Below, one piece after another: positions 1-64,000 of a stretch of DNA of 64,000 nucleotides. Source of the DNA: Tistrella mobilis (GTDB lineage: Bacteria; Pseudomonadota; Alphaproteobacteria; Tistrellales; Tistrellaceae); assembly GCF_039634785.1 (NCBI RefSeq), contig NZ_JBBIAB010000008.1, positions 62,001 through 126,000 on the forward strand, given 5' to 3'. The notes under the pieces were generated by a model. The model had not been told where the DNA came from. It was given only the letters and a program-made list of their open reading frames with translations, and ran no database searches. The translations under genes and the position numbers were made by a program. Within the stretch, counting starts at the first letter, position 1; the number at the start of each line of letters is the position of its first letter.

Positions 1-760
1 CCAGACCGTGATCGAACATCCAGTGCAGCGTGCCGGTCAGGGCCAGGCCATTGCGCACCGAATCCGGCCCGTCATCGGCGACCGGCCGGATATGGGCGGC
101 CTCGGCCTCGCCCAGACCGTCGGCATCGACAAGGGCAAGGCCGGTCATTGCACAGCGCCGGCCATAGGCGCGGCGCACGACATCCGCGAAGGCGCGGTCG
201 CGGAAGGGGCGGGTGACCAGGCGCTCGATCATCGGGCGGGGCGGGGTCGGCACATCCTCGAAAACGGCCGGCGCCTCGCCGAAGCCGTCGAAGGGTGCGG
301 CCGCCGGCGAGATGGTCACCGGTGGGCCGATCAGCCGGCCGAAGCCGGCGGTAACGATGCGATCGAATTCCGCATCCGACAGATTGCGCACCGCACGGCC
401 GAATGCGCCTTTGCTGGTGCCGCCATCCTGTCGCGTCAGGCTGCGTTCATAGGTGTCGCCCGGGCCCGCCCGAAAGGGGACGGGGTGTTCGAGATCGAGA
501 TAGCCGTCGATCCGGGCGTAGAAGTGATCGGGCCGGACCGGGTCGGGTTCGATCCCGGCCACCCGGGCGATGGCGAAATAGGCCTGCCGGCCGCCGCGGC
601 TGCCGGGATCGGCCGAACGCCGGCGGGGTTCGTAATAGACGATCCAGTCGCCGAGCGCCGCCTCGACCTGACGCAGATAGCTGCGTGGGAAATGGTAATA
701 GCGCTCGGGCAGGTCGTCATAGCTCGGCGACACTCTGGTCGTGAACACCGCCTTGACCAT
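1..760 (-). CDS. HNH endonuclease, 3' end cut by window edge
   Basis: The frame opens at an ATG (758-760, minus strand) and stays open to the left edge, giving about 253 residues. The C-terminal part carries an HNH nuclease signature: a Cys near residue 203, HIRP near 223, a conserved Asn near 237 and LHWMFDHG near 244-250. HNH proteins cut DNA with one metal ion. The first 130 residues include GDWIVYYEPRR followed by an AIARVAGIEPDP segment, which resembles PUA/EVE-like modified-base readers fused to HNH domains in some type IV restriction enzymes; that domain call is my inference. It lies 90 bp downstream of the crotonase gene on the same strand. It may act in restriction or be a stand-alone nuclease. 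Confidence 0.8.
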   Translation of the reverse strand, partial: MVKAVFTTRVSPSYDDLPERYYHFPRSYLRQVEAALGDWIVYYEPRRRSADPGSRGGRQAYFAIARVAGIEPDPVRPDHFYARIDGYLDLEHPVPFRAGPGDTYERSLTRQDGGTSKGAFGRAVRNLSDAEFDRIVTAGFGRLIGPPVTISPAAAPFDGFGEAPAVFEDVPTPPRPMIERLVTRPFRDRAFADVVRRAYGRRCAMTGLALVDADGLGEAEAAHIRPVADDGPDSVRNGLALTGTLHWMFDHGL

Positions 761-850
761 GACCCGCCGGGTTCTCCCTGTCGCATCAACCATTGAAAGT
801 TGTGAATGCGGCAAGGATACAGCAGCAGGTGGCGGTTCGACCAGGCCCCC

Positions 851-1654
851 TCAGCCGCCGGCGAAGCGGGCGCGCTCGGTGCGGAAGGCCGCTCCCCGTG
901 CCGACCCGGTGAACTGGTCGACATCGACCAGCGAGGCCGGGGTCAGAGGGGCGATGGCGCTGGCATTCAGCATGCGCTTGTTCATCCTGAGCGGCGTTGC
1001 CGGCTTGGCGGCAAGCTCGGCCGCCATGGCCCGGGCGAGATCGAGGGCCGGGGTCGCGCCGTCGGCGATGCGGTCGACCAGGCCGAGCGGTGCCGCCTGC
1101 TCCGCCGTCAGCCGTTCGCCCAGGATCGCCATCCGGCGGGCCGGCTGCAGGCCGATGGTGGCGACAAGCCGAGGCAGGCAGCCCCAGCCGGGCGTGATGC
1201 CGCGGTCGATTTCGGGCAGGCCGAAGAGGGCGCCGCTGCGCGCCACCCGGAAATCGCAGGACAGCGCCATCACCAGCCCGCCGCCCAGGGCATAGCCTTC
1301 GACCGCCGCGATCGTGACCGGCGGGGTCGATGTCCAGGCCTCGACCGCCTCGCCGCCTGCCCGGGCGACGAGTTCGGCCAGGGCTTCGTCCGAGGCCTCG
1401 GCAAGGGCTGCGACACCGTCATCCTTGAGGTCGAAGCCGCCACAGAAGGCGGTATCGGATCCGGTCAGGATGGCGACGGAGATATCCGGTCGCCGGGCCA
1501 GATGGCGGGCGGCATCCGCCAGATCGTGGAGCAGGGCGGGCGAAAGCGGGTTCACCCGCCGGTCCGGCCGCGCAAAGCGCACCGTAGCGATCGCGCCCTC
1601 GGTGGTGATGGTGACGGCGCCGGTCGAAGACCGGTAGCTGGAGACAATGGACAT
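851..1654 (-). CDS. Enoyl-CoA hydratase/isomerase family protein
   Basis: A 267-residue crotonase-fold protein. Visible hallmarks are the first oxyanion-hole segment AFCGGFDLKDD, the second segment EGYALGGGLVMALSCDFRVA, and an acidic residue in the PEIDRGITPGWG loop. The family hydrates or isomerises acyl-CoA thioesters as hexameric (trimer-of-dimers) cytosolic enzymes. The exact substrate cannot be read from the sequence. I chose the ATG at 1654 (MSIVSSYRS). An upstream GTG at 1687 overlaps the stop of the preceding oxidoreductase gene in a GTGA arrangement and would add eleven residues, so the two genes may be translationally coupled. Confidence 0.85.
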   Translation of the reverse strand: MSIVSSYRSSTGAVTITTEGAIATVRFARPDRRVNPLSPALLHDLADAARHLARRPDISVAILTGSDTAFCGGFDLKDDGVAALAEASDEALAELVARAGGEAVEAWTSTPPVTIAAVEGYALGGGLVMALSCDFRVARSGALFGLPEIDRGITPGWGCLPRLVATIGLQPARRMAILGERLTAEQAAPLGLVDRIADGATPALDLARAMAAELAAKPATPLRMNKRMLNASAIAPLTPASLVDVDQFTGSARGAAFRTERARFAGG

Positions 1655-1683
1655 GGGGCGTTCCGGTCGGGGGCGGTCGGGTA

Positions 1684-2811
1684 TCACTCGGCTGCGCGTG
1701 CTGCGGGCTCCATCAGGCCGAAAGTCGCTTCCGCGATGGCGAGTGAGGATGTCAGCCCGGGAGATTCGATCCCGTAGAGCACGACCAGGCCTTCATGGCC
1801 GTGGCGGTCGACGCCGTCGATTTCAAAATCGCCGTCGGGCTGGCCTGCCGGGACCAGCTTCGGACGGATGCCGGTGTAGTCAGGTACCAGGGCATCAAGC
1901 CGGATGGCGGGGTACCAGCGGCGGATCGACTGGAAGAAGGCGTCCCGGCGGCTTTCGTCGAACTGGTAGTCAATGCCGTCGATCCAGCACACGTCCGGAC
2001 CAAACCGTGCCTGCTTGCCGAGGTCGACGGTGACGTGGGTTCCAAGTCCCCCCTTGACCGGCACGGGATAAACCAGTCGCTGGAAGGGCGACCGCCCGGC
2101 CAGCCGGAAATAGTGGCCCTTGGCGAAATACATCGGGCGGATCGCACGCGGCGACAGCCCGGACACGGCTTCAAGGAAAGGATTGGTGCCGAGACCCGCC
2201 GAAACGATCAGTTCGCGACAGGAGACAGTGGTGTCGTGAATGCCGCCGATGTGCAGCGCATAGCCGCCACCATCCAGCACGGCGCCACCGGTCACGGGGG
2301 CGTGGAAGATGAATTCGGCACCGGCATTCGATGCGTCCCCCTGAAGGGCGAGCATGAAAGCGTGACTGTCGGCAACGCCGGTTTCGGGCGAGACCAGTGC
2401 CGCCACGGCCGTGACGTCGGGTTCCAGCCGCGCCACCGCTTCGCGACCGATCAGATGCAGACCCTCGACATCATTTGCCCGCCCCCGCTCCTGCAGGCTG
2501 TCGAGGACACCGGTCTCGTCATCATTGGTCGCAATGATCAGCTTGCCGCATTTCGCGTGCGGAATGCCGCGTTCAGCGGCATAGGCGTAGAGCATCCGGC
2601 GCCCGCGGGTACAGAACCGGGCCTTACGGCTGCCCTTGGGGTAATAGATGCCGGCGTGGATGACTTCGCTGTTGCGGGAACTGGTCTCGCGGCCGATGCC
2701 ATCCTGACGGTCGACGACAAGGACGCTGCGACCGGTCTCGGCCATCAGCCGGGCAACGGCCAGGCCGACGACACCGGCGCCGACGATGATCGTGTCGAAA
2801 TCATGCGACAT
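1684..2811 (-). CDS. FAD-dependent oxidoreductase, LhgO-like (DAO family)
   Basis: A 375-residue flavoprotein. The N terminus has the dinucleotide-binding motif GAGVVGLAVA, followed by the SSRNSEVIHAGIYYPKGS segment typical of L-2-hydroxyglutarate oxidase LhgO and close homologues. A C-terminal GIRPKLVP-type segment fits the same family. LhgO oxidises L-2-hydroxyglutarate to 2-oxoglutarate and passes electrons to the membrane quinone pool. The family is broad, so the substrate stays tentative. It starts 80 bp after the SDR gene at 2892-3836, on the same strand, and its stop overlaps a possible GTG of the crotonase gene. Confidence 0.82.
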   Translation of the reverse strand: MSHDFDTIIVGAGVVGLAVARLMAETGRSVLVVDRQDGIGRETSSRNSEVIHAGIYYPKGSRKARFCTRGRRMLYAYAAERGIPHAKCGKLIIATNDDETGVLDSLQERGRANDVEGLHLIGREAVARLEPDVTAVAALVSPETGVADSHAFMLALQGDASNAGAEFIFHAPVTGGAVLDGGGYALHIGGIHDTTVSCRELIVSAGLGTNPFLEAVSGLSPRAIRPMYFAKGHYFRLAGRSPFQRLVYPVPVKGGLGTHVTVDLGKQARFGPDVCWIDGIDYQFDESRRDAFFQSIRRWYPAIRLDALVPDYTGIRPKLVPAGQPDGDFEIDGVDRHGHEGLVVLYGIESPGLTSSLAIAEATFGLMEPAARAAE

Positions 2812-2891
2812 GAAAACTCACCCGTTCGATGGCCCGCCGGTGCGGCGGGCTCGTCCGTTCGATACATCGTCGGCGGCGCGGCGTATGTGCA

Positions 2892-3836
2892 TCAGTTCGC
2901 TGCGAGGCCGAACTGTTCGCGATAGTAGGCAGCAAGCCCGTCCCAGGCCAGGCTTTCCGACCAGCCGAGGGCCGCCGGATCGATGTGGCAGGTGTTGACC
3001 CGCGCCAGCGGTTCGCTGAAGTCGGTCTGCTCGGCCAGAGAAAGGCCGCAGGCAAGGCCCAGCCGCTCGCGCATCCGGGCAGCGAACCGTTCAGCGAAGG
3101 CACCCTGGGTTTCGACATAGCCCATGGGACCGTAGATCCGGTCGACCTGCGAAGACGCCATGGTTTCGACGAAGTCGGTATACGCCAGCGCCATCAGATC
3201 GACATGGATGTTGTCGCGCAGGTAGCGCGGCGTATTCACACCGGCCACATCGCCCTTCACCCAGGTCTTGAGCAGGTAGTTGCAGAACCGCGGTTCTTCG
3301 TAGGGGCCGAAGGGGTTCGCGATCATGAACTTGCCCAGCCGGATGCCGAGCCGGCCGCACCAGAAGCGGATCATCTGGTAGGTGAGTGCCTTCGACAGCC
3401 CGTAGGGGGAGAAGGCTTCCCGGGGCTCGTTGCCGGCACCGGCATCGTTTTCAAAAACGCTGCCGGTTGCGACCACGGCCTTCAGGCCGCGGCCACTCAT
3501 AACCTCGAGGACCTGACGAAGACGGTGCGTGTTGTCGGCCACGGCACCGGTCACGTCGAAATCCAGGCTGCGATAGTCGGTCACGCGTGCCGCGTGATGA
3601 ACGAGCACATCGAAGTCGCGGCCTTTGACGAGATCGATGAAGCCATCGTCACCGAACGAGATGCCGGGCACGATTTCCGCGACAGCGGCCACACGTGCCG
3701 CCCGGATGCCCCGAAGCCCGTCATAGGCGGCGGGCGCCGACCGCAGCGGCGCCACCACCTCATGCCCCGCTGCGGCAAGCTTCTCGGCGATCCACATGCC
3801 GCTGAAGGAACTCGCCCCGGTGAGGAGGATCTTCAT
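2892..3836 (-). CDS. NAD-dependent epimerase/dehydratase (extended SDR)
   Basis: A 314-residue extended short-chain dehydrogenase/reductase. The Rossmann motif is GASSFSG near residue 7, and the catalytic YxxxK pair is YGLSK near residue 144, with an upstream TGSVFEND serine region. Such proteins modify nucleotide sugars (epimerase, dehydratase or reductase). The ATG overlaps the stop of the rfbC-like gene by four bases (ATGA at 3833-3836), so the two are co-translated. With the epimerase at 4407-5465 it makes a three-gene sugar-nucleotide unit. The specific sugar is unknown. Confidence 0.83.
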   Translation of the reverse strand: MKILLTGASSFSGMWIAEKLAAAGHEVVAPLRSAPAAYDGLRGIRAARVAAVAEIVPGISFGDDGFIDLVKGRDFDVLVHHAARVTDYRSLDFDVTGAVADNTHRLRQVLEVMSGRGLKAVVATGSVFENDAGAGNEPREAFSPYGLSKALTYQMIRFWCGRLGIRLGKFMIANPFGPYEEPRFCNYLLKTWVKGDVAGVNTPRYLRDNIHVDLMALAYTDFVETMASSQVDRIYGPMGYVETQGAFAERFAARMRERLGLACGLSLAEQTDFSEPLARVNTCHIDPAALGWSESLAWDGLAAYYREQFGLAAN

Positions 3837-4399
3837 TTGATCCCCCTGAAACGCTCGACCCCGTGATACTCGGGGTCAAAATCCGGCCAGGCGGCGTCCT
3901 TTGCGGAGATCTCAGTCGGCTCCACGGGCCACTCGATGCCGAAGCGCGGATCATTCCAGCGGATGCCGCGTTCCTCCTGGGGCGCATAGAAGTCGCTCAC
4001 CAGATAGAAGGCCTCGGTATCCTCGGTCAGCGTGACGAAGCCATGAGCGAAGCCGCGCGGCACGTACATCATCAGCCGGTTCTCGGCCGTCAGTTCGGCA
4101 CCGAACCACTTGCCGAAGGTCGGGGAGTCCGGACGCAGGTCAAGAACCGCATCCCAAAGGGCGCCGCGCACACACCGGACCAGCTTGACCTCGGACGAGG
4201 GGGCCAGCTGATAGTGCATCCCGCGCAGGGTGCCCTTCTTGGCGGAAAGCGAGTTGTTGACCTGAACGTAATGGTTCACAAGGCCTGCCTCTGCGAACTC
4301 ACGCTCGCAATAGACACGGGCAAAGAAACCACGGTCATCGCCCCGGCGTTCCGGTTCGATCACACGCACGCCGTCGACGGGAGTCTCGTGGAAGATCAT
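3833..4399 (-). CDS. rfbC: dTDP-4-dehydrorhamnose 3,5-epimerase family protein
   Basis: A 188-residue cupin-fold epimerase. Family segments are visible: RGFFARVYCEREF near the N terminus, LRGMHYQL with the catalytic His, then a VRGALWDAVLDLRPDSPTFG strand and MYVPRGFAHGF. The enzyme epimerises C3 and C5 of dTDP-4-keto-6-deoxyglucose or a related keto-sugar nucleotide in the cytosol. I chose the ATG at 4399 (MIFHETPVDG); the longer frame upstream does not fit the family. It lies 7 bp after the upstream epimerase and overlaps the downstream one by 4 bp. RfbA, RfbB and RfbD partners are not in the window, so a non-rhamnose sugar is possible. Confidence 0.88.
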   Translation of the reverse strand: MIFHETPVDGVRVIEPERRGDDRGFFARVYCEREFAEAGLVNHYVQVNNSLSAKKGTLRGMHYQLAPSSEVKLVRCVRGALWDAVLDLRPDSPTFGKWFGAELTAENRLMMYVPRGFAHGFVTLTEDTEAFYLVSDFYAPQEERGIRWNDPRFGIEWPVEPTEISAKDAAWPDFDPEYHGVERFRGIK

Positions 4400-4406
4400 G
4401 GTGCGA

Positions 4407-5465
4407 TCACTCGAAGTTGGTGGTGAGCCAGCGCAGGTCGTTCGACAGCGCGCCCGAGGAGATGTGGCTTTCGAGCATCTTGAGGCGCATATAGGGGGAG
4501 TTGCGGAAATCGGCATCCGCGAAGCCCATGCGCTCCAGACCGTCCCGCAGCAGCTCGATCGACTGGTCCAGGGTCACCTGCGGCTGGTGATCAGGTGCCA
4601 GGCTGCGGAAGAGCGAGAAATCGACCTTGTAGGAACGCTTGTCCGGCTGCGCATCCTTGTTGATGCTGACCGAGGTGCCCGGAACATGGCGTGCGACGGC
4701 TTCGGCCAGATCGCGCACCTGATAGTTCCACTGGTCCGACCCTGCATTCACGATGAGGAAGGCGCCACCGTTGTCGGCGTGCCGCGTTGCGGCCCAGTCG
4801 ATGGCACGTGCCATGTCCCGGACGTCGATCAGCGGGCGCCAGGGGCTGCCGTCAGACAGAACCGTGATCTCGCGCTTGGTGATCGCACAGGCGACGAAAT
4901 CGTTGAGCACGAGATCCAGCCGCAGGCGATCGGACATGCCGCAGGCGGTGGCAAAGCGCAGGCAGGTGACGGTCATGTCGCCACGATCCATCGCCGCCAG
5001 GGCCTTCTCGGTACCGACCTTGGAACGGGCATAGGCGGTCTGGGGCGCCAGCTCGTCGGTTTCCTTGCGGGCGCCGCCCGGTGCGAAACCATAGACGCTG
5101 CAGCTGGACGCGAAGACGTAATTCTTCACACCGGCATCGCGGGCCTTGGCCGCAATCGCGATGCTGGCTTCCTGATTGATGTCGGTGGTCACCGACTCGA
5201 ACTTGTTGCCCATCGGATCGTTCGAGACTGCGGCGAGATGCACGACCGCATCGGCCCCTTCGAAGACCTCCGCCGGCACGTCACGGACATCGCCGAAGAT
5301 CTGCGCATTCAGCACGCGCTCGGGCGCATGAACCGCACCCGAATAGGCATGAGCGAAGAGGGCGCTGTCGTAGCCGACCAGAACGGCATCGGGGTAGGCG
5401 CGGCGCAGGTGACGGCCCACGATCGGGCCGACATATCCCTGGTTCCCCGTGATCACGATCTTCAT
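4407..5465 (-). CDS. NAD-dependent epimerase/dehydratase (extended SDR)
   Basis: A 352-residue extended SDR and the first gene of the minus-strand sugar-nucleotide operon. The NAD-binding motif is GNQGYVG near residue 7, a serine-rich SSCSVYG segment provides the catalytic Ser, and YARSK near residue 144 is the YxxxK pair. The WRPLIDVRDMARAI segment resembles the substrate region of GalE- and RfbB-like enzymes. It probably dehydrates or epimerises a nucleotide sugar. A GGAAAAAGGA purine stretch precedes the ATG at a rather long distance. The substrate is not resolved. Confidence 0.83.
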   Translation of the reverse strand: MKIVITGNQGYVGPIVGRHLRRAYPDAVLVGYDSALFAHAYSGAVHAPERVLNAQIFGDVRDVPAEVFEGADAVVHLAAVSNDPMGNKFESVTTDINQEASIAIAAKARDAGVKNYVFASSCSVYGFAPGGARKETDELAPQTAYARSKVGTEKALAAMDRGDMTVTCLRFATACGMSDRLRLDLVLNDFVACAITKREITVLSDGSPWRPLIDVRDMARAIDWAATRHADNGGAFLIVNAGSDQWNYQVRDLAEAVARHVPGTSVSINKDAQPDKRSYKVDFSLFRSLAPDHQPQVTLDQSIELLRDGLERMGFADADFRNSPYMRLKMLESHISSGALSNDLRWLTTNFE

Positions 5466-5812
5466 ACGTCGAAGGGTCCTTTTTCCTGATCGGTACGTCA
5501 GTACGCCAGATGACCGACAGAACTATGGCACGGCCGTCGAGCCAGCCGCCGGGGCGTGGTGCCGGCTGAAGTGAGATGTCGCCCAGGCGATTTGACGTCG
5601 GAAATCCCATGGGCAACGCAGTTCAAACCATCGTCGGTTCATACAAGAAAATCAGCCGTCGATCCAGGGACCTTCCGCACCGCAAACGGGGTGTTGACGG
5701 CTTACCCGTGCCCGGTGGAGAGCCTTGATGCGGCTGCGCCGCCTGCTGGCGGCGAGCACGGGAGTACGCAGATCAGTGGCCCGGGTCCTGGGGCATCTTT
5801 CTGTCATACACC

Positions 5813-5842
5813 TTTACAGACCGACCGATCGGTTGGTTAAAT
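5813..5842 (+). promoter_or_regulatory. Putative promoter of the tetR-like/Rieske pair
   Basis: TTTACA (5813-5818) and TTAAAT (5837-5842) are separated by 18 bp. The element lies directly upstream of the ATG at 5849, so the transcript would have almost no leader. The palindrome at 5820-5837 fills the spacer, which is the expected place for autorepression. Read by eye only. Confidence 0.45.
5820..5837. promoter_or_regulatory. Candidate TetR-family operator
   Basis: The 18-bp imperfect palindrome ACCGACCGATCGGTTGGT resembles the ACCGACCGGTCGGT-like operators of many TetR regulators. It sits between the -35 and -10 elements of the putative promoter, 12 bp before the regulator's start. Autoregulation of the overlapping regulator-oxygenase pair is the likely outcome. 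Confidence 0.6.
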
Positions 5843-5848
5843 GGTGCT

Positions 5849-6550
5849 ATGACACACAGCCCCGCCCTCGCCGACACCGTCGAGCCCTCTGTCCAGTCCC
5901 GTCGCGAACGTGGCGAGGACACCCGCGCCCGGCTGATCGAGGCCGCCGAGGCGGCCTTCGCCGAGCATGGCTTTCACGGCATCGGCGTGGCGGCCCTTGC
6001 CCGTGCCTGCGGCCTGGGTAATGCCGGGTTGCTGCATCATTTCCCCAGCAAGGCGCGGCTGTACGCGGCGGTGCTGGAGCGGGTGGCGGCAGAGGCGGAC
6101 GGGCTGCTGGTGGCGGCGCTCGATGCCGCCGGCGCCGACCCGGGTGATCGTCTGACGGCGATGATCGGGGTTCAGGCCCGGTGGACGGCCGACCGGCCGG
6201 CGGCGGCGCGGCTGGTGCTGCGCGAGCTGCTGGACAATGTCGACCGGGTCGGCCGCGCCCGCCATCTGCCGCTCAAGCCCTATGTCACGCGGATGTGCGA
6301 CGAGATCTCGGCGGGGCAGGCGGCGGGGCTGGTGGCGCGCGGGCCCGCGGTGGTGCCGCTGACCCTGCTGCTCGGCGCCTTCGCCTATGGCCTGGCGGTC
6401 AGGCCCACTTTTGCCCAGATGCGGCCGGAAGATGCCGTACTGGCCGAGGATGCCGGCTTCGTTGCGGCGATCGCCGCCGCGGCCCGGACGGCATTGTTTT
6501 CCGGAGGACGCGCCCATGAGTCTGACCCCCGCCGGCACCCTGCCGGCTGA
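5849..6550 (+). CDS. TetR/AcrR family transcriptional regulator
   Basis: A 233-residue one-component repressor. The N-terminal helix-turn-helix spans about residues 24-72 (RARLIEAAEAAFAEHGFHGIG, then CGLGNAGLLHHFPSKARLYAAVL), the classic TetR pattern ending in FPSK. The remaining helices form a ligand-binding domain whose inducer is unknown. The gene's last 35 bases overlap the start of the Rieske oxygenase gene, so regulator and enzyme are co-transcribed and the oxygenase substrate may be related to the inducer. A palindromic operator lies immediately upstream. Confidence 0.88.
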   Translation: MTHSPALADTVEPSVQSRRERGEDTRARLIEAAEAAFAEHGFHGIGVAALARACGLGNAGLLHHFPSKARLYAAVLERVAAEADGLLVAALDAAGADPGDRLTAMIGVQARWTADRPAAARLVLRELLDNVDRVGRARHLPLKPYVTRMCDEISAGQAAGLVARGPAVVPLTLLLGAFAYGLAVRPTFAQMRPEDAVLAEDAGFVAAIAAAARTALFSGGRAHESDPRRHPAG

Positions 6551-7712
6551 TCCGTCGCCCGGCCACGACATTGCCGACCGGCTGGAGCTGCTGCGCCGCG
6601 CCTGTGCCGGCCTGGCGGCCGGCCGGCCCGAGATGCCGGCGGCGCAGTTCGCAAACCCGGTCGCACGCTATGCCGATCCGGCACGGCTGGCGCAGGAGCA
6701 GCGGCTGATCCGACGCTTCCCGCAGGTGGCCGCCGCGGCCGGTGAGATGACGGAGCCCGGCGACTGGATCGCCCGCGACATCTCGGGCGTGCCGGTGCTG
6801 CTGGTGCGCGACCAGACGGGCCGGGTGAATGCCTTCATCAATGCCTGCCGCCATCGGGGCGTGCGCCTGGCGGCCGACGGCTGCGGTGCCGGCCGGCGCA
6901 GTTTCACCTGCCCCTATCACGCCTGGACCTACGGCACCGACGGCGCGCTCAAGGCGCTGCCCAAGGCCTATGGCTTTCCGGACCTGGACCGTGCCGGCCG
7001 CGGGCTGGTCCGGCTTGCGGTGGCCGAGCGGGCCGGGCTGATCTGGGTGGTGACCGATCCGGGCCTCGCCGATCGGCCGGTCGATCCGCTGCTCTCCGGG
7101 GTCGCCGACGATCTGGAGGCGCTGGGCTTTGCAAGCCATGTTCCCCATGCCCCGCGCGATCTGCCGCTCGCCTGCGACTGGAAGCTGGTGCTCGACGGCT
7201 CGTTCGAGGCCTATCACTTCAAGATCGCCCATCGGGACACGATCGCGCCCATGTTCGCCGACAACCTTCAGGTCATCGACGAGTTCGGCCTGAACCGGCG
7301 GCTCTATCTGGTCAAGGCGGGGCTGGATCCGGCAGATCCGCCGGCGGCCGAAAGCTTCGTCACCCGTGACTGGGGCAACATCTTCTATTTCGTCTTCCCC
7401 AACACCCTGATCCTGGTCCAGCCCGATCACGCCCAGGTGACCCGGGTGGAGCCGGCGGGGCCGGGGCAATGCGTGCTGCGCGAGGTGGCGCTGATTCCGG
7501 CGGCCCCGGACACTGAAAAGGCCGCCCGGCATTGGGCGCGCAATGTCGAGATCTATCGCGCGGCGCTGGGCGAGGATTACGCGCTGGCGGAATCCACCTG
7601 GTCGACGCTCGCCTCCGGCGCCAACGACACCCTGCTTTTCGGCGGCTATGAATTCGCCGCCGCCCGTTTCCACGATCAGCTGGAGGCGGAACTGGCCAGA
7701 CTCAGAGGGTGA
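6516..7712 (+). CDS. Rieske non-heme iron oxygenase, alpha-subunit type
   Basis: A 398-residue ring-hydroxylating oxygenase. Rieske cluster ligands are visible as CRHRG (Cys111, His113) and CPYHAW (Cys132, His135). The mononuclear iron site shows EAYHFKIAH (His234, His239) and a C-terminal EDYALAE segment that supplies the Asp ligand. These enzymes oxidise or demethylate their substrate using electrons from a separate reductase, which is not encoded next door. The ATG at 6516 follows GGAGG at 6503-6507 with good spacing. The 3' end lies in a four-copy 14-bp tandem repeat. Substrate unknown. Confidence 0.87.
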   Translation: MSLTPAGTLPADPSPGHDIADRLELLRRACAGLAAGRPEMPAAQFANPVARYADPARLAQEQRLIRRFPQVAAAAGEMTEPGDWIARDISGVPVLLVRDQTGRVNAFINACRHRGVRLAADGCGAGRRSFTCPYHAWTYGTDGALKALPKAYGFPDLDRAGRGLVRLAVAERAGLIWVVTDPGLADRPVDPLLSGVADDLEALGFASHVPHAPRDLPLACDWKLVLDGSFEAYHFKIAHRDTIAPMFADNLQVIDEFGLNRRLYLVKAGLDPADPPAAESFVTRDWGNIFYFVFPNTLILVQPDHAQVTRVEPAGPGQCVLREVALIPAAPDTEKAARHWARNVEIYRAALGEDYALAESTWSTLASGANDTLLFGGYEFAAARFHDQLEAELARLRG

Positions 7713-7756
7713 GGCTCAGAGGGTGAGACTCAGGGGGTGAGGCTCAGAGGGTGAGG
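7701..7756. repeat. 14-bp tandem repeat, four copies, spanning two stop codons
   Basis: CTCAGAGGGTGAGG is repeated at 7701, 7715, 7729 and 7743 with single-base differences in copies two and three. The first copy holds the TGA of the Rieske oxygenase and the last holds the stop of the convergent Nudix gene. Each unit carries a potential TGA on both strands. It looks like slippage duplication of a gene terminus. Confidence 0.9.
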
Positions 7757-8208
7757 CCGGCCGCCCTGAGAAGCCCGGGGATGTCGGCCGGATAGACCGG
7801 CGCGTCGGCATGGATCAGTTCGGCCGGGTGCCACCAGCGGTGGTCCGCCAGCACCCGGCGTTCCAGCTCGGTCCAGTTGTCCCGGACCAGGGTATGGCGG
7901 CCCGACAGGCGGATCAGGAAGAAGCGCTCTTCTGCGAGCACGATCTCGCCATCGCTCATCCGCAGCTCGACCTCGTGTTCGAAGACGGCGGGGCCGGGGT
8001 GGTCGACCACCAGCCCCACCTCTTCGTACAGCTCGCGCACGGCCGCCTGCTCGAAGCTCTCGCCCGGCTCCACCCCGCCGCCGGGCGTGGCCCAGCAGCC
8101 CTGGCCGGCCGTGGGGCCCGACAGGAAGGTGAAGCGGAAGAGCAGGATCCGCCCGTCCCCGTCGACGACGAAGAGCCGGGCGGCCGGGCGGCGGCGGCGT
8201 GCGGTCAT
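7744..8208 (-). CDS. Nudix hydrolase
   Basis: A 154-residue protein with a full Nudix box at about residues 43-65, containing GGGVEPGE, REL and EEVG in the correct spacing (GX5EX7REUXEEXGU). Nudix enzymes hydrolyse nucleoside-diphosphate derivatives with Mg2+ held by the REUXEE helix. The substrate cannot be told. It lies 24 bp after the RidA gene on the same strand, so they are likely co-transcribed. Its last codons (LTL and stop) come from the 14-bp tandem repeat shared with the convergent oxygenase gene. Confidence 0.87.
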   Translation of the reverse strand: MTARRRRPAARLFVVDGDGRILLFRFTFLSGPTAGQGCWATPGGGVEPGESFEQAAVRELYEEVGLVVDHPGPAVFEHEVELRMSDGEIVLAEERFFLIRLSGRHTLVRDNWTELERRVLADHRWWHPAELIHADAPVYPADIPGLLRAAGLTL

Positions 8209-8215
8209 CGGCCTG

Positions 8216-8247
8216 ATCAGGGTTTCACGGCTTCAGGGCTTCACGGC
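8216..8247. repeat. 16-bp tandem duplication covering the RidA stop codon
   Basis: Two adjacent 16-bp units (8216-8231 and 8232-8247) differ by two bases. Read on the minus strand each contains GCCGTGAA, CCC and TGA, so the end of the RidA gene and its stop codon are duplicated just beyond the gene. It is the second such stop-codon duplication within 600 bp. Confidence 0.85.
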
Positions 8248-8601
8248 CGCGGTGACGATCACCTCGACCCGGTATTCCGGCGCGGCCAGCTTCGCCTCGC
8301 CGGTGGCGCGGGCGGGGGTATGGCCGGGCACGACCCACTTGTCCCAGACCGCGTTCATCTCGGCGAAATCGGCCATGTCGGCCAGCCAGATGATCGCCTG
8401 AAGGATGCGGCTGCGGTCGCTGCCGGCCTTCTCCAGCAGGGCGTCGACCTCGGCCAGCGCGTCGGCGGTCTGCTCGGCGACGCTCTTGCCGGGCGTGCCG
8501 ACCTGGCCGGCCAGCCAGACCATGCCGTTGTAGACGACCGCGTCGCTCATCCGCGGACCGGTGTCGATGCGGCGGATATCGGGGTTGGTGGCGTCGGTCA
8601 T
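8233..8601 (-). CDS. RidA family (YjgF/UK114) protein
   Basis: A 122-residue trimeric RidA-fold protein. RidA proteins hydrolyse reactive enamine and imine intermediates made by PLP enzymes. The conserved C-terminal arginine region reads PARATGEAKLAAPEYRVEV, where the first or second Arg matches the substrate carboxylate ligand. I chose the ATG at 8601, preceded by AGGAG on the minus strand; the much longer upstream frame is a shadow of the pseudouridine synthase gene. The Nudix gene follows 24 bp downstream. Confidence 0.86.
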   Translation of the reverse strand: MTDATNPDIRRIDTGPRMSDAVVYNGMVWLAGQVGTPGKSVAEQTADALAEVDALLEKAGSDRSRILQAIIWLADMADFAEMNAVWDKWVVPGHTPARATGEAKLAAPEYRVEVIVTAAVKP

Positions 8602-8739
8602 GGGATCGGCTCCTGGAAGTCTCCCGCCTGCGGGGAGAGGCAGTGGAATGACGGGGGCCGGATGGGGGTTCCGCCCGGCCCGGGATAGGTGTACCAGTGA
8701 GGCCGTCCCGCCGCCAAGCTTCCGGAGCCCGCGCCGCCC

Positions 8740-9609
8740 ATGACCCCCACGGAAATCCGCGCCCGCGTGCTCCACCGCGATCGTCTGGTGGTGATCATCG
8801 ACAAACCCGCCGGGCTGCCGGTCCATGCCGGCCCGCGCGGCGGGCCCAATCTGGAGCTTTACCTCGACGCGCTGCGCTTCGGCTACAAGGAGCAGCCGTC
8901 GCTGGCCCACCGGCTGGATCGCGACACCAGCGGCTGTCTGGTTCTGGGGCGCAATCGCCGGGCGCTGGCCAGGCTTGGCCGGATGTTCCAGGGCGGGCGG
9001 GTCGAAAAGGTCTATTGGGCCGTAACCGACGGCGTGCCGAAGGCGCCGGAGGGGCGGGTCGATGCGCCGCTGGCCAAGCGTACCCCCGGCCGGGGATGGA
9101 AAATGGTGGTCGATCCCGCAGGGCAGGCGGCGGTGACCGACTGGCGGGTGCTGGGCCAGGCCGGCGGCCGGGCCTGGATCGAATGCCGCCCGCGCACCGG
9201 CCGCACCCACCAGATCCGCGTGCACATGGCTCATCTGGGTTGCCCGCTGGTCGGCGACCCGGTCTATGCCGAGGGCGTGGGTGACGCCTTCGCCGACGAG
9301 ATGCGCACGAAGCTGGGACCGATGCTGCTCCATGCCCGGGCGATCACCCTGCCGCTCTACCCCGATCAGCCGCCGGTCGAGGCGGTGGCGCCGGTGCCGG
9401 GCCATATGCGCCGGGCGCTGGAAGAGGTCGGCATGGACGGGGCCGCCGAGGATGCCTTCGCCCGCCGTCAGCGCGCCGAGGCACTGGCGGCTGCCGAGAC
9501 GGCGCCTGCCGATGAAGAGCCGGTGGAGAAGCTGAAGAGCCGCCGCGGTCGCGGCTTCGAGGCGCCGCGCGGCCCCGGTTCCGGCCGCGGCGGTTTCGGC
9601 GGCCGCTGA
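8740..9609 (+). CDS. RluA family pseudouridine synthase
   Basis: A 289-residue RNA pseudouridine synthase of the RluA class. The catalytic motif HRLDRDTSG is at residues 57-65, with Asp60 as nucleophile. Further family segments are IDKPAGLPVH and RTGRTHQIRVHMAHLG. The target rRNA or tRNA uridine cannot be assigned. The C terminus has a low-complexity basic tail rich in Arg and Gly (about residues 262-289), which probably aids RNA binding. No S4 domain is visible. Confidence 0.88.
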   Translation: MTPTEIRARVLHRDRLVVIIDKPAGLPVHAGPRGGPNLELYLDALRFGYKEQPSLAHRLDRDTSGCLVLGRNRRALARLGRMFQGGRVEKVYWAVTDGVPKAPEGRVDAPLAKRTPGRGWKMVVDPAGQAAVTDWRVLGQAGGRAWIECRPRTGRTHQIRVHMAHLGCPLVGDPVYAEGVGDAFADEMRTKLGPMLLHARAITLPLYPDQPPVEAVAPVPGHMRRALEEVGMDGAAEDAFARRQRAEALAAAETAPADEEPVEKLKSRRGRGFEAPRGPGSGRGGFGGR

Positions 9610-9640
9610 ACGGCCCCGTCTCGTATTCCGGCCTCGTTTT

Positions 9641-10972
9641 CTAGCCGGGCGTGTGGCAGGTCATGCCGGTGCTGCGGCCGCGCAGAGTGCACAGCCCGAG
9701 CGATCGCCACCCGGCGGGGCGGCCGGCAAGGTCGATGACGGTGTCGCTCGCCACCACCGCGAGTCCCCGTTCCTTCGCGATGCTTTCGATCCGCGCGGCG
9801 ACGTTCACAGGGTCGCCGAGCACGGTGTAGTCCAGCCGCTCGTCGTCGCCGACCGGGCCGCAATAGACCGTGCCGGCATGCACGGCGACCGCCACGGCCG
9901 GATCGGGCAGGGCGGTGCCGATCCCGTCGGCGGCCAGGGCCTCGCGCGCCCAGGCACTGACGTCTGATGCCACCTCTCCGGCGGCGGTGAGGGCTGCGGC
10001 CGCGCCGGCATCGGGGGCCTCGGGCCCGGTCGCGCCGAACAGGACCAGGATGCCGTCGCCCACGAAGCCCGCGACCAGCCCGCCATGGGCGGTGACCACG
10101 CGGCGGACCCGGGCGCGGTAGTCGCCGATCCGGCGGCCCACGGTCTGTGGATCCAGCTTTTCGGCCAGCATGGTGGAGCCGCGCAGGTCGACGAAGATCA
10201 TCGCAAGTCGGCGCCGGCCGCCAAGCCCGGTGGGATCGTCCCCGCTGCGCCCGACATCGGCGGCAATCTCGGCCGGCAGAAAGCGGCCGAGCCGGCCGGC
10301 GCGCGCCGCCTCGTCCACTGCCCGGGCGACGATCCGACGGTTGCGCCGGGCGGCGAAGGCGAGCACGCCGCCGGCCAGCGCCAGCATGACCAGCCGTGCG
10401 AGGTTTGGGGGCATGGCATGCATGCCGTTGATCTCGTCGGCGAGTGCTGCGGGATCGGGGGCGACCGTGCCGTCGGCCAGCATCGGCAGGCCCAGCGCCG
10501 CCACGGTCATGGCGGTGGCGATCAGGATCGCGCCGGCCCTGAGGCGGAGTGCCGCGATCGCCAGGATGACCGGCGCCAGCCAGACGGCGGTCAGCATCAG
10601 GGCGTAGTCGCCGGGCAGGGCGGTCAGCACCAGCCCGGCCAGGACCGAGGCGCAGAGCAGGCCGGCATCGACGGCGGGGAAGACCCAGGCCATCCAGCGC
10701 CGGTAGCGGCCCCGCCGTGCCAGCAGCACGCCGGCCCCGCCGGCCAGGCCGAAAGCGATCAGGGTTGTAAGGGCGATGACCAGCCGGGTGCTGACCGCCC
10801 CCGAAAAGATCATCGCCGGTTGCAGGATCAGCAGCGGCCCGACCAGCGAGCAGAGCAGCACGGTCGCAATGGCGATGCGCAGCCAGCCGCCCAGCCGCTC
10901 GGCTGCGCGTTCCGCGGCATCGATCCCGTCCGAGGGCGGCGGGGCCAAGGCGTCACCCCTGCCTGACGGCAT
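9641..10972 (-). CDS. Membrane-bound class III adenylate/guanylate cyclase
   Basis: A 443-residue protein with about six hydrophobic segments in the first half (roughly residues 28-215) and a C-terminal class III cyclase domain. Metal-binding aspartates are visible in FVDLRGST and in the VGDGILVLFG turn, and LDYTVLGDPVNVAARIE is a strong family signature. It should make cAMP (or cGMP) in the cytosol under control of its membrane part. The ATG at 10972 lies inside the end of the HIT gene. A TTG at 10999 would extend it by nine residues, and a TTG near 10951 has a better Shine-Dalgarno (AGGGG). Confidence 0.83.
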   Translation of the reverse strand: MPSGRGDALAPPPSDGIDAAERAAERLGGWLRIAIATVLLCSLVGPLLILQPAMIFSGAVSTRLVIALTTLIAFGLAGGAGVLLARRGRYRRWMAWVFPAVDAGLLCASVLAGLVLTALPGDYALMLTAVWLAPVILAIAALRLRAGAILIATAMTVAALGLPMLADGTVAPDPAALADEINGMHAMPPNLARLVMLALAGGVLAFAARRNRRIVARAVDEAARAGRLGRFLPAEIAADVGRSGDDPTGLGGRRRLAMIFVDLRGSTMLAEKLDPQTVGRRIGDYRARVRRVVTAHGGLVAGFVGDGILVLFGATGPEAPDAGAAAALTAAGEVASDVSAWAREALAADGIGTALPDPAVAVAVHAGTVYCGPVGDDERLDYTVLGDPVNVAARIESIAKERGLAVVASDTVIDLAGRPAGWRSLGLCTLRGRSTGMTCHTPG

Positions 10973-11399
10973 CGGCAAGGCGTGCGGCGATGCCGGCAAG
11001 CTCGGCGGGTTCCGCCCGCGGCATGGGCCGGACGGTGATGTCGGGCTCGGCGATCTGACGCTTTGAGAGCACGTCGGTCACCTCGACCATGGGGAAGACA
11101 TGGGCATGGGTGTGCGCGACATCGATGCCGGTGAAGGCGAAGGCCACCCGCGGCACCTGCCAGATCCGCTTCATTTCGCGGGCGAGACGCTGGCCGAGAT
11201 CGACGATGCGCGCCGCGGTGGCGGGTGGCAGATCCTCGAAATAGGCATGATGCGCCCGCGGGATGATCAGGGTATGGCCGGGCCGGATGGGCTGGATGTC
11301 CATGAAGGCCATGATCTCCTCGTCCTGATGGACGAGATGGGTGGGCAGGCGGCCATCGGCGATGGCGCAGAACAGGCAGGTGGTCGGGGTATCGGTCAT
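10953..11399 (-). CDS. HIT family protein
   Basis: A 148-residue histidine-triad hydrolase. The HIT signature reads HTHAHVF near residue 97, and the N terminus has CLFC followed by AFMDIQPIRPGHTLIIPRAH, as in the family. HIT proteins cleave nucleotide-phosphoramidate, diadenosine-polyphosphate or related bonds. The ATG at 11399 gives the standard length. Its 3' end overlaps the start of the cyclase gene by 20 bases, so the two are probably co-transcribed. Confidence 0.88.
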   Translation of the reverse strand: MTDTPTTCLFCAIADGRLPTHLVHQDEEIMAFMDIQPIRPGHTLIIPRAHHAYFEDLPPATAARIVDLGQRLAREMKRIWQVPRVAFAFTGIDVAHTHAHVFPMVEVTDVLSKRQIAEPDITVRPMPRAEPAELAGIAARLADAVRQG

Positions 11400-11512
11400 C
11401 GGGGCGTCCGTTCGCGGCGGAGGGGAGCGGCGCAGGGGATGCGCCGCGGCCCGCATTGATACGCGCCCGAGAGTATAGTCCGACGCGCCCGCCGGACCGA
11501 AGCCCGTGCGTG

Positions 11513-11941
11513 TCACCAGATCCGGCTGGTCACGGTCGCCTGCGCGATGAGCTGCCCGTCGGGGTCGTGGATCTCGACCGAGGTCACCGTGCCGCTGCGG
11601 CTGCGCGACAGCACCCGGGTGCTGGTTTCCAGATCGCAGCCATCGGCCGGGCGCAGATAGTTGACGACCAGGGTCTGTGTGGCACCTCCGCGGGCCGTGG
11701 TCGGGTCCACCCCTGAGAAAGAGGCGGCGGCCCCGGCGATATCGGCCAGGGTGGCGATGACCCCACCATGGACGATCCTGTCGACGGTGACGTTCTCCAT
11801 GGCGAAGGCCAGGCGCAACCGCACGTCGCCGGGTGCCAGACGGGTGACCGTAATCCCCAGATGGCGGGCGATGGGCGAGGCGATCAGCAGTTTGCGGACC
11901 AGGGTTTCGATATGCGGGTCGATCGCGGCGGTCGGGGTCAT
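11513..11941 (-). CDS. PaaI family hot-dog thioesterase
   Basis: A 142-residue hot-dog-fold protein. The HGGVIATLADIAGAAA segment near residues 58-73 is the central helix signature of PaaI/YbaW-like acyl-CoA thioesterases, where HGG positions the thioester. The acyl-CoA substrate is unknown. The ATG at 11941 is preceded by GAAAGG on the minus strand. A longer frame up to 12052 exists but lacks family similarity in its extra residues. It is divergent from the methyltransferase-like gene at 12119. Confidence 0.83.
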   Translation of the reverse strand: MTPTAAIDPHIETLVRKLLIASPIARHLGITVTRLAPGDVRLRLAFAMENVTVDRIVHGGVIATLADIAGAAASFSGVDPTTARGGATQTLVVNYLRPADGCDLETSTRVLSRSRSGTVTSVEIHDPDGQLIAQATVTSRIW

Positions 11942-12118
11942 GGCGCGGCCTTTCGGATGGGGTGTGGTCTTCCATCTCGCCACCCCTGCCATGCCGGACT
12001 CCATGACCCCGCAGGTAATGCGGCGCGATTCGCCTGCTGGGAAATAGATCACAGGTTGTTTTTAAAAGGGGTGGTGTCTACTCTCGGGATCGGGATCACT
12101 TGCCGCGACGGGGGACGG

Positions 12119-12985
12119 ATGACGGCGATCGAGATGACGGCCGCAGCAGGGACGGCTGCGCCCACACGGCCGATGAGCGGTGCGGCCGCCGGACTGGATG
12201 CGGCACTGGGCTGGGCCGCGACCCGTGCCCTGGCCGAAGCGATCCGGGGCGGGACGTTCGAGCGGCTGGCCGCCGGTCGGGCGGATCCGACCGAACTGGC
12301 CGCCGCGGTCGGGTTGCCGGTCGATCGCCTGCTGGCCCAGCTTGCGGCGCTTGGCGCCCAGGGCCTGGTGCAGCTTGAAGAGGATGGCCGCGTTCAACTG
12401 GCGGACCATGCCGGCGAGGTGGCCCGGGCGGCTGCCGTGGTGCTGGGCGGCGGTGTGCCCGCAGCGCCGCCGCGGCTCGACTGGCCGATCCTGGATCCGG
12501 CCCTCGGCGCCTGGGCGGCCGCGGCCCTGGCCCCGGCGGGGCGCTGGCTGGTGCTGGGCGGCGATGCCGGCTTCGTCCGAAGCTTCGGCGAGGGGCTCGA
12601 TCTCAGCCATCTGGCCGAAGGCGCGCCGGAGTTCGGTGCCGCCCTGGCCGGCGAGGACTGGCCGGTGGGGCTCGACGGGGTGCTGATCCTGCGCGGCCTG
12701 GGCCGCAGCGCCAAGACGGCGATTTCGGCGGTCATCGAGGCGGCCGAAGAGGCGCTGCATCCCGGCGGCTGTTTCGCCTGCCTCGATCTGGTGCTCGACG
12801 ACGATTACGCCGGCCCCCGCCATGCCGGGCTCTGGGCTTTTGCCCAGGCCGATCTGGGCGGAGAGGCGCCGCCGCTGACCCTGAACTTCCTGGGCTTGCG
12901 GCTGGCCGAGCTGTGCTTCACCCCGCCGGTCGCGGCCGAGGCACCGGATGGCGTCCATCGTCTGATCTGGAGCCGGCGCGACTGA
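12119..12985 (+). CDS. O-methyltransferase-like protein, SAM motif degenerate
   Basis: A 288-residue protein. Residues 35-90 look like the winged-helix dimerisation domain of plant-type O-methyltransferases (ELAAAVGLPVDRLLAQLAALGAQGLV). The C-terminal half keeps the shape of a Rossmann methyltransferase (AEEALHPGGCFACLDLVLDD and LTLNFLGLRLAELCF). The usual SAM-binding DxGxGxG is replaced by VLGGDAGFV, so catalysis by the standard mechanism is doubtful. It lies 58 bp upstream of the cytochrome c gene and may share its operon. The function may be binding or regulatory. Confidence 0.6.
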   Translation: MTAIEMTAAAGTAAPTRPMSGAAAGLDAALGWAATRALAEAIRGGTFERLAAGRADPTELAAAVGLPVDRLLAQLAALGAQGLVQLEEDGRVQLADHAGEVARAAAVVLGGGVPAAPPRLDWPILDPALGAWAAAALAPAGRWLVLGGDAGFVRSFGEGLDLSHLAEGAPEFGAALAGEDWPVGLDGVLILRGLGRSAKTAISAVIEAAEEALHPGGCFACLDLVLDDDYAGPRHAGLWAFAQADLGGEAPPLTLNFLGLRLAELCFTPPVAAEAPDGVHRLIWSRRD

Positions 12986-13043
12986 TCGACGCCCCGTCTG
13001 CGGTGGCCTTGCCGTCGACGCGCGGGTCGGCGATGCTGCAGGC

Positions 13044-13688
13044 ATGGCCCGTCACGAGCACAGATCCGCGCCGCCCGTTCCCACCCGCCCCGGCCTTCAT
13101 GCGCGGCGGCGGCGGGCGCTTGCCCTGGGCCTGGCCCTGGCGGCAGGGCTGGGTGCCGCGGCTGTTGTGGCGCTGGAAGTCGATGGGCCGCTGCGCCAGC
13201 TGCTCGGTCTTGACTATCGCGCCGCCGGCCACGTGGTCCGTCGCTTCCCCGATGCCTCAGGCTCCGATGCGGAGGCACGGGCGGCGCTTTATGCGGCCCT
13301 TGCCGAAATGCCGTCCGAGCTCGATCCCGACGACCCCCGCAAGGTGCGCGAGGGGGCGGCGATCTATGCCGATGCCTGTGCCGCCTGCCATGGCGCGGAC
13401 CTCTCGGGGGCAGAGGACTGGCGAACCCGCCTGCCCTCGGGGCGCCTGCCCGCCCCGCCGCACGACGCCACAGGCCATAGCTGGCATCATCCGGACCAGC
13501 ACCTCTTTGCCCTGACGGCGCTCGGCCCCGGGCCGTTTGCACCGCCGGGCTATGAAAGCGACATGCCGGCCTTCCGCGACCGGTTGAGCGACGACCAGAT
13601 CTGGGCCGTGCTCTCTTTCATCAAGAGCCGCTGGCCGGCCGATATTCGTGCCGCCCATGACCGCATTTCGGCAGGCATGGCCCGATGA
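13044..13688 (+). CDS. Membrane-anchored c-type cytochrome
   Basis: A 214-residue monohaem cytochrome c. An Arg-rich N terminus (residues 16-24) precedes a single hydrophobic anchor (about 25-45), which places the haem domain in the periplasm. The haem site is CAACH (Cys112, Cys115, His116). The likely axial Met lies in ESDMPAFRDRLSDDQIWAVLSFIKS, a class I cytochrome C-terminal helix. It carries electrons one at a time. Its stop overlaps the next gene's start (ATGA at 13685), which links it to the PhyH dioxygenase. Confidence 0.85.
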   Translation: MARHEHRSAPPVPTRPGLHARRRRALALGLALAAGLGAAAVVALEVDGPLRQLLGLDYRAAGHVVRRFPDASGSDAEARAALYAALAEMPSELDPDDPRKVREGAAIYADACAACHGADLSGAEDWRTRLPSGRLPAPPHDATGHSWHHPDQHLFALTALGPGPFAPPGYESDMPAFRDRLSDDQIWAVLSFIKSRWPADIRAAHDRISAGMAR

Positions 13689-14581
13689 CCGCGCCCCGCA
13701 TGACGTCACCGTCCTTTGCCGACCCCCGCCTGACCGATCCGGCGGGCTGGCGGCGGCTGGTGCCCTGGCTCGATATCGGGGGGCAGGCTGCTGTCTCTCC
13801 CGCGCGGCTCGGCGAGGAAGATCTGGCCCGGGCCGCCGACGGGCTGCACGACCATGGTTGGTTTGCGCTGCCGCCGGTGCTGCCGGCCGGGCTTATCGAC
13901 GATCTGCGCCGTGGCCTGCTGCGGCTGAAGACGGCCGGATGGCCGCCGGTCTTCATTCATGTGTTCGATCAGGCCTGGGCCCTGCAGGCCGCCCTGGCGC
14001 CGCTTGGCGCCCATCTGCTGGGGGAGCGGTTCGCGGTGCTGCCGCATCTCTGGGCCTGGGTCGTGCCGCCGGTCGATGGGGCCCGCGGCTGGCCGGGGCA
14101 TCGGGATCTGATCGGACGAAGCGTGTTTCCGGGCGGCATCCACATGACCCTGAGCTTCTGGGTACCGCTGGCCGATGCCGGGCTCGACAATGGCTGCATG
14201 CGGGTGGTGCCGCGCGAGGTGGAGCGCAGCCTGCCGGCGCCGCTCGAGACCCTGATCGCCGAGGGGCGGCTGCCGCAGGAGCCCGAAGAGATCGGCCTGG
14301 CACTGCCCGCCGCTGCCGGATCGGTCCTGGGCTGGCGGCAGGACCTCTATCACTGGTCGGGACGCGCCCGGGCGGACGCTGCCGGACCGCGGATCAGCAT
14401 TGCGATCGAGATGCAGAACACGGCCTTCGACCCGGTGGCTGAACCGCTGATCCGGCCGGACACGCCGCCGGACATGCAGACGCGTGTGGATCTGATCCTC
14501 CGCGCACTCGGAACCTATGCACGCATGGAGCGCATCCCCGATCGTCTGCCGATTGAAACTCTCGCGCAAGAATTTCAATAA
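13685..14581 (+). CDS. Phytanoyl-CoA dioxygenase (PhyH) family protein
   Basis: A 298-residue Fe(II)/2-oxoglutarate-dependent oxygenase. The metal ligands appear as GHRD (His139, Asp141) and LYHWSG (His223), followed by RISIAIEMQ, where the Arg binds 2-oxoglutarate. Family members hydroxylate varied small substrates in the cytosol. It overlaps the cytochrome c gene by four bases. A cytosolic oxygenase coupled to a periplasmic cytochrome is unusual, so the two may serve different steps of one pathway. Substrate unknown. Confidence 0.8.
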   Translation: MTAPRMTSPSFADPRLTDPAGWRRLVPWLDIGGQAAVSPARLGEEDLARAADGLHDHGWFALPPVLPAGLIDDLRRGLLRLKTAGWPPVFIHVFDQAWALQAALAPLGAHLLGERFAVLPHLWAWVVPPVDGARGWPGHRDLIGRSVFPGGIHMTLSFWVPLADAGLDNGCMRVVPREVERSLPAPLETLIAEGRLPQEPEEIGLALPAAAGSVLGWRQDLYHWSGRARADAAGPRISIAIEMQNTAFDPVAEPLIRPDTPPDMQTRVDLILRALGTYARMERIPDRLPIETLAQEFQ

Positions 14582-14606
14582 AAAATCGCCCGAGGCATGT
14601 GTGGCG

Positions 14607-14653
14607 AATTAAACGCGAGAGTTAATTTGAACGCGGATTGATTGCGTTCAAAT
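14607..14653. promoter_or_regulatory. Paired inverted repeats upstream of gltA
   Basis: A perfect 10-bp inverted repeat, ATTTGAACGC (14625-14634) and GCGTTCAAAT (14644-14653), has a 9-bp spacer. It is preceded by AATTAA...TTAATT (about 14607-14627). The stretch is far more AT-rich than its surroundings. No T-tract follows, so an operator is more likely than a terminator. It lies about 60-80 bp upstream of the candidate gltA promoter. Confidence 0.5.
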
Positions 14654-14709
14654 CGTGTGAACAAATCTATGAAATTCCGCGCAACCCCGTTGCGCCGGCA
14701 CCCTTGCCA

Positions 14710-14737
14710 TTGTGCTTTTGGTGCCGAGGGCTATATT
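14710..14737 (+). promoter_or_regulatory. Putative gltA promoter
   Basis: TTGTGC (14710-14715) and TATATT (14732-14737) are 16 bp apart. A second possible -10, TTATAC (14748-14753), lies just downstream. The gltA start codon is about 70 bp further on. Identified by eye. Confidence 0.4.
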
Positions 14738-14807
14738 CAGGCCGACATTATACCCAGTCGACGCCTCCGCGCGGTGTCGCGCGGAGCGGCTCAAGGAGTC
14801 TTACCGC

Positions 14808-16121
14808 ATGACCGAGAACACCGCCGTCCGTGCTGGTACCGTCACCATCACCGACGATATCAGCGGACAGAGCCACGAGCTGCCGATCTTCGGCGGCACC
14901 GCGGGCAACAAGGTGATCGATATCCGCACCCTCGGCGGCAAGACCGGCTATTTCACCTTCGACCCCGGCTTCATGGCCACGGCGTCCTGCGAGAGCAAGA
15001 TCACCTTCATCGACGGCGACAAGGGCGAGCTGCTCCATCGGGGCTATCCGATCGACCAGCTCGCCACCCAGAGCAACTTTCTGGAAGTCGCCTATCTGCT
15101 GCTGAACGGTGATCTGCCGAACAAGGACGAATACGCGACCTTCGAGCGCAACATCACCCGCCACACCATGCTGCACGAGCAGCTGACGAAGTTCTTCACG
15201 GGCTTCCGTCGCGACGCGCATCCGATGGCGGTGATGGTGGGCGTGGTCGGCGCGATGTCGGCCTTCTATCACGACAGCACCGACATCAACGATCCGGCGC
15301 ATCGTATGATCGCGTCGCATCGTCTGATCGCCAAGGTCCCGACCATCGCGGCGATGGCCTACAAGTATTCGATCGGCCAGCCCTTCGTGTATCCGCGCAA
15401 CGACCTGGGCTATGCCGAGAACTTCCTGCACATGATGTTCTCGGTGCCGTGCGAGACTTATGAGGTGAACCCGGTTCTGGCCAAGGCCATGGATCGCATC
15501 CTGATCCTGCACGCCGATCACGAGCAGAACGCCTCGACCTCGACCGTGCGTCTCGCCGGCTCGTCGGGTGCCAATCCCTTCGCCTGCATCGCGGCCGGCA
15601 TCGCCTGCCTCTGGGGCCCCGCTCATGGCGGCGCCAACGAGGCGGTGATCAAGATGCTGGAAGAGATCGGCTCGGCCGACCGGATCGGCGAGTTCGTGAA
15701 GCGCGCCAAGGACAAGGACGATCCGTTCCGCCTGATGGGCTTCGGTCACCGCGTCTACAAGAACTTCGATCCGCGTGCGACCATCATGCGCCAGACCTGC
15801 CACGAGGTTCTGGGCGAGCTGGGCATCAAGGACGAGCCGCTGCTCGACATCGCCATGAAGCTCGAGAAGATCGCGCTGGAGGACGAGTACTTCGTGGAGC
15901 GCAAGCTCTACCCGAACGTCGACTTCTATTCGGGCATCATCCTGCGTGCCATGGGCATCCCGACCAGCCTGTTCACCGTGCTGTTCGCGGTGGCCCGCAC
16001 CGTCGGCTGGGTCGCCCAGTGGAAGGAGATGATCGAGGATCCCACCCAGAAGATCGGTCGTCCCCGTCAGCTCTATACCGGCGCTGCCGCCCGCGACTAT
16101 GTGGCGATGAACGCGCGCTGA
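14808..16121 (+). CDS. gltA: Citrate synthase
   Basis: A 437-residue type II (hexameric, proteobacterial) citrate synthase that condenses acetyl-CoA and oxaloacetate, the entry step of the TCA cycle. Active-site segments include the [12 protein letters not shown] region and [14 protein letters not shown], with [10 protein letters not shown] near the C terminus. AAGGAG at 14793-14798 precedes the ATG at 14808. It stands alone with its own regulatory region and terminator. The other TCA genes here start 21 kb downstream. Confidence 0.97.
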
Positions 16122-16146
16122 TCCGGCCCGCCCCATCCCACGCCTG

Positions 16147-16179
16147 CACCACCCCCGGAGCAATGCTCCGGGGGTGGTG
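16147..16179 (+). terminator. Hairpin terminator after gltA
   Basis: A perfect 15-bp stem CACCACCCCCGGAGC / GCTCCGGGGGTGGTG encloses a 3-nt loop (AAT), 25 bp past the gltA stop. Only a short TCGTTT follows, so termination may be partly Rho-assisted. It probably insulates gltA from the PAS sensor gene. Confidence 0.75.
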
Positions 16180-16341
16180 TCGTTTCGGGGGTGATTCTGC
16201 ATCCTGCAGTTATGCGAATCGCGCGCTGCGCGTGTGTGATGGCAGTGAATGCGACCGTCGCGCGCCGGCGCCTGCGATGCTAATCTGTGATCGGGGAGGG
16301 CCGTTCAAGGCGCCTCCACGAGGCAGGAGGTCGTCCGGCGG

Positions 16342-17979
16342 ATGGATCGACGGATCTGGGGGCTGACATTCGCGATGGCCGCAATCGGCCTGGCGTTGAT
16401 CCAGCTCGTACGGGTCGAGGATGAGCGGCGGGATGCAGTGACGGAGGCCACGCGACAGCTGGGCCGCGATGCCGCATCGGCAGAGATTGCGATCACCGGA
16501 CTGCTGCGTGGCGCCTCGGCAAGGCTCGATCGCCTGGCGCTGGAGCTTGCACCCCTGCTTCGCGGGGGCAAAGAGGCCGACCTCGCCACCCGGCTTCACA
16601 CGCAGCTTGCGCCGGACCTTCAGGGCTGCACCCTGCGTGTGACCGATGGCGCCGGCCGGATTCTGGTGCAGCTGGGGGAGGTTCTGCCCCTGGCCCCCTC
16701 GGGCCTGCTGGCGGTCACCGTTCACGACCGCACCACCCCACCCCCGCCCGAAGCCGTTCCAAGGCTGATGGCAAGCGGGTTGTTCATCGCAGCCGACCGG
16801 GACCGGGTGGTGCTCAGTCGTCCGATCGGCGACCCGTCGGAGACCGGCCGCAGCGGACGGCCCGAGGGTGTGGTGGTCATGCTGCTCGGCCGATCCGTGT
16901 TCCGGCAGATCGCCGACCAGCTGATCCCCGACCGCGACACCGCGGTCACCCTTGCCGATGGGGCGGGCGGCCGGATCGTGGTGACCGGCGGGCGCCCGGC
17001 CACGGCCGATGCGGATCTGGTGGAACGGCAGGTCGATGCCTTCCCCCTGCGGCTGATCGCGGCCCGCACCATCGCCCCGGCCCAGGCCGGCTGGGGATGG
17101 CTGGCGGGCAATCTGGGCTCCGGTTTGCTGATCGGCCTGCTGGCCGGGGCGGCCGCGGCTCTGCTGCTCGCGCCTGCCCGCCGGCAGGACGCGGCCCGTG
17201 CGCGCCCCCGAGAGGGCGATGCGACGGTGATGCGCGGGCTGGAACTTGCGCGGGCGGCCGTCTGGCAGCATGACGCGCGCACGCGCCATGTCAGCGTTCT
17301 GCCCGGGCTGCCGGCACTCGGTATCGGCGTGATCGGCACGGCGGATCTGTTCGAACGGATCGCCGCCCCTGAACGCCAGGCGCTGCTCGCGGCGCTGGCT
17401 GATCTGGGGGCGGGGCGCCGCGGTGCGCTCGACATGGTGCTGACGGTGCCGTCGCAGAGCGGTGGCGCGCCGCGCTATCTGCGGGTGGTGGGCGGGGGCC
17501 TGCCCGAGGGGGGCCGCTCGACCGGCCTGATCCACGACATCACCGAAACCGAGGTGGCGCTGCGTCGGGCCGATGACCGGCTGCGATCCCTGACCGAGAT
17601 CCAGTCGCTGGCGGGCATCGCGTCCTGGAGCTGGCCGATCGGCGCACCCCGGGTCTGGTGCGCGAACGAGCTGTTTTCCGCCTTCGGGCTGGACAGCCCG
17701 CCCGACGGGGCGATCGATGCGCCGCAATTCCAGGCCATGGTGCTGGCGGAAGACCGTCCGCGGGTGCGGGAGGCATTGCGCCGGGCCCGGCGCGGCACGG
17801 TGTCGGCGCTCGATTTCCGCCTGCTGCGCATCGATGGCCGGATCGTGCGGATGCATGGTGCCGCGGCCCCGGGTTTCGACGATGACGGGCAGGTGGTGCG
17901 CATAAACGGCGCGCTTGCGGTCGACCCGGGCCCCCACCCGTCGGATGCGGCGAAACCGGAGACCGGCTTGCATCCATAG
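16342..17979 (+). CDS. Membrane PAS-domain sensor without visible output domain
   Basis: A 545-residue protein. It has an N-terminal membrane helix (about 5-24), a periplasmic stretch of about 230 residues, a second helix (about 253-280), and then two PAS-like cytosolic domains (about 300-400, ending LIHDITETE, and about 420-530, with WSWPIGAPRVWCANELFSAFG and DFRLLRIDGRIVRMHG). Sensors of this layout normally continue into a histidine kinase, GGDEF or EAL domain, but the frame ends right after the second PAS. AGGAGG at 16325 precedes the ATG. No partner signalling gene is adjacent. It could be a truncated kinase or a signal adaptor. Confidence 0.72.
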   Translation: MDRRIWGLTFAMAAIGLALIQLVRVEDERRDAVTEATRQLGRDAASAEIAITGLLRGASARLDRLALELAPLLRGGKEADLATRLHTQLAPDLQGCTLRVTDGAGRILVQLGEVLPLAPSGLLAVTVHDRTTPPPPEAVPRLMASGLFIAADRDRVVLSRPIGDPSETGRSGRPEGVVVMLLGRSVFRQIADQLIPDRDTAVTLADGAGGRIVVTGGRPATADADLVERQVDAFPLRLIAARTIAPAQAGWGWLAGNLGSGLLIGLLAGAAAALLLAPARRQDAARARPREGDATVMRGLELARAAVWQHDARTRHVSVLPGLPALGIGVIGTADLFERIAAPERQALLAALADLGAGRRGALDMVLTVPSQSGGAPRYLRVVGGGLPEGGRSTGLIHDITETEVALRRADDRLRSLTEIQSLAGIASWSWPIGAPRVWCANELFSAFGLDSPPDGAIDAPQFQAMVLAEDRPRVREALRRARRGTVSALDFRLLRIDGRIVRMHGAAAPGFDDDGQVVRINGALAVDPGPHPSDAAKPETGLHP

Positions 17980-18036
17980 CCCGGACGGGTCAGGCTCGGA
18001 GCCGAGTTTCCGCCAGCCGCCGATGGAGAGGCCTGC

Positions 18037-18897
18037 ATGACCGTCACCACCCCGCTCCGTGTCTGTGTCGCCGGTGTCACCGGCTGGACCGGCGGCGAGA
18101 TCGCCCGCGCGGTCGCCGCTGCCGCCGATCTCGACCTCGCCGGCGGCATCGCCCGCTCCGCCGCCGGCCGCAGGCTGGACGAGCTGGTGCCGGGGGCCCT
18201 GCCCGGGGTGGAGGTTGCGGCGGATGTCGAAACGGCCCTTGCCGCAGGCGGGATCGACGTCCTGGTCGACTACACCCATCCATCGGCCGTCGCCGCCCAT
18301 GCCGAGGCGGCGCTGGCACGCGGTGTCCATGTGGTGATCGGTACCTCCGGCCTGGATGCGGCGGCCTATGAGCGGATCGCCGCCGCGGCGCAGGCCGCCG
18401 GCCGCGGCGTGGTCGCCAGCGGCAATTTCGCCATCACCGCGGCGCTCGCCACCCGCTTCTCGCTGATCGCCGCCCGCTATATCCCGCATGTGGAGGTGGT
18501 GGAGATCGCAGGTCCCGCCAAGCCGGATGCGCCGTCGGGCACCGCGCGGGAACTGGCCGAGCGGCTGGGGCGGGTCGCGCGGCCCGAGATGCCCCAGGGC
18601 ACCGTGCCGGTGGCCCCCGACAAGGTGCTGGGCGATCCGGCGCTGCGCGGCGGCACGATCGGCGGGGTCCAGGTGCATTCGCTGCGCCTGCCCAGCTATG
18701 CCGCGTCGATCGATGCCCATTTCGCTGTCGCCGGCGCGCGGCTGGTGATCTCTCACGATGCCGGCAAGGATGCCAAGGCCTATGTCGACGGCACCCTGCT
18801 CGCGATCCGCAAGGTGCCCGAGGTGACCGGGCTGGTGCGTGGCCTCGACGTGCTGCTCTTCGGTCCCGATGACGCGGCGGCGGGGGCGCCGGCATGA
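18037..18897 (+). CDS. DapB-like dihydrodipicolinate reductase family protein
   Basis: A 286-residue protein with the DapB fold. The N-terminal nucleotide motif is GVTGWTGG (residues 13-20), and the C-terminal-domain signature KPDAPSGTA is at residues 162-170. In genuine 4-hydroxy-tetrahydrodipicolinate reductases this segment reads E-x-H-H-x-H-K-x-D-A-P-S-G-T. Here the three His positions are Ala158, Gly159 and Ala161, while Lys162 is kept. The catalytic His is therefore missing, and lysine biosynthesis is doubtful. It overlaps the membrane glutamate-synthase-like gene by four bases (ATGA), so the two likely act together. Confidence 0.72.
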   Translation: MTVTTPLRVCVAGVTGWTGGEIARAVAAAADLDLAGGIARSAAGRRLDELVPGALPGVEVAADVETALAAGGIDVLVDYTHPSAVAAHAEAALARGVHVVIGTSGLDAAAYERIAAAAQAAGRGVVASGNFAITAALATRFSLIAARYIPHVEVVEIAGPAKPDAPSGTARELAERLGRVARPEMPQGTVPVAPDKVLGDPALRGGTIGGVQVHSLRLPSYAASIDAHFAVAGARLVISHDAGKDAKAYVDGTLLAIRKVPEVTGLVRGLDVLLFGPDDAAAGAPA

Positions 18898-20546
18898 CCG
18901 CGAAGACCGAAATCGGCGGGGCCGAGCGCAGCATCACCCTCGACCGGGCGATCCGGCACGGCACCTTCATCCTGATCACCCTCGCCACCCTGCTGTGTCT
19001 GATCCTGGGGGTTACGGTCGAGGCGGAGATCCTGTGGGCCTTGGTGGTGCTGGTGCCGCTGGTGGTGCTCGGCATCGTCGATCTCGGTCAGGAACGCCAT
19101 GCGATCCGCCGCAATTATCCGGTGGTCGGCCATCTGCGCTGGGCGTTCGAGGCGCTCCGGCCCTATCTGCGCCAGTACATCGTGGAAGACGATCTGGAAG
19201 GCCGTCCCTATGACCGGCTGGCCCGCAGCCTGGTCTACGAGCGCGCCAAGGGCGACGAGGACGCCCAGCCGCTCGGCACCCAGCTCGACGTCTACGCCCC
19301 CCGCTACGAGGCGATCGTGCACTCGATCGCCCCCCACCCGGTGGCGACGGAACCCTTTCGGGTGAAGGTGGGAGGGCCGCAATGCACGAAGCCCTACCAC
19401 GCCCAGGTGCTCAATATCTCGGCCATGAGCTTCGGCTCGCTCAGCGCGCGTGCGATCGAGGCCCTGAACCTGGGCGCCGCCCGCGGCGGCTTCTATCACG
19501 ACACCGGCGAAGGCGGGCTCAGCCCCTATCACCGCATGCATGGCGGCGATCTGGTCTGGGAGCTGGGATCGGGCTATTTCGGCTGCCGTGACGAGCATGG
19601 CCGATTCGATCCCGACCTCTTTGCCGAGACCGCCCGGCTCGATCAGGTGAAGATGATCGAAATCAAGCTGAGCCAGGGCGCCAAGCCCGGCCATGGCGGC
19701 ATGCTGCCCGGGCCGAAGGTGACGGCCGAAATCGCCGCCACCCGCAAGGTGCCGGAAGGTGTCGACTGCATCTCGCCGGCACGGCATTCCGCCTTCGACG
19801 ACCCCGAAGGCATGATGCATTTCGTGGCCCGGCTGCGGGAGCTGTCGGGCGGCAAGCCGGTGGGGATCAAGCTTTGTGTCGGCCAGCCGCACGAGATCTT
19901 CGCCATCGTCAAGGCGATGCGCAGCACCGGCATTCTGCTCGATTTCATCGTGGTCGACGGTGCCGAAGGCGGGACCGGTGCGGCGCCGCGGGAATTCTCG
20001 GACCATCTGGGCCTGCCGCTGCGCGAAGGGCTGGTGCTGGTGCGCAATGCCCTGGTCGGTGCGGCCCTGCATCCGCATGTGCGCATCGGCGCCGCCGGCA
20101 AGATGGTCAGCGCCTTCGACATCGCCGCGGCGCTTGCGACCGGCGCCGACTGGTGCAATGCCGCCCGGGCCTTCATGTTCTCGATCGGCTGCGTGCAGTC
20201 GGTGAAGTGCCATACCGGGCGCTGCCCGACCGGCGTTGCGACCCAGGATCCGGATCGCCAGAAGGGGCTGGTGGTCGAAGACAAGGCCGAGCGGGTGCGC
20301 CGCTTCCAGTCGCGCACGGTGCATGCCCTGGCGGAACTGGTCGCCGCGGCCGGGCTGGACCATCCTTCCGACCTGGAACCGCGCCATCTGCTGCACCGGC
20401 GGTCCCCTAACGAGATCGTGCCGATGGACCGGCTTTATCCCTTCCTGACCCCCGGTGCGCTGATCGATGCGCCGGATGCCACACCCTATGCCTCGGACTG
20501 GGCGGCAGCGGATCCTGCGAGTTTCGCGCCACGCCGCGCCGCCTGA
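18894..20546 (+). CDS. Membrane-anchored FMN-binding glutamate synthase domain protein
   Basis: A 550-residue protein. Two adjacent hydrophobic helices (about residues 22-65) anchor it. The rest matches the FMN/Fe-S synthase domain of glutamate synthase (GltB): ISAMSFGSLSARAIEALN, GHGGMLPG, IVVDGAEGGTGAAP, and a 3Fe-4S Cys cluster in GCVQSVKCHTGRCPTG. It lacks the glutaminase (GATase type 2) domain and the C-terminal GXGXG domain, so it is not a standard GOGAT. These stand-alone proteins are of unknown substrate. The gene is co-translated with the DapB-like gene through an ATGA overlap. Confidence 0.83.
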   Translation: MTAKTEIGGAERSITLDRAIRHGTFILITLATLLCLILGVTVEAEILWALVVLVPLVVLGIVDLGQERHAIRRNYPVVGHLRWAFEALRPYLRQYIVEDDLEGRPYDRLARSLVYERAKGDEDAQPLGTQLDVYAPRYEAIVHSIAPHPVATEPFRVKVGGPQCTKPYHAQVLNISAMSFGSLSARAIEALNLGAARGGFYHDTGEGGLSPYHRMHGGDLVWELGSGYFGCRDEHGRFDPDLFAETARLDQVKMIEIKLSQGAKPGHGGMLPGPKVTAEIAATRKVPEGVDCISPARHSAFDDPEGMMHFVARLRELSGGKPVGIKLCVGQPHEIFAIVKAMRSTGILLDFIVVDGAEGGTGAAPREFSDHLGLPLREGLVLVRNALVGAALHPHVRIGAAGKMVSAFDIAAALATGADWCNAARAFMFSIGCVQSVKCHTGRCPTGVATQDPDRQKGLVVEDKAERVRRFQSRTVHALAELVAAAGLDHPSDLEPRHLLHRRSPNEIVPMDRLYPFLTPGALIDAPDATPYASDWAAADPASFAPRRAA

Positions 20547-20558
20547 AGCGGGATGGCA

Positions 20559-21389
20559 TCAGCCGGCGGCGAGCCTGTCCAGGATCGCCGCCACCAGCAC
20601 CGCCGGGGCGTCGGTCTGCACCAGATGACCGGCACCTGCAATGCCGGTGAAGCCGCAGCCGATGGCCCGGGCCAGATCGCGCCCCTGCGCGGCCGGCAGC
20701 CAGCGGTCCTCCAGCCCCCACAGCACCTGGGCCGGGCAGCGCAGACGGCCCAGATGCGGCACGGCCTTGTCGGTCGCGGCCGGGTCCATCTGCGCGATCT
20801 GGGCATAGAAGGCCCGGCGGCCATCGGCATCTCCCCAGGCATCCAGAATGTCGGCCAGGATGTCGTCCGGGATCGGCCTGTGGGCGGCCTCGGCCACATA
20901 GGCCGCCACCAGCGCCCGGTGCAGATGGTCGGGCAGGCCGGCGAAAGCCGCCTCGTGGTTGCGGACATGGGTGACGAAGGGGGAGCCCCAGGGCCGGAGC
21001 ATCACCGCATCCGCCAGGATCAGCCCCGCCATCTCCAGCCCGCGGAGCAGATGGGCGCGGAGCGCGGTCGCACCGCCGAAGTCGTGGGCGACGACCAGCG
21101 GCGGCCCGTCGAGGGTCAGATGGGCCACCCAGTCGGCCAGGATCCGGTCCTGAACATGGAGCGAGACATCCGATCCGGCGGGCACCCGCGACTGGCCATA
21201 GCCGGCCAGATCGAGCAGATGAACTCGGGCCCGCGGTGCGAGCGCTGCGGCGACCGGTGCCCAGACCGCCGCGTTGAACGGGGTGCCGTGGATCAGCACG
21301 AGATCCGGCCCGCTCTCTCCGAAACGGTCCCAGGCGATGGTGCCGGCGGGATGGTCGAAGCGACGGCAGAGCGGCAGGTTGTGACGCAT
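20559..21389 (-). CDS. Alpha/beta hydrolase, Asp-nucleophile type
   Basis: A 276-residue alpha/beta hydrolase. The oxyanion-hole motif is HGTPF near residue 34. The nucleophile elbow reads AHDFGG, with Asp103 where esterases have Ser. Asp nucleophiles are characteristic of haloalkane and haloacetate dehalogenases and epoxide hydrolases. The acid and His are probably in EDRWLP and GAGHLVQ near the C terminus. The ATG at 21389 follows GGAGG on the minus strand. It could detoxify a halogenated or epoxide compound, but the substrate is unknown. Confidence 0.78.
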   Translation of the reverse strand: MRHNLPLCRRFDHPAGTIAWDRFGESGPDLVLIHGTPFNAAVWAPVAAALAPRARVHLLDLAGYGQSRVPAGSDVSLHVQDRILADWVAHLTLDGPPLVVAHDFGGATALRAHLLRGLEMAGLILADAVMLRPWGSPFVTHVRNHEAAFAGLPDHLHRALVAAYVAEAAHRPIPDDILADILDAWGDADGRRAFYAQIAQMDPAATDKAVPHLGRLRCPAQVLWGLEDRWLPAAQGRDLARAIGCGFTGIAGAGHLVQTDAPAVLVAAILDRLAAG

Positions 21390-21489
21390 GATCGGCCTCC
21401 GGTCGAAGATGGGGATGCCCCAGCCAACCACGGTGCCTGCCGGTGCGGCCAATTCAATGGCCTGATCCGATGATGACCGATGCTGATCT

Positions 21490-21927
21490 TCAGCCGCCGC
21501 AGAAGCCGAGCATCGCGGCCAGCCAGCATTCCACCCGGCGGCGGTTGGTGCCCATGTCCCAGCGGCCGATGCGGGATCGCGACAGGATCACCGGTGCTGC
21601 CGCGATGCGACCGTCCGGCATCGGCACCGGCATGGCCCAGAGCGAGATGTCGTCGGTGAAGCGGCAGATCCGGGTGCGCTGGATGGCGTCGATCCGGTAG
21701 AGCGTGGTATCGGCGGCCAGGATCCGGCTGCGCGGCTGCGCCCGCACGCAGCGTGCCATGGCGGCGAGCAGACGGTCGGGTCCCGCCTGAAGCGGCCCGG
21801 TCGGGATATGCGGTCGCACGCGGAGCGCGCCTTCAGGGGCGGCCAGGCACCAGCCGGGCTTGCGGTCGCCGCTGAAGGCCGGAAGGTCGAACAGCTCGGG
21901 CGCGAGCGAACTATCGTCCAGAGGCAT
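21490..21927 (-). CDS. DUF1499 domain protein
   Basis: A 145-residue protein of unknown function. It matches DUF1499 through the RILAADTTLYRIDAIQRT region, a FTDDISLW strand and the C-terminal SRSRIGRWDMGTNRRRVE signature. No signal peptide or membrane segment is evident. DUF1499 proteins occur widely in alphaproteobacteria and have no settled role. It lies 36 bp downstream of the LysR gene on the same strand, which suggests co-transcription. Confidence 0.72.
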   Translation of the reverse strand: MPLDDSSLAPELFDLPAFSGDRKPGWCLAAPEGALRVRPHIPTGPLQAGPDRLLAAMARCVRAQPRSRILAADTTLYRIDAIQRTRICRFTDDISLWAMPVPMPDGRIAAAPVILSRSRIGRWDMGTNRRRVECWLAAMLGFCGG

Positions 21928-21963
21928 CGGAGGTAGGCTCCTCGGGCGGCGGGGCCCGCGGCT

Positions 21964-22878
21964 TCAGGAGAAGGGCATCTCCTGGCGCCGCTGGCGCAGC
22001 CAGTCGACGTAATGATCGATGAAGGCACGGACCTTCGCCGACAGATGCCGGTTATGTGGATATACCGCGTAGATATCGACGGGGGGCGGTGCGAATTCCG
22101 TGAGCACTGCCTCAAGGCGCCCGGCTGCGACGTCCGAGCCGATGATGAAGGCGGGCAGACGGGCGACGCCGGCGCCGGCAAGGGCGGCGTCGCACAGGAT
22201 CTGGCCGTTATTGGCGTTGAGGGTGCCGGAGATCCGGACGGCAAGGGTTTCGCCGCCATCGGCGGACCGGAAGCGCCACTCGTTGCGGGTGGAGAGATAG
22301 GCATATTCCAGACAATTGTGCCGCGAGAGGTCGCGCGGATGGCGGGGCCGGCCATTGGCCTGCCAGTAGGCCGGGGTGGCGACGATCATCGTCCGGCTTT
22401 CCGCCAGCTTGCGGGCAATCAGGCTGCTGTCGGCCAGATTGCCGATGCGCACCACCAGGTCATAGCCTTCCTCGACCACATCGACGAACCGGTCGTCGAG
22501 CGAGACCTCGACCCGGACATGGGGGTGGGCCTCCATGAAGCCGGGCAGGCAGGGGGCCAGATGCAGCACACCGAACGACATCGGTGCATTGATGCGCAGC
22601 GTGCCGCGCGGTTCGTCCTGCAGGCGGCCGACCTCCAGATCGGCCTCTTCCGCCTCGCGCAGGATGCGGGCGCAATGGCGGTAATAGACCTCGCCCATTT
22701 CGGTGAGGCTGAGCCGGCGGGTGGTGCGGTTCAGCAGCCGCGCACCCAGCCTGTCCTCCAGCCGGCCGATATGCTTGGAGACGGCGGATTTCGACAGGCC
22801 CAGCGCCCGGGCGGCGGATGAGAAGCTCTGCGCCTCCACCACCCGCGCAAAGACCGCCATGCTGGTCAGATGGTCCAT
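21964..22878 (-). CDS. LysR family transcriptional regulator
   Basis: A 304-residue LysR regulator. The winged helix-turn-helix covers about residues 3-62 ([38 protein letters not shown]). The C-terminal periplasmic-binding-like domain begins near 90 ([12 protein letters not shown]). I chose the ATG at 22878, preceded by GAGGG; a GTG at 22896 would add six residues. It is divergent from the wrbA-type gene, the usual arrangement for a LysR activator and its target. The subgroup resembles regulators of quinone or redox stress genes. Confidence 0.87.
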
Positions 22879-22912
22879 GCCGCCCTCATCGCGCACCGTT
22901 TCCCTCAGGCTG

Positions 22913-22930
22913 ACAATTCATTTCCATTGT
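22913..22930. promoter_or_regulatory. Candidate operator in the lysR-wrbA divergent region
   Basis: ACAAT (22913-22917) and ATTGT (22926-22930) form an inverted repeat with an 8-bp spacer in an AT-rich patch between the divergent genes. It does not exactly follow the T-N11-A LysR consensus, so the assignment is tentative. Confidence 0.4.
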
Positions 22931-23034
22931 TGCCGGTGGTGCGCAAAACCGCCAGTGCTACATTTGAGGGGACGACGGGGGCGGGGCCGCCTGCAGGCCA
23001 CCCCCGACATCCTCATCAACCGGGAATGACGGCG

Positions 23035-23640
23035 ATGACCAAGGTTCTGGTTCTCTACTACAGCACGTATGGCCATATCGAGACCATGGCCGGCGCCGTG
23101 GCCGCCGGCGCCGCCGAGGTGGACGGCGTCGAGGTGACCGTGAAGCGGGTGCCCGAGCTGATGCCGCGCGACGTGGCCGAAAAGGCGGGCGCCAAGCTCG
23201 ATCAGGCGGCCGAGGTGGCCTCCCCCGCCGAGCTTGCGGATTACGATGCGATCATCTTCGGCGCGCCCACCCGTTTCGGCAATGTCGCCTCGCAGATGCG
23301 CAACTTCCTCGACCAGACCGGCGGCCTCTGGGCCCAGGGCAAGCTGCTCGGCAAGGTCGGCAGCGTGTTCGTGTCGACCGGCACCGGCGGCGGCAACGAA
23401 TCGACCGCGCTGACGCTGTGGCCGACGCTCGCCCATCACGGCATGGTCATCGTCGGTCTGCCCTATGCGGTGGCGCCCGAGCTGGCCGATATCTCGGAAG
23501 TGAGGGGTGGCAGCCCCTATGGCGCCGGCACCATCGCCGGCCCCGACGGCAGCCGCACGCCGAGCGAAAAGGAACTCTCCACCGCCCGCGCCCAGGGCCG
23601 CCACGTCGCCGGCATCGCGAAGAAGCTGGCCGCCGGCTGA
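23035..23640 (+). CDS. wrbA: NAD(P)H:quinone oxidoreductase, WrbA type
   Basis: A 201-residue flavodoxin-like protein. Hallmarks are the FMN phosphate loop [12 protein letters not shown] near residue 8, [24 protein letters not shown] in the middle, and [26 protein letters not shown]. WrbA reduces quinones by two electrons to avoid semiquinone radicals. The ATG at 23035 has GGGA nearby; an in-frame ATG at 23026 would add three residues. It is divergent from the LysR gene and followed 86 bp on by glutathionyl-hydroquinone reductase, so this looks like a quinone-stress locus. Confidence 0.92.
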
Positions 23641-23726
23641 TGTCCGCCTGACCCATATGCCGCCGCCTGTGCCGTTCCGCAGGCGGCGGTTCCTTCAACC
23701 TTCAGCCATCCCCGGGGAGACCGCTC

Positions 23727-24743
23727 ATGGGCGTGATGATCGACGGCGTCTGGCACGACCGCTGGTACGACACCGCAAAGACCGGCGGCCGCTTCGAACG
23801 CGAAGCCAGCCGTTTCCGCGACCGGCTTGCGACCGAACCCGGCGGCGAGGGCCTGCCGGCCGAACCCGGGCGCTACCATCTCTATGTCTCGCTCGCCTGT
23901 CCCTGGGCGCATCGCACGCTGATCTGGCGGCGGCTGAAGCGGCTGGAGGGGGCGATTTCGGTGAGCGTGGTCGACCCGCGCATGGGCAGTGCCGGCTGGA
24001 CGTTCGGCGCGCCCGCCGAAGCGGGCGACGAGGCCGCGCCCTTTGCCGGTGCAACCGGCGACGCCCTGTTCGGCAACCGGGCCCTGCACGAGGTCTATGC
24101 CCGCGCCAACCCGTCATACAGCGGCCGGGTGACCGTGCCGGTGCTCTGGGACAAGCTGCGCGGGACCATCGTCAACAATGAAAGCGCCGAGATCGTGCGC
24201 ATGTTCGACCGCGCCTTCGACCATCTGGCGCCCGAGCACGGCAATCCCGGCCTGATCCTGTGCCCGGATGCGTTGCGCGACGAGATCGACGCGGTCAATG
24301 CCGATGTCTATGACCGGATCAACAACGGCGTCTACAAGGCGGGTTTCGCCACCACCCAGGACGCCTATGAGGCGGCGGTGGTGCCGCTGTTCGAAGCGCT
24401 GGATCGCATGGAAGCCCGGCTGGCCGACGGGCAGGGCTGGCTGGTCGGCGGCCGGATGACCGAGGCGGATCTGCGCCTGTTCACCACGCTGGTGCGCTTC
24501 GACCCGGTCTATCACGGGCATTTCAAGTGCAACCTGCGCCGCATCGCCGATTATCCGATGCTGACCGCGCTCACCGCCCGGCTGCTCGCGGTGCCGGCGA
24601 TCCGCGAGACGGTCGACGATGCCCATATCCGCTGGCACTATTACTGGAGCCATACGACCATCAACCCGACCCGGGTGGTGCCGCTCGGCCCGGCGGAGCC
24701 GCCGCGCCTCGATCCGTCATGGCCCGCGCCTGCGCTCGACTGA
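23727..24743 (+). CDS. yqjG: Glutathionyl-hydroquinone reductase (Xi-class GST)
   Basis: A 338-residue Xi-class glutathione transferase. The catalytic motif is CPWAHRT near residue 54, and the C-terminal domain has ADLRLFTTLVRFDPVYHGHFKCN and HYYWSHTTINPTRVVPLGP, diagnostic of the family. It reduces glutathionyl-hydroquinones to hydroquinones with glutathione in the cytosol. GGGGAGA lies before the ATG. Placement after the WrbA gene supports a shared role in quinone detoxification. Confidence 0.9.
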   Translation: MGVMIDGVWHDRWYDTAKTGGRFEREASRFRDRLATEPGGEGLPAEPGRYHLYVSLACPWAHRTLIWRRLKRLEGAISVSVVDPRMGSAGWTFGAPAEAGDEAAPFAGATGDALFGNRALHEVYARANPSYSGRVTVPVLWDKLRGTIVNNESAEIVRMFDRAFDHLAPEHGNPGLILCPDALRDEIDAVNADVYDRINNGVYKAGFATTQDAYEAAVVPLFEALDRMEARLADGQGWLVGGRMTEADLRLFTTLVRFDPVYHGHFKCNLRRIADYPMLTALTARLLAVPAIRETVDDAHIRWHYYWSHTTINPTRVVPLGPAEPPRLDPSWPAPALD

Positions 24744-24838
24744 GCGCCATCCCCCGGCATCCCGCTTCCGTTGCATCGCACAACCGGTGCGCCCATCCGG
24801 TATACCAGCATGAAGCGCCGGCGTGTGTTGCAGCGGCG

Positions 24839-24868
24839 TTGACGCTCCCCGGAAAGCTGGCATAGGCT
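24839..24868 (+). promoter_or_regulatory. Putative dpp operon promoter
   Basis: TTGACG (24839-24844) and TAGGCT (24863-24868) are separated by 18 bp, about 100 bp upstream of the dppA-like start. A leader hairpin follows at 24906-24927. Confidence 0.45.
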
Positions 24869-24905
24869 TTCGGAAATCCGCGGGCAGGAGGAGGGCCGAG
24901 GAGCC

Positions 24906-24927
24906 CGGCATCTTGGGGGAGATGCCG
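24906..24927 (+). other. Leader hairpin upstream of dppA
   Basis: CGGCATCT and AGATGCCG form a perfect 8-bp stem with a 6-nt G-rich loop, about 40 nt before the start codon. It could affect message stability or translation. No role can be shown from sequence. Confidence 0.4.
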
Positions 24928-24970
24928 CCGACGCCCTGGTCCCGCGGGACGATTTCCGGAGGGAGACTTC

Positions 24971-26566
24971 ATGAATAAGGCTCTGATGGGCGCGGTTGCC
25001 GCCGCGGCCCTGCTCGGTGCGGTCGGCGCTGCCGAAGCCAAGACGATGGTTTACTGCTCGGAGGGCAGCCCCGAGGGCTTCAACCCGCAGCTGTTCACGA
25101 CCGGCACGACCTTCGATGCCAGCTCGCGCAATGTCTACAACCGGCTGGTCGAGTTCGAGCGCGGCACCACGACCGTGCAGCCCGGCCTGGCCGAGCGCTA
25201 CGAGGTGTCGGATGACGGCCTGACCTACACCTTCCATCTGCGCAAGGGCGTGAAGTTCCAGACCACCAAGAGCTTCACCCCCAGCCGCGACTTCAACGCC
25301 GACGACGTCGTGTTCAGCTTCATGCGCCAGCTGGACCCGAACCATCCGTACAACAAGGTGTCGGGCGGCACCTATGAATACTTCCAGGGCATGAGCATGC
25401 CTTCGCTGCTGAAGGCGGTGGAGAAGGTGGACGACCACACGGTCCGCTTCGTGCTCAACCGTCCGGAAGCGCCGTTCATCGCCAATATCGCGATGGATTT
25501 CGCCTCGATCCTGTCGGCCGAATACGCCGATCAGATGATGAAGGCCGGCACGCCCGAGAAGGTCGATCTGGAGCCGGTCGGCACCGGCCCGTATCAGCTG
25601 GTGAACTACCAGAAGGATGCGGTGATCCGCTACAAGGCGCATCCCGACTACTGGCGTGGCAAGAGCAGCCTCGACACCCTGGTCTTCTCGATCACGCCCG
25701 ACGCCTCGGTCCGCTACGCCAAGATCCAGGCGGGCGAGTGCCATGTGATGCCCTATCCGAACCCGGCCGATCTTGTGAAGATGAAGGAAGACCCGAAGGT
25801 CAACCTGATGTCGCAGGAAGGTCTGAATATCGGCTATCTGGCCTTCAACGTCCGCAAGAAGCCCTTCGACGACGTGAAGGTGCGCCAGGCGCTGAACATG
25901 GCGGTCAACAAGGCCGCGATCATCGACGCGATCTATCAGGGCGCCGGCAAGGCCGCCAAGAACCCGATCCCGCCGACCATCTGGTCGTATAACGACAAGG
26001 TCGAGGATTACGCCTACGACCCCGAGAAGGCCAAGGCCCTGCTGAAGGAGGCCGGTTTCGAGAACGGTTTCGAGACCGACATCTGGGCGATGCCCGTGCA
26101 GCGGCCCTATAACCCCAATGCCCGCCGCATGGCCGAGATGATCCAGGCCGACTGGGCGGCCGTGGGGGTGAAGGCTCAGATCGTGTCCTATGAATGGGGC
26201 GAGTATCTGAAGCGCGCCCAGGCCGGGGAGCATCAGACCCTGCTGCTGGGCTGGACGGGCGACAATGGCGACCCCGACAACTTCCTGGTGGTGCTGCTGG
26301 GCTGCGATGCGGCCAATGGCGGCTCCAACTATGCCGGCTGGTGCTACAAGCCCTTCGACGACCTGATCATGAAGGCCAAGACGGTCTCGGGCCAGGCGGA
26401 GCGCACGAAGCTCTATGAAGAGGCCCAGGTGATCTTCAAGGAGCAGGCCCCCTGGGTGACCATCGCCCATTCGGTGGTCTATCAGCCGATCCGTCCCGAG
26501 GTCACCGACTGGAAGATCGACCCGCTCGGCGGTCACTACTTCTACGGCCCGGGCCTCAAGGACTGA
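24971..26566 (+). CDS. dppA: Peptide ABC transporter substrate-binding protein
   Basis: A 531-residue periplasmic solute-binding protein of the DppA/OppA family (SBP_bac_5). A Sec signal peptide covers about residues 1-23 and probably ends at AEA. Family segments are VYCSEGSPEGFNPQLFTTGT at the mature N terminus, DDVVFSFMRQLDP, and GTGPYQLVNYQKD. Ligand is likely di- or oligopeptides. GGAGGGAG precedes the ATG. It heads a five-gene dppABCDF operon and is separated from dppB by a strong hairpin. Confidence 0.92.
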   Translation: MNKALMGAVAAAALLGAVGAAEAKTMVYCSEGSPEGFNPQLFTTGTTFDASSRNVYNRLVEFERGTTTVQPGLAERYEVSDDGLTYTFHLRKGVKFQTTKSFTPSRDFNADDVVFSFMRQLDPNHPYNKVSGGTYEYFQGMSMPSLLKAVEKVDDHTVRFVLNRPEAPFIANIAMDFASILSAEYADQMMKAGTPEKVDLEPVGTGPYQLVNYQKDAVIRYKAHPDYWRGKSSLDTLVFSITPDASVRYAKIQAGECHVMPYPNPADLVKMKEDPKVNLMSQEGLNIGYLAFNVRKKPFDDVKVRQALNMAVNKAAIIDAIYQGAGKAAKNPIPPTIWSYNDKVEDYAYDPEKAKALLKEAGFENGFETDIWAMPVQRPYNPNARRMAEMIQADWAAVGVKAQIVSYEWGEYLKRAQAGEHQTLLLGWTGDNGDPDNFLVVLLGCDAANGGSNYAGWCYKPFDDLIMKAKTVSGQAERTKLYEEAQVIFKEQAPWVTIAHSVVYQPIRPEVTDWKIDPLGGHYFYGPGLKD

Positions 26567-26591
26567 GGCGCGCGCTGGCGCCATCTGCGGC

Positions 26592-26633
26592 GGCCGGCCG
26601 GAGGTGCGGGGCTCCCCACACCGCCGGCCGGCC
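26592..26633 (+). other. Intercistronic hairpin between dppA and dppB
   Basis: A long GC stem with paired arms GGCCGGCCGG / CCGGCCGGCC, then GGTG / CACC and GGGG / CCCC, broken by single mismatches, lies 25 bp after dppA. Such structures commonly protect the abundant binding-protein message and reduce read-through into permease genes. There is no U-tract. Confidence 0.7.
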
Positions 26634-26717
26634 TCGGTGCATCCCAACTCCCCCGTCCATGTGCCATCCCGTGTCCGCGGATGATGCCGGCCGCGCCGCA
26701 GCTGCGGTCGCCGTCAG

Positions 26718-27728
26718 ATGTTCGCTTTCGTGTTCCGACGTCTGGGGCTGGTCGTGCCGACCTTCCTCGGCGTCACCCTCTTCGCTTTCGTCCTCATCCG
26801 GCTGATCCCGGGCGATCCGGTCGCCCTGCTGGCGGGCGAACGCGGCCTCACCCCCGAACGTCATGCCCAGATGCTGGCCCAGCTCGGCCTCGACCGGCCG
26901 ATGGTGGAGCAGTATTTCAGCTATCTGTGGTCGCTCGCCCAGGGTGATTTCGGCCGCTCCCTCGTCACCCGCTCGCCGGTGCTGAACGACTTCCTCACCC
27001 TCTTTCCGGCCACGCTGGAACTCAGTTTCGCCGCGATGATCTTCGCGGTCGCGATCGGCCTGCCCGCCGGCATTCTGGCCGCGGTTCGGCGCGGTTCGGC
27101 GCTCGACCATACGGTCATGGCCGGGGCGCTCACCGGCTATTCGATGCCGATCTTCTGGTGGGGGCTGCTGCTGATCATGCTGTTCTCGGTGACGCTCGGC
27201 TGGACGCCGGTGTCGGGCCGGATCAGCGTGATGTACTACGTGGAGCCGGTGACCGGCTTCATGCTGATCGACACCCTGCTCTCGGACGAGCCGGAGGCCT
27301 TCTGGTCGGCGCTGCATCATCTGGTGCTGCCGGCCATCGTGCTCGGCACCATTCCGCTCGCCGTCATCGCGCGCATGACCCGCTCGTCGATGCTCGAGGT
27401 GCTGGGTGAGGATTACGTCCGCACCGCCCGTGCCAAGGGGCTGAACCCGACCCGGGTGGTGCTGATCCATGCGCTCAGAAACGCGCTCATTCCGGTGATC
27501 ACGGTGATCGGCCTGCAGGTCGGTCTGCTGCTTGCCGGCGCGATCCTGACCGAGACCATCTTCGCCTGGCCGGGCATCGGCAAATGGCTGATCGAATCGA
27601 TCGGCCGGCGCGACTACCCGTCGGTTCAGGGCGGCATCCTGCTGGTCTCCTGCGTGGTCATCGCCGTCAACCTGATCGTCGACCTGCTTTACGGCATCAT
27701 CAATCCGCGGATCCGACATGCACGCTGA
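26718..27728 (+). CDS. dppB: Peptide ABC transporter permease
   Basis: A 336-residue inner-membrane permease of the DppB type with six expected helices, the first at about residues 9-29. The ABC-interaction EAA loop reads GEDYVRTARAKGLNPTRVVLIHALRNAL near residues 230-258. It pairs with DppC to form the channel. No strong Shine-Dalgarno is seen before the ATG. The C terminus ends LLYGIINPRIRH, typical of the family. Confidence 0.92.
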   Translation: MFAFVFRRLGLVVPTFLGVTLFAFVLIRLIPGDPVALLAGERGLTPERHAQMLAQLGLDRPMVEQYFSYLWSLAQGDFGRSLVTRSPVLNDFLTLFPATLELSFAAMIFAVAIGLPAGILAAVRRGSALDHTVMAGALTGYSMPIFWWGLLLIMLFSVTLGWTPVSGRISVMYYVEPVTGFMLIDTLLSDEPEAFWSALHHLVLPAIVLGTIPLAVIARMTRSSMLEVLGEDYVRTARAKGLNPTRVVLIHALRNALIPVITVIGLQVGLLLAGAILTETIFAWPGIGKWLIESIGRRDYPSVQGGILLVSCVVIAVNLIVDLLYGIINPRIRHAR

Positions 27729-27809
27729 TCTCTGCTGCCGCATGCCCGCGGTGGCTTTGCCCCCTCCGGGTATGACCTCTTCCGATGCGGCCGGGGACCG
27801 CGGGTGCCG

Positions 27810-28706
27810 ATGAGCACCGCCGCCCCGCCGACCACGGCGCCCGCGCCCCCTGGCGCGCTCGCCGCCTTCTGGTCCGATTTCAGGCGCAACCCCGGCGCGG
27901 TCGCCGGGCTGGTGGTGATCGTGATCATCACCCTGCTCGCGGTCTTCGCCGATGTCGTGGCGCCCCATGACCCGTCGGCGCAGTTCCGTGATGCCCTGCT
28001 GGTGCCGCCGGCCTTCGCCGATGGCGGCAGCTGGAGCTTCCCGCTCGGCACCGACGATGTCGGCCGCGACATGCTCTCGCGGCTGATCCACGGCGCCCGG
28101 CTCAGCCTGCTGATCGGCGTCATCGTCGTCACCCTGTCGCTGGCGGCGGGCATCCTGCTCGGCCTGCTCGCCGGCTATTTCGGCGGGGTGGTCGACACGG
28201 TGATTATGCGGCTGATGGACATCATGCTGGCCCTGCCCAGCCTGCTGCTCGCCATCGCGATCGTCGCCATTCTGGGCCCCGGCCTCGCCAATGCCATGTT
28301 CGCGATCGCGATCGTGGTGCTGCCCCATTACGTCCGCCTCACCCGTGCGGCGGCGATGGGCGAGGTGAACAAGGAATATGTCACCGCCTCGCGCCTGGCG
28401 GGGGCGGGGCCGCTGCGGCTGATGTTCAGCGCCATCCTGCCCAATTGCATGGCGCCGCTGATCGTGCAGGCGACGCTCGGCTTTTCGACCGCGATCCTGG
28501 ATGCGGCGGCGCTCGGCTTCCTGGGGCTCGGCGCCCAGCCGCCGACCCCGGAATGGGGCACCATGCTGGCCGGCGTGCTGCAATACATCCAGCGCGCCTG
28601 GTGGGTGGTCACCCTGCCGGGCCTTGCGATCCTCGTCACCGTGCTCGCCTTCAATCTGCTGGGCGATGGTCTGCGCGACGCCCTCGATCCCAGGATGAAA
28701 CGCTGA
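27810..28706 (+). CDS. dppC: Peptide ABC transporter permease
   Basis: A 298-residue permease of the DppC type. The N-terminal extension precedes a first helix at about residues 32-52. The [23 protein letters not shown] signature and an EAA loop ([26 protein letters not shown]) are visible. I chose the ATG at 27810; a GTG at 27804 would add two residues. Its stop overlaps the dppD start by one base (TGATG). Confidence 0.92.
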
Positions 28707-29710
28707 TGGCCCTGCTCGATATCGACGGCCTGACCGTTACCTTCGGCACGGGCGACCGTGCCTTCCGGGCGGTGGACGGCGTCTCGCTCTCGGTGGATGC
28801 GGGCGAGGTGCTGGGCATCGTCGGCGAAAGCGGGTCGGGCAAGAGCGTCAGCTCGCTCGCCGTCATGGGGCTGCTGCCGCCGACCGCCCGGGTGGAGGCG
28901 CAGCGCCTGACCTTTGCCGGAACCGACCTCCTGTCGCTGTCGGGCCGCGCCCGTCGCAGGCTGACCGGCAAGGATGTGGCGATGGTCTTCCAGGACCCGC
29001 TGACCAGCCTCAACCCCTGCTACACGATCGGCTTCCAGATCATCGAGGCGCTGAAAGTGCACGAAGGCGGCAGCCGCCGGCAGCTGCGCGAACGCGCCGT
29101 CGACCTGCTGGACCAGGTGGGTATTCCCGACCCCAGGGCGCGGATCGATTCCTACCCCCACCAGCTTTCGGGCGGCATGAATCAGCGGGTGGTGATCGCC
29201 ATGGCGATCGCCTGCAACCCAAGGCTGCTGATCGCCGACGAGCCGACCACGGCACTCGACGTCACCATTCAGGCGCAGATCCTGGATCTGCTGCTGGGGC
29301 TGCAGCGCGACCGGGGCATGGCCCTGATCCTGATCACCCACGACCTGGCCGTGGTCGCGGAAACCGCAAGGCGGGTGGCGGTGATGTATGCGGGCCAGGT
29401 GGTGGAAACCGGGCAGGTGCCCGGGATCTTCCGCCACCCCCGCCATCCCTATACCGCCGCCCTGCTGGAGGCCTTGCCGGAACGGGCGGCGGGCAAGCGC
29501 CGGCTGAATGCGATCCCGGGCGTCGTGCCCGGCCAGTATGACCGCCCGCCGGGCTGCCTGCTGGAGCCGCGCTGCCCCCATGCCGTGCCGCATTGCCGGG
29601 CGGTGCAGCCATCGCTCAGGCCCTGGGGGCCGGATGCGGCGGTGCGCTGCCACACGCCGCTCGACGATGCCGGCCGGCCAGGTCCGGCGGAGGAGATGGC
29701 CCATGGCTGA
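28706..29710 (+). CDS. dppD: Peptide ABC transporter ATP-binding protein
   Basis: A 334-residue ATPase subunit. The Walker A is GESGSGKS near residue 37, the ABC signature is LSGGMNQRV near 155, and Walker B is LLIADEPT. The C-terminal oligopeptide-transporter domain carries a Cys-containing segment ([16 protein letters not shown]), which in this family can bind an Fe-S cluster. It powers transport with DppF. It starts one base inside dppC's stop and ends eight bases inside dppF. Confidence 0.93.
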
Positions 29711-30692
29711 GCCGATCGCACCGATCCTGGTGTCGGAGGATCTGACCCGCCATTACGAGGTGCCGCGGGGCTTCCTCAAGGGCTCGGCCGTGCTCAGGGC
29801 GCTGGACGGGGTCAGCTTCGAGGTGGCGCCCGGCCGCACGCTGGCGGTGGTCGGCGAAAGCGGCTGCGGCAAGTCGACCCTTGCCCGTCAGCTGGTGATG
29901 ATCGAAAAGCCGACAGCGGGCCGGCTGGTCATTGACGGTGCCGATGTGGCGGGTGCGGATGCCGCCACCCTGCGCCGGCTGCGCCGGCGGGTGCAGATGG
30001 TGTTCCAGAACCCCTATGCCTCGCTCAATCCGCGCAAGACCGTGGCCCAGACGCTGGAGGAACCGCTCGCCATCAACACCGATCTCGACCGCGCGGCGCG
30101 GCGGGAGAGGGTGGCGGCGATGATGGCCAGGGTCGGGCTCCGGCCGGAACAGGCGGGGCGCTACCCGCACATGTTCTCGGGCGGCCAGCGTCAGCGCGTC
30201 GCCATCGCCCGGGCGCTGATGCTCGACCCGGCGGTGGTGGTGGCGGACGAGCCGGTCTCGGCGCTCGACGTGTCGATCCAGGCCCAGGTGCTGAACCTGC
30301 TGATCGATCTGCAGCAGGAATTCGGCGTCGCCTATGTCTTCATCAGCCATGATCTGTCGGTGGTGCGCCACATCGCCGACGAGGTGATGGTGATGTATCT
30401 GGGCCGCGCCGTGGAGCAGGCCGACAAGGCGGTGCTGTTCGACGCGCCGGCGCACCCCTATACCCGCGCCCTGCTTGCCGCCACGCCGCGGATCGACCCG
30501 GATGAGCGGGCGGTGCGCCAGCCGATCGGTGGCGAGCTGCCGTCGCCCCTGGCGCCGCCGCCGGGCTGCACCTTCCATCGCCGCTGTCCGTTCGCCATCG
30601 ACCGCTGCAAGACCGAGCGGCCGGAGCTTCGGCCTGTGGGGCCGCGACGGGTCGCCTGCCATCGTGCCGAGGAGGTGCTGGCTCAGCCCTGA
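29703..30692 (+). CDS. dppF: Peptide ABC transporter ATP-binding protein
   Basis: A 329-residue ATPase subunit paired with DppD. The Walker A is GESGCGKST near residue 53, the ABC signature is FSGGQRQRV, and Walker B reads [13 protein letters not shown] Cys-containing tail ([16 protein letters not shown]) matches oligopeptide transporter subunits. The start lies eight bases before the dppD stop. The stop codon sits in the first copy of an 18-bp tandem duplication. Confidence 0.93.
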
Positions 30693-30722
30693 CCCTCACC
30701 CGAACCCTGACCCTCACCCGAT
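30687..30722. repeat. 18-bp tandem duplication covering the dppF stop codon
   Basis: Units at 30687-30704 and 30705-30722 differ only in the last base. Each reads CCCTGACCCTCACCCGA plus one base and is itself built of three related hexamers. The TGA of dppF lies in copy one and a second TGA in copy two. Confidence 0.88.
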
Positions 30723-30734
30723 GGCGCATGCCCC

Positions 30735-30770
30735 GGGCCGGTCGTGACATCGTCCTGTCACGGCCGGCCC
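30735..30770 (+). terminator. Hairpin terminator after the dpp operon
   Basis: A 15-bp stem GGGCCGGTCGTGACA / TGTCACGGCCGGCCC with one G-T wobble and a 6-nt loop, followed by GTCCTTT, lies 42 bp past dppF. The pairing is strong but the T-tract is short. Confidence 0.65.
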
Positions 30771-30952
30771 GTCCTTTGCCGCAGCCTGCCCATCGACCGC
30801 CATTGACAGGACATCTCACGGCCACTGGCGGGACCGTCTGGAATTGTCTAAACTCCGATCATTCCAGGTGTTTCCGTCCCGCACAGCCTGTTCCGCCGAT
30901 GCCTGGACCGTCCCTTATCCGCTGATCCACCCTCGGGAGCCTCTGGCCGCCC

Positions 30953-31510
30953 ATGTCCGCGCTCGACGCCATCCGCCGTATCGAGACGGCCCGCCCGGTT
31001 CCGGGCTGGGGTGGGGCGACCACGCGCAGCGCGCCCCTGGGCGAAAGCTGGCAGGATGAAATCCGCCGCGTCGATCCCTCGGGCACCGGCCGCGAGGATG
31101 GCGGCAGTGCCTTCGAACAGGCGCTGGCGCGCGATCAGCAGAACCAGGAACAGCAGCGGGGATCCGGTTTCGGGCAGCGGTTTTCGTCCGGAACGCTGTC
31201 GACCCTGATTGCACTGCAGGCGGATCCGGGATTTGCAGCCCGGAGTTACGGCTCCGCCGACGTCACCAGCCCGTCCCGCGCAGCCGCGCGCTACGAGGCC
31301 ACGGCCAATTCGACCGTCCTCGACGACACGGCCGGGGCCGGTGATGGTGCTACGGCCACGGCGCGGGGAAGCGCAAGCCTGTTCGGGCTGTTCCAGAATT
31401 TCGTCGCCAATCGCCCCGAGGCGTCTTCGGTGATTGCCGCCTATCGCGCGGTTCAGTCGGTGCGCGCCGACGATCTGGGCCGGCAGCTGGCGGTCACCCG
31501 CTTCGGCTGA
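30953..31510 (+). CDS. Hypothetical protein, Ser/Ala/Gln-rich
   Basis: I do not recognise this 185-residue protein. The N terminus has a short predicted helix (MSALDAIRRIET), the middle is polar and Gln-rich (ARDQQNQEQQ near residue 59) and a GFGQRFSSGTLSTLIALQ segment could be an amphipathic helix. No signal peptide or membrane helix is visible. Much of it looks disordered. Its TGA is immediately followed by the stop of the convergent PaiB-like gene. Codon use resembles its neighbours, so it is probably real. Confidence 0.6.
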   Translation: MSALDAIRRIETARPVPGWGGATTRSAPLGESWQDEIRRVDPSGTGREDGGSAFEQALARDQQNQEQQRGSGFGQRFSSGTLSTLIALQADPGFAARSYGSADVTSPSRAAARYEATANSTVLDDTAGAGDGATATARGSASLFGLFQNFVANRPEASSVIAAYRAVQSVRADDLGRQLAVTRFG

Positions 31511-32170
31511 TCAGGGCATGTCGTTGTCGTCTGGAAAATCATAGACGAGATCCGGGCGGAGTGCCCGCATGCGGCGGGCCAGATCCTCTGCCGCGGTCGT
31601 TCCGGCCCGGGCCAGCCGGTTGGCGACGGCGACATGGTCGGCATCCGTCTTGTGCTGGTTGAGCTTGGACTGGCCCTCGATCCGGTCGACGAGCACTTCG
31701 ATGACCCGGATGCCGTCGAGCATGGCCTGGCGCTTCTGCGGCTCCATCGCCTCCAGGCTCCAGGCGGGCTTGGGCAGCCGGGCCTCGGCCGTGGCGAGGA
31801 GGGCATCGCCATGGCCGCGATTGCCGTCCACCGGCTGCAGCCGTGCCGGGCCCGACAGATGCACCGCTTCGTAAAGCCAGGTCGAGACCTGGTCTTCCGA
31901 GACATACCAGTCGTTGGAGACATAGGCGTCCGGCCCGGCAACCGCGATCAGGAAACGGGCGCCGGCCGCCGCCTGCGCCACCAGTGGATTGCCGGCGGTC
32001 AGGTGGAACTGCACCACGGTCTGACCGGGGTCGCGCCGGATGATGAAGGGGATGTGCGACCCCAGCGGATCGCCACCATCGGCCGCGACCGCCAGACCGA
32101 AGCCGCGCCTGGCGGCGAAGTCCAGGGCGGCATCATCCTCCATGCGGAAGGGCGGACGCAGGATGTGCAT
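31511..32170 (-). CDS. FMN-binding negative transcriptional regulator (PaiB-like)
   Basis: A 219-residue split-barrel flavin-binding protein of the PaiB family. Signature segments are GSHIPFIIRR near residue 38, a central DAYVSNDWYVSED and SKLNQHKTDAD near the C terminus, the equivalent of the family's SKLSQN. PaiB proteins were named for control of sporulation and protease genes in Bacillus but most act as FMN proteins of unclear role. The ATG at 32170 follows GGAG. It is followed at once by a convergent stop, forming TGATCA. Confidence 0.83.
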   Translation of the reverse strand: MHILRPPFRMEDDAALDFAARRGFGLAVAADGGDPLGSHIPFIIRRDPGQTVVQFHLTAGNPLVAQAAAGARFLIAVAGPDAYVSNDWYVSEDQVSTWLYEAVHLSGPARLQPVDGNRGHGDALLATAEARLPKPAWSLEAMEPQKRQAMLDGIRVIEVLVDRIEGQSKLNQHKTDADHVAVANRLARAGTTAAEDLARRMRALRPDLVYDFPDDNDMP

Positions 32171-32268
32171 GATCTCCACTCCCTCGTGCCCCGTCTGCTT
32201 CTGCGGCCGGTTTCGGGCCGGGCGGGGGCTGTTCTTCCTGGGTAGCACGAGCCCGGGCGATCCGCACG

Positions 32269-32303
32269 AAAAAGGCCGGCCTCACCAATGGGAGGCCGGC
32301 CTT
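32269..32303 (-). terminator. Rho-independent terminator after asd (minus strand)
   Basis: A perfect 12-bp stem AAGGCCGGCCTC / GAGGCCGGCCTT has an 8-nt loop. Read on the minus strand it is followed by a run of five T, at 42 bp past the asd stop. This is a classical intrinsic terminator. Confidence 0.9.
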
Positions 32304-32323
32304 CTGGCAGGGTGTCCGGTGCG

Positions 32324-32355
32324 GCCGGTCAGACCAGCAGCCGGTCAGACCAGCA
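32324..32355. repeat. 16-bp tandem duplication covering the asd stop codon
   Basis: Two identical units GCCGGTCAGACCAGCA lie at 32324-32339 and 32340-32355. The stop of asd (TGA on the minus strand, 32345-32347) is in the second unit and a second TGA is 16 bp further on. Confidence 0.92.
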
Positions 32356-33337
32356 GTTCGGCGATCTGCACCGTGTTGAGGGCGGCACCCTTCAGCAGCT
32401 GGTCGCCGCAGACGAAGAAGTCGAGACCGGTGTCGCCGAAGACCAGGCTCTCGCGGATCCGGCCGACTTCCACGTCATACTTCGACGAGGCGGTCAGCGG
32501 CATCGGGTAGAGCTTGTTTGCCGGATCATCGGCCAGCGTGACGCCCTGGGCCTTGGCCAGAACCTCGCGCGCGGCCGCCGGGGTGACCGGGTGCCGCGTC
32601 TCGATGGTCACCGCTTCGGCATGGGCGCGCATGGTCGGCACGCGCACGGCCGTGCAGCTCAGCAGCACCTCGGGCGCTTCCATGATCTTCCGCGTCTCCC
32701 AGAGGACCTTCATCTCCTCGCGGGTGTAGCCATTGTCCTGGAAGCTGTCGATATGCGGGATCAGGTTGAAGGCCAGCGGATGGGCGAACTTCGACGCCGT
32801 CACCGGCTCACCCGCCAGATACTGGCGCGCGCCCTGTTCCAGCTCGGTCATGCCCTCGGCGCCCGCGCCGCTCGCCGCCTGATAGGTCGAGACGATGGCG
32901 CGCTTCACGCCGAACGCCTCGTGCAGGGGGGCGAGCGCCATCAGCAGGATCGCCGTGGTGCAGTTCGGATTGGCGATCAGCTTCTGCCCCAGCGCGCGGC
33001 GGCCGTTGATCTCGGGCACCACCAGCGGCACCGCATCGTCGTAGCGGAAGGCCGAGGAGTTGTCGATCACCACCGCACCGCCTTCGGCGGCGATCTGCGG
33101 CGCATATTCCTTGGCGAAATCACCCGAAACCGCCAGGAACACGATGTCCATGCCCCGCGCCGCCTCCACCGAGAACGGCTCGATGGTGATGGTGCCGAAC
33201 GCGGTTTCGGTGGTTTTGCCGGCGCTCCGCTCGGAGGCGAAGAGATGAAGCTCGGTCACGGGGAAACCACGGTCCTTCAGGACCTGGATCGTCTCCTGAC
33301 CGACCGCGCCGGTGGCGCCGACGATACCGATCCGCAT
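32345..33337 (-). CDS. asd: Aspartate-semialdehyde dehydrogenase
   Basis: A 330-residue enzyme that reduces aspartyl phosphate to aspartate semialdehyde with NADPH, the branch point to lysine, threonine, methionine and diaminopimelate. The NADP motif is GATGAVG at residues 7-13. The catalytic Cys126 lies in NPNCTT, and the [12 protein letters not shown] segment is conserved. AAGGAA precedes the ATG at 33337. It stands alone with a strong terminator; the DapB-like gene of the same nominal pathway is 15 kb away. Confidence 0.96.
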
Positions 33338-33513
33338 GGGTCTGTTCCTTGGAGGCAGAGAGGTTGATGAGCGCAGGCACGGAGATATGGCACAGATCCC
33401 CCGCCTGCAAGCGCGCCGCACGCTAACAGCTTGGACGGCCACACGCAACGGCCGCCGGTATACCGGCGGGCTCGGTTGAAAACTTCTCGGGCGCCCCCCC
33501 TCGTATCGCCGGT

Positions 33514-35112
33514 TCAGTAGCCCAGCGCGCAACCGTCCTTGCGCGGATCGGACCCGCCGATCAGTACGCCGCGGTCCCAGTCGATCAGGATGGCCTGGGC
33601 CCCGCCCAGGGGCTGGGCCGCGGCCCGCACGCGGTGGCCGAGGCCGATCAGCCGGGGCATGAGGGCGGGGTCGGCCCCGGTCTCCACCTCCAGCACCCCG
33701 CCCATCGCCATGGAGCGCGGCAGATCGATGGCGGCCTGCGGGTCAAGTCCGTGATCGAGGATCCGCGACAGCAGTGCCGCATGGCCGATGGCCTGGTAGT
33801 GCCCGCCCATCACCCCGAAACTCATCACCGGCCGGCGGCCATCGCCGGTCATCCCGGCGACCAGGGTGTGGGGCGGCCGCAGACCGGGCCGGTAGTGCCC
33901 GGCCATCCCCGGTGCCAGGCGGAAGCCGGTGCCGCGGCTGTTGAACAGCACGCCCGATCGGGGGCAGGTGATGCCGCTGCCGAAGGCATGGAAGATCGAA
34001 TTGACCATCGACACCGCCGTCTGGTCGCGATCGACGACGCTGACATACACCGTATCGCCGCTGCCGCCGGGGCGCTCCGGGGCGGGGTCTGCCCGACCGC
34101 CTGCCGCAATGCGGGCAGCTGCGGCGCGGGCCCCCTCCATGATCTGCGCCAGCCCGCCATCATCGGCGCCATGGTCGTCTGCAGGATCGGCCAGGAACCG
34201 GTCGCGCAGGGCGATACCGGCCTCGGAGGCCCGGGCGATCAGGTCGTGGAAGGCGGCGCCGTCGGGGTCGAGGGCGGCGATGTCGGCCGGTTCCATCATC
34301 GCCAGCAGGGCAAGCACGATGGCCCCCTGGCTGTTGGGCGGGGTTTCGAACACCCGGGTGCCGCGATAGCTGCCCGCTGCCGGGGCGACATAGTTGCCGG
34401 TATGGCCGGTGAAATCCTCCGCCTCGTGCGGGCCGCCCAGCGCCTTCAGGGTGGCGAGCATGTCGTCCGCCACCCAGCCGTCATAGAAGCCCCGGGCGCC
34501 GTCCTTCGCAATCGCCGACAGCGTGCGGCACATCTGGGTCTGCGGCATGCGGGTGCCGGCCGCCGGGGCACGGGTTCCGGCCAGGAAACTCTGGGCGGTG
34601 ATCTCGTTGGACTGCAGCAGCGGCAGATGGCGGGTCCAGTCGGCGGCGACCCGGGGGGCGACCGGGGCGCCGGCGCGCGCCAGATCGATTGCCGGCGCCA
34701 GGATCCGGTCCAGGCCCAGTCGGCCATGATCGATGGACAGCCGGTCCCAGGCCTCCACCGCGCCCGGGATGGTGACGGCCAGCGGATGGGATTGCGGCAC
34801 GGCGACGGCGCCCTCGTCCAGCAGCCGCAGGACCGCAGGCTCCGCGCCGCGGGCGGCACGCCCGGTGCCGTTATAGCAGAGCGGGGCCGCATCGCCGGCG
34901 CGCTGGATCAGCATCCAGCAATCCCCGCCGATGCCGGTCATATGCGGCTCCAGAAGCCCCAGCACCGCCACGGCGGCGATCGCGGCATCGACGGCATTGC
35001 CGCCCGCGCGCAGCGTCTCGATCGCGGTCAGGGTCGCGAGCGGGTGCGAGGTCGCGGCCATCGCCTCGTTGGCATAGACGGCGGAGCGGCCGGGGCGCTG
35101 GAAGTCACGCAT
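33514..35112 (-). CDS. ggt: Gamma-glutamyltransferase family protein
   Basis: A 532-residue Ntn-hydrolase that transfers or hydrolyses gamma-glutamyl groups, for example from glutathione. Family segments are [25 protein letters not shown] near residue 40 and the proposed autocleavage region [19 protein letters not shown], where Thr becomes the new N-terminal nucleophile. The C terminus has [14 protein letters not shown]. No clear signal peptide is visible, so it may be cytosolic. The ATG at 35112 is preceded by GGAAAGG on the minus strand; the much longer frame is a shadow of ZapE. It is divergent from zapE. Confidence 0.9.
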
Positions 35113-35331
35113 CGGGCGTGGCCCTTTCCGGAAAGATCGTGATGCGGGGTGCATTGTGGCATGAATGTGCGCAATGCGCGAGGCATGCCGCCGACCGGCA
35201 CCGGGTGCATGGCCGCCAACCGTCCTCTGCGGGTTGTGCAATGCGGCAGAATGCCCCATCTTCAGGGCCGACACCGCCCGCTCGCCCTTCGCCGGCCGTC
35301 CTCTGGCCGGCCGCCCTCCAACCGTCGACGA

Positions 35332-37856
<2,525 letters not shown>

Positions 37857-37925
37857 TCGGCACCGCGCGCGAAGCCCTGTTGCAGCCTTGCCGAGACGGT
37901 CTCGGAAAAGGTCCGCAAGCGGGCT

Positions 37926-37983
37926 TCAAGCGCTTGATTTCGCGGGGGACGGCGGTTGCGCACCGGGAGACGGGTGCTATAAC
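37926..37983 (+). promoter_or_regulatory. Putative sucC promoter with upstream palindrome
   Basis: TTGCGC (37956-37961) and TATAAC (37978-37983) are 16 bp apart, about 55 bp before sucC. The perfect 12-bp palindrome TCAAGCGCTTGA (37926-37937) lies 18 bp upstream of the -35 and could be an operator. A second palindrome, CCGAGACGGTCTCGG, lies at 37891-37905. The promoter would allow sucCDAB-lpd expression apart from mdh. Confidence 0.55.
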
Positions 37984-38035
37984 TGCAGGCGCCGGCACCT
38001 CCGCGGCTGATCGAGCGGTCTAGGGAAGAGGCTCA

Positions 38036-39205
38036 ATGAACATCCACGAATACCAAGCGAAGGCGCTCCTCGCGAAGTACGGCGTCGCGGTGCCCCGCGG
38101 CGGCGTCGCCTACACGCCGGAAGAGGCGGTCGAGGTCGCCAAGAGCCTGGGTGGCCCGGTCTGGGTCGTGAAGGCCCAGATCCACGCCGGCGGCCGCGGC
38201 AAGGCCGGCGGCGTCAAGGTCGTGAAGTCGCTCGACGACGTCGCTGCGACCGCGAAGAACATGCTCGGCATGACCCTGGTCACGCACCAGACCGGTCCCG
38301 AGGGCAAGGAAGTCAAGCGGGTCTACATCGAGGAAGGCTGCGACATCCGTCGTGAGCTGTATCTCGGCGTCGTCATCGACCGCGAGACCTCGTCGGTGAC
38401 CTTCATGGCCTCGACCGAAGGCGGCATGGAGATCGAAGAGGTCGCGAAAGAGACCCCTGAGAAGATCATCAAGGTGCCGGTCGACGTCATCACCGGCATG
38501 CAGCCCTTCCACGCCCGCAAGATCGCCTACGGCCTCGGCCTCGAAGGCAAGCAGGTGTCGGTTGCGACCAAGTTCATGCTCGCCATGTACCAGGCCGTGA
38601 TCGGGACCGATGCGAGCATCGTCGAAATCAACCCGCTGGTCGTGACCGGCGCGGGCGACGTCATCGCGCTCGACGCGAAGATGAATTTCGACGACAACGC
38701 CCTGTTCCGTCACAAGGACATCGAGGACCTGCGCGACGAGAGCGAGGAGGATCCCTCCGAGCTGGAAGCTTCGCGTCACGCCCTCAACTACATCAAGCTC
38801 GACGGCAACATCGGCTGCATGGTCAACGGCGCGGGTCTCGCGATGGCGACCATGGACATCATCAAGCTGTATGGCGGCGAGCCGGCGAACTTCCTGGACG
38901 TCGGTGGCGGTGCGACCCGCGAGCGCGTGACCACGGCCTTCAAGCTGATTCTCTCGGACCCCAATGTCGAGGGGATTCTCGTTAACATCTTTGGCGGTAT
39001 CATGCGTTGCGACGTGATCGCCGAGGGTGTCGTGGCTGCGGCCCGCGAGATCAGCCTCCAGGTTCCGCTGGTGGTGCGTCTCGAGGGCACGAACGTCGAG
39101 AAGGGCAAGGCGATCCTGGCCAATTCCGGCCTGCCGATCATGTCCGCCGACGATCTGGCCGACGCTGCCGAGAAGATCGTGAAAGCCGTGAAGGAGGCCG
39201 CCTGA
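38036..39205 (+). CDS. sucC: Succinyl-CoA synthetase, beta subunit
   Basis: A 389-residue ATP-grasp subunit that, with SucD, makes succinate and ATP or GTP from succinyl-CoA. The N terminus [17 protein letters not shown] and the ATP-grasp segment [16 protein letters not shown] are diagnostic. GGGAAGAGG precedes the ATG. The sucD start is two bases past the stop, so the subunits are translated together. Confidence 0.97.
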
Positions 39206-39207
39206 CC

Positions 39208-40083
<876 letters not shown>

Positions 40084-40109
40084 CGGATCCACGAACCAGA
40101 CCCAAACCT

Positions 40110-40142
40110 GGAGAGGGCGCCGCGTAAGCGGCGCTCCCATTG
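40110..40142 (+). promoter_or_regulatory. Shine-Dalgarno, hairpin and TTG before sucA
   Basis: GGAGAGG (40110-40116) is followed by a hairpin GCGCCGC-GTAA-GCGGCGC (40117-40134), then 5 nt and a TTG at 40140; the ATG is at 40149. If folded, the stem brings the ribosome site next to the TTG. Alternatively GGAG could pair with CTCC (40134-40137) and block it. Either would regulate sucA translation. Confidence 0.5.
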
Positions 40143-40148
40143 CTCAAG

Positions 40149-43040
40149 ATGGCTGCGCAAAGCGAGCAACTTTCGTTCCTGTTCGGGAGCAACGGCGCCT
40201 TTATCGCCGATCTCTACGCGCGTTTCGTCCAGAACCCCATGTCGGTCGATGAGAGCTGGCAGGGGTTCTTCGCCGATCTGGGCGACGAAGCCGCGTCGGT
40301 GCTGGCCGAAGTCCGCGGTGCCCCCTGGGCGCCCGGCATCGTGCCCGGCACTGCGACCAACGGTCATGCCGACACCCTGGCCTTCAAGGCCGACGGCGCG
40401 ACCGGGCTGCGGGTCGGCCCGGTCAACGGCAAGACCGGCGAGCTTCCGACGGAACGTTCCGCAACGGTGGACAGCATTCGCCTGCTGATGCTGATCCGCG
40501 CCTATCGCGTGCGCGGCCATCTGGTGGCCAATCTGGATCCGCTCGGGCTTGAAACCCCGTCGGGCCATCCCGAGCTGGATCCGGCTTCCTACGGTTTCAC
40601 CGAGGACGACCTCGACCGCACTTTCTATGTCGACGGCGTGCTCGGCCTTGAGAACGCGACCCTCCGCGAGATCCTGCACAAGCTGCAGTCGACCTATTGC
40701 GGCAAGGTCGGCGTCGAATTCATGCACATCCAGTCGCCCGAGCAGAAGGCCTGGCTGCAGTCGCGCATCGAAGCCGACCGCCCCGAGCAGGCCTTCGATG
40801 CCGAGACCCGCAAGCGGATCTTCGGCCAGGTGGTGATTGCGGAAGGCTTCGAGCGCTTCCTGAACATCAAGTACACCGGCACCAAGCGCTTCTCGCTGGA
40901 AGGCGGCGAGGCCCTGGTTCCGGCGCTCGAGGCGATCCTCGAGAGTTCGTCGGATCTGGGCTGCGAAGAAGTCGTGCTGGGCATGCCGCATCGCGGCCGC
41001 CTGAACGTGTTGACCGCGGTGATGGGCAAGTCCTTCACGGCGGTGTTCAACGAGTTCAACGGCGGCTCGGCGACCCCTGAGGACGTCCAGGGTTCGGGCG
41101 ACGTGAAGTACCATCTGGGCACGTCGACCGACCGCACGCTCGCCAACGGCAAGACGGTGCATCTGTCGCTGACCGCCAACCCCTCGCATCTCGAGGCGGT
41201 GAACCCGGTGGTCGTCGGCAAGACCCGGGCGAAGCAGGGCCAGCGCGGCGACACCGACCGGGTGAAGGTGCTGAGCATCCTGCTGCATGGCGACGCGGCC
41301 TTTGCCGGCCAGGGCGTCGTGGCCGAATGCTTCGCGCTGTCGGAGCTGAAGGGCTACCGCACCGGCGGCACGGTCCACGTGATCGTGAACAACCAGATCG
41401 GTTTCACCACCAGCCCGAAATACTCGCGCTCCTCGCCCTATCCGTCGGATGTGGCGAAGATGGTCGATGCGCCGGTCTTCCATGTGAATGGCGACGATCC
41501 GGAGGCGGTGGTCTGGGTGGCGCGTCTGGCGGCTGAGTTCCGTCAGATCTTCCACAAGGACGTCGTTCTCGACATCTTCTGCTATCGCCGCCACGGCCAT
41601 AACGAGGCCGACGAGCCCTCGTTCACCCAGCCGCTGATGTACCGCAAGATCGCGCAGCACCCCACCCTGCTGCAGATCTATGGCGACCGGATGGTGAATG
41701 ACGGCGTCATGACCCGCGACGAGGTCGATGGCGCGCTCAAGAGTTTCCATCAGCGCCTCGAGCAGGATCTGGAGCAGTCCAGGACCTACAAGCCGAACAA
41801 GGCCGACTGGTTCGAGGGCGTGTGGAAGGGCTATGAGCGGGCGCCGAACGACGACCGCCGCGGCTCTACCGCCGTGTCGCTGGAGCGTCTGCGCGAGATC
41901 GGCTTCAAGCTGACCGACGTGCCCGAGGGCGTGAACGTCCACCGCAAGATCCAGCGTCAGCTGGGCCAGAAGCGCGAAGCGATCGCGAACGGCGAGGGGC
42001 TGGACTGGGCGCTCGGCGAGGCGCTGGCCTTCGGCACCCTGCTGACCGAGGGCTACCCCGTTCGCCTGTCGGGCCAGGATGTCGGCCGCGGCACCTTCTC
42101 GCACCGCCATTCGGTCCTGGTCGACCAGAAGACCGAAGAGCGCTATGTGCCGCTGAACAACCTCGGTGCCTCGGTGGGCTACGAGGTGGTGGACAGCCTG
42201 CTGTCGGAATATGCGGTGCTGGGCTTCGAATACGGCTATTCGCTGGCCGAGCCCAATGCGCTGGTGGTCTGGGAAGCCCAGTTCGGCGACTTCGTCAACG
42301 GTGCGCAGGTGATGATCGACCAGTTCATCAGCTCGGCCGAATCGAAGTGGCTGCGCATGTCGGGCCTGGTGATGCTGCTGCCCCATGGCTATGAAGGCCA
42401 GGGTCCTGAGCATTCCTCGGCGCGGCCCGAGCGGTTCCTGCAGCTCTATGGCGAGGACAACATCCAGGTCGCCAACTGCACGACGCCGTCGAACTACTTC
42501 CACATCCTGCGCCGGCAGATCCACCGCAAGTTCCGCAAGCCGCTGATCATGATGACGCCGAAGTCGCTTCTGCGTCACAAGCTGGCGGTGTCGAAACTGT
42601 CGGATATGGGCCCGGGCTCCAGCTTCCATCGGGTGCTGGGCGAAGTGGATCAGCTGCGCCATGCCGACAAGATCCGTCGGGTGCTGCTCTGCACCGGCAA
42701 GGTCTATTACGACCTGCTGGAAGAGCGCCGTGCCCGCGGCATCGAGGATGTCGCCATCATCCGCGTCGAGCAGCTGGCGCCGTTCCCGGCGACCTCGATC
42801 GCGGAAGAGCTGCGGCGCTATCCGAATGCCGAGGTGCTCTGGGTGCAGGAAGAGCCGAAGAACCAGGGCTACTGGTTCTTCATGAGCCCGCGCCTGGACG
42901 ACCTGATCGACAGCATGGGGGCTTCCGGCAAGCGCGTGCGCTATGCCGGCCGGCCCGAGGCGGCGGCACCTGCCACCGGCTCGCACCACAAGCATGTCGC
43001 AGAACAAAAGGCGCTGATCGACGACGCACTGGCGGGCTGA
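40149..43040 (+). CDS. sucA: 2-oxoglutarate dehydrogenase E1 component
   Basis: A 963-residue thiamine-diphosphate enzyme that decarboxylates 2-oxoglutarate and transfers the succinyl group to OdhB. The N-terminal segment (YARFVQNPMSVDESWQGFFAD) matches E1o proteins, and GMPHRGRLNVL, HLGTSTDR and VNNQIGFTTSP belong to the ThDP domain. I give the ATG at 40149 (MAAQSEQLSFL). A TTG at 40140 adds three residues and is better placed relative to the hairpin-separated GGAGAGG. The gene ends 13 bp before a strong hairpin. Confidence 0.95.
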   Translation: MAAQSEQLSFLFGSNGAFIADLYARFVQNPMSVDESWQGFFADLGDEAASVLAEVRGAPWAPGIVPGTATNGHADTLAFKADGATGLRVGPVNGKTGELPTERSATVDSIRLLMLIRAYRVRGHLVANLDPLGLETPSGHPELDPASYGFTEDDLDRTFYVDGVLGLENATLREILHKLQSTYCGKVGVEFMHIQSPEQKAWLQSRIEADRPEQAFDAETRKRIFGQVVIAEGFERFLNIKYTGTKRFSLEGGEALVPALEAILESSSDLGCEEVVLGMPHRGRLNVLTAVMGKSFTAVFNEFNGGSATPEDVQGSGDVKYHLGTSTDRTLANGKTVHLSLTANPSHLEAVNPVVVGKTRAKQGQRGDTDRVKVLSILLHGDAAFAGQGVVAECFALSELKGYRTGGTVHVIVNNQIGFTTSPKYSRSSPYPSDVAKMVDAPVFHVNGDDPEAVVWVARLAAEFRQIFHKDVVLDIFCYRRHGHNEADEPSFTQPLMYRKIAQHPTLLQIYGDRMVNDGVMTRDEVDGALKSFHQRLEQDLEQSRTYKPNKADWFEGVWKGYERAPNDDRRGSTAVSLERLREIGFKLTDVPEGVNVHRKIQRQLGQKREAIANGEGLDWALGEALAFGTLLTEGYPVRLSGQDVGRGTFSHRHSVLVDQKTEERYVPLNNLGASVGYEVVDSLLSEYAVLGFEYGYSLAEPNALVVWEAQFGDFVNGAQVMIDQFISSAESKWLRMSGLVMLLPHGYEGQGPEHSSARPERFLQLYGEDNIQVANCTTPSNYFHILRRQIHRKFRKPLIMMTPKSLLRHKLAVSKLSDMGPGSSFHRVLGEVDQLRHADKIRRVLLCTGKVYYDLLEERRARGIEDVAIIRVEQLAPFPATSIAEELRRYPNAEVLWVQEEPKNQGYWFFMSPRLDDLIDSMGASGKRVRYAGRPEAAAPATGSHHKHVAEQKALIDDALAG

Positions 43041-43053
43041 TCGCCGGGAACAT

Positions 43054-43078
43054 GGGCCGCATGCGTCGCATGCGGCCC
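43054..43078 (+). terminator. Palindromic hairpin after sucA
   Basis: A perfect odd palindrome: GGGCCGCATGCG, one T, CGCATGCGGCCC. It starts 13 bp past the sucA stop and is followed by TTCTCGT. It may act as a partial terminator or mRNA stabiliser between sucA and odhB. Confidence 0.6.
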
Positions 43079-43185
43079 TTCTCGTGCGTTAATGCCTTGT
43101 CATCCGTGCGCGGATACGCCACCTAAGCCACGTGTTGTAGCTTCCCGGCCGTCGATGCCGGGACATGAACGAAATCGGGATCGTG

Positions 43186-44412
43186 ATGAGCGTCGAGATC
43201 AAAGTTCCGAGCCTGGGCGAATCGGTTACCGAGGCCACCATCGGCCAGTGGTTCAAGAAGGTCGGTGACCGTGTCGAGGCCGATGAGCCGCTGGTGGAGC
43301 TGGAGACCGACAAGGTCACCCTCGAAGTCAATGCCCCCGCATCGGGCGTGCTGACCGATATCCTGGCCGAGGAAGGTGCCGACGTCGAAGTCGGTGCGCT
43401 GCTGGGGGTGATCGGCGAGGGCCAGGGTGCCGCTGCCGCGAAGCCCGCCGAGGCGCCGAAGAAGGCCGAGGCCCCCAAGCCTGCACCGGCTGCCGCCCCC
43501 GCCGCCGAAAAGATCCTGTCGCCCGCGGCCCGCAAGGCGGCCGGCGATGCCGGTATCGATGCCGGTTCGGTCGAGGGCACCGGCCGTGACGGCCGGGTCA
43601 TGAAGGACGATGTGCAGCGCGCCGCTGCGGCCCAGCCTGCCGCCCCGGTCCAGTCTGCCGCTCCGGCCCGGCCCGCTGCCGCCCCGGCGGCCAAGGCCGC
43701 CCAGCCGGCCGGCGAGCGCGAGACCCGCGTGCGCATGACCAAGCTGCGCCGCCGCATCGCCGAGCGCCTGAAGGATGCCCAGAACACCGCCGCGATCCTG
43801 ACCACCTATAACGAGGTGGACATGTCGCAGGTGATGGCGCTGCGCAACCGCTATAAGGACGGCTTCGAGAAGAAGCACGGCGTGAAGCTGGGCTTCATGT
43901 CGTTCTTCGTGAAGGCCGCGATCGCGGGCCTGAAGGAGTATCCGGCGGTCAACGCCCAGATCGACGGCGACGAGCTGATCTACAAGAACCACTACGACAT
44001 CGGCGTTGCCGTCGGCACCGAGCAGGGCCTGGTGGTTCCGGTGGTGCGCGATGCCGACCAGCTGTCCTTCGCCGGCGTCGAGGCGACCATCAACGCGCTC
44101 GGCGTGAAGGCCCGCGACGGCAAGCTCACGATGGAAGAGCTGACCGGCGGCACCTTCACCATCTCGAACGGTGGGGTGTACGGCTCGCTGATGTCGTCGC
44201 CGATCCTGAACCCGCCGCAGTCGGGCATCCTGGGCATGCACAAGATCCAGGAGCGTCCGATGGCCGAGAAGGGGCAGGTCGTGATCCGTCCGATGATGTA
44301 TCTGGCGCTGTCCTACGACCACCGCATCATCGACGGCAAGGAAGCGGTGAGCTTCCTGGTGCGCGTCAAGGAATGCATCGAGAACCCGGAGCGGCTGCTG
44401 TTCGATCTCTGA
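43186..44412 (+). CDS. odhB: Dihydrolipoamide succinyltransferase (E2)
   Basis: A 408-residue E2 of the 2-oxoglutarate dehydrogenase complex. The lipoyl domain carries ETDKVT with the lipoylated Lys43. An Ala/Pro-rich linker leads to the E1/E3-binding domain (about 108-145, LSPAARKAA...[12 protein letters not shown]), and a second linker to the catalytic domain, with the active His in [13 protein letters not shown] chose the ATG at 43186; a start at 43165 would add seven residues. It lies 145 bp after sucA, past a hairpin. Confidence 0.95.
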
Positions 44413-44433
44413 TCGACGCGCAGATCCCTCCCG

Positions 44434-44462
44434 CGCCCGCCGCCTTCATCCGGCGGCGGGCG
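44434..44462 (+). other. Intercistronic hairpin between odhB and lpd
   Basis: CGCCCGCCGCC / GGCGGCGGGCG makes a perfect 11-bp stem with a 7-nt loop, ending 25 bp before the lpd ATG. The downstream TTCCGACTTCTT is T-rich but not a clean T-run, so it may attenuate rather than terminate. Confidence 0.6.
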
Positions 44463-44487
44463 TTCCGACTTCTTGAGGATGCATGAG

Positions 44488-45900
44488 ATGAGCGATACCC
44501 AATCCTTCGACGTCGTCATCATCGGCGGCGGCCCCGGCGGTTACATTGCGGCGATCCGCGCGGCCCAGCTGGGGCTCAAGACCGCCTGCGTCGAGAAGCG
44601 CGGCGCGCTGGGCGGCACCTGCCTGAATGTCGGCTGCATTCCGTCGAAGGCGCTGCTGCAGTCGTCGGAGCTTTATGCCGAGACGAAGCATGGGCTGGAC
44701 GAGCATGGCGTGAAGCTGTCGGGTGTCGAACTCGACCTCGCCGCGATGATGACCCGCAAGGGCAAGGTCGTCTCCCAGCTGACCGGCGGTATCGAAGGCC
44801 TGTTCAAGAAGAACAAGGTCACCTATTTCAAGGGCGCCGGCCGTTTCGTCGACGCGACCACCATCGAGGTGGCGCTGAACGACGGCGGCACCGAGACGAT
44901 CAAGGCCCGCGAGACGATCATCGCCACCGGGTCGACCCATGTCGACCTGCCGGGCGTCGAGATCGACGAGAAGCGGATCGTGAGTTCGACCGGCGCGCTC
45001 GAGTTCGAGAAAGTGCCGGGCCGTCTGGTCGTGATCGGCGGCGGCGTCATCGGCCTGGAACTCGGCTCGGTCTGGAGCCGCCTCGGCTCGGCGGTGACCG
45101 TCGTCGAGTTCATGGACCGGATCACGCCCGAGATGGATGGCGAGGTCTCCAAGCAGTTCCAGCGCATCCTGGGCCGCCAGGGCCTGAAGTTCCGCCTGTC
45201 GACCAAGGTCACCGGCGCCGATACCTCGGGTGAGGCGATCAGGCTGACGGTCGAGCCGGCCAAGGGCGGCGATGCCGAGACCATCGAGGCGGATGCCGTG
45301 CTGGTCGCCATCGGCCGCAAGCCCTATACCGAGGGCCTCGGCCTTGAGGCCGTGGGCATCGAGACCGGCCCGCGCGGCCGGATCGAGGTCGACGATCATT
45401 TCCGCACCAATGTGCCGAACATCCGCGCCATCGGCGACGTGATCAAGGGCCCCATGCTCGCCCACAAGGCCGAGGAAGAGGGCGTGATCGTGGCCGAGAT
45501 GATCGCCGGCCAGTCGGGGCATATCGACTACAACCTGATCCCGGGTGTGATCTACACCTGGCCGGAAGTCGCCAGCGTCGGCCGGACCGAGGAACAGCTC
45601 AAGGCCGACGGCATCGCCTACAAGCCCGGCAAGTTCCCCTTCTCGGCCAACAGCCGCGCCCGCGCGGTGGGCGAGACCGACGGCTTCGTGAAGATCCTGG
45701 CCGATGCCGAGACCGACCGGATTCTGGGCGCCCACATCATCGGCCCCGATGCCGGCACCCTGATCTCCGAGCTGGTGCTCGCCATGGAGTTCAAGGCCAG
45801 CGCCGAGGACATCGCCCGCACCAGCCATGCCCATCCGACCCTCGAAGAGGCGGTGAAGGAAGCGGCGCTGGCGGTGGACGGCCGCACGCTCAACATGTAA
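44488..45900 (+). CDS. lpd: Dihydrolipoamide dehydrogenase (E3)
   Basis: A 470-residue flavoprotein that reoxidises the E2 lipoyl group with NAD. The FAD motif is IGGGPGGY near residue 12, and the redox disulfide is CLNVGC (Cys45, Cys50). The NAD motif is GGGVIGLE, and the active-site His-Glu pair is in SHAHPTLEE near residue 448. GAGGA at 44475-44479 supports the ATG at 44488 over the TTG at 44473 or ATG at 44479. It closes the TCA cluster and is followed by a strong terminator. Confidence 0.96.
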
Positions 45901-45939
45901 AGAAAATATCACGTGGCCATATGGTCGCGGGATTATCTT

Positions 45940-45984
45940 CGCACAAACGCCCGGCAGCGATCTGCGCTGCCGGGCGTTTGTGCG
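45940..45984. terminator. Strong bidirectional terminator after lpd
   Basis: A perfect 20-bp stem (45940-45959 paired with 45965-45984) has the 5-nt loop ATCTG. The arm begins CGCACAAACGCCC. It lies between convergent genes lpd and the small periplasmic gene at 46009. No T-tract follows on the plus strand. Confidence 0.8.
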
Positions 45985-46008
45985 TGGGGGGCCGGCTCCG
46001 GCGCGGCG

Positions 46009-46470
46009 TCAGCGCGCCTTGCGGATTTCCGCGACGATCTGCCGCCTGGCCTCGAGGGACGCATCGGCCAGCGTCTCGACGAAGATGTCGATCACCAGAT
46101 CGGCGGAGCGGCTGCGGATGGATCGGGCTTCGTTGAAAGCCGCATGCAGGGCGGCGCGGTCCACCTCGGGCTTTTCGATCTCGGTCATGACGGCGATCAT
46201 CGCCTGGCGGAAAGCCATGTCCTCCGCCGCCATCGCCGGCTGCCGCGCTGCATAAAGAGCCGTCAATCTGGCGCCTTCTGCCGGCGGCAGGCGGTTTGAG
46301 ATCATCTCCACCAGGCGTGCGGCGCGCGGCGCCATATCCCGGCCGAAGGGGCGGGCAGGCTCGGCGAGGAGCAGATATGCCGCGACCGCGAGGTTGGCCG
46401 CGACCGACAGGACAAGGGCCAGCCGCTCTGCACGGGGGCGCCGCAGGCGGTGGATGAGCGGACGGATCAC
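46009..46470 (-). CDS. Small periplasmic sensor-like protein (heavy-metal-resistance/Spy type)
   Basis: A 153-residue protein with a basic N terminus, one membrane helix (about 19-36) and a mostly helical, charged periplasmic part. The layout (helix anchor, then MISNRLPPAEGARLTALYAA and an ARSIRSRSADLVIDIFVE-like helix) resembles the CnrX/CzcE-like or Spy/CpxP-like 'heavy-metal resistance' family. Family assignment is moderate. It starts with GTG overlapping the stop of the anti-sigma-like gene (GTGA), the last gene of a four-gene operon. Confidence 0.65.
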   Translation of the reverse strand: MIRPLIHRLRRPRAERLALVLSVAANLAVAAYLLLAEPARPFGRDMAPRAARLVEMISNRLPPAEGARLTALYAARQPAMAAEDMAFRQAMIAVMTEIEKPEVDRAALHAAFNEARSIRSRSADLVIDIFVETLADASLEARRQIVAEIRKAR

Positions 46471-46877
46471 CGGACGGCTCCATCAAGCAGAATAAGATCG
46501 CTGTCGAACAGCAGGGTCATCATGGCCGCACCATCCGCCGTGCCGGGCAGGCCGTGCAGGCCGATGGCGAGCAGGATGGCCGCGGCGCCGGCCAGGGCGG
46601 CCAGCGGCCAGCCGATACGGCCCGCCCGCCCGGCCCCCTGGCGGGATGTCTTAAGCCGATGCCCCACGGCCGCGATCGCCGCGGCGACCTCCCGGTCGGG
46701 GATCTGCGGGGCCGTGTTCAGGAGGGCGGCATCCAGTGCGGCCGCCCTGGCGAGCGGAACCAGCAGATCGGGATGCGCCTCCAGGCAGGCGCGTGCCGCC
46801 GCCTGCCGGTCTTCGGGCCAGCGGGAGATATCGGCACCCCAGGCATCGAGCAGCCGGCGGAAGCTGTCTGGGGTCAT
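46467..46877 (-). CDS. Membrane anti-sigma-factor-like protein
   Basis: A 136-residue protein. A cytosolic N-terminal domain (MTPDSFRRLLDAWGADISRWPEDRQAAA) precedes one membrane helix (about residues 91-110, PLAALAGAAAILLAIGL), and a short periplasmic tail follows. This is the usual build for a factor that sequesters an ECF sigma factor at the membrane. Its start overlaps the sigma gene's end by four bases (ATGA at 46874-46877). The call rests mainly on context; the family itself is not strongly conserved. Confidence 0.7.
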   Translation of the reverse strand: MTPDSFRRLLDAWGADISRWPEDRQAAARACLEAHPDLLVPLARAAALDAALLNTAPQIPDREVAAAIAAVGHRLKTSRQGAGRAGRIGWPLAALAGAAAILLAIGLHGLPGTADGAAMMTLLFDSDLILLDGAVR

Positions 46878-47449
46878 GATCCGATCTCCTTCCGGCTGGC
46901 CCGGGCGTCCGGGTCGATGGGGGTGAGGGCGTGTCGCAACTTGCGGCGCGCCCGTGCAAGCAGGCTCTCGAAGGCATCTTCGCTGATCTCCAGGATCCGG
47001 GCGCAGTCGCGGCCGGCAATGCCTTCGTAATGGAACAGCACGATCGCCGCGCGCTGACGCGGGTCCAGCCGGTCGATCCCGGCCTGAAGCCGGGCCTCGC
47101 GTTCCGCCCCGATCAGGCGGGTAAGGGCGTCGGGTGCGGTATCGACGACGGCATCGGCGGTCTCCAGCGCCAGCGCGGCCGGTCGCCGTCGCCGGTCGAG
47201 GGTGAGGTTCAGCACGATCCGGGCGAACCAGGCCGTGAAGCTGCCGCGTGCCGGATCGAAGCGGCCGGCATGGGTCCAGAGCCGCAGAAAGGCATCCTGC
47301 GCGATTTCGTCGGCATCGGCGGGATTGCGGCCGACGCCCCGCGCGATGCCGATGGCACGCCGCATATGGCGCGCCATCAGCAGGGCGAAAGCGGTATGAT
47401 CCCCCGCTGCCACGCGGCCGATCAGGACATCGTCTTCGGGGTCCTCCAT
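46874..47449 (-). CDS. ECF RNA polymerase sigma factor
   Basis: A 191-residue extracytoplasmic-function sigma factor. Region 2 shows DADEIAQDAFLRLWTHAGRFDPARGSFTAWFARI, and region 4 is the RLDPRQRAAIVLFHYEGIAGRDCARILEISEDAFESLLARARRKL helix-turn-helix. It directs RNA polymerase to a set of stress genes. It is co-translated with its likely anti-sigma partner, and the EF-hand gene is three bases upstream, so calcium or metal stress is a plausible signal. Confidence 0.85.
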   Translation of the reverse strand: MEDPEDDVLIGRVAAGDHTAFALLMARHMRRAIGIARGVGRNPADADEIAQDAFLRLWTHAGRFDPARGSFTAWFARIVLNLTLDRRRRPAALALETADAVVDTAPDALTRLIGAEREARLQAGIDRLDPRQRAAIVLFHYEGIAGRDCARILEISEDAFESLLARARRKLRHALTPIDPDARASRKEIGS

Positions 47450-47452
47450 GCC

Positions 47453-47770
47453 TCACTCGGGTTTGCGGGCGTCCCATTCCGCCTGGGACAGGCTACCGTC
47501 GCCATCGGCATCCAGCGACCGGAAGCGGCGGTCGAGCATGTCGGTGCGTCGCCCTTCCGGCAGTTCGGCAAGGCGCTTCGCCGCCCGGCTTTCGCCGGCC
47601 GCGATCTGGGCCGACACCATCCTGCCCCATTCCTCGCGGCTGAGCTGTGCATTCCCGTCGGTATCGATCGAGGTGAAGGTCGGCGGTTCGGCTGCGCCGC
47701 CATGGCCGGGCAGGCCGGCGGCAAGGGCAAGGCAGGCGGTCAGGAGAAGGCGGCGGTGGTGGCTGGTCAT
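47453..47770 (-). CDS. Secreted EF-hand protein
   Basis: A 105-residue protein with a Sec signal peptide (about residues 1-26) and two EF-hand loops, DTDGNAQLSREE (about 36-47) and DADGDGSLSQAE (about 86-97). Both have Asp or Asn at the first, third and fifth positions and Glu at the twelfth, so they should bind Ca2+. It sits three bases upstream of the ECF sigma gene and is the first gene of the operon. It may sense or buffer calcium in the periplasm. Confidence 0.82.
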   Translation of the reverse strand: MTSHHRRLLLTACLALAAGLPGHGGAAEPPTFTSIDTDGNAQLSREEWGRMVSAQIAAGESRAAKRLAELPEGRRTDMLDRRFRSLDADGDGSLSQAEWDARKPE

Positions 47771-47931
47771 CGGATGTCTCCGCTCTGATGGACAGGCTCA
47801 CCCCCTCTACGCCCGGGTGCCGGCGTTTCCGTCGCGGGGTCTTCTGATTTCGGAAGAAGCCGGGTATCGTCCTTCGCGGCTGTCCTGCCCTTGCGGCACA
47901 GCCGCGCGTGTGGAGACATGGGATCGACGGC

Positions 47932-49275
47932 ATGAGAACCGCCTCCCGGGACCAGACAATCGATGGCCGCCGGCTGCGGGGCGCCTCTCTGCTGCTGCTT
48001 GCCCTGATGCTGGCGCCTGCCGCCCTTGCGGACGAGGCGTCGGCCCCCCAGGCTGAAGCGCCCCAGGCCCCGGCTCACCCGGCGGAAGAGATGCAGGCCG
48101 TCCCGGATACCGGCACCGATGATCAGGCCGATCCACCGGCTCCGTCCGGGCGGTGGATGCGGATTCCCGTGGCCGATGGCCGCCTGATCTTCCGGGCGGC
48201 GCGCTATGGCGTGAACAATGCGCCGGACATCGCGCGTCATCATCAGCGCGCGGATGGCGAGGTCGATGCCGAAGGCGCCTTCTGGGCACCGGCCGACGAG
48301 GCAGAACCCATGGCCGGGCTTTACGTCGGGGCGCTTGCGGCCTCGGGCGCGCAGACCCGCTCTCCCCGCTTCGACGATCTTTTCGCCTTCAAGGACGATG
48401 AGGGACCGATCCGCCTGGCGGTCGAGCCTCTGGCCGTGATCCCGAGCCGGTTCGGGCCGCTGCCGGTGGAGCGCTTCCGGGTGACGGAGCGGGACTGTAT
48501 CGGCTTCCTGGCGCCGATGGCGCCGGGCACCTATGGCTACGCAGCCCCGCCCGCCATCGCGGACGACCCGGCCCCACCCTCTGCCCCTGAACCCGCCCTG
48601 CCACCGGTGCCGACCGCCGAAGCCGCCCCGGTGCCGATGCCGCCCACGGCGGTGGTCGCGGGTTTCCACTGCCTGGAACCGGGCCGGCGCTATGATGTCG
48701 ATCTCGCCGCCCTGGCCGTGGGGTCGATCGGCGTCGTGGGCGAGGCGGTGCCGCCCCGCACCCCGCTCGGCCGCCCGGTGGTGGTCGATCTGGCCGTCAG
48801 GGCCCTGCCGGGTGCCGGACCGGCCGATGCGGCGGCGCCGGATGGCGACGGGGATGGGGATCCGGCGGCGGATGACGGCCCGCCGCTCGGTCTCTGGCGC
48901 GGGGTGGCTTATGTCGACGGCATCGGCCTCGGCATGCGCGCCGGGGCGAAGGGGCAGATGCTGATGCTGTTCGCCGGCCCTGACGCCGAGCGGGATGGCG
49001 CGCGTCCCACCATCTGCCGCGGACAGTGGGAGCTGGACTCGATCGCCTACGAGCCGCCGAATATCGGGTCGGAATGGATCGACGATCCGGTGGACCCGAT
49101 CCCCCTCTCCGGCTACTGGTCGATGCTCTGCGACGGGCTGTTCGGCGATCTGCTCGGCCCTGTCGAGGGGCGGCTGCAGGGGCGCATCCCCGAAAAGCTC
49201 CGGGTCGAGGGCACGGCTCCGGAGGGACGCCGGGCGGTGGAGCTGATGCTGCCGGAATTCGCGCCCGGACCCTGA
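47932..49275 (+). CDS. Secreted hypothetical protein with Pro-rich linker
   Basis: I do not recognise this 447-residue protein. A Sec signal peptide is likely at about residues 1-36 (RGASLLLLALMLAPAALA). An acidic, Ala/Pro-rich region (about 38-75) and a second Pro-rich linker near 208-238 separate two apparently folded parts. Four Cys appear in DCIGF, FHCLEP, TICRGQ and MLCDGL and could form disulfides. I chose the ATG at 47932; a GTG at 47908 adds eight residues. It is divergent from the EF-hand/ECF sigma operon and could be a target of that sigma factor. Confidence 0.65.
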   Translation: MRTASRDQTIDGRRLRGASLLLLALMLAPAALADEASAPQAEAPQAPAHPAEEMQAVPDTGTDDQADPPAPSGRWMRIPVADGRLIFRAARYGVNNAPDIARHHQRADGEVDAEGAFWAPADEAEPMAGLYVGALAASGAQTRSPRFDDLFAFKDDEGPIRLAVEPLAVIPSRFGPLPVERFRVTERDCIGFLAPMAPGTYGYAAPPAIADDPAPPSAPEPALPPVPTAEAAPVPMPPTAVVAGFHCLEPGRRYDVDLAALAVGSIGVVGEAVPPRTPLGRPVVVDLAVRALPGAGPADAAAPDGDGDGDPAADDGPPLGLWRGVAYVDGIGLGMRAGAKGQMLMLFAGPDAERDGARPTICRGQWELDSIAYEPPNIGSEWIDDPVDPIPLSGYWSMLCDGLFGDLLGPVEGRLQGRIPEKLRVEGTAPEGRRAVELMLPEFAPGP

Positions 49276-49540
49276 TGTCCCGGGTATCGCGAGACGCGAT
49301 GTGACGGATGTCTCAATAACTTGCCGCGACGCGACGATTACTTTCGCATCGCCGCAGAGACGAGGTGGACAGGCCTTCCGGCCACGGTTAACGTCTCGGA
49401 GTAACGGCAGAGTGGCCGGGCGGTGCAGACCGCCGTCCGCCCCCGCACGGCTGTCCCCGAGGCGTCGCCCGGGGCATTTCCACGCCGGCTCCGGGGTCCG
49501 TTCGCCGCCGCATCGCATACCGCCAGGAGCCCTGTTGCCG

Positions 49541-50266
49541 ATGACGACTCTCGCCATAGAGCTGGCCCGTGTCGATCTGCTCGCCGATCTGCCGCGCAAC
49601 AGCCTGGCCGCCGTGGCGGCGCAGGTGCGCACCATGCGTCACGGGGCTGGTGCGGTGGTGCTGGATGCCGATGACGGCAGCAGCAATCGCGACGTCTTTC
49701 TGGTGCTGGAAGGCGTGGTGGACGTCATCAACTACGCCCTGACCGGCCGCGAAGTCTCGTTTGCCCGCATCGAGGCCGGCGGCTATTTCGGCGAGCTGTC
49801 GGCGATCGACGGCCTGCCGCGCTCGGCGCGGGTGGTCGCGGCCACCGATTGCCGGCTTGCCGCACTCTCTCCCCAGCTCTTCGACCGGCTGGTGACCGAA
49901 GAGCCGACGGTCGCGCGCAAGGTGATGTTGCGTCTGGCCCGGATCATCCGCGCCTGCGACGAACGGATCATGGATCTGAGCACGCTGCGTGCGGTCGAGC
50001 GGGTGGCGGTGGAGATCCTGCGTCTGGCCAGGCCTTCGGACGGCAATGCCGGCGCCCCGGGCCGCTGGGTGGTGGACCGTCTTCCGGCCCAGCGCGACAT
50101 TGCGGCGCGGGTCGGCACGGCGCGCGAGACGGTGGCCCGCGTGCTTTCTCAGCTTCAGGAGGATGGGGTGGTGGAACGCCGCGGCCGCATGCTGGTGGTG
50201 CCGGATCGCATGCGCCTGCTGCGGGTGGCGGCCGGCGACCGCCCCGAAGCGCTGCTCGCCCGCTGA
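49541..50266 (+). CDS. Crp/Fnr family transcriptional regulator
   Basis: A 241-residue regulator with an N-terminal cyclic-nucleotide-like sensor domain (about 15-125; SFARIEAGGYFGELSAIDGLPRSARVVAATD) and a C-terminal winged helix-turn-helix (about 165-230; RDIAARVGTARETVARVLSQLQEDG). No Cys cluster of the Fnr type is visible. The phosphate-binding cassette GELSAIDGLPRSA resembles cAMP-binding members. Start: the ATG at 49541, with GGAG upstream. It is followed 23 bp later by the Cys/His-rich peptide and then the copper oxidase, so it may control them. Confidence 0.85.
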   Translation: MTTLAIELARVDLLADLPRNSLAAVAAQVRTMRHGAGAVVLDADDGSSNRDVFLVLEGVVDVINYALTGREVSFARIEAGGYFGELSAIDGLPRSARVVAATDCRLAALSPQLFDRLVTEEPTVARKVMLRLARIIRACDERIMDLSTLRAVERVAVEILRLARPSDGNAGAPGRWVVDRLPAQRDIAARVGTARETVARVLSQLQEDGVVERRGRMLVVPDRMRLLRVAAGDRPEALLAR

Positions 50267-50289
50267 TACCCCCCCGCAGACACACGCCC

Positions 50290-50628
50290 ATGCGCCGCTT
50301 CGCCCTCGTCGCCCTTGCCGCCCTCGCCGTTTTTGCCCTGGCCCTGACCGCCTGGTCGGGTGGGGGTATGGCGGTATCGCCTGCGGCAGAGGCGATACCG
50401 GCGATGGCGGTCATGGCCGCCGGCCCCTGCCCCGACCATCATGGCGGGGCGCCCGATCGCCAGCATCGCGCCTGCATGGCCGCCTGCGCGATGCTGTGTG
50501 CGCCGGCAGCCCTGCCGGCCCTGCAGATCCCGGTCGGCTTCGGCCATGCCGGCCGGCCATCGCTTCCGGCCATCTTCCTGCCCGACGGCCGCAACCCGGC
50601 CGGTCCGTTCCGTCCGCCGATCGTCTGA
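50290..50628 (+). CDS. Small secreted Cys/His-rich protein upstream of copper oxidase
   Basis: A 112-residue protein with a Sec signal or anchor (about residues 3-24) and a short Cys/His/Met-rich stretch: CPDHHGG near 47, then HRACMAACAMLC near 59-70. This clustering suggests metal binding, probably copper given the multicopper oxidase 61 bp downstream. The C-terminal third is Pro-rich. I do not recognise the family. It is 23 bp after the Crp/Fnr gene, and the three are probably one operon. Confidence 0.65.
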   Translation: MRRFALVALAALAVFALALTAWSGGGMAVSPAAEAIPAMAVMAAGPCPDHHGGAPDRQHRACMAACAMLCAPAALPALQIPVGFGHAGRPSLPAIFLPDGRNPAGPFRPPIV

Positions 50629-50689
50629 AGGCGCCCCGCCCCGGGGCCTCTCTTCAGATATCGGATCTCCGGACGGAAAGGGATTTTCC

Positions 50690-52135
50690 ATGTCCATGAA
50701 CATCACCCGCCGCCGCCTGCTCGGTGCGGCGGGCGCCGCTGCGGCCCTGGCTGCGGCCGGACGCGTCCTGCTGCCGTCGGCCTATGCCGATGCGCCGCGT
50801 CACCGGCTTTCGGCCACAAGCCGGGTCATCGACATCCGCGGCCGCGCCGCCACGGTCTGGGGGCTCCGCCGTCCCGACGGCGGCAACGGGCTGGAACTGA
50901 TGCCCGGCGAGCGGTTTCACCTCGCCCTCCACAACCGGATGGACGAGCCGACCATCATCCACTGGCACGGCCTGACCCCGCCGCCGGATCAGGATGGCGT
51001 GACCGATACCGGCTATGCCGGGCTGATTCCGCCCGACGGGCAGGCGGCCTATGATTTCGCGGCCCGGCCCGGAACCCATTGGATGCATTCCCATGCCGGC
51101 CTTCAGGAACAGCTTCTGCTGGCGGCGCCCCTGATCGTGCGCAGTGCCGCCGACCTCGCCGCCGACCGGCAGGAGGTGGTGGTCATGCTCCACGACTTCA
51201 GCTTCCGGACGCCGGACGAGATCCTGGCCGGCCTGACCGGCATGGCGGCGGCGGGTCATGGAGGCATGAACCACGGCACGATGACCCACGGTGCCATGAA
51301 CCACGGGACTATGGGCCAGGCTGCGGCGGGCCCCGATCTCAACGATGTCGACTACGATGCCTTCCTGGCCGAGGACCGCACGCTCGACGATCCGCTGGTG
51401 GTGCGGACCGAGCGGCGCGGGCGGGTCCGGCTCAGGGTGATCAATGCGGCGACGGCCACCGCCTTCCGGCTCGATCTGGGCGGCCATCCCGTCCGCGTGG
51501 CGGCGGTGGACGGCAACGAGGTGCCGGCGCAGGAGGTCGCGGATGTCCCGCTTGCCCAGGGGCAGCGGGTCGATCTGCTGGTCGACATGCCGGCCGAAGG
51601 CGGGGTGGTGCCGCTGCTGGCGACGCGTGAGGGCGATACCATCCGCACCGGCATTCTGCTCGCCACGCCGGGGGCGGCGGTCGCCAGACTATCCGACCGG
51701 GCGGCACGACCGGCCGCACCGGTCGATGCGACGCTGGACCGGATCCTGATGCCCGCCGATGCCGCGGTGGTCCGGCCTGCACGGCAGGTGGAGATGGTGC
51801 TGGATGGCGGGATGATGCCCTATCGCTGGACCATCGACGGCCGGAGCTGGGCCGATCGCCGGCCGGTGCAGGTCCGGCCCGGCGAGGTGCTGGCGGTGAC
51901 CATGGTCAACCGCTCGGCCATGGCGCATCCCATGCACCTTCACGGCCATCATTTCCGGGTGACGGCGATCGATGGCCGGCCGGTGGGCGGTATCCTGCGC
52001 GACACGGTGCAGGTGGTGCCGGGCAGTGCGATCACCATTGCGGTCACCGCCGACAATCCCGGCCGCTGGCTGTTCCACTGTCACAGCCTCTACCACATGG
52101 CCACCGGCATGATGACCGAACTGGTCTATGTCTGA
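50690..52135 (+). CDS. Multicopper oxidase
   Basis: A 481-residue laccase-like copper oxidase exported by the twin-arginine route (TRRRLLGAAGAAAALAAAG). The copper ligands are all visible: IHWHG near residue 92, HSHAG near 136, HPMHLHGHHF near 420 and HCHSLYHMATGM near 464. A Met/His stretch (MNHGT, MTHGA, MNHGT, MG, near residues 193-209) resembles the Met-rich copper-binding insert of CueO and probably supports copper oxidation or tolerance. It overlaps xerC by ten bases at the 3' ends (convergent). Confidence 0.9.
   Translation: MSMNITRRRLLGAAGAAAALAAAGRVLLPSAYADAPRHRLSATSRVIDIRGRAATVWGLRRPDGGNGLELMPGERFHLALHNRMDEPTIIHWHGLTPPPDQDGVTDTGYAGLIPPDGQAAYDFAARPGTHWMHSHAGLQEQLLLAAPLIVRSAADLAADRQEVVVMLHDFSFRTPDEILAGLTGMAAAGHGGMNHGTMTHGAMNHGTMGQAAAGPDLNDVDYDAFLAEDRTLDDPLVVRTERRGRVRLRVINAATATAFRLDLGGHPVRVAAVDGNEVPAQEVADVPLAQGQRVDLLVDMPAEGGVVPLLATREGDTIRTGILLATPGAAVARLSDRAARPAAPVDATLDRILMPADAAVVRPARQVEMVLDGGMMPYRWTIDGRSWADRRPVQVRPGEVLAVTMVNRSAMAHPMHLHGHHFRVTAIDGRPVGGILRDTVQVVPGSAITIAVTADNPGRWLFHCHSLYHMATGMMTELVYV
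51266..51310. repeat. 15-bp in-frame repeat encoding M-x-H-G-x
   Basis: Three degenerate 15-bp units (51266, 51281, 51296) encode MNHGT, MTHGA and MNHGT, within the copper oxidase. They add Met and His ligands and look recently expanded. Confidence 0.8.
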
Positions 52136-53148
52136 GGGGGGCGGTCCGTGCCGTCCGTTTCGTCCTCGCCGCTGCGCAGCCGTGCCCGGGGGTGCGCGGC
52201 GGCATAGGCGGCGATCATCCGTTCGGTCGCAACCGCCGTGTAGCGCTGGGTGGTCGCCAGGCTCTCATGGCCCAGCAGATCCTGGATGATCCGAAGATCG
52301 GCGCCGCCATCCAGAAGATGGGTGGCGAAGGCGTGGCGCAGCGCATGGGGGGTGGCGGTCGCATCCAGCCCCAGCGCGCGCCGCGCCGCCGCCATGTGCC
52401 GTTCCGCCACCGCCCGGTCCAGCCGGCCGCCGCGCACGCCGGTGAAGACCGGCCGGTCGGGGGTCTGCGGATGCGGGCAGGCGGCACGATAGGCCTCGAC
52501 CGCGCCGACCACCGCCGGGATCAGCGGCACCCGGCGCTGCTTGCCGCCCTTGCCGCGCACCACCAGGGCCGGCTGGCTGCTGCCCGGCGCCGGCCAGTCG
52601 CGCCCGTCCAGCGACAGCGCCTCGCCGATGCGCAGCCCCGCCCCCCAGAGCAGGGCGAAGAGGGCGCGTTCGCGCAGCGCCACCCAGTCGCGGCCGGTTT
52701 CGGCGCCGATATCGGCGGCTGCGGCGATCAGCCGGCGGGCATCTGCCGCCGCCACGGGGCGAGGTGCGGGGCGGACGTGTTTCGGCGCCGAAAGACCGGC
52801 GAGCCCCGGCGCCGGCAGGCCGTGCACCCGATCGAGCCGTCGATAGAACCCGCGCACCACTGCCAGCGCCCGGGCGGTGGAGGCGGGTTTCAGGCCGTCG
52901 GCGCGCCGCCGGGCCATCCAGGCGCGAAACCCCTGGATGTCGATGGCGGCCAGTGCGGAAAGATCACCGATCCCACCGGCCCAGTCGGTGATGAAGCGCA
53001 GAAACTGCGTCAGATCGCGGTCATAGGCGGCGACCGTATTGGCCGAGGCGCGCCGTTCGGCCACCAGCCAGCGCCGCCAGTCTTCGACCGCCGCCGCGAT
53101 ATCCGCCGGCAGGGGCGCGGCCGGATCCTGCGTCAGGCGCTGGGCCAC
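52126..53148 (-). CDS. xerC: Tyrosine recombinase XerC
   Basis: A 340-residue site-specific recombinase. The N-terminal SAM-like domain has TVAAYDRDLTQFLRFI. The catalytic residues are visible: Arg in GAGLRIGE, Lys in RGKGGKQR, HALRH, LGHES and the nucleophile Tyr in TTQRYT. XerC with XerD resolves chromosome dimers at dif. It starts at a GTG (53148) inside the DUF484 gene's end (16-bp overlap), the order seen in related genomes. A Pro/Asp-rich tail follows the catalytic domain. Confidence 0.92.
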   Translation of the reverse strand: MAQRLTQDPAAPLPADIAAAVEDWRRWLVAERRASANTVAAYDRDLTQFLRFITDWAGGIGDLSALAAIDIQGFRAWMARRRADGLKPASTARALAVVRGFYRRLDRVHGLPAPGLAGLSAPKHVRPAPRPVAAADARRLIAAAADIGAETGRDWVALRERALFALLWGAGLRIGEALSLDGRDWPAPGSSQPALVVRGKGGKQRRVPLIPAVVGAVEAYRAACPHPQTPDRPVFTGVRGGRLDRAVAERHMAAARRALGLDATATPHALRHAFATHLLDGGADLRIIQDLLGHESLATTQRYTAVATERMIAAYAAAHPRARLRSGEDETDGTDRPPQT

Positions 53149-53840
53149 GACCGGGCCAGGCAGCGGGCGGCCACGGCTGCCAGGAAATCGAGCAGATCGC
53201 TCGCCTGACCGTCATGCCAGGTGGCTTCGCGGCCATTGCCCAGCACCATCACCATCGGCGGCATGTCGGCGCGGGTCTCCAGGCGGACCACGGCGTCGGA
53301 CCGGACGGTATCGTTCTCGGTCCAGAGCGGTGCCCGGGCATCGGCCTCGATCCGGCCGCGCAGCCGAAGCGGCCGGCCGGCGCCCAGCAGGCGATCGATC
53401 GTGCCGGGGGGAAGGGCGGTGACACCCGCCGGCATCCGGCTGGCATCACCTTCGGCCGCAACCAGCGCGCATTCGATGCCCAGCGCCTGGGGGACGGCCT
53501 GGACCAGCCGGTCGACCACGGCATCGACGGTCTGCGCCTCGACCAGGGCCAGGACCGACTGGCGGACCCGCTGGTCGATCTCGGCATTGGCTTGAACCGT
53601 GCCGATCAGGCGCTTCTGGTTGCTGCGCATGTCGTCCACCGTCCGTGCCAGCCGGTCGATCTGGAAGCGCTGCATGTCGACGACGCCGTCGCCGTGGCGA
53701 CGGCCCGGCAGAACCAGGGCTTCCAGGGCTTCGGGGTGACGCTGGAAGAAATCCGGGTGGCGGGCGAGATGCGCCAGCACGTCGGCGTCCTGGATCGGGC
53801 GGCCGGCGGCGGGGGCGGCGGTGTCGGAGCTGCTGGTCAT
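53133..53840 (-). CDS. DUF484 family protein
   Basis: A 235-residue cytosolic protein. The DUF484 start region DVLAHLARHPDFFQRHPEAL lies near residues 19-40, followed by a coiled-coil-like stretch (ALVLPGRRHGDGVVDMQRFQIDRLARTVDDM) and a GAF-like C-terminal part. The function is unknown but it regularly precedes xerC. I chose the ATG at 53840; a second ATG at 53930 would add 30 residues. Neither has a clear Shine-Dalgarno. Confidence 0.83.
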   Translation of the reverse strand: MTSSSDTAAPAAGRPIQDADVLAHLARHPDFFQRHPEALEALVLPGRRHGDGVVDMQRFQIDRLARTVDDMRSNQKRLIGTVQANAEIDQRVRQSVLALVEAQTVDAVVDRLVQAVPQALGIECALVAAEGDASRMPAGVTALPPGTIDRLLGAGRPLRLRGRIEADARAPLWTENDTVRSDAVVRLETRADMPPMVMVLGNGREATWHDGQASDLLDFLAAVAARCLARSWPSA

Positions 53841-53987
53841 CTTGGCGGGTCGGTCTGCCTCGGGGTGGCGGGAAGGGGTTTGCCCTTCAATATGGAACGG
53901 CGCGGCTGCGGGGTCGACCCTCAGGGTCATCGCCGCAGGCCGCGCCGCTCGGCATCGGATGATGCGCCGGGTTCAGATGGCCGTGGT

Positions 53988-54644
53988 TCAAAGAACCGTC
54001 TGGCCGGTCTTCTCCCAGTCGGCCATGAACGCGGCCAGGCCCTTGTCGGTCAGCGGATGCTGGTACATCTGGCGCAGGACCGAGGGCGGCACGGTCACGA
54101 CATCCGCCCCGATGCGGCCGGCTTCGACCACATGCAGCGGATTGCGCACCGAGGCGACCAGCACCTCGGTCTGGAAGGTCGGATAGTTGGCGTAGATCTC
54201 GACGATCTGCTCGATCAGCTCCATACCGCGCGCGCCGATATCGTCATAGCGGCCGACGAAGGGGGAGATGAAGCGGGCCCCGGCCTTGGCGGCCAGGATC
54301 GCCTGGGCGGGCGAGAAGCACAGCGTGACGTTGACCGGGGTGCCCTCGTCCGAGAGCGCCTTGCAGGTCTTCAGCCCGTCGATGGTCAGCGGCACCTTGA
54401 TGGTGACGTTGGGGGCGATGCGGGCCAGATACCGGCCCTCGGCCAGCATCTTCTCGTGATCGAGGGCGGTGACTTCGGCCGAGACGGGGCCGGCGACCAC
54501 GGCGCAGATCTCTTCGATCACTTCGACGAACTTGCGGCCGCTCTTGGCGATCAGCGTCGGGTTGGTGGTGACGCCGTCGACCAGGCCGGTGGCGGCGAGA
54601 TCGCGGATTTCGGCAACGTCGGCGGTATCGACGAAGAACTTCAT
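53988..54644 (-). CDS. fsa: Transaldolase/fructose-6-phosphate aldolase family
   Basis: A 218-residue small transaldolase (TalC/FSA type). The N terminus [20 protein letters not shown] and Schiff-base Lys83 in NVTIKVPLT are diagnostic. [27 protein letters not shown] is conserved. It transfers dihydroxyacetone units in the pentose phosphate pathway, or cleaves fructose 6-phosphate. It is divergent from priA across 270 bp. Confidence 0.93.
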
Positions 54645-54914
54645 GATGCGGGCCTCTGGAAACCAGGGTATCGGCGGTCGGGTGACGGGCCGATGGAAGT
54701 GACGGACCGCCCTGACCGGGCGAAGACAGGGGAAGCCGGCGTTCGGGCGGACACTTCCGTGGCGGTCGGGGATGCCTGAAAACCCGGTCCGGGTCTTCCG
54801 GCAAGGGATGGTGGGTCCGCCGGTTTGGCGCGGAGTTTAACGAAAGCCTTGCGCCGCCGCCAGTTGCATGATGCCATCCGCCCGACCCGTCCGCACCCGA
54901 CTGCTGCTTATGCG

Positions 54915-57194
54915 ATGACCGCCCCGGATACAAGTCCGAACCCGTCCGCCGGGTTGTTTCCCGACCATGCCCCTGCCGATGCGTCTCGCGTGGCCGTTCT
55001 GCCGCTGCAGACGATGGGCGGCCCGGCGGGGCGCCGGCTGGATCGGCTGGACTATCTTGTCCCGCCCGGTATGACGCTCGCCCCCGGCGATGTGGTGCAG
55101 GTGCCGTTGGGGCCGCGCACGATCACCGGTGTGGTCTGGGGGCCCGGCGAAGGCGACCTTGCGGCCGGGCGGCTGAAGCCGGTGACGGCGCGGCGCGACT
55201 GTCCGCCGGTGCCCGAGGCGCTGCGCCGGCTGGTGGATGCGGTTGCGGCCTATACCGTCTCGCCGCCCGCGGCCGTGCTGCGCATGGTGCTGCCGGTCGA
55301 CGACGCGCTGGATCCGCCGCGGCCCGAGACCGGGCTGGTGGCGACCGGTGCCGCGCCCGCGGGCCGGCTGACGCCCCAGCGGCGGGCGGTGCTGGAGACG
55401 CTGGAGCGCGTGATGGCGGAAGAGGGCGGCAGCCCGCCGACGGTGGCGGCGCTCGCCGCCGCGGCAGGCGTGTCCGATGGTGTGGTCCGCGGGCTGATCG
55501 ACGGCGGGGCGCTGGTGCCGGTCGACCGGCCGGTGCCGCCGGCCTTCGATCTGCCGGACCCCGACCGGCCGGGCCCCGCATTCGGCCCCGACCAGGCCGC
55601 GGCCGCCGCGGCCCTGGTCGCGGCGGTGGGGGCGGGGTTCGCGGTCGAAGTGCTGGACGGGGTCACCGGCTCCGGCAAGACCGAGGTCTATTTCGAGGCG
55701 ATCGCCGCCGCCCTCCGCCAGGGACGCCAGGCCCTGGTTCTGGTGCCCGAAATCGCGCTGACCAGCCAGTGGCTGGAACGCTTTCGCGGTCGCTTCGGTG
55801 CGCCGCCGGTGGTGTGGCATTCCAATCTGGGACAGGCCCATCGCCGCCGCGCCTGGCGGGCGGTGGCCGAGGGGACCGCTCCGGTGGTGGTGGGGGCGCG
55901 TTCGGCGCTGTTCCTGCCGTTTCCGGCGCTGGGCGTGATCGTGGTCGACGAGGAACACGATGCCGCCTTCAAGCAGGAGGACGGCGTCGTCTATCACGCC
56001 CGCGACATGGCGGTGATGCGCGGCGCGCTGGAAGGCGTGCCGGTGGTTCTGGCCTCGGCGACGCCGGCCCTGGAAACACTCGCCAATGTCGAGCGCGGCC
56101 GCTATCGCCGCCGCCGCCTGGCGGCGCGCCACGGCGCCGCCGTACTGCCGGCGGTGGAGGCGATCGACATGCGTGCCGAGCGCCTGCCCGCCACCCGCTT
56201 CGTTTCGGAGCCGCTGAAAGACGCCATGCTTGCCGCGAAGGAACGCGGCGAGCAGTCGATGCTGTTCATCAATCGTCGGGGCTATGCGCCGCTCACTTTG
56301 TGCCGGGCCTGCGGGCACCGGATGCGCTGCCCGTCCTGCGAGGCCTGGCTGGTCGAGCATCGCTTCCGTGCCGGCGGCCCGCGCCTGGTCTGCCATCATT
56401 GCGGCCACGAGGAGCCCGAACCCGACACCTGCCCCGCCTGCGGGGCCGAACATAAATTCGCCCCCTGCGGGCCGGGCGTGGAGCGTCTGGCCGAAGAGGT
56501 CGGCAGCCTGATGCCCGAACTGCGGGTGGCGGTGATGACCAGCGACACGATCGCCAGCCCGGTCGAGGCCGCCGATCTGATCGCGCGTATGGAGGCGGGC
56601 GAGATCGACGTGCTGATCGGCACCCAGATGATGGCCAAGGGCTATCATTTTCCCCGGCTGACGGTGGTGGGGGTGGTGGATGCCGATCTGGGGCTTGCCG
56701 GCGGCGATCTGCGGGCGGCGGAGCGGACCTATCAGCTGCTCGCCCAGGTCGCTGGCCGGGCGGGGCGGGCCGAACATCCGGGGCGGGTGCTGCTGCAGAC
56801 CTATGATCCCGGCCATCCGGTGATCCGCGCGCTCATCGCCGGTGATCGCGACGGTTTCCTCGACGCGGAAGCCTCGGAGCGACGGGCCGCCGGCGCCCCC
56901 CCTTACGGCCGATGGGCGGCGGTGGTGGTCTCGGCACCCGATCCGGGCGATGCCCGCTCCACGGCCGACGTCTTCGCCCGTGCGCTCCGCCGGACGCTGC
57001 CGCCCGGTGCGCGGCTGCTGGGGCCGGCACCGGCGCCGATCAGCCTGTTGCGGGGCCGCCATCGGGTACGGCTGCTGGTGATGGCCGATCGTGCCGCGGA
57101 CCTGCCCGCCGCCATGGCCCGTGCCCGCGATCTCGTACCGGTGCGCGGTGCGGTGCGTGTGCAGATCGACGTCGATCCGCAGAGTTTTCTCTGA
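54915..57194 (+). CDS. priA: Primosomal protein N' (PriA helicase)
   Basis: A 759-residue DNA helicase that reloads replisomes at stalled forks. The Walker A is GVTGSGKTEV near residue 249, and the DEEH box VDEEHD is near 344. Eight Cys forming two zinc sites are visible in CRACGHRMRCPSC and CHHCG...CPACG (about residues 463-515). The N-terminal 3'-end-binding region begins near residue 25. I chose the ATG at 54915; the longer frame to 54825 is unlikely. Slightly longer than E. coli PriA (732). Confidence 0.93.
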   Translation: MTAPDTSPNPSAGLFPDHAPADASRVAVLPLQTMGGPAGRRLDRLDYLVPPGMTLAPGDVVQVPLGPRTITGVVWGPGEGDLAAGRLKPVTARRDCPPVPEALRRLVDAVAAYTVSPPAAVLRMVLPVDDALDPPRPETGLVATGAAPAGRLTPQRRAVLETLERVMAEEGGSPPTVAALAAAAGVSDGVVRGLIDGGALVPVDRPVPPAFDLPDPDRPGPAFGPDQAAAAAALVAAVGAGFAVEVLDGVTGSGKTEVYFEAIAAALRQGRQALVLVPEIALTSQWLERFRGRFGAPPVVWHSNLGQAHRRRAWRAVAEGTAPVVVGARSALFLPFPALGVIVVDEEHDAAFKQEDGVVYHARDMAVMRGALEGVPVVLASATPALETLANVERGRYRRRRLAARHGAAVLPAVEAIDMRAERLPATRFVSEPLKDAMLAAKERGEQSMLFINRRGYAPLTLCRACGHRMRCPSCEAWLVEHRFRAGGPRLVCHHCGHEEPEPDTCPACGAEHKFAPCGPGVERLAEEVGSLMPELRVAVMTSDTIASPVEAADLIARMEAGEIDVLIGTQMMAKGYHFPRLTVVGVVDADLGLAGGDLRAAERTYQLLAQVAGRAGRAEHPGRVLLQTYDPGHPVIRALIAGDRDGFLDAEASERRAAGAPPYGRWAAVVVSAPDPGDARSTADVFARALRRTLPPGARLLGPAPAPISLLRGRHRVRLLVMADRAADLPAAMARARDLVPVRGAVRVQIDVDPQSFL

Positions 57195-57502
57195 CGCTCT
57201 CCAAGGATCCGGTTGCGACCTATTGCCGCGCGGGCGGTTGATCCGACGGTTGATCCCCCGGGGTGGTAACCGGTACCGGGCGGCCGCAAGCCCCGGATGC
57301 GCGTCACAGGCACAACGGCGATTTTCGCTGTCGCAACGCGGGTTGCACCTCCCGGGTCCTTGTGTTAGGTATCGCCTGCCCTCGGCATGACGGCGTCCAC
57401 GGACGGCGTGTGTCGTGGCCTTGGTCCTGCTCGCGCGTTCCATTACGTGACCGCAGGGCCTCGTCGCTTTTCTTTTCACGACAGGCTTCAGGGACGGTCC
57501 CA
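57195..57502 (+). other. Intergenic/leader region before the ATP synthase operon
   Basis: 308 bp between priA and atpH with the candidate atp promoter (57343-57371) and a 130-nt leader. The leader shows no strong single hairpin apart from a short GGGACGGTCCC palindrome just before the atpH GTG (about 57491-57501). I see no gene in it. Confidence 0.5.
57343..57371 (+). promoter_or_regulatory. Putative ATP synthase operon promoter
   Basis: TTGCAC (57343-57348) and TAGGTA (57366-57371) are separated by 17 bp. This is the best -35/-10 pair in the priA-atpH interval. The atpH start lies about 130 nt further on. Confidence 0.5.
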
Positions 57503-58062
57503 GTGGCAGGTGCGCAAGCGGATGCGACCGGACTGGCGGGGCGTTATGCGACCGCCTTGTTCGATTTGGCGCAGGAGCGTGAAGCGCTCGATGCGGTGAC
57601 CGGCGATCTCGCCCGATTCAGGCAGCTGCTGGACGAGAGCGCAGAGTTCGCTCGGCTGGTGCGCAGCCCGATCGTGTCGCGAGACGACCAGGTCAAGGCG
57701 GTGACGGCGATCGCCGACAAGCTCGGCATGAACGAGCTCACCCGGAACTTCGTCGGCTATGTGGCGAGCCAGCGGCGGCTCTTCTCTCTCGCGGCCATGA
57801 TCCGCTCCTTCGAGGCGCTCGTCGCCCGGGCGCGCGGTGAAGTGATCGCGGAGGTGACCTCCGCCCATGCCCTCACCGATGAGCAGAAGAGCGCGCTCGA
57901 AGCCGCGCTCAAGCAGGCGGTCGGCGGTGCGGTCGCGATCCGGACCGACGTCGATCCCTCCCTCATCGGAGGTCTCGTCGTGCGTGTCGGTTCGCGCATG
58001 ATCGACGGCTCGATCCGCACCAAGCTGCACAGTCTGAAACTCGCCATGAAAGGGGTTGGATG

Positions 58063-58063
<1 letters not shown>
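57503..58063 (+). CDS. atpH: ATP synthase F1 delta subunit
   Basis: A 186-residue delta (OSCP) subunit that joins the F1 head to the peripheral stalk. The [13 protein letters not shown] motif near residue 14 and [25 protein letters not shown] at the C terminus are conserved. I chose the GTG at 57503 ([10 protein letters not shown]). It is the first gene of the F1 operon; Fo genes (a, c, b) are absent here, the usual alphaproteobacterial split. Its stop overlaps the atpA start. Confidence 0.92.
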
Positions 58064-59595
<1,532 letters not shown>

Positions 59596-59615
59596 TCCGG
59601 CGGATGCCTGAAGGG

Positions 59616-59658
59616 CGCCGCCCGTATCGCCGGGACATCCCGGCTGATGCGGGCGGCG
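59616..59658 (+). other. Intercistronic double hairpin between atpA and atpG
   Basis: The outer stem CGCCGCCCG / CGGGCGGCG encloses an inner stem GCCGGGA / TCCCGGC. It starts 20 bp past atpA. It may set the different subunit levels or act as a processing site. Confidence 0.6.
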
Positions 59659-59767
59659 TCGTCCGGACCCGGTCCGGGCGGACCGGCCGCGGCCGGGCAC
59701 ATCAGGTCCGGGGTTCCGGGCCGCGACGGACAGGATCCACCTCCGGGGTCGATCAAGGGTCAGCCGA

Positions 59768-60661
59768 ATGCCTAACCTGAAGAACCTCAAAGTCCGCATC
59801 AACAGCGTCAAGGCGACGCAGAAGATCACCAAGGCCATGCAGATGGTCGCGGCGTCGAAGCTGCGCCGTGCCACCGAGCAGGTCGAGGCTTCGCGTCCCT
59901 ATGCCGAGCGCATGGAGCGTGTGCTCCGCTCGCTCGCCTCGCGCGTGATCGTGACCGACACCACGCCGAAGCTGCTCGCCGGTTCGGGCAGCGATCAGGT
60001 GCATCTGCTGATCCTGGCGACGGCGGATCGCGGCCTGTGCGGCGGCTTCAACACCAGCCTCGTGCGTGCCGCGAAGCGTCAGATCCAGATCCTGACCGCC
60101 CAGGGCAAGACGGTGAAGGTGCTGTGCGTGGGCCGCAAGGGCCGCGACCAGCTGCGCCGCGAATACGGCAGCCTGATCATCGACACCGTCGAGGGCATCG
60201 GGCGCAAGCGTCTGGCCTTCTCCGAGGTGCAGGCCATCGGCGACAAGGTGATCGCGCTCTACGAAGCCGGTGAGTTCGACGTCGCCACCCTGATTTTCAG
60301 CCACTTCAAGTCGGCGATCAATCAGGTGGTGACCCTGCAGCAGCTGGTGCCGTTCGCAACCGCCGAGGCCGCGAACGATACCCAGGCAACTGCAGCGGGC
60401 AGCGGCGCTGTCTACGAGTACGAGCCCGAGGAGGAGGCGATCCTCGCCGACCTTCTGCCGCGCAACATCTCGGTCCAGATCTTCAAGGGTCTGCTCGAGA
60501 ATGCGGCCAGCGAGCAGGGCGCGCGGATGACGGCGATGGACAACGCCACCCGCAATGCCGGCGAGATGATCGGCAAGCTGACGCTGGAATACAACCGCAC
60601 GCGTCAGGCGGTCATCACGCGCGAGCTGATCGAAATCATTTCCGGCGCCGAGGCGCTGTAA
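59768..60661 (+). CDS. atpG: ATP synthase F1 gamma subunit
   Basis: A 297-residue rotor subunit. The N-terminal helix reads [33 protein letters not shown], and the C-terminal helix carries [26 protein letters not shown], both standard. Its coiled coil turns inside the alpha-beta ring. AAGGG precedes the ATG. It is about the usual length. Confidence 0.97.
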
Positions 60662-62161
<1,500 letters not shown>

Positions 62162-62218
62162 GCCGCAGCCTTTCGTCACGCTTAACGGCCCGCCCACCTA
62201 CGAGAAAGGCGCTGACCG

Positions 62219-62620
62219 ATGTCGGACAAGGTCAGGTTCGAGCTGGTGTCGCCGGAGCGTCTGCTCCTGGCCCGGGACGTCGACATGGTCGTCGTCCCCG
62301 GGTCGGAGGGACATTTCGGTGTCCTGCCCGGCCACGCACCCCTGATCGCGACCATGCGTCCGGGGGTGATCGAGGTCTATGAGGGCCAGACGGTCGTCGA
62401 TCGTCTGTTCGTCGCCGGCGGCATGGTCGAGGTCACCGAAGCGAGCTGCATCGTGCTCGCCGAGGACGCCCTCAACCTCAAGGACGTCAACCGCGGCGAC
62501 GCCGAGGCCCGTGCCAAGGCGGCTCGTGAGGATCTCTCGCTGGCGCGCGACGAGGCCGAGCGCCTCTCCGCCGAGCGTAAGATCGCCGAGGCCGAGGCCC
62601 TGCTCCAGGCGGTCGCCTGA
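62219..62620 (+). CDS. atpC: ATP synthase F1 epsilon subunit
   Basis: A 133-residue subunit that couples the rotor to Fo and inhibits ATP hydrolysis. The N-terminal beta-sandwich has FELVSPERLLLARDVDMVVVPGSEGHFGVLPGHAPLI, and a helical C terminus ends AEAEALLQAVA. GAGAAAGG precedes the ATG. It is the last gene of the operon, with a strong terminator 60 bp downstream. Confidence 0.96.
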   Translation: MSDKVRFELVSPERLLLARDVDMVVVPGSEGHFGVLPGHAPLIATMRPGVIEVYEGQTVVDRLFVAGGMVEVTEASCIVLAEDALNLKDVNRGDAEARAKAAREDLSLARDEAERLSAERKIAEAEALLQAVA

Positions 62621-62681
62621 CCGTCCGGCGCATGACGACATAGGGGCTGCCGGCATCATGCGATGCCGTGCGGGTTCCGTG

Positions 62682-62723
62682 AAAAAAGAGCGACCGTCCC
62701 GTGGGGGCGGTCGCTCTTTTTTT
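62682..62723 (+). terminator. Strong intrinsic terminator of the ATP synthase operon
   Basis: The stem GAGCGACCG / CGGTCGCTC, extended by A6 pairing with T7, has a G-rich loop. A run of seven T follows on the plus strand and six A precede it, so it can work in both directions. Confidence 0.95.
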
Positions 62724-62775
62724 GTCACCCGCAACCGGTGCCTTTTCGGTCAGGATGGCAATAGATGATGTGGCC

Positions 62776-62806
62776 TTGACCTTGGTGAAGCGTTCACCAC
62801 TTGTTA
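62776..62806 (+). promoter_or_regulatory. Putative promoter/operator before the ferritin-like gene
   Basis: A TTGACC (62776-62781) and a weak TTGTTA (62801-62806) flank a perfect palindrome GGTGAAGCGTTCACC (62784-62798). The palindrome could be a repressor site placed in the promoter spacer. The spacing (19 bp) is long, so the -10 is tentative. Confidence 0.4.
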
Positions 62807-62904
62807 AGAGATGCGCCGCCAACGCTCCGCATACGAGCGGCGGGGAGGGAAATCTGGCCCCCTGTCCCTGCCTTGCGTGAACCGGATTGACGCGGGTAAG
62901 CCCT

Positions 62905-63720
62905 ATGAAACATTGGACGATCGACGACATCGCCTGGGAGCACTTCGACCCCTCGAAGGTCGACCCCGAGATCCTGAAGGCCGTGAAGGCGGCCGCGCTG
63001 GTTGAGCATAACGGTTACGACTACGCGGCCTATCTGTGCAGCGTGTTCGCCGATGATCCCGACTTCTGCCAGGCCGCGAAGGACTGGGCGGAAGAGGAGG
63101 TGCAGCACGGCCGTGCCCTCCGCCGCTGGGCCGAATACGCCGATCCGACCTTCGACTTCGATGACGCCTTCGCCCGCTTCACGCGTGACATCACCCTGCC
63201 GCTCGACGCCAAGCAGTCGATCCGCGGGTCACGTTCGGGGGAGCTGGTCGCCCGCTGCATCGTCGAGGTCGGCACCTCGTCCTTCTATGGCGCCATGGCG
63301 GCCGCGACCGAAGAACCGGTCCTGAAATCCATCGCCATGCGCATCCGGGCGGACGAGCTGCGCCATTACAAGCTGTTCTACAACCACCTGAACCGCTATC
63401 TGGAGCGGGAGCAGCTGGGCCCGACCCGCCGGCTGATGATCGCGCTCAGCCGCATCCGCGAGACCGAGGATGACGAGCTGGCCTATGCCTATCACTGCGC
63501 CAACGGGCTTGCCGGACCCTATGACCGCTCCGCCTGCATCGCCGCCTACAGCCGGCGTGCCTATGGCATGTACAAGCGCCCGCATGTCGAGCGCGCGGTC
63601 ATGATGACCTGCAAGGCGGCCGGGCTGGATCCGCAGAGCCGGGTGGCCCGGCTGCTGGGCGATGCATCCTGGTGGCTGATGCGCAAGAAGGTCGGCTGGC
63701 TGGAGCGGCGCGCCGCCTGA
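62905..63720 (+). CDS. Ferritin-like di-iron domain protein
   Basis: A 271-residue protein of the ferritin-like superfamily. Two ExxH motifs are visible: EEEVQHG (about residues 63-69) and DELRHYK (about 152-158), with further Glu at ALVEHNGYDY and RCIVEVG. These positions fit a four-helix di-iron site as in rubrerythrin or desaturase-like proteins. I chose the ATG at 62905; a TTG at 62887 adds six residues. The function is unknown; iron oxidation, oxygen reduction or lipid modification are possible. The next gene overlaps by one base. Confidence 0.78.
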   Translation: MKHWTIDDIAWEHFDPSKVDPEILKAVKAAALVEHNGYDYAAYLCSVFADDPDFCQAAKDWAEEEVQHGRALRRWAEYADPTFDFDDAFARFTRDITLPLDAKQSIRGSRSGELVARCIVEVGTSSFYGAMAAATEEPVLKSIAMRIRADELRHYKLFYNHLNRYLEREQLGPTRRLMIALSRIRETEDDELAYAYHCANGLAGPYDRSACIAAYSRRAYGMYKRPHVERAVMMTCKAAGLDPQSRVARLLGDASWWLMRKKVGWLERRAA

Positions 63721-64000
63721 TGGCCGAGGCGGCGCCTGCCAACCTGCCCCCTGCCAATCTGCCCCCTGGCACCCTGTCCCTGCGCATCGATCTGCCGGGC
63801 GGCCGCCGGTTCGGTCCGGGCAAGGCCGCCCTGTTGGCCCATGTCGAGGCTTTGGGATCGATCGCGGCGGCCGGCCGCGAGATGGGCATGTCCTATGCGC
63901 GCGCCTGGCGGCTGATCGAGGCCATGAATGCCGAGTTCGCCGCGCCGCTGGTCCAGCGTCAGGCCGGCGGCGCCGGCGGTGGCGGTGCTCTGCTGACAGA
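63720..64000 (+). CDS. ModE-type winged-helix regulator, 3' end cut by window edge
   Basis: At least 93 residues are visible. After a Pro-rich lead with a repeated NLPPA motif (residues 8-17), a helix-turn-helix of the molybdate regulator ModE is clear: LLAHVEALGSIAAAGREMGMSYARAWRLIEAMN near residues 38-70. ModE controls molybdate transport and molybdoenzyme genes. The molybdate-binding domain, if present, lies beyond the edge; many alphaproteobacterial homologues have only this DNA-binding part. Its ATG overlaps the stop of the ferritin-like gene (TGATG). Confidence 0.8.
   Translation, partial: MAEAAPANLPPANLPPGTLSLRIDLPGGRRFGPGKAALLAHVEALGSIAAAGREMGMSYARAWRLIEAMNAEFAAPLVQRQAGGAGGGGALLT
63738..63767. 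repeat. 15-bp in-frame tandem repeat in the ModE-type gene
   Basis: GCCAACCTGCCCCCT and GCCAATCTGCCCCCT follow each other and a third partial copy is visible. They encode ANLPP twice. Being 15 bp long they keep the frame. Confidence 0.85.

Follow-up and report, generated by a model that had tools for sequence, protein, structure and literature searches.

The window analysed here, a stretch of 64,000 nucleotides from Tistrella mobilis, contains a gene for a DapB-fold protein without the active-site HH pair, referred to below as DapB2 (18037 to 18897, forward strand, 286 aa). The reading favoured, with modest confidence, is that DapB2 represents a separate clade of DapB paralogues and is an NADPH-dependent reductase of an imine or carbonyl compound outside lysine synthesis. 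A non-lysine role, proposed as plausible in an earlier note on this DNA, is considered probable because the catalytic acid has been lost, the NAD(P) fold has been kept, and the genome holds a second, canonical dapB. A wider proposal is put forward more tentatively: DapB2 could be an unrecognised family of at least five bacterial phyla, partly plasmid-borne and hidden under the name dapB, with an active site rebuilt around Lys163, Tyr79, His214 and a C-terminal Arg-Gly-x-Asp, and its NADPH-dependent imine reduction could be new to metabolism, perhaps acting on compounds derived from omega-transaminase or 5-aminolevulinate. Annotation pipelines and metabolic models count DapB2 genes as enzymes of lysine and diaminopimelate synthesis, so a whole enzyme family would be mis-named if DapB2 has another substrate; if some members in fact take over from DapB, the acid mechanism accepted for that enzyme would need revision. 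No paper on such a bacterial DapB clade was found in the literature, which is weak evidence as most subscription journals lie outside the coverage of the search.

The DapB2 gene and its active site

A Shine-Dalgarno-like GGAGAGG (18025 to 18031, forward strand) lies 5 nt 5' of the DapB2 start, and the Pfam domains of the Tistrella protein are DapB_N (77.6 bits) and DapB_C (56.6 bits). The segment GVTGWTG (residues 13-19; 18073 to 18093, forward strand) corresponds to the G-x-x-G-x-x-G dinucleotide-binding loop, a motif named in the available part of PMC5962572; Glu38 and Arg39 are described there as governing the binding of NADH and NADPH. Arg40 (18154 to 18156, forward strand), the equivalent of E. 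coli Arg39, predicts a preference for NADPH and is invariant in the DapB2 rows (36/36, vs 14/36 canonical rows). The substrate motif appears to be rebuilt: IAGPAKPDAPSGT (residues 157-169; 18505 to 18543, forward strand) includes Lys162, equivalent to E. coli Lys163, and the Tistrella motif reads AGPAKPDAPSGT, with an AGPAK core, whereas canonical DapB has HHRHKVDAPSGT. The open reading frame pair and the replacement of HHxHK by AGPAK are thus as first described.

Residues were counted over 36 DapB2 and 36 canonical rows, in E. coli numbering unless stated. His159 is present in all 36 canonical rows and in none of the 36 DapB2 rows, which have Ala (31), Cys (3) or Ser (2) instead, and His160, likewise found in 36/36 canonical rows, remains in two of the 36 DapB2 rows (L041 and L064). 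Lys163 is invariant in both sets (36/36 each), and the PSGT loop is retained in the DapB2 clade. Arg240 occurs in 35/36 canonical rows and is replaced by Ala, Pro, Asp or Gln in 35/36 DapB2 rows. Other positions are fixed or nearly so in the clade: Phe79 has become Tyr in 36/36 rows; position 209 (Tistrella His214) has changed from Ala to His in 36/36, compared with a His in 7/36 canonical rows; and, in Tistrella numbering, the C-terminal Arg268 and Gly269 are found in 36/36 rows and Asp271 in 35/36. Position 158 is Tyr in 33/36 DapB2 rows and Ile in three Tistrella rows, so that the Tistrella protein departs from its own clade there. Altogether, DapB2 has in common with canonical DapB (TIGR00036; PF01113 and PF05173) the whole-length fold, the nucleotide loop, Lys163, the D-x-P-S-G-T loop and Arg212; it differs in lacking His159 and mostly His160 and Arg240, and in fixing Tyr79, Tyr158 (not in Tistrella), His214, Arg268-Gly269 and Asp271.

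In E. coli DapB, according to the part of PMC11489326 available, His159 is the proposed acid, acting via water; contacts with the substrate are made by His160 at the C2 carboxylate and by Lys163 at the imine nitrogen. Judged by its residues, DapB2 keeps the imine-polarising Lys, the carboxylate loop and the NADPH-type Arg, and the part of the site for recognition and protonation of the lysine substrate is gone; this combination looks like changed specificity and not decay. Within Tistrella, dN/dS is 0.10-0.17 for DapB2, 0.04-0.06 for canonical dapB and 0.03-0.05 for the adjoining synthase-like gene, and selection on DapB2 is clearly purifying, though weaker than on the other two genes. The change to AGPAK is not a matter of chance, because His159 is absent from 36/36 clade rows and selection is purifying. 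The earlier claim that the acid catalyst is lost, with the NAD(P) fold kept, is supported. Decay to a pseudogene, considered separately, is ruled out by the dN/dS values together with conservation across the clade.

A working scheme for the enzyme can be proposed from these features. NADPH would be bound by the invariant Arg40 together with the retained G-x-x-G-x-x-G loop, and Lys162 would still polarise a C=N or C=O bond. The PSGT loop, which holds one substrate carboxylate in DapB, would still do so in DapB2. With His159 gone, and with His160, the ligand of the C2 carboxylate, gone in 34/36 rows, the substrate would not be 4-hydroxy-tetrahydrodipicolinate; it may be another imine or carbonyl compound, probably smaller and with one carboxylate. 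Water or a clade-specific residue such as Tyr79 could act as the proton source.

A clade beside canonical DapB

Members of DapB2 were gathered by overall similarity, independently of the His motif. They were detected in 17/289 alphaproteobacterial genomes at more than 200 bits, the next matches reaching at most 71 bits, and in 7/398 genomes of a draw from the phylum. Named loci include Sulfobacillus, Maritimibacter, a Gemmatimonadetes, an Actinomycetota and a Thermoleophilia bin, and plasmid-borne copies in Pantoea, Mucilaginibacter and Persicobacter records add three more, all without His159. The 36 rows span five phyla (Pseudomonadota, Bacillota, Bacteroidota, Actinomycetota and Gemmatimonadota). 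Nearest among named records is T. mobilis KA081020-065, with a DapB2 protein 97% identical to that of the window. A further DapB2 genome, G007 (L024, G007:C483), has a copy split over two frames, as does Sulfobacillus harzensis (L047), and in both decay or sequencing error is possible. These two copies were dropped from the 36-row set for their frame breaks and L039 because it is the L061 record by coordinates; L110 gave no row. A viral gene was also considered and rejected: viral_contigs contained no relative, and the six phage-record matches are 31-37% identical to the Tistrella protein.

A maximum-likelihood tree of 74 rows separates the 36 DapB2 rows from 38 other DapB rows by one branch (support 100/99), and this split was recovered in 100% of 200 bootstrap trees; the tree is unrooted and its bootstrap correlation reached 0.986, against the 0.99 wanted. 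By phylogeny, then, DapB2 is a separate clade outside canonical DapB. Two DapB paralogues with FHR or FHP motifs, L021 and L114, were left out of the residue counts and kept in the tree. L021 (G060:C36, 1501-2747) consists of two tandem DapB-like stretches, has FHRLK in place of HHxxK where the motif was read, and is a divergent paralogue outside the DapB2 clade. L114 (G593:C13:64772-65140), with an FHPRTK motif, is the third DapB-like gene of its genome, alongside canonical DapB and DapB2.

Tistrella DapB2 scores 141.6 bits against the TIGR00036 dapB equivalog, for which the cut-off is 122; a scan of 14 DapB2 members of several phyla, at an E-value computed in this analysis as the equivalent of that 122-bit cut-off, matched every one. 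The family is in this way systematically annotated as lysine enzymes, and two of the plasmid records carry the name dapB. As to membership of DapB proper, the Tistrella protein reaches the TIGR00036 score, lacks the HHxxK motif and is placed outside canonical DapB.

A second, canonical dapB with HHRHK intact, for which the earlier note had advised a search, was found on another contig of the Tistrella genome (C1:365320), so the objection that the genome might have no other dapB falls away. It scores 128.6 bits, vs 79.9 for the DapB2 gene. Coexistence is general in the 289-genome sample, in which at least two DapB_N genes are present in 16/17 DapB2-bearing alphaproteobacterial genomes and in 3/272 others. 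Among the 21 DapB2 genomes of the G-handle set, 20 have a further DapB_N match above the cut-off (in G071 a fragment only), and in G035, 99% complete and with DapF, no DapB_N match was found besides DapB2. A synteny look-up near metX in G035 found, of the neighbours of dapB in G164, only metW and metX together. Behind the named loci are 15 genomes, among which two duplicate G162 and G114, judged by coordinates; a further DapB match was obtained in 10 (two partial), and in the other five (G659, G663, G664, G667 and G668) DapB2 was the sole DapB found. DapF was also present in G663, G667 and G668, and searches for it in G659, G664 and G071 did not find it.

These genomes bear on the possibility that DapB2 reduces 4-hydroxy-tetrahydrodipicolinate as an isozyme of DapB, with water or another residue as acid instead of the histidines, and serves the cell as a second copy, either regulated or in reserve. 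The equivalog scores and the retained Lys163 and PSGT loop would fit such an isozyme, as would the four genomes with DapF and only DapB2. Against it stand the loss of His159 throughout the clade and of His160 in all but two rows, the replacement of Arg240, the canonical dapB kept in most carriers, and the dramatic drop in activity of E. coli DapB upon mutation of His159 or Lys163, reported in the part of PMC11489326 available. We regard this isozyme as unlikely. As a control, no DapB_N match at 1e-10 was obtained in 45/289 alphaproteobacterial genomes (31/235 of the good ones), and given this baseline the genomes with DapB2 only are not beyond what search misses or true lacks would produce. 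In the few genomes without canonical dapB, DapB2 may still have a lysine role.

The glutamate-synthase-like neighbour

The start of the downstream gene overlaps the DapB2 stop in an ATGA of 4 nt (18894 to 18897, forward strand). The two had been described as fused, which is wrong, as they are separate open reading frames; their overlap suggests co-translation. The downstream gene (18894 to 20546, forward strand) encodes an FMN-binding glutamate-synthase-family protein of 550 aa without a glutaminase domain, whose sole Pfam domain is the FMN-binding Glu_synthase (PF01645, 288.6 bits, residues 171-488). Two hydrophobic stretches lie within its N-terminal residues 19-68 (18948 to 19097, forward strand) in a Kyte-Doolittle plot with 19-residue windows and probably form two membrane helices, in agreement with the membrane location proposed before. 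In CVQSVKCHTGRC (20190 to 20225, forward strand), the cysteines of C433-x5-C439-x4-C444 align with those of solved glutamate synthases; they are presumably the 3Fe-4S ligands. PF01645 with C-x5-C-x4-C and without glutaminase identifies the protein as a member of the family, and the earlier description of a synthase domain lacking glutaminase is accurate.

Within the FMN-binding glutamate synthase family, the Tistrella protein is an ordinary member, and only in Tistrella does such a gene lie beside DapB2. The plasmid-borne proteins of that name that were compared are 55-66% identical to it, 116 plasmid records match it at 1e-40, and five annotated plasmid regions of its homologues show five different neighbourhoods. 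A close homologue (at least 47% identity) is present in 39/289 alphaproteobacterial genomes, and G036 has one more, which is split. In each of the three Tistrella genomes available, DapB2 and the synthase-like gene are same-strand neighbours; among all loci compared, they adjoin in no other genus. Outside Tistrella, 14 of the 286 alphaproteobacterial genomes have DapB2, 37 have a close synthase homologue and none has both; about 1.8 genomes with both would be expected by chance, and the probability of none is about 0.14. The two genes thus show no association either way outside Tistrella. A conserved DapB2-synthase unit is rejected, the pair being confined to Tistrella.

The earlier note had suggested a pathway shared by the two proteins, in which DapB2 and the membrane glutamate-synthase-like enzyme would act sequentially on one amino-acid intermediate. 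Such a pathway could draw on the 4-nt overlap, on the adjoining same-strand arrangement in three Tistrella genomes and on the purifying selection on both genes, but with the pair in Tistrella alone, no co-occurrence elsewhere despite 14 and 37 holders, and synthase homologues beside unrelated genes in the five plasmid regions, it goes unsupported and is highly improbable. Nothing was found to back an amidating role, which had been offered as a variant. A link specific to Tistrella could still exist. In that genus DapB2 lies 5' of the synthase-like gene, a common orphan, and the two are probably transcribed together.

A citrate synthase gene (14712-16121 of the window) lies two genes upstream of the pair. 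On a Microvirga ossetica plasmid (L126), a citrate synthase gene is found directly 5' of an FMN-binding glutamate-synthase gene, which may be coincidence.

Related folds and other gene neighbourhoods

An AlphaFold2 model of DapB2 built with 14 sequences has a mean pLDDT of 85.8. The solved chain closest to it is M. tuberculosis DapB with 2,6-pyridine dicarboxylate (5tjy; Z 28.1, rmsd 2.5, 239 residues), and the matches that follow the DapB entries are native amine dehydrogenases (Z 18-20, 12-16% identity). Native amine dehydrogenases and 2,4-diaminopentanoate dehydrogenase (PF19328) are related to DapB2 in fold, but they are about 330-350 aa long and have a different C-terminal Pfam domain; in a Pfam scan of Tistrella DapB2 with E up to 1e-3, DapB_C was present and PF19328 was not found. 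The available part of PMC11164908 relates that the C-terminal domain of amine dehydrogenases was once automatically annotated as dihydrodipicolinate reductase, and that in the NADP-dependent enzymes Ala or Ser ends strand beta-2. By analogy, these enzymes offer a precedent for non-lysine chemistry on a DapB-like fold.

A parallel is CRR1 of plant chloroplasts, a DapB homologue reported, in the part of PMC3390394 available, to be unable to complement a dapB mutant. DapB2 could likewise be without catalysis, a factor that binds NADPH and acts in assembly or regulation; the same may hold for CRR1. Its orphan gene with variable neighbourhoods would suit a factor of this kind, but Lys163, the PSGT loop and the clade-specific polar set vary little or not at all, as they would in a functioning active site, and a non-catalytic DapB2 seems quite improbable.

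Other neighbourhoods bear on the substrate of the proposed reductase. A cluster of omega-transaminase (NCBIfam PRK06105), 5-aminolevulinate synthase and polyamine-type ABC genes lies divergently beside DapB2 in G159, G037, G262 and G165; the last three are of one genus and G159 lies outside it. In G071, DapB2 is divergent from a transaminase gene and the start of a 5-aminolevulinate synthase gene, after which the contig ends, and at L046 a transaminase with potA and potD is near DapB2. At the other DapB2 loci the neighbours are mostly unrelated genes, the lists being approximate in unannotated loci, where genes were called by length and codon-position GC. The neighbourhoods vary between lineages, so that context gives no single pathway. 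The transaminase cluster is a better contextual lead than the synthase and suggests that DapB2 acts close to the metabolism of amines or aminoketones.

A specific form of the favoured reading would be that DapB2 belongs to omega-amine metabolism, as an imine reductase or amine dehydrogenase of DapB fold, and acts on the cyclic imine or aminoketone that an omega-transaminase leaves. It would be consistent with the transaminase genes at these loci, with the G159 copy, itself transaminase-linked, being the nearest outside Tistrella by tree path, and with the similar fold on which 2,4-diaminopentanoate and native amine dehydrogenases work, the latter coming next after DapB in the structural matches. 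However, the linkage concerns only 6/36 DapB2 loci other than the window, the nearest transaminase of Tistrella (59% identical) is on another contig, the fold match to amine dehydrogenases is at low identity and PF19328 was not found, so this form is regarded as doubtful.

Several further arrangements were observed. On a Pantoea conjugative plasmid (L063, NZ_CP045243.1), DapB2 adjoins flagellin/fliD and a methyl-accepting chemotaxis gene, and on a Mucilaginibacter plasmid (L064, NZ_CP155082.1) it shares 4 nt with a gene for a helix-turn-helix regulator and is followed by a DMT-family transporter. At L042 (8789-9658) and L045 (2928-3794), of one Bacillota lineage, DapB2 overlaps an aminoglycoside/hydroxyurea-kinase-like gene (PF04655) by 4 nt. 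In an Actinomycetota bin (L043, 7497-8030), an open reading frame recognised by eye as pyridoxamine-phosphate-oxidase-like lies downstream of DapB2.
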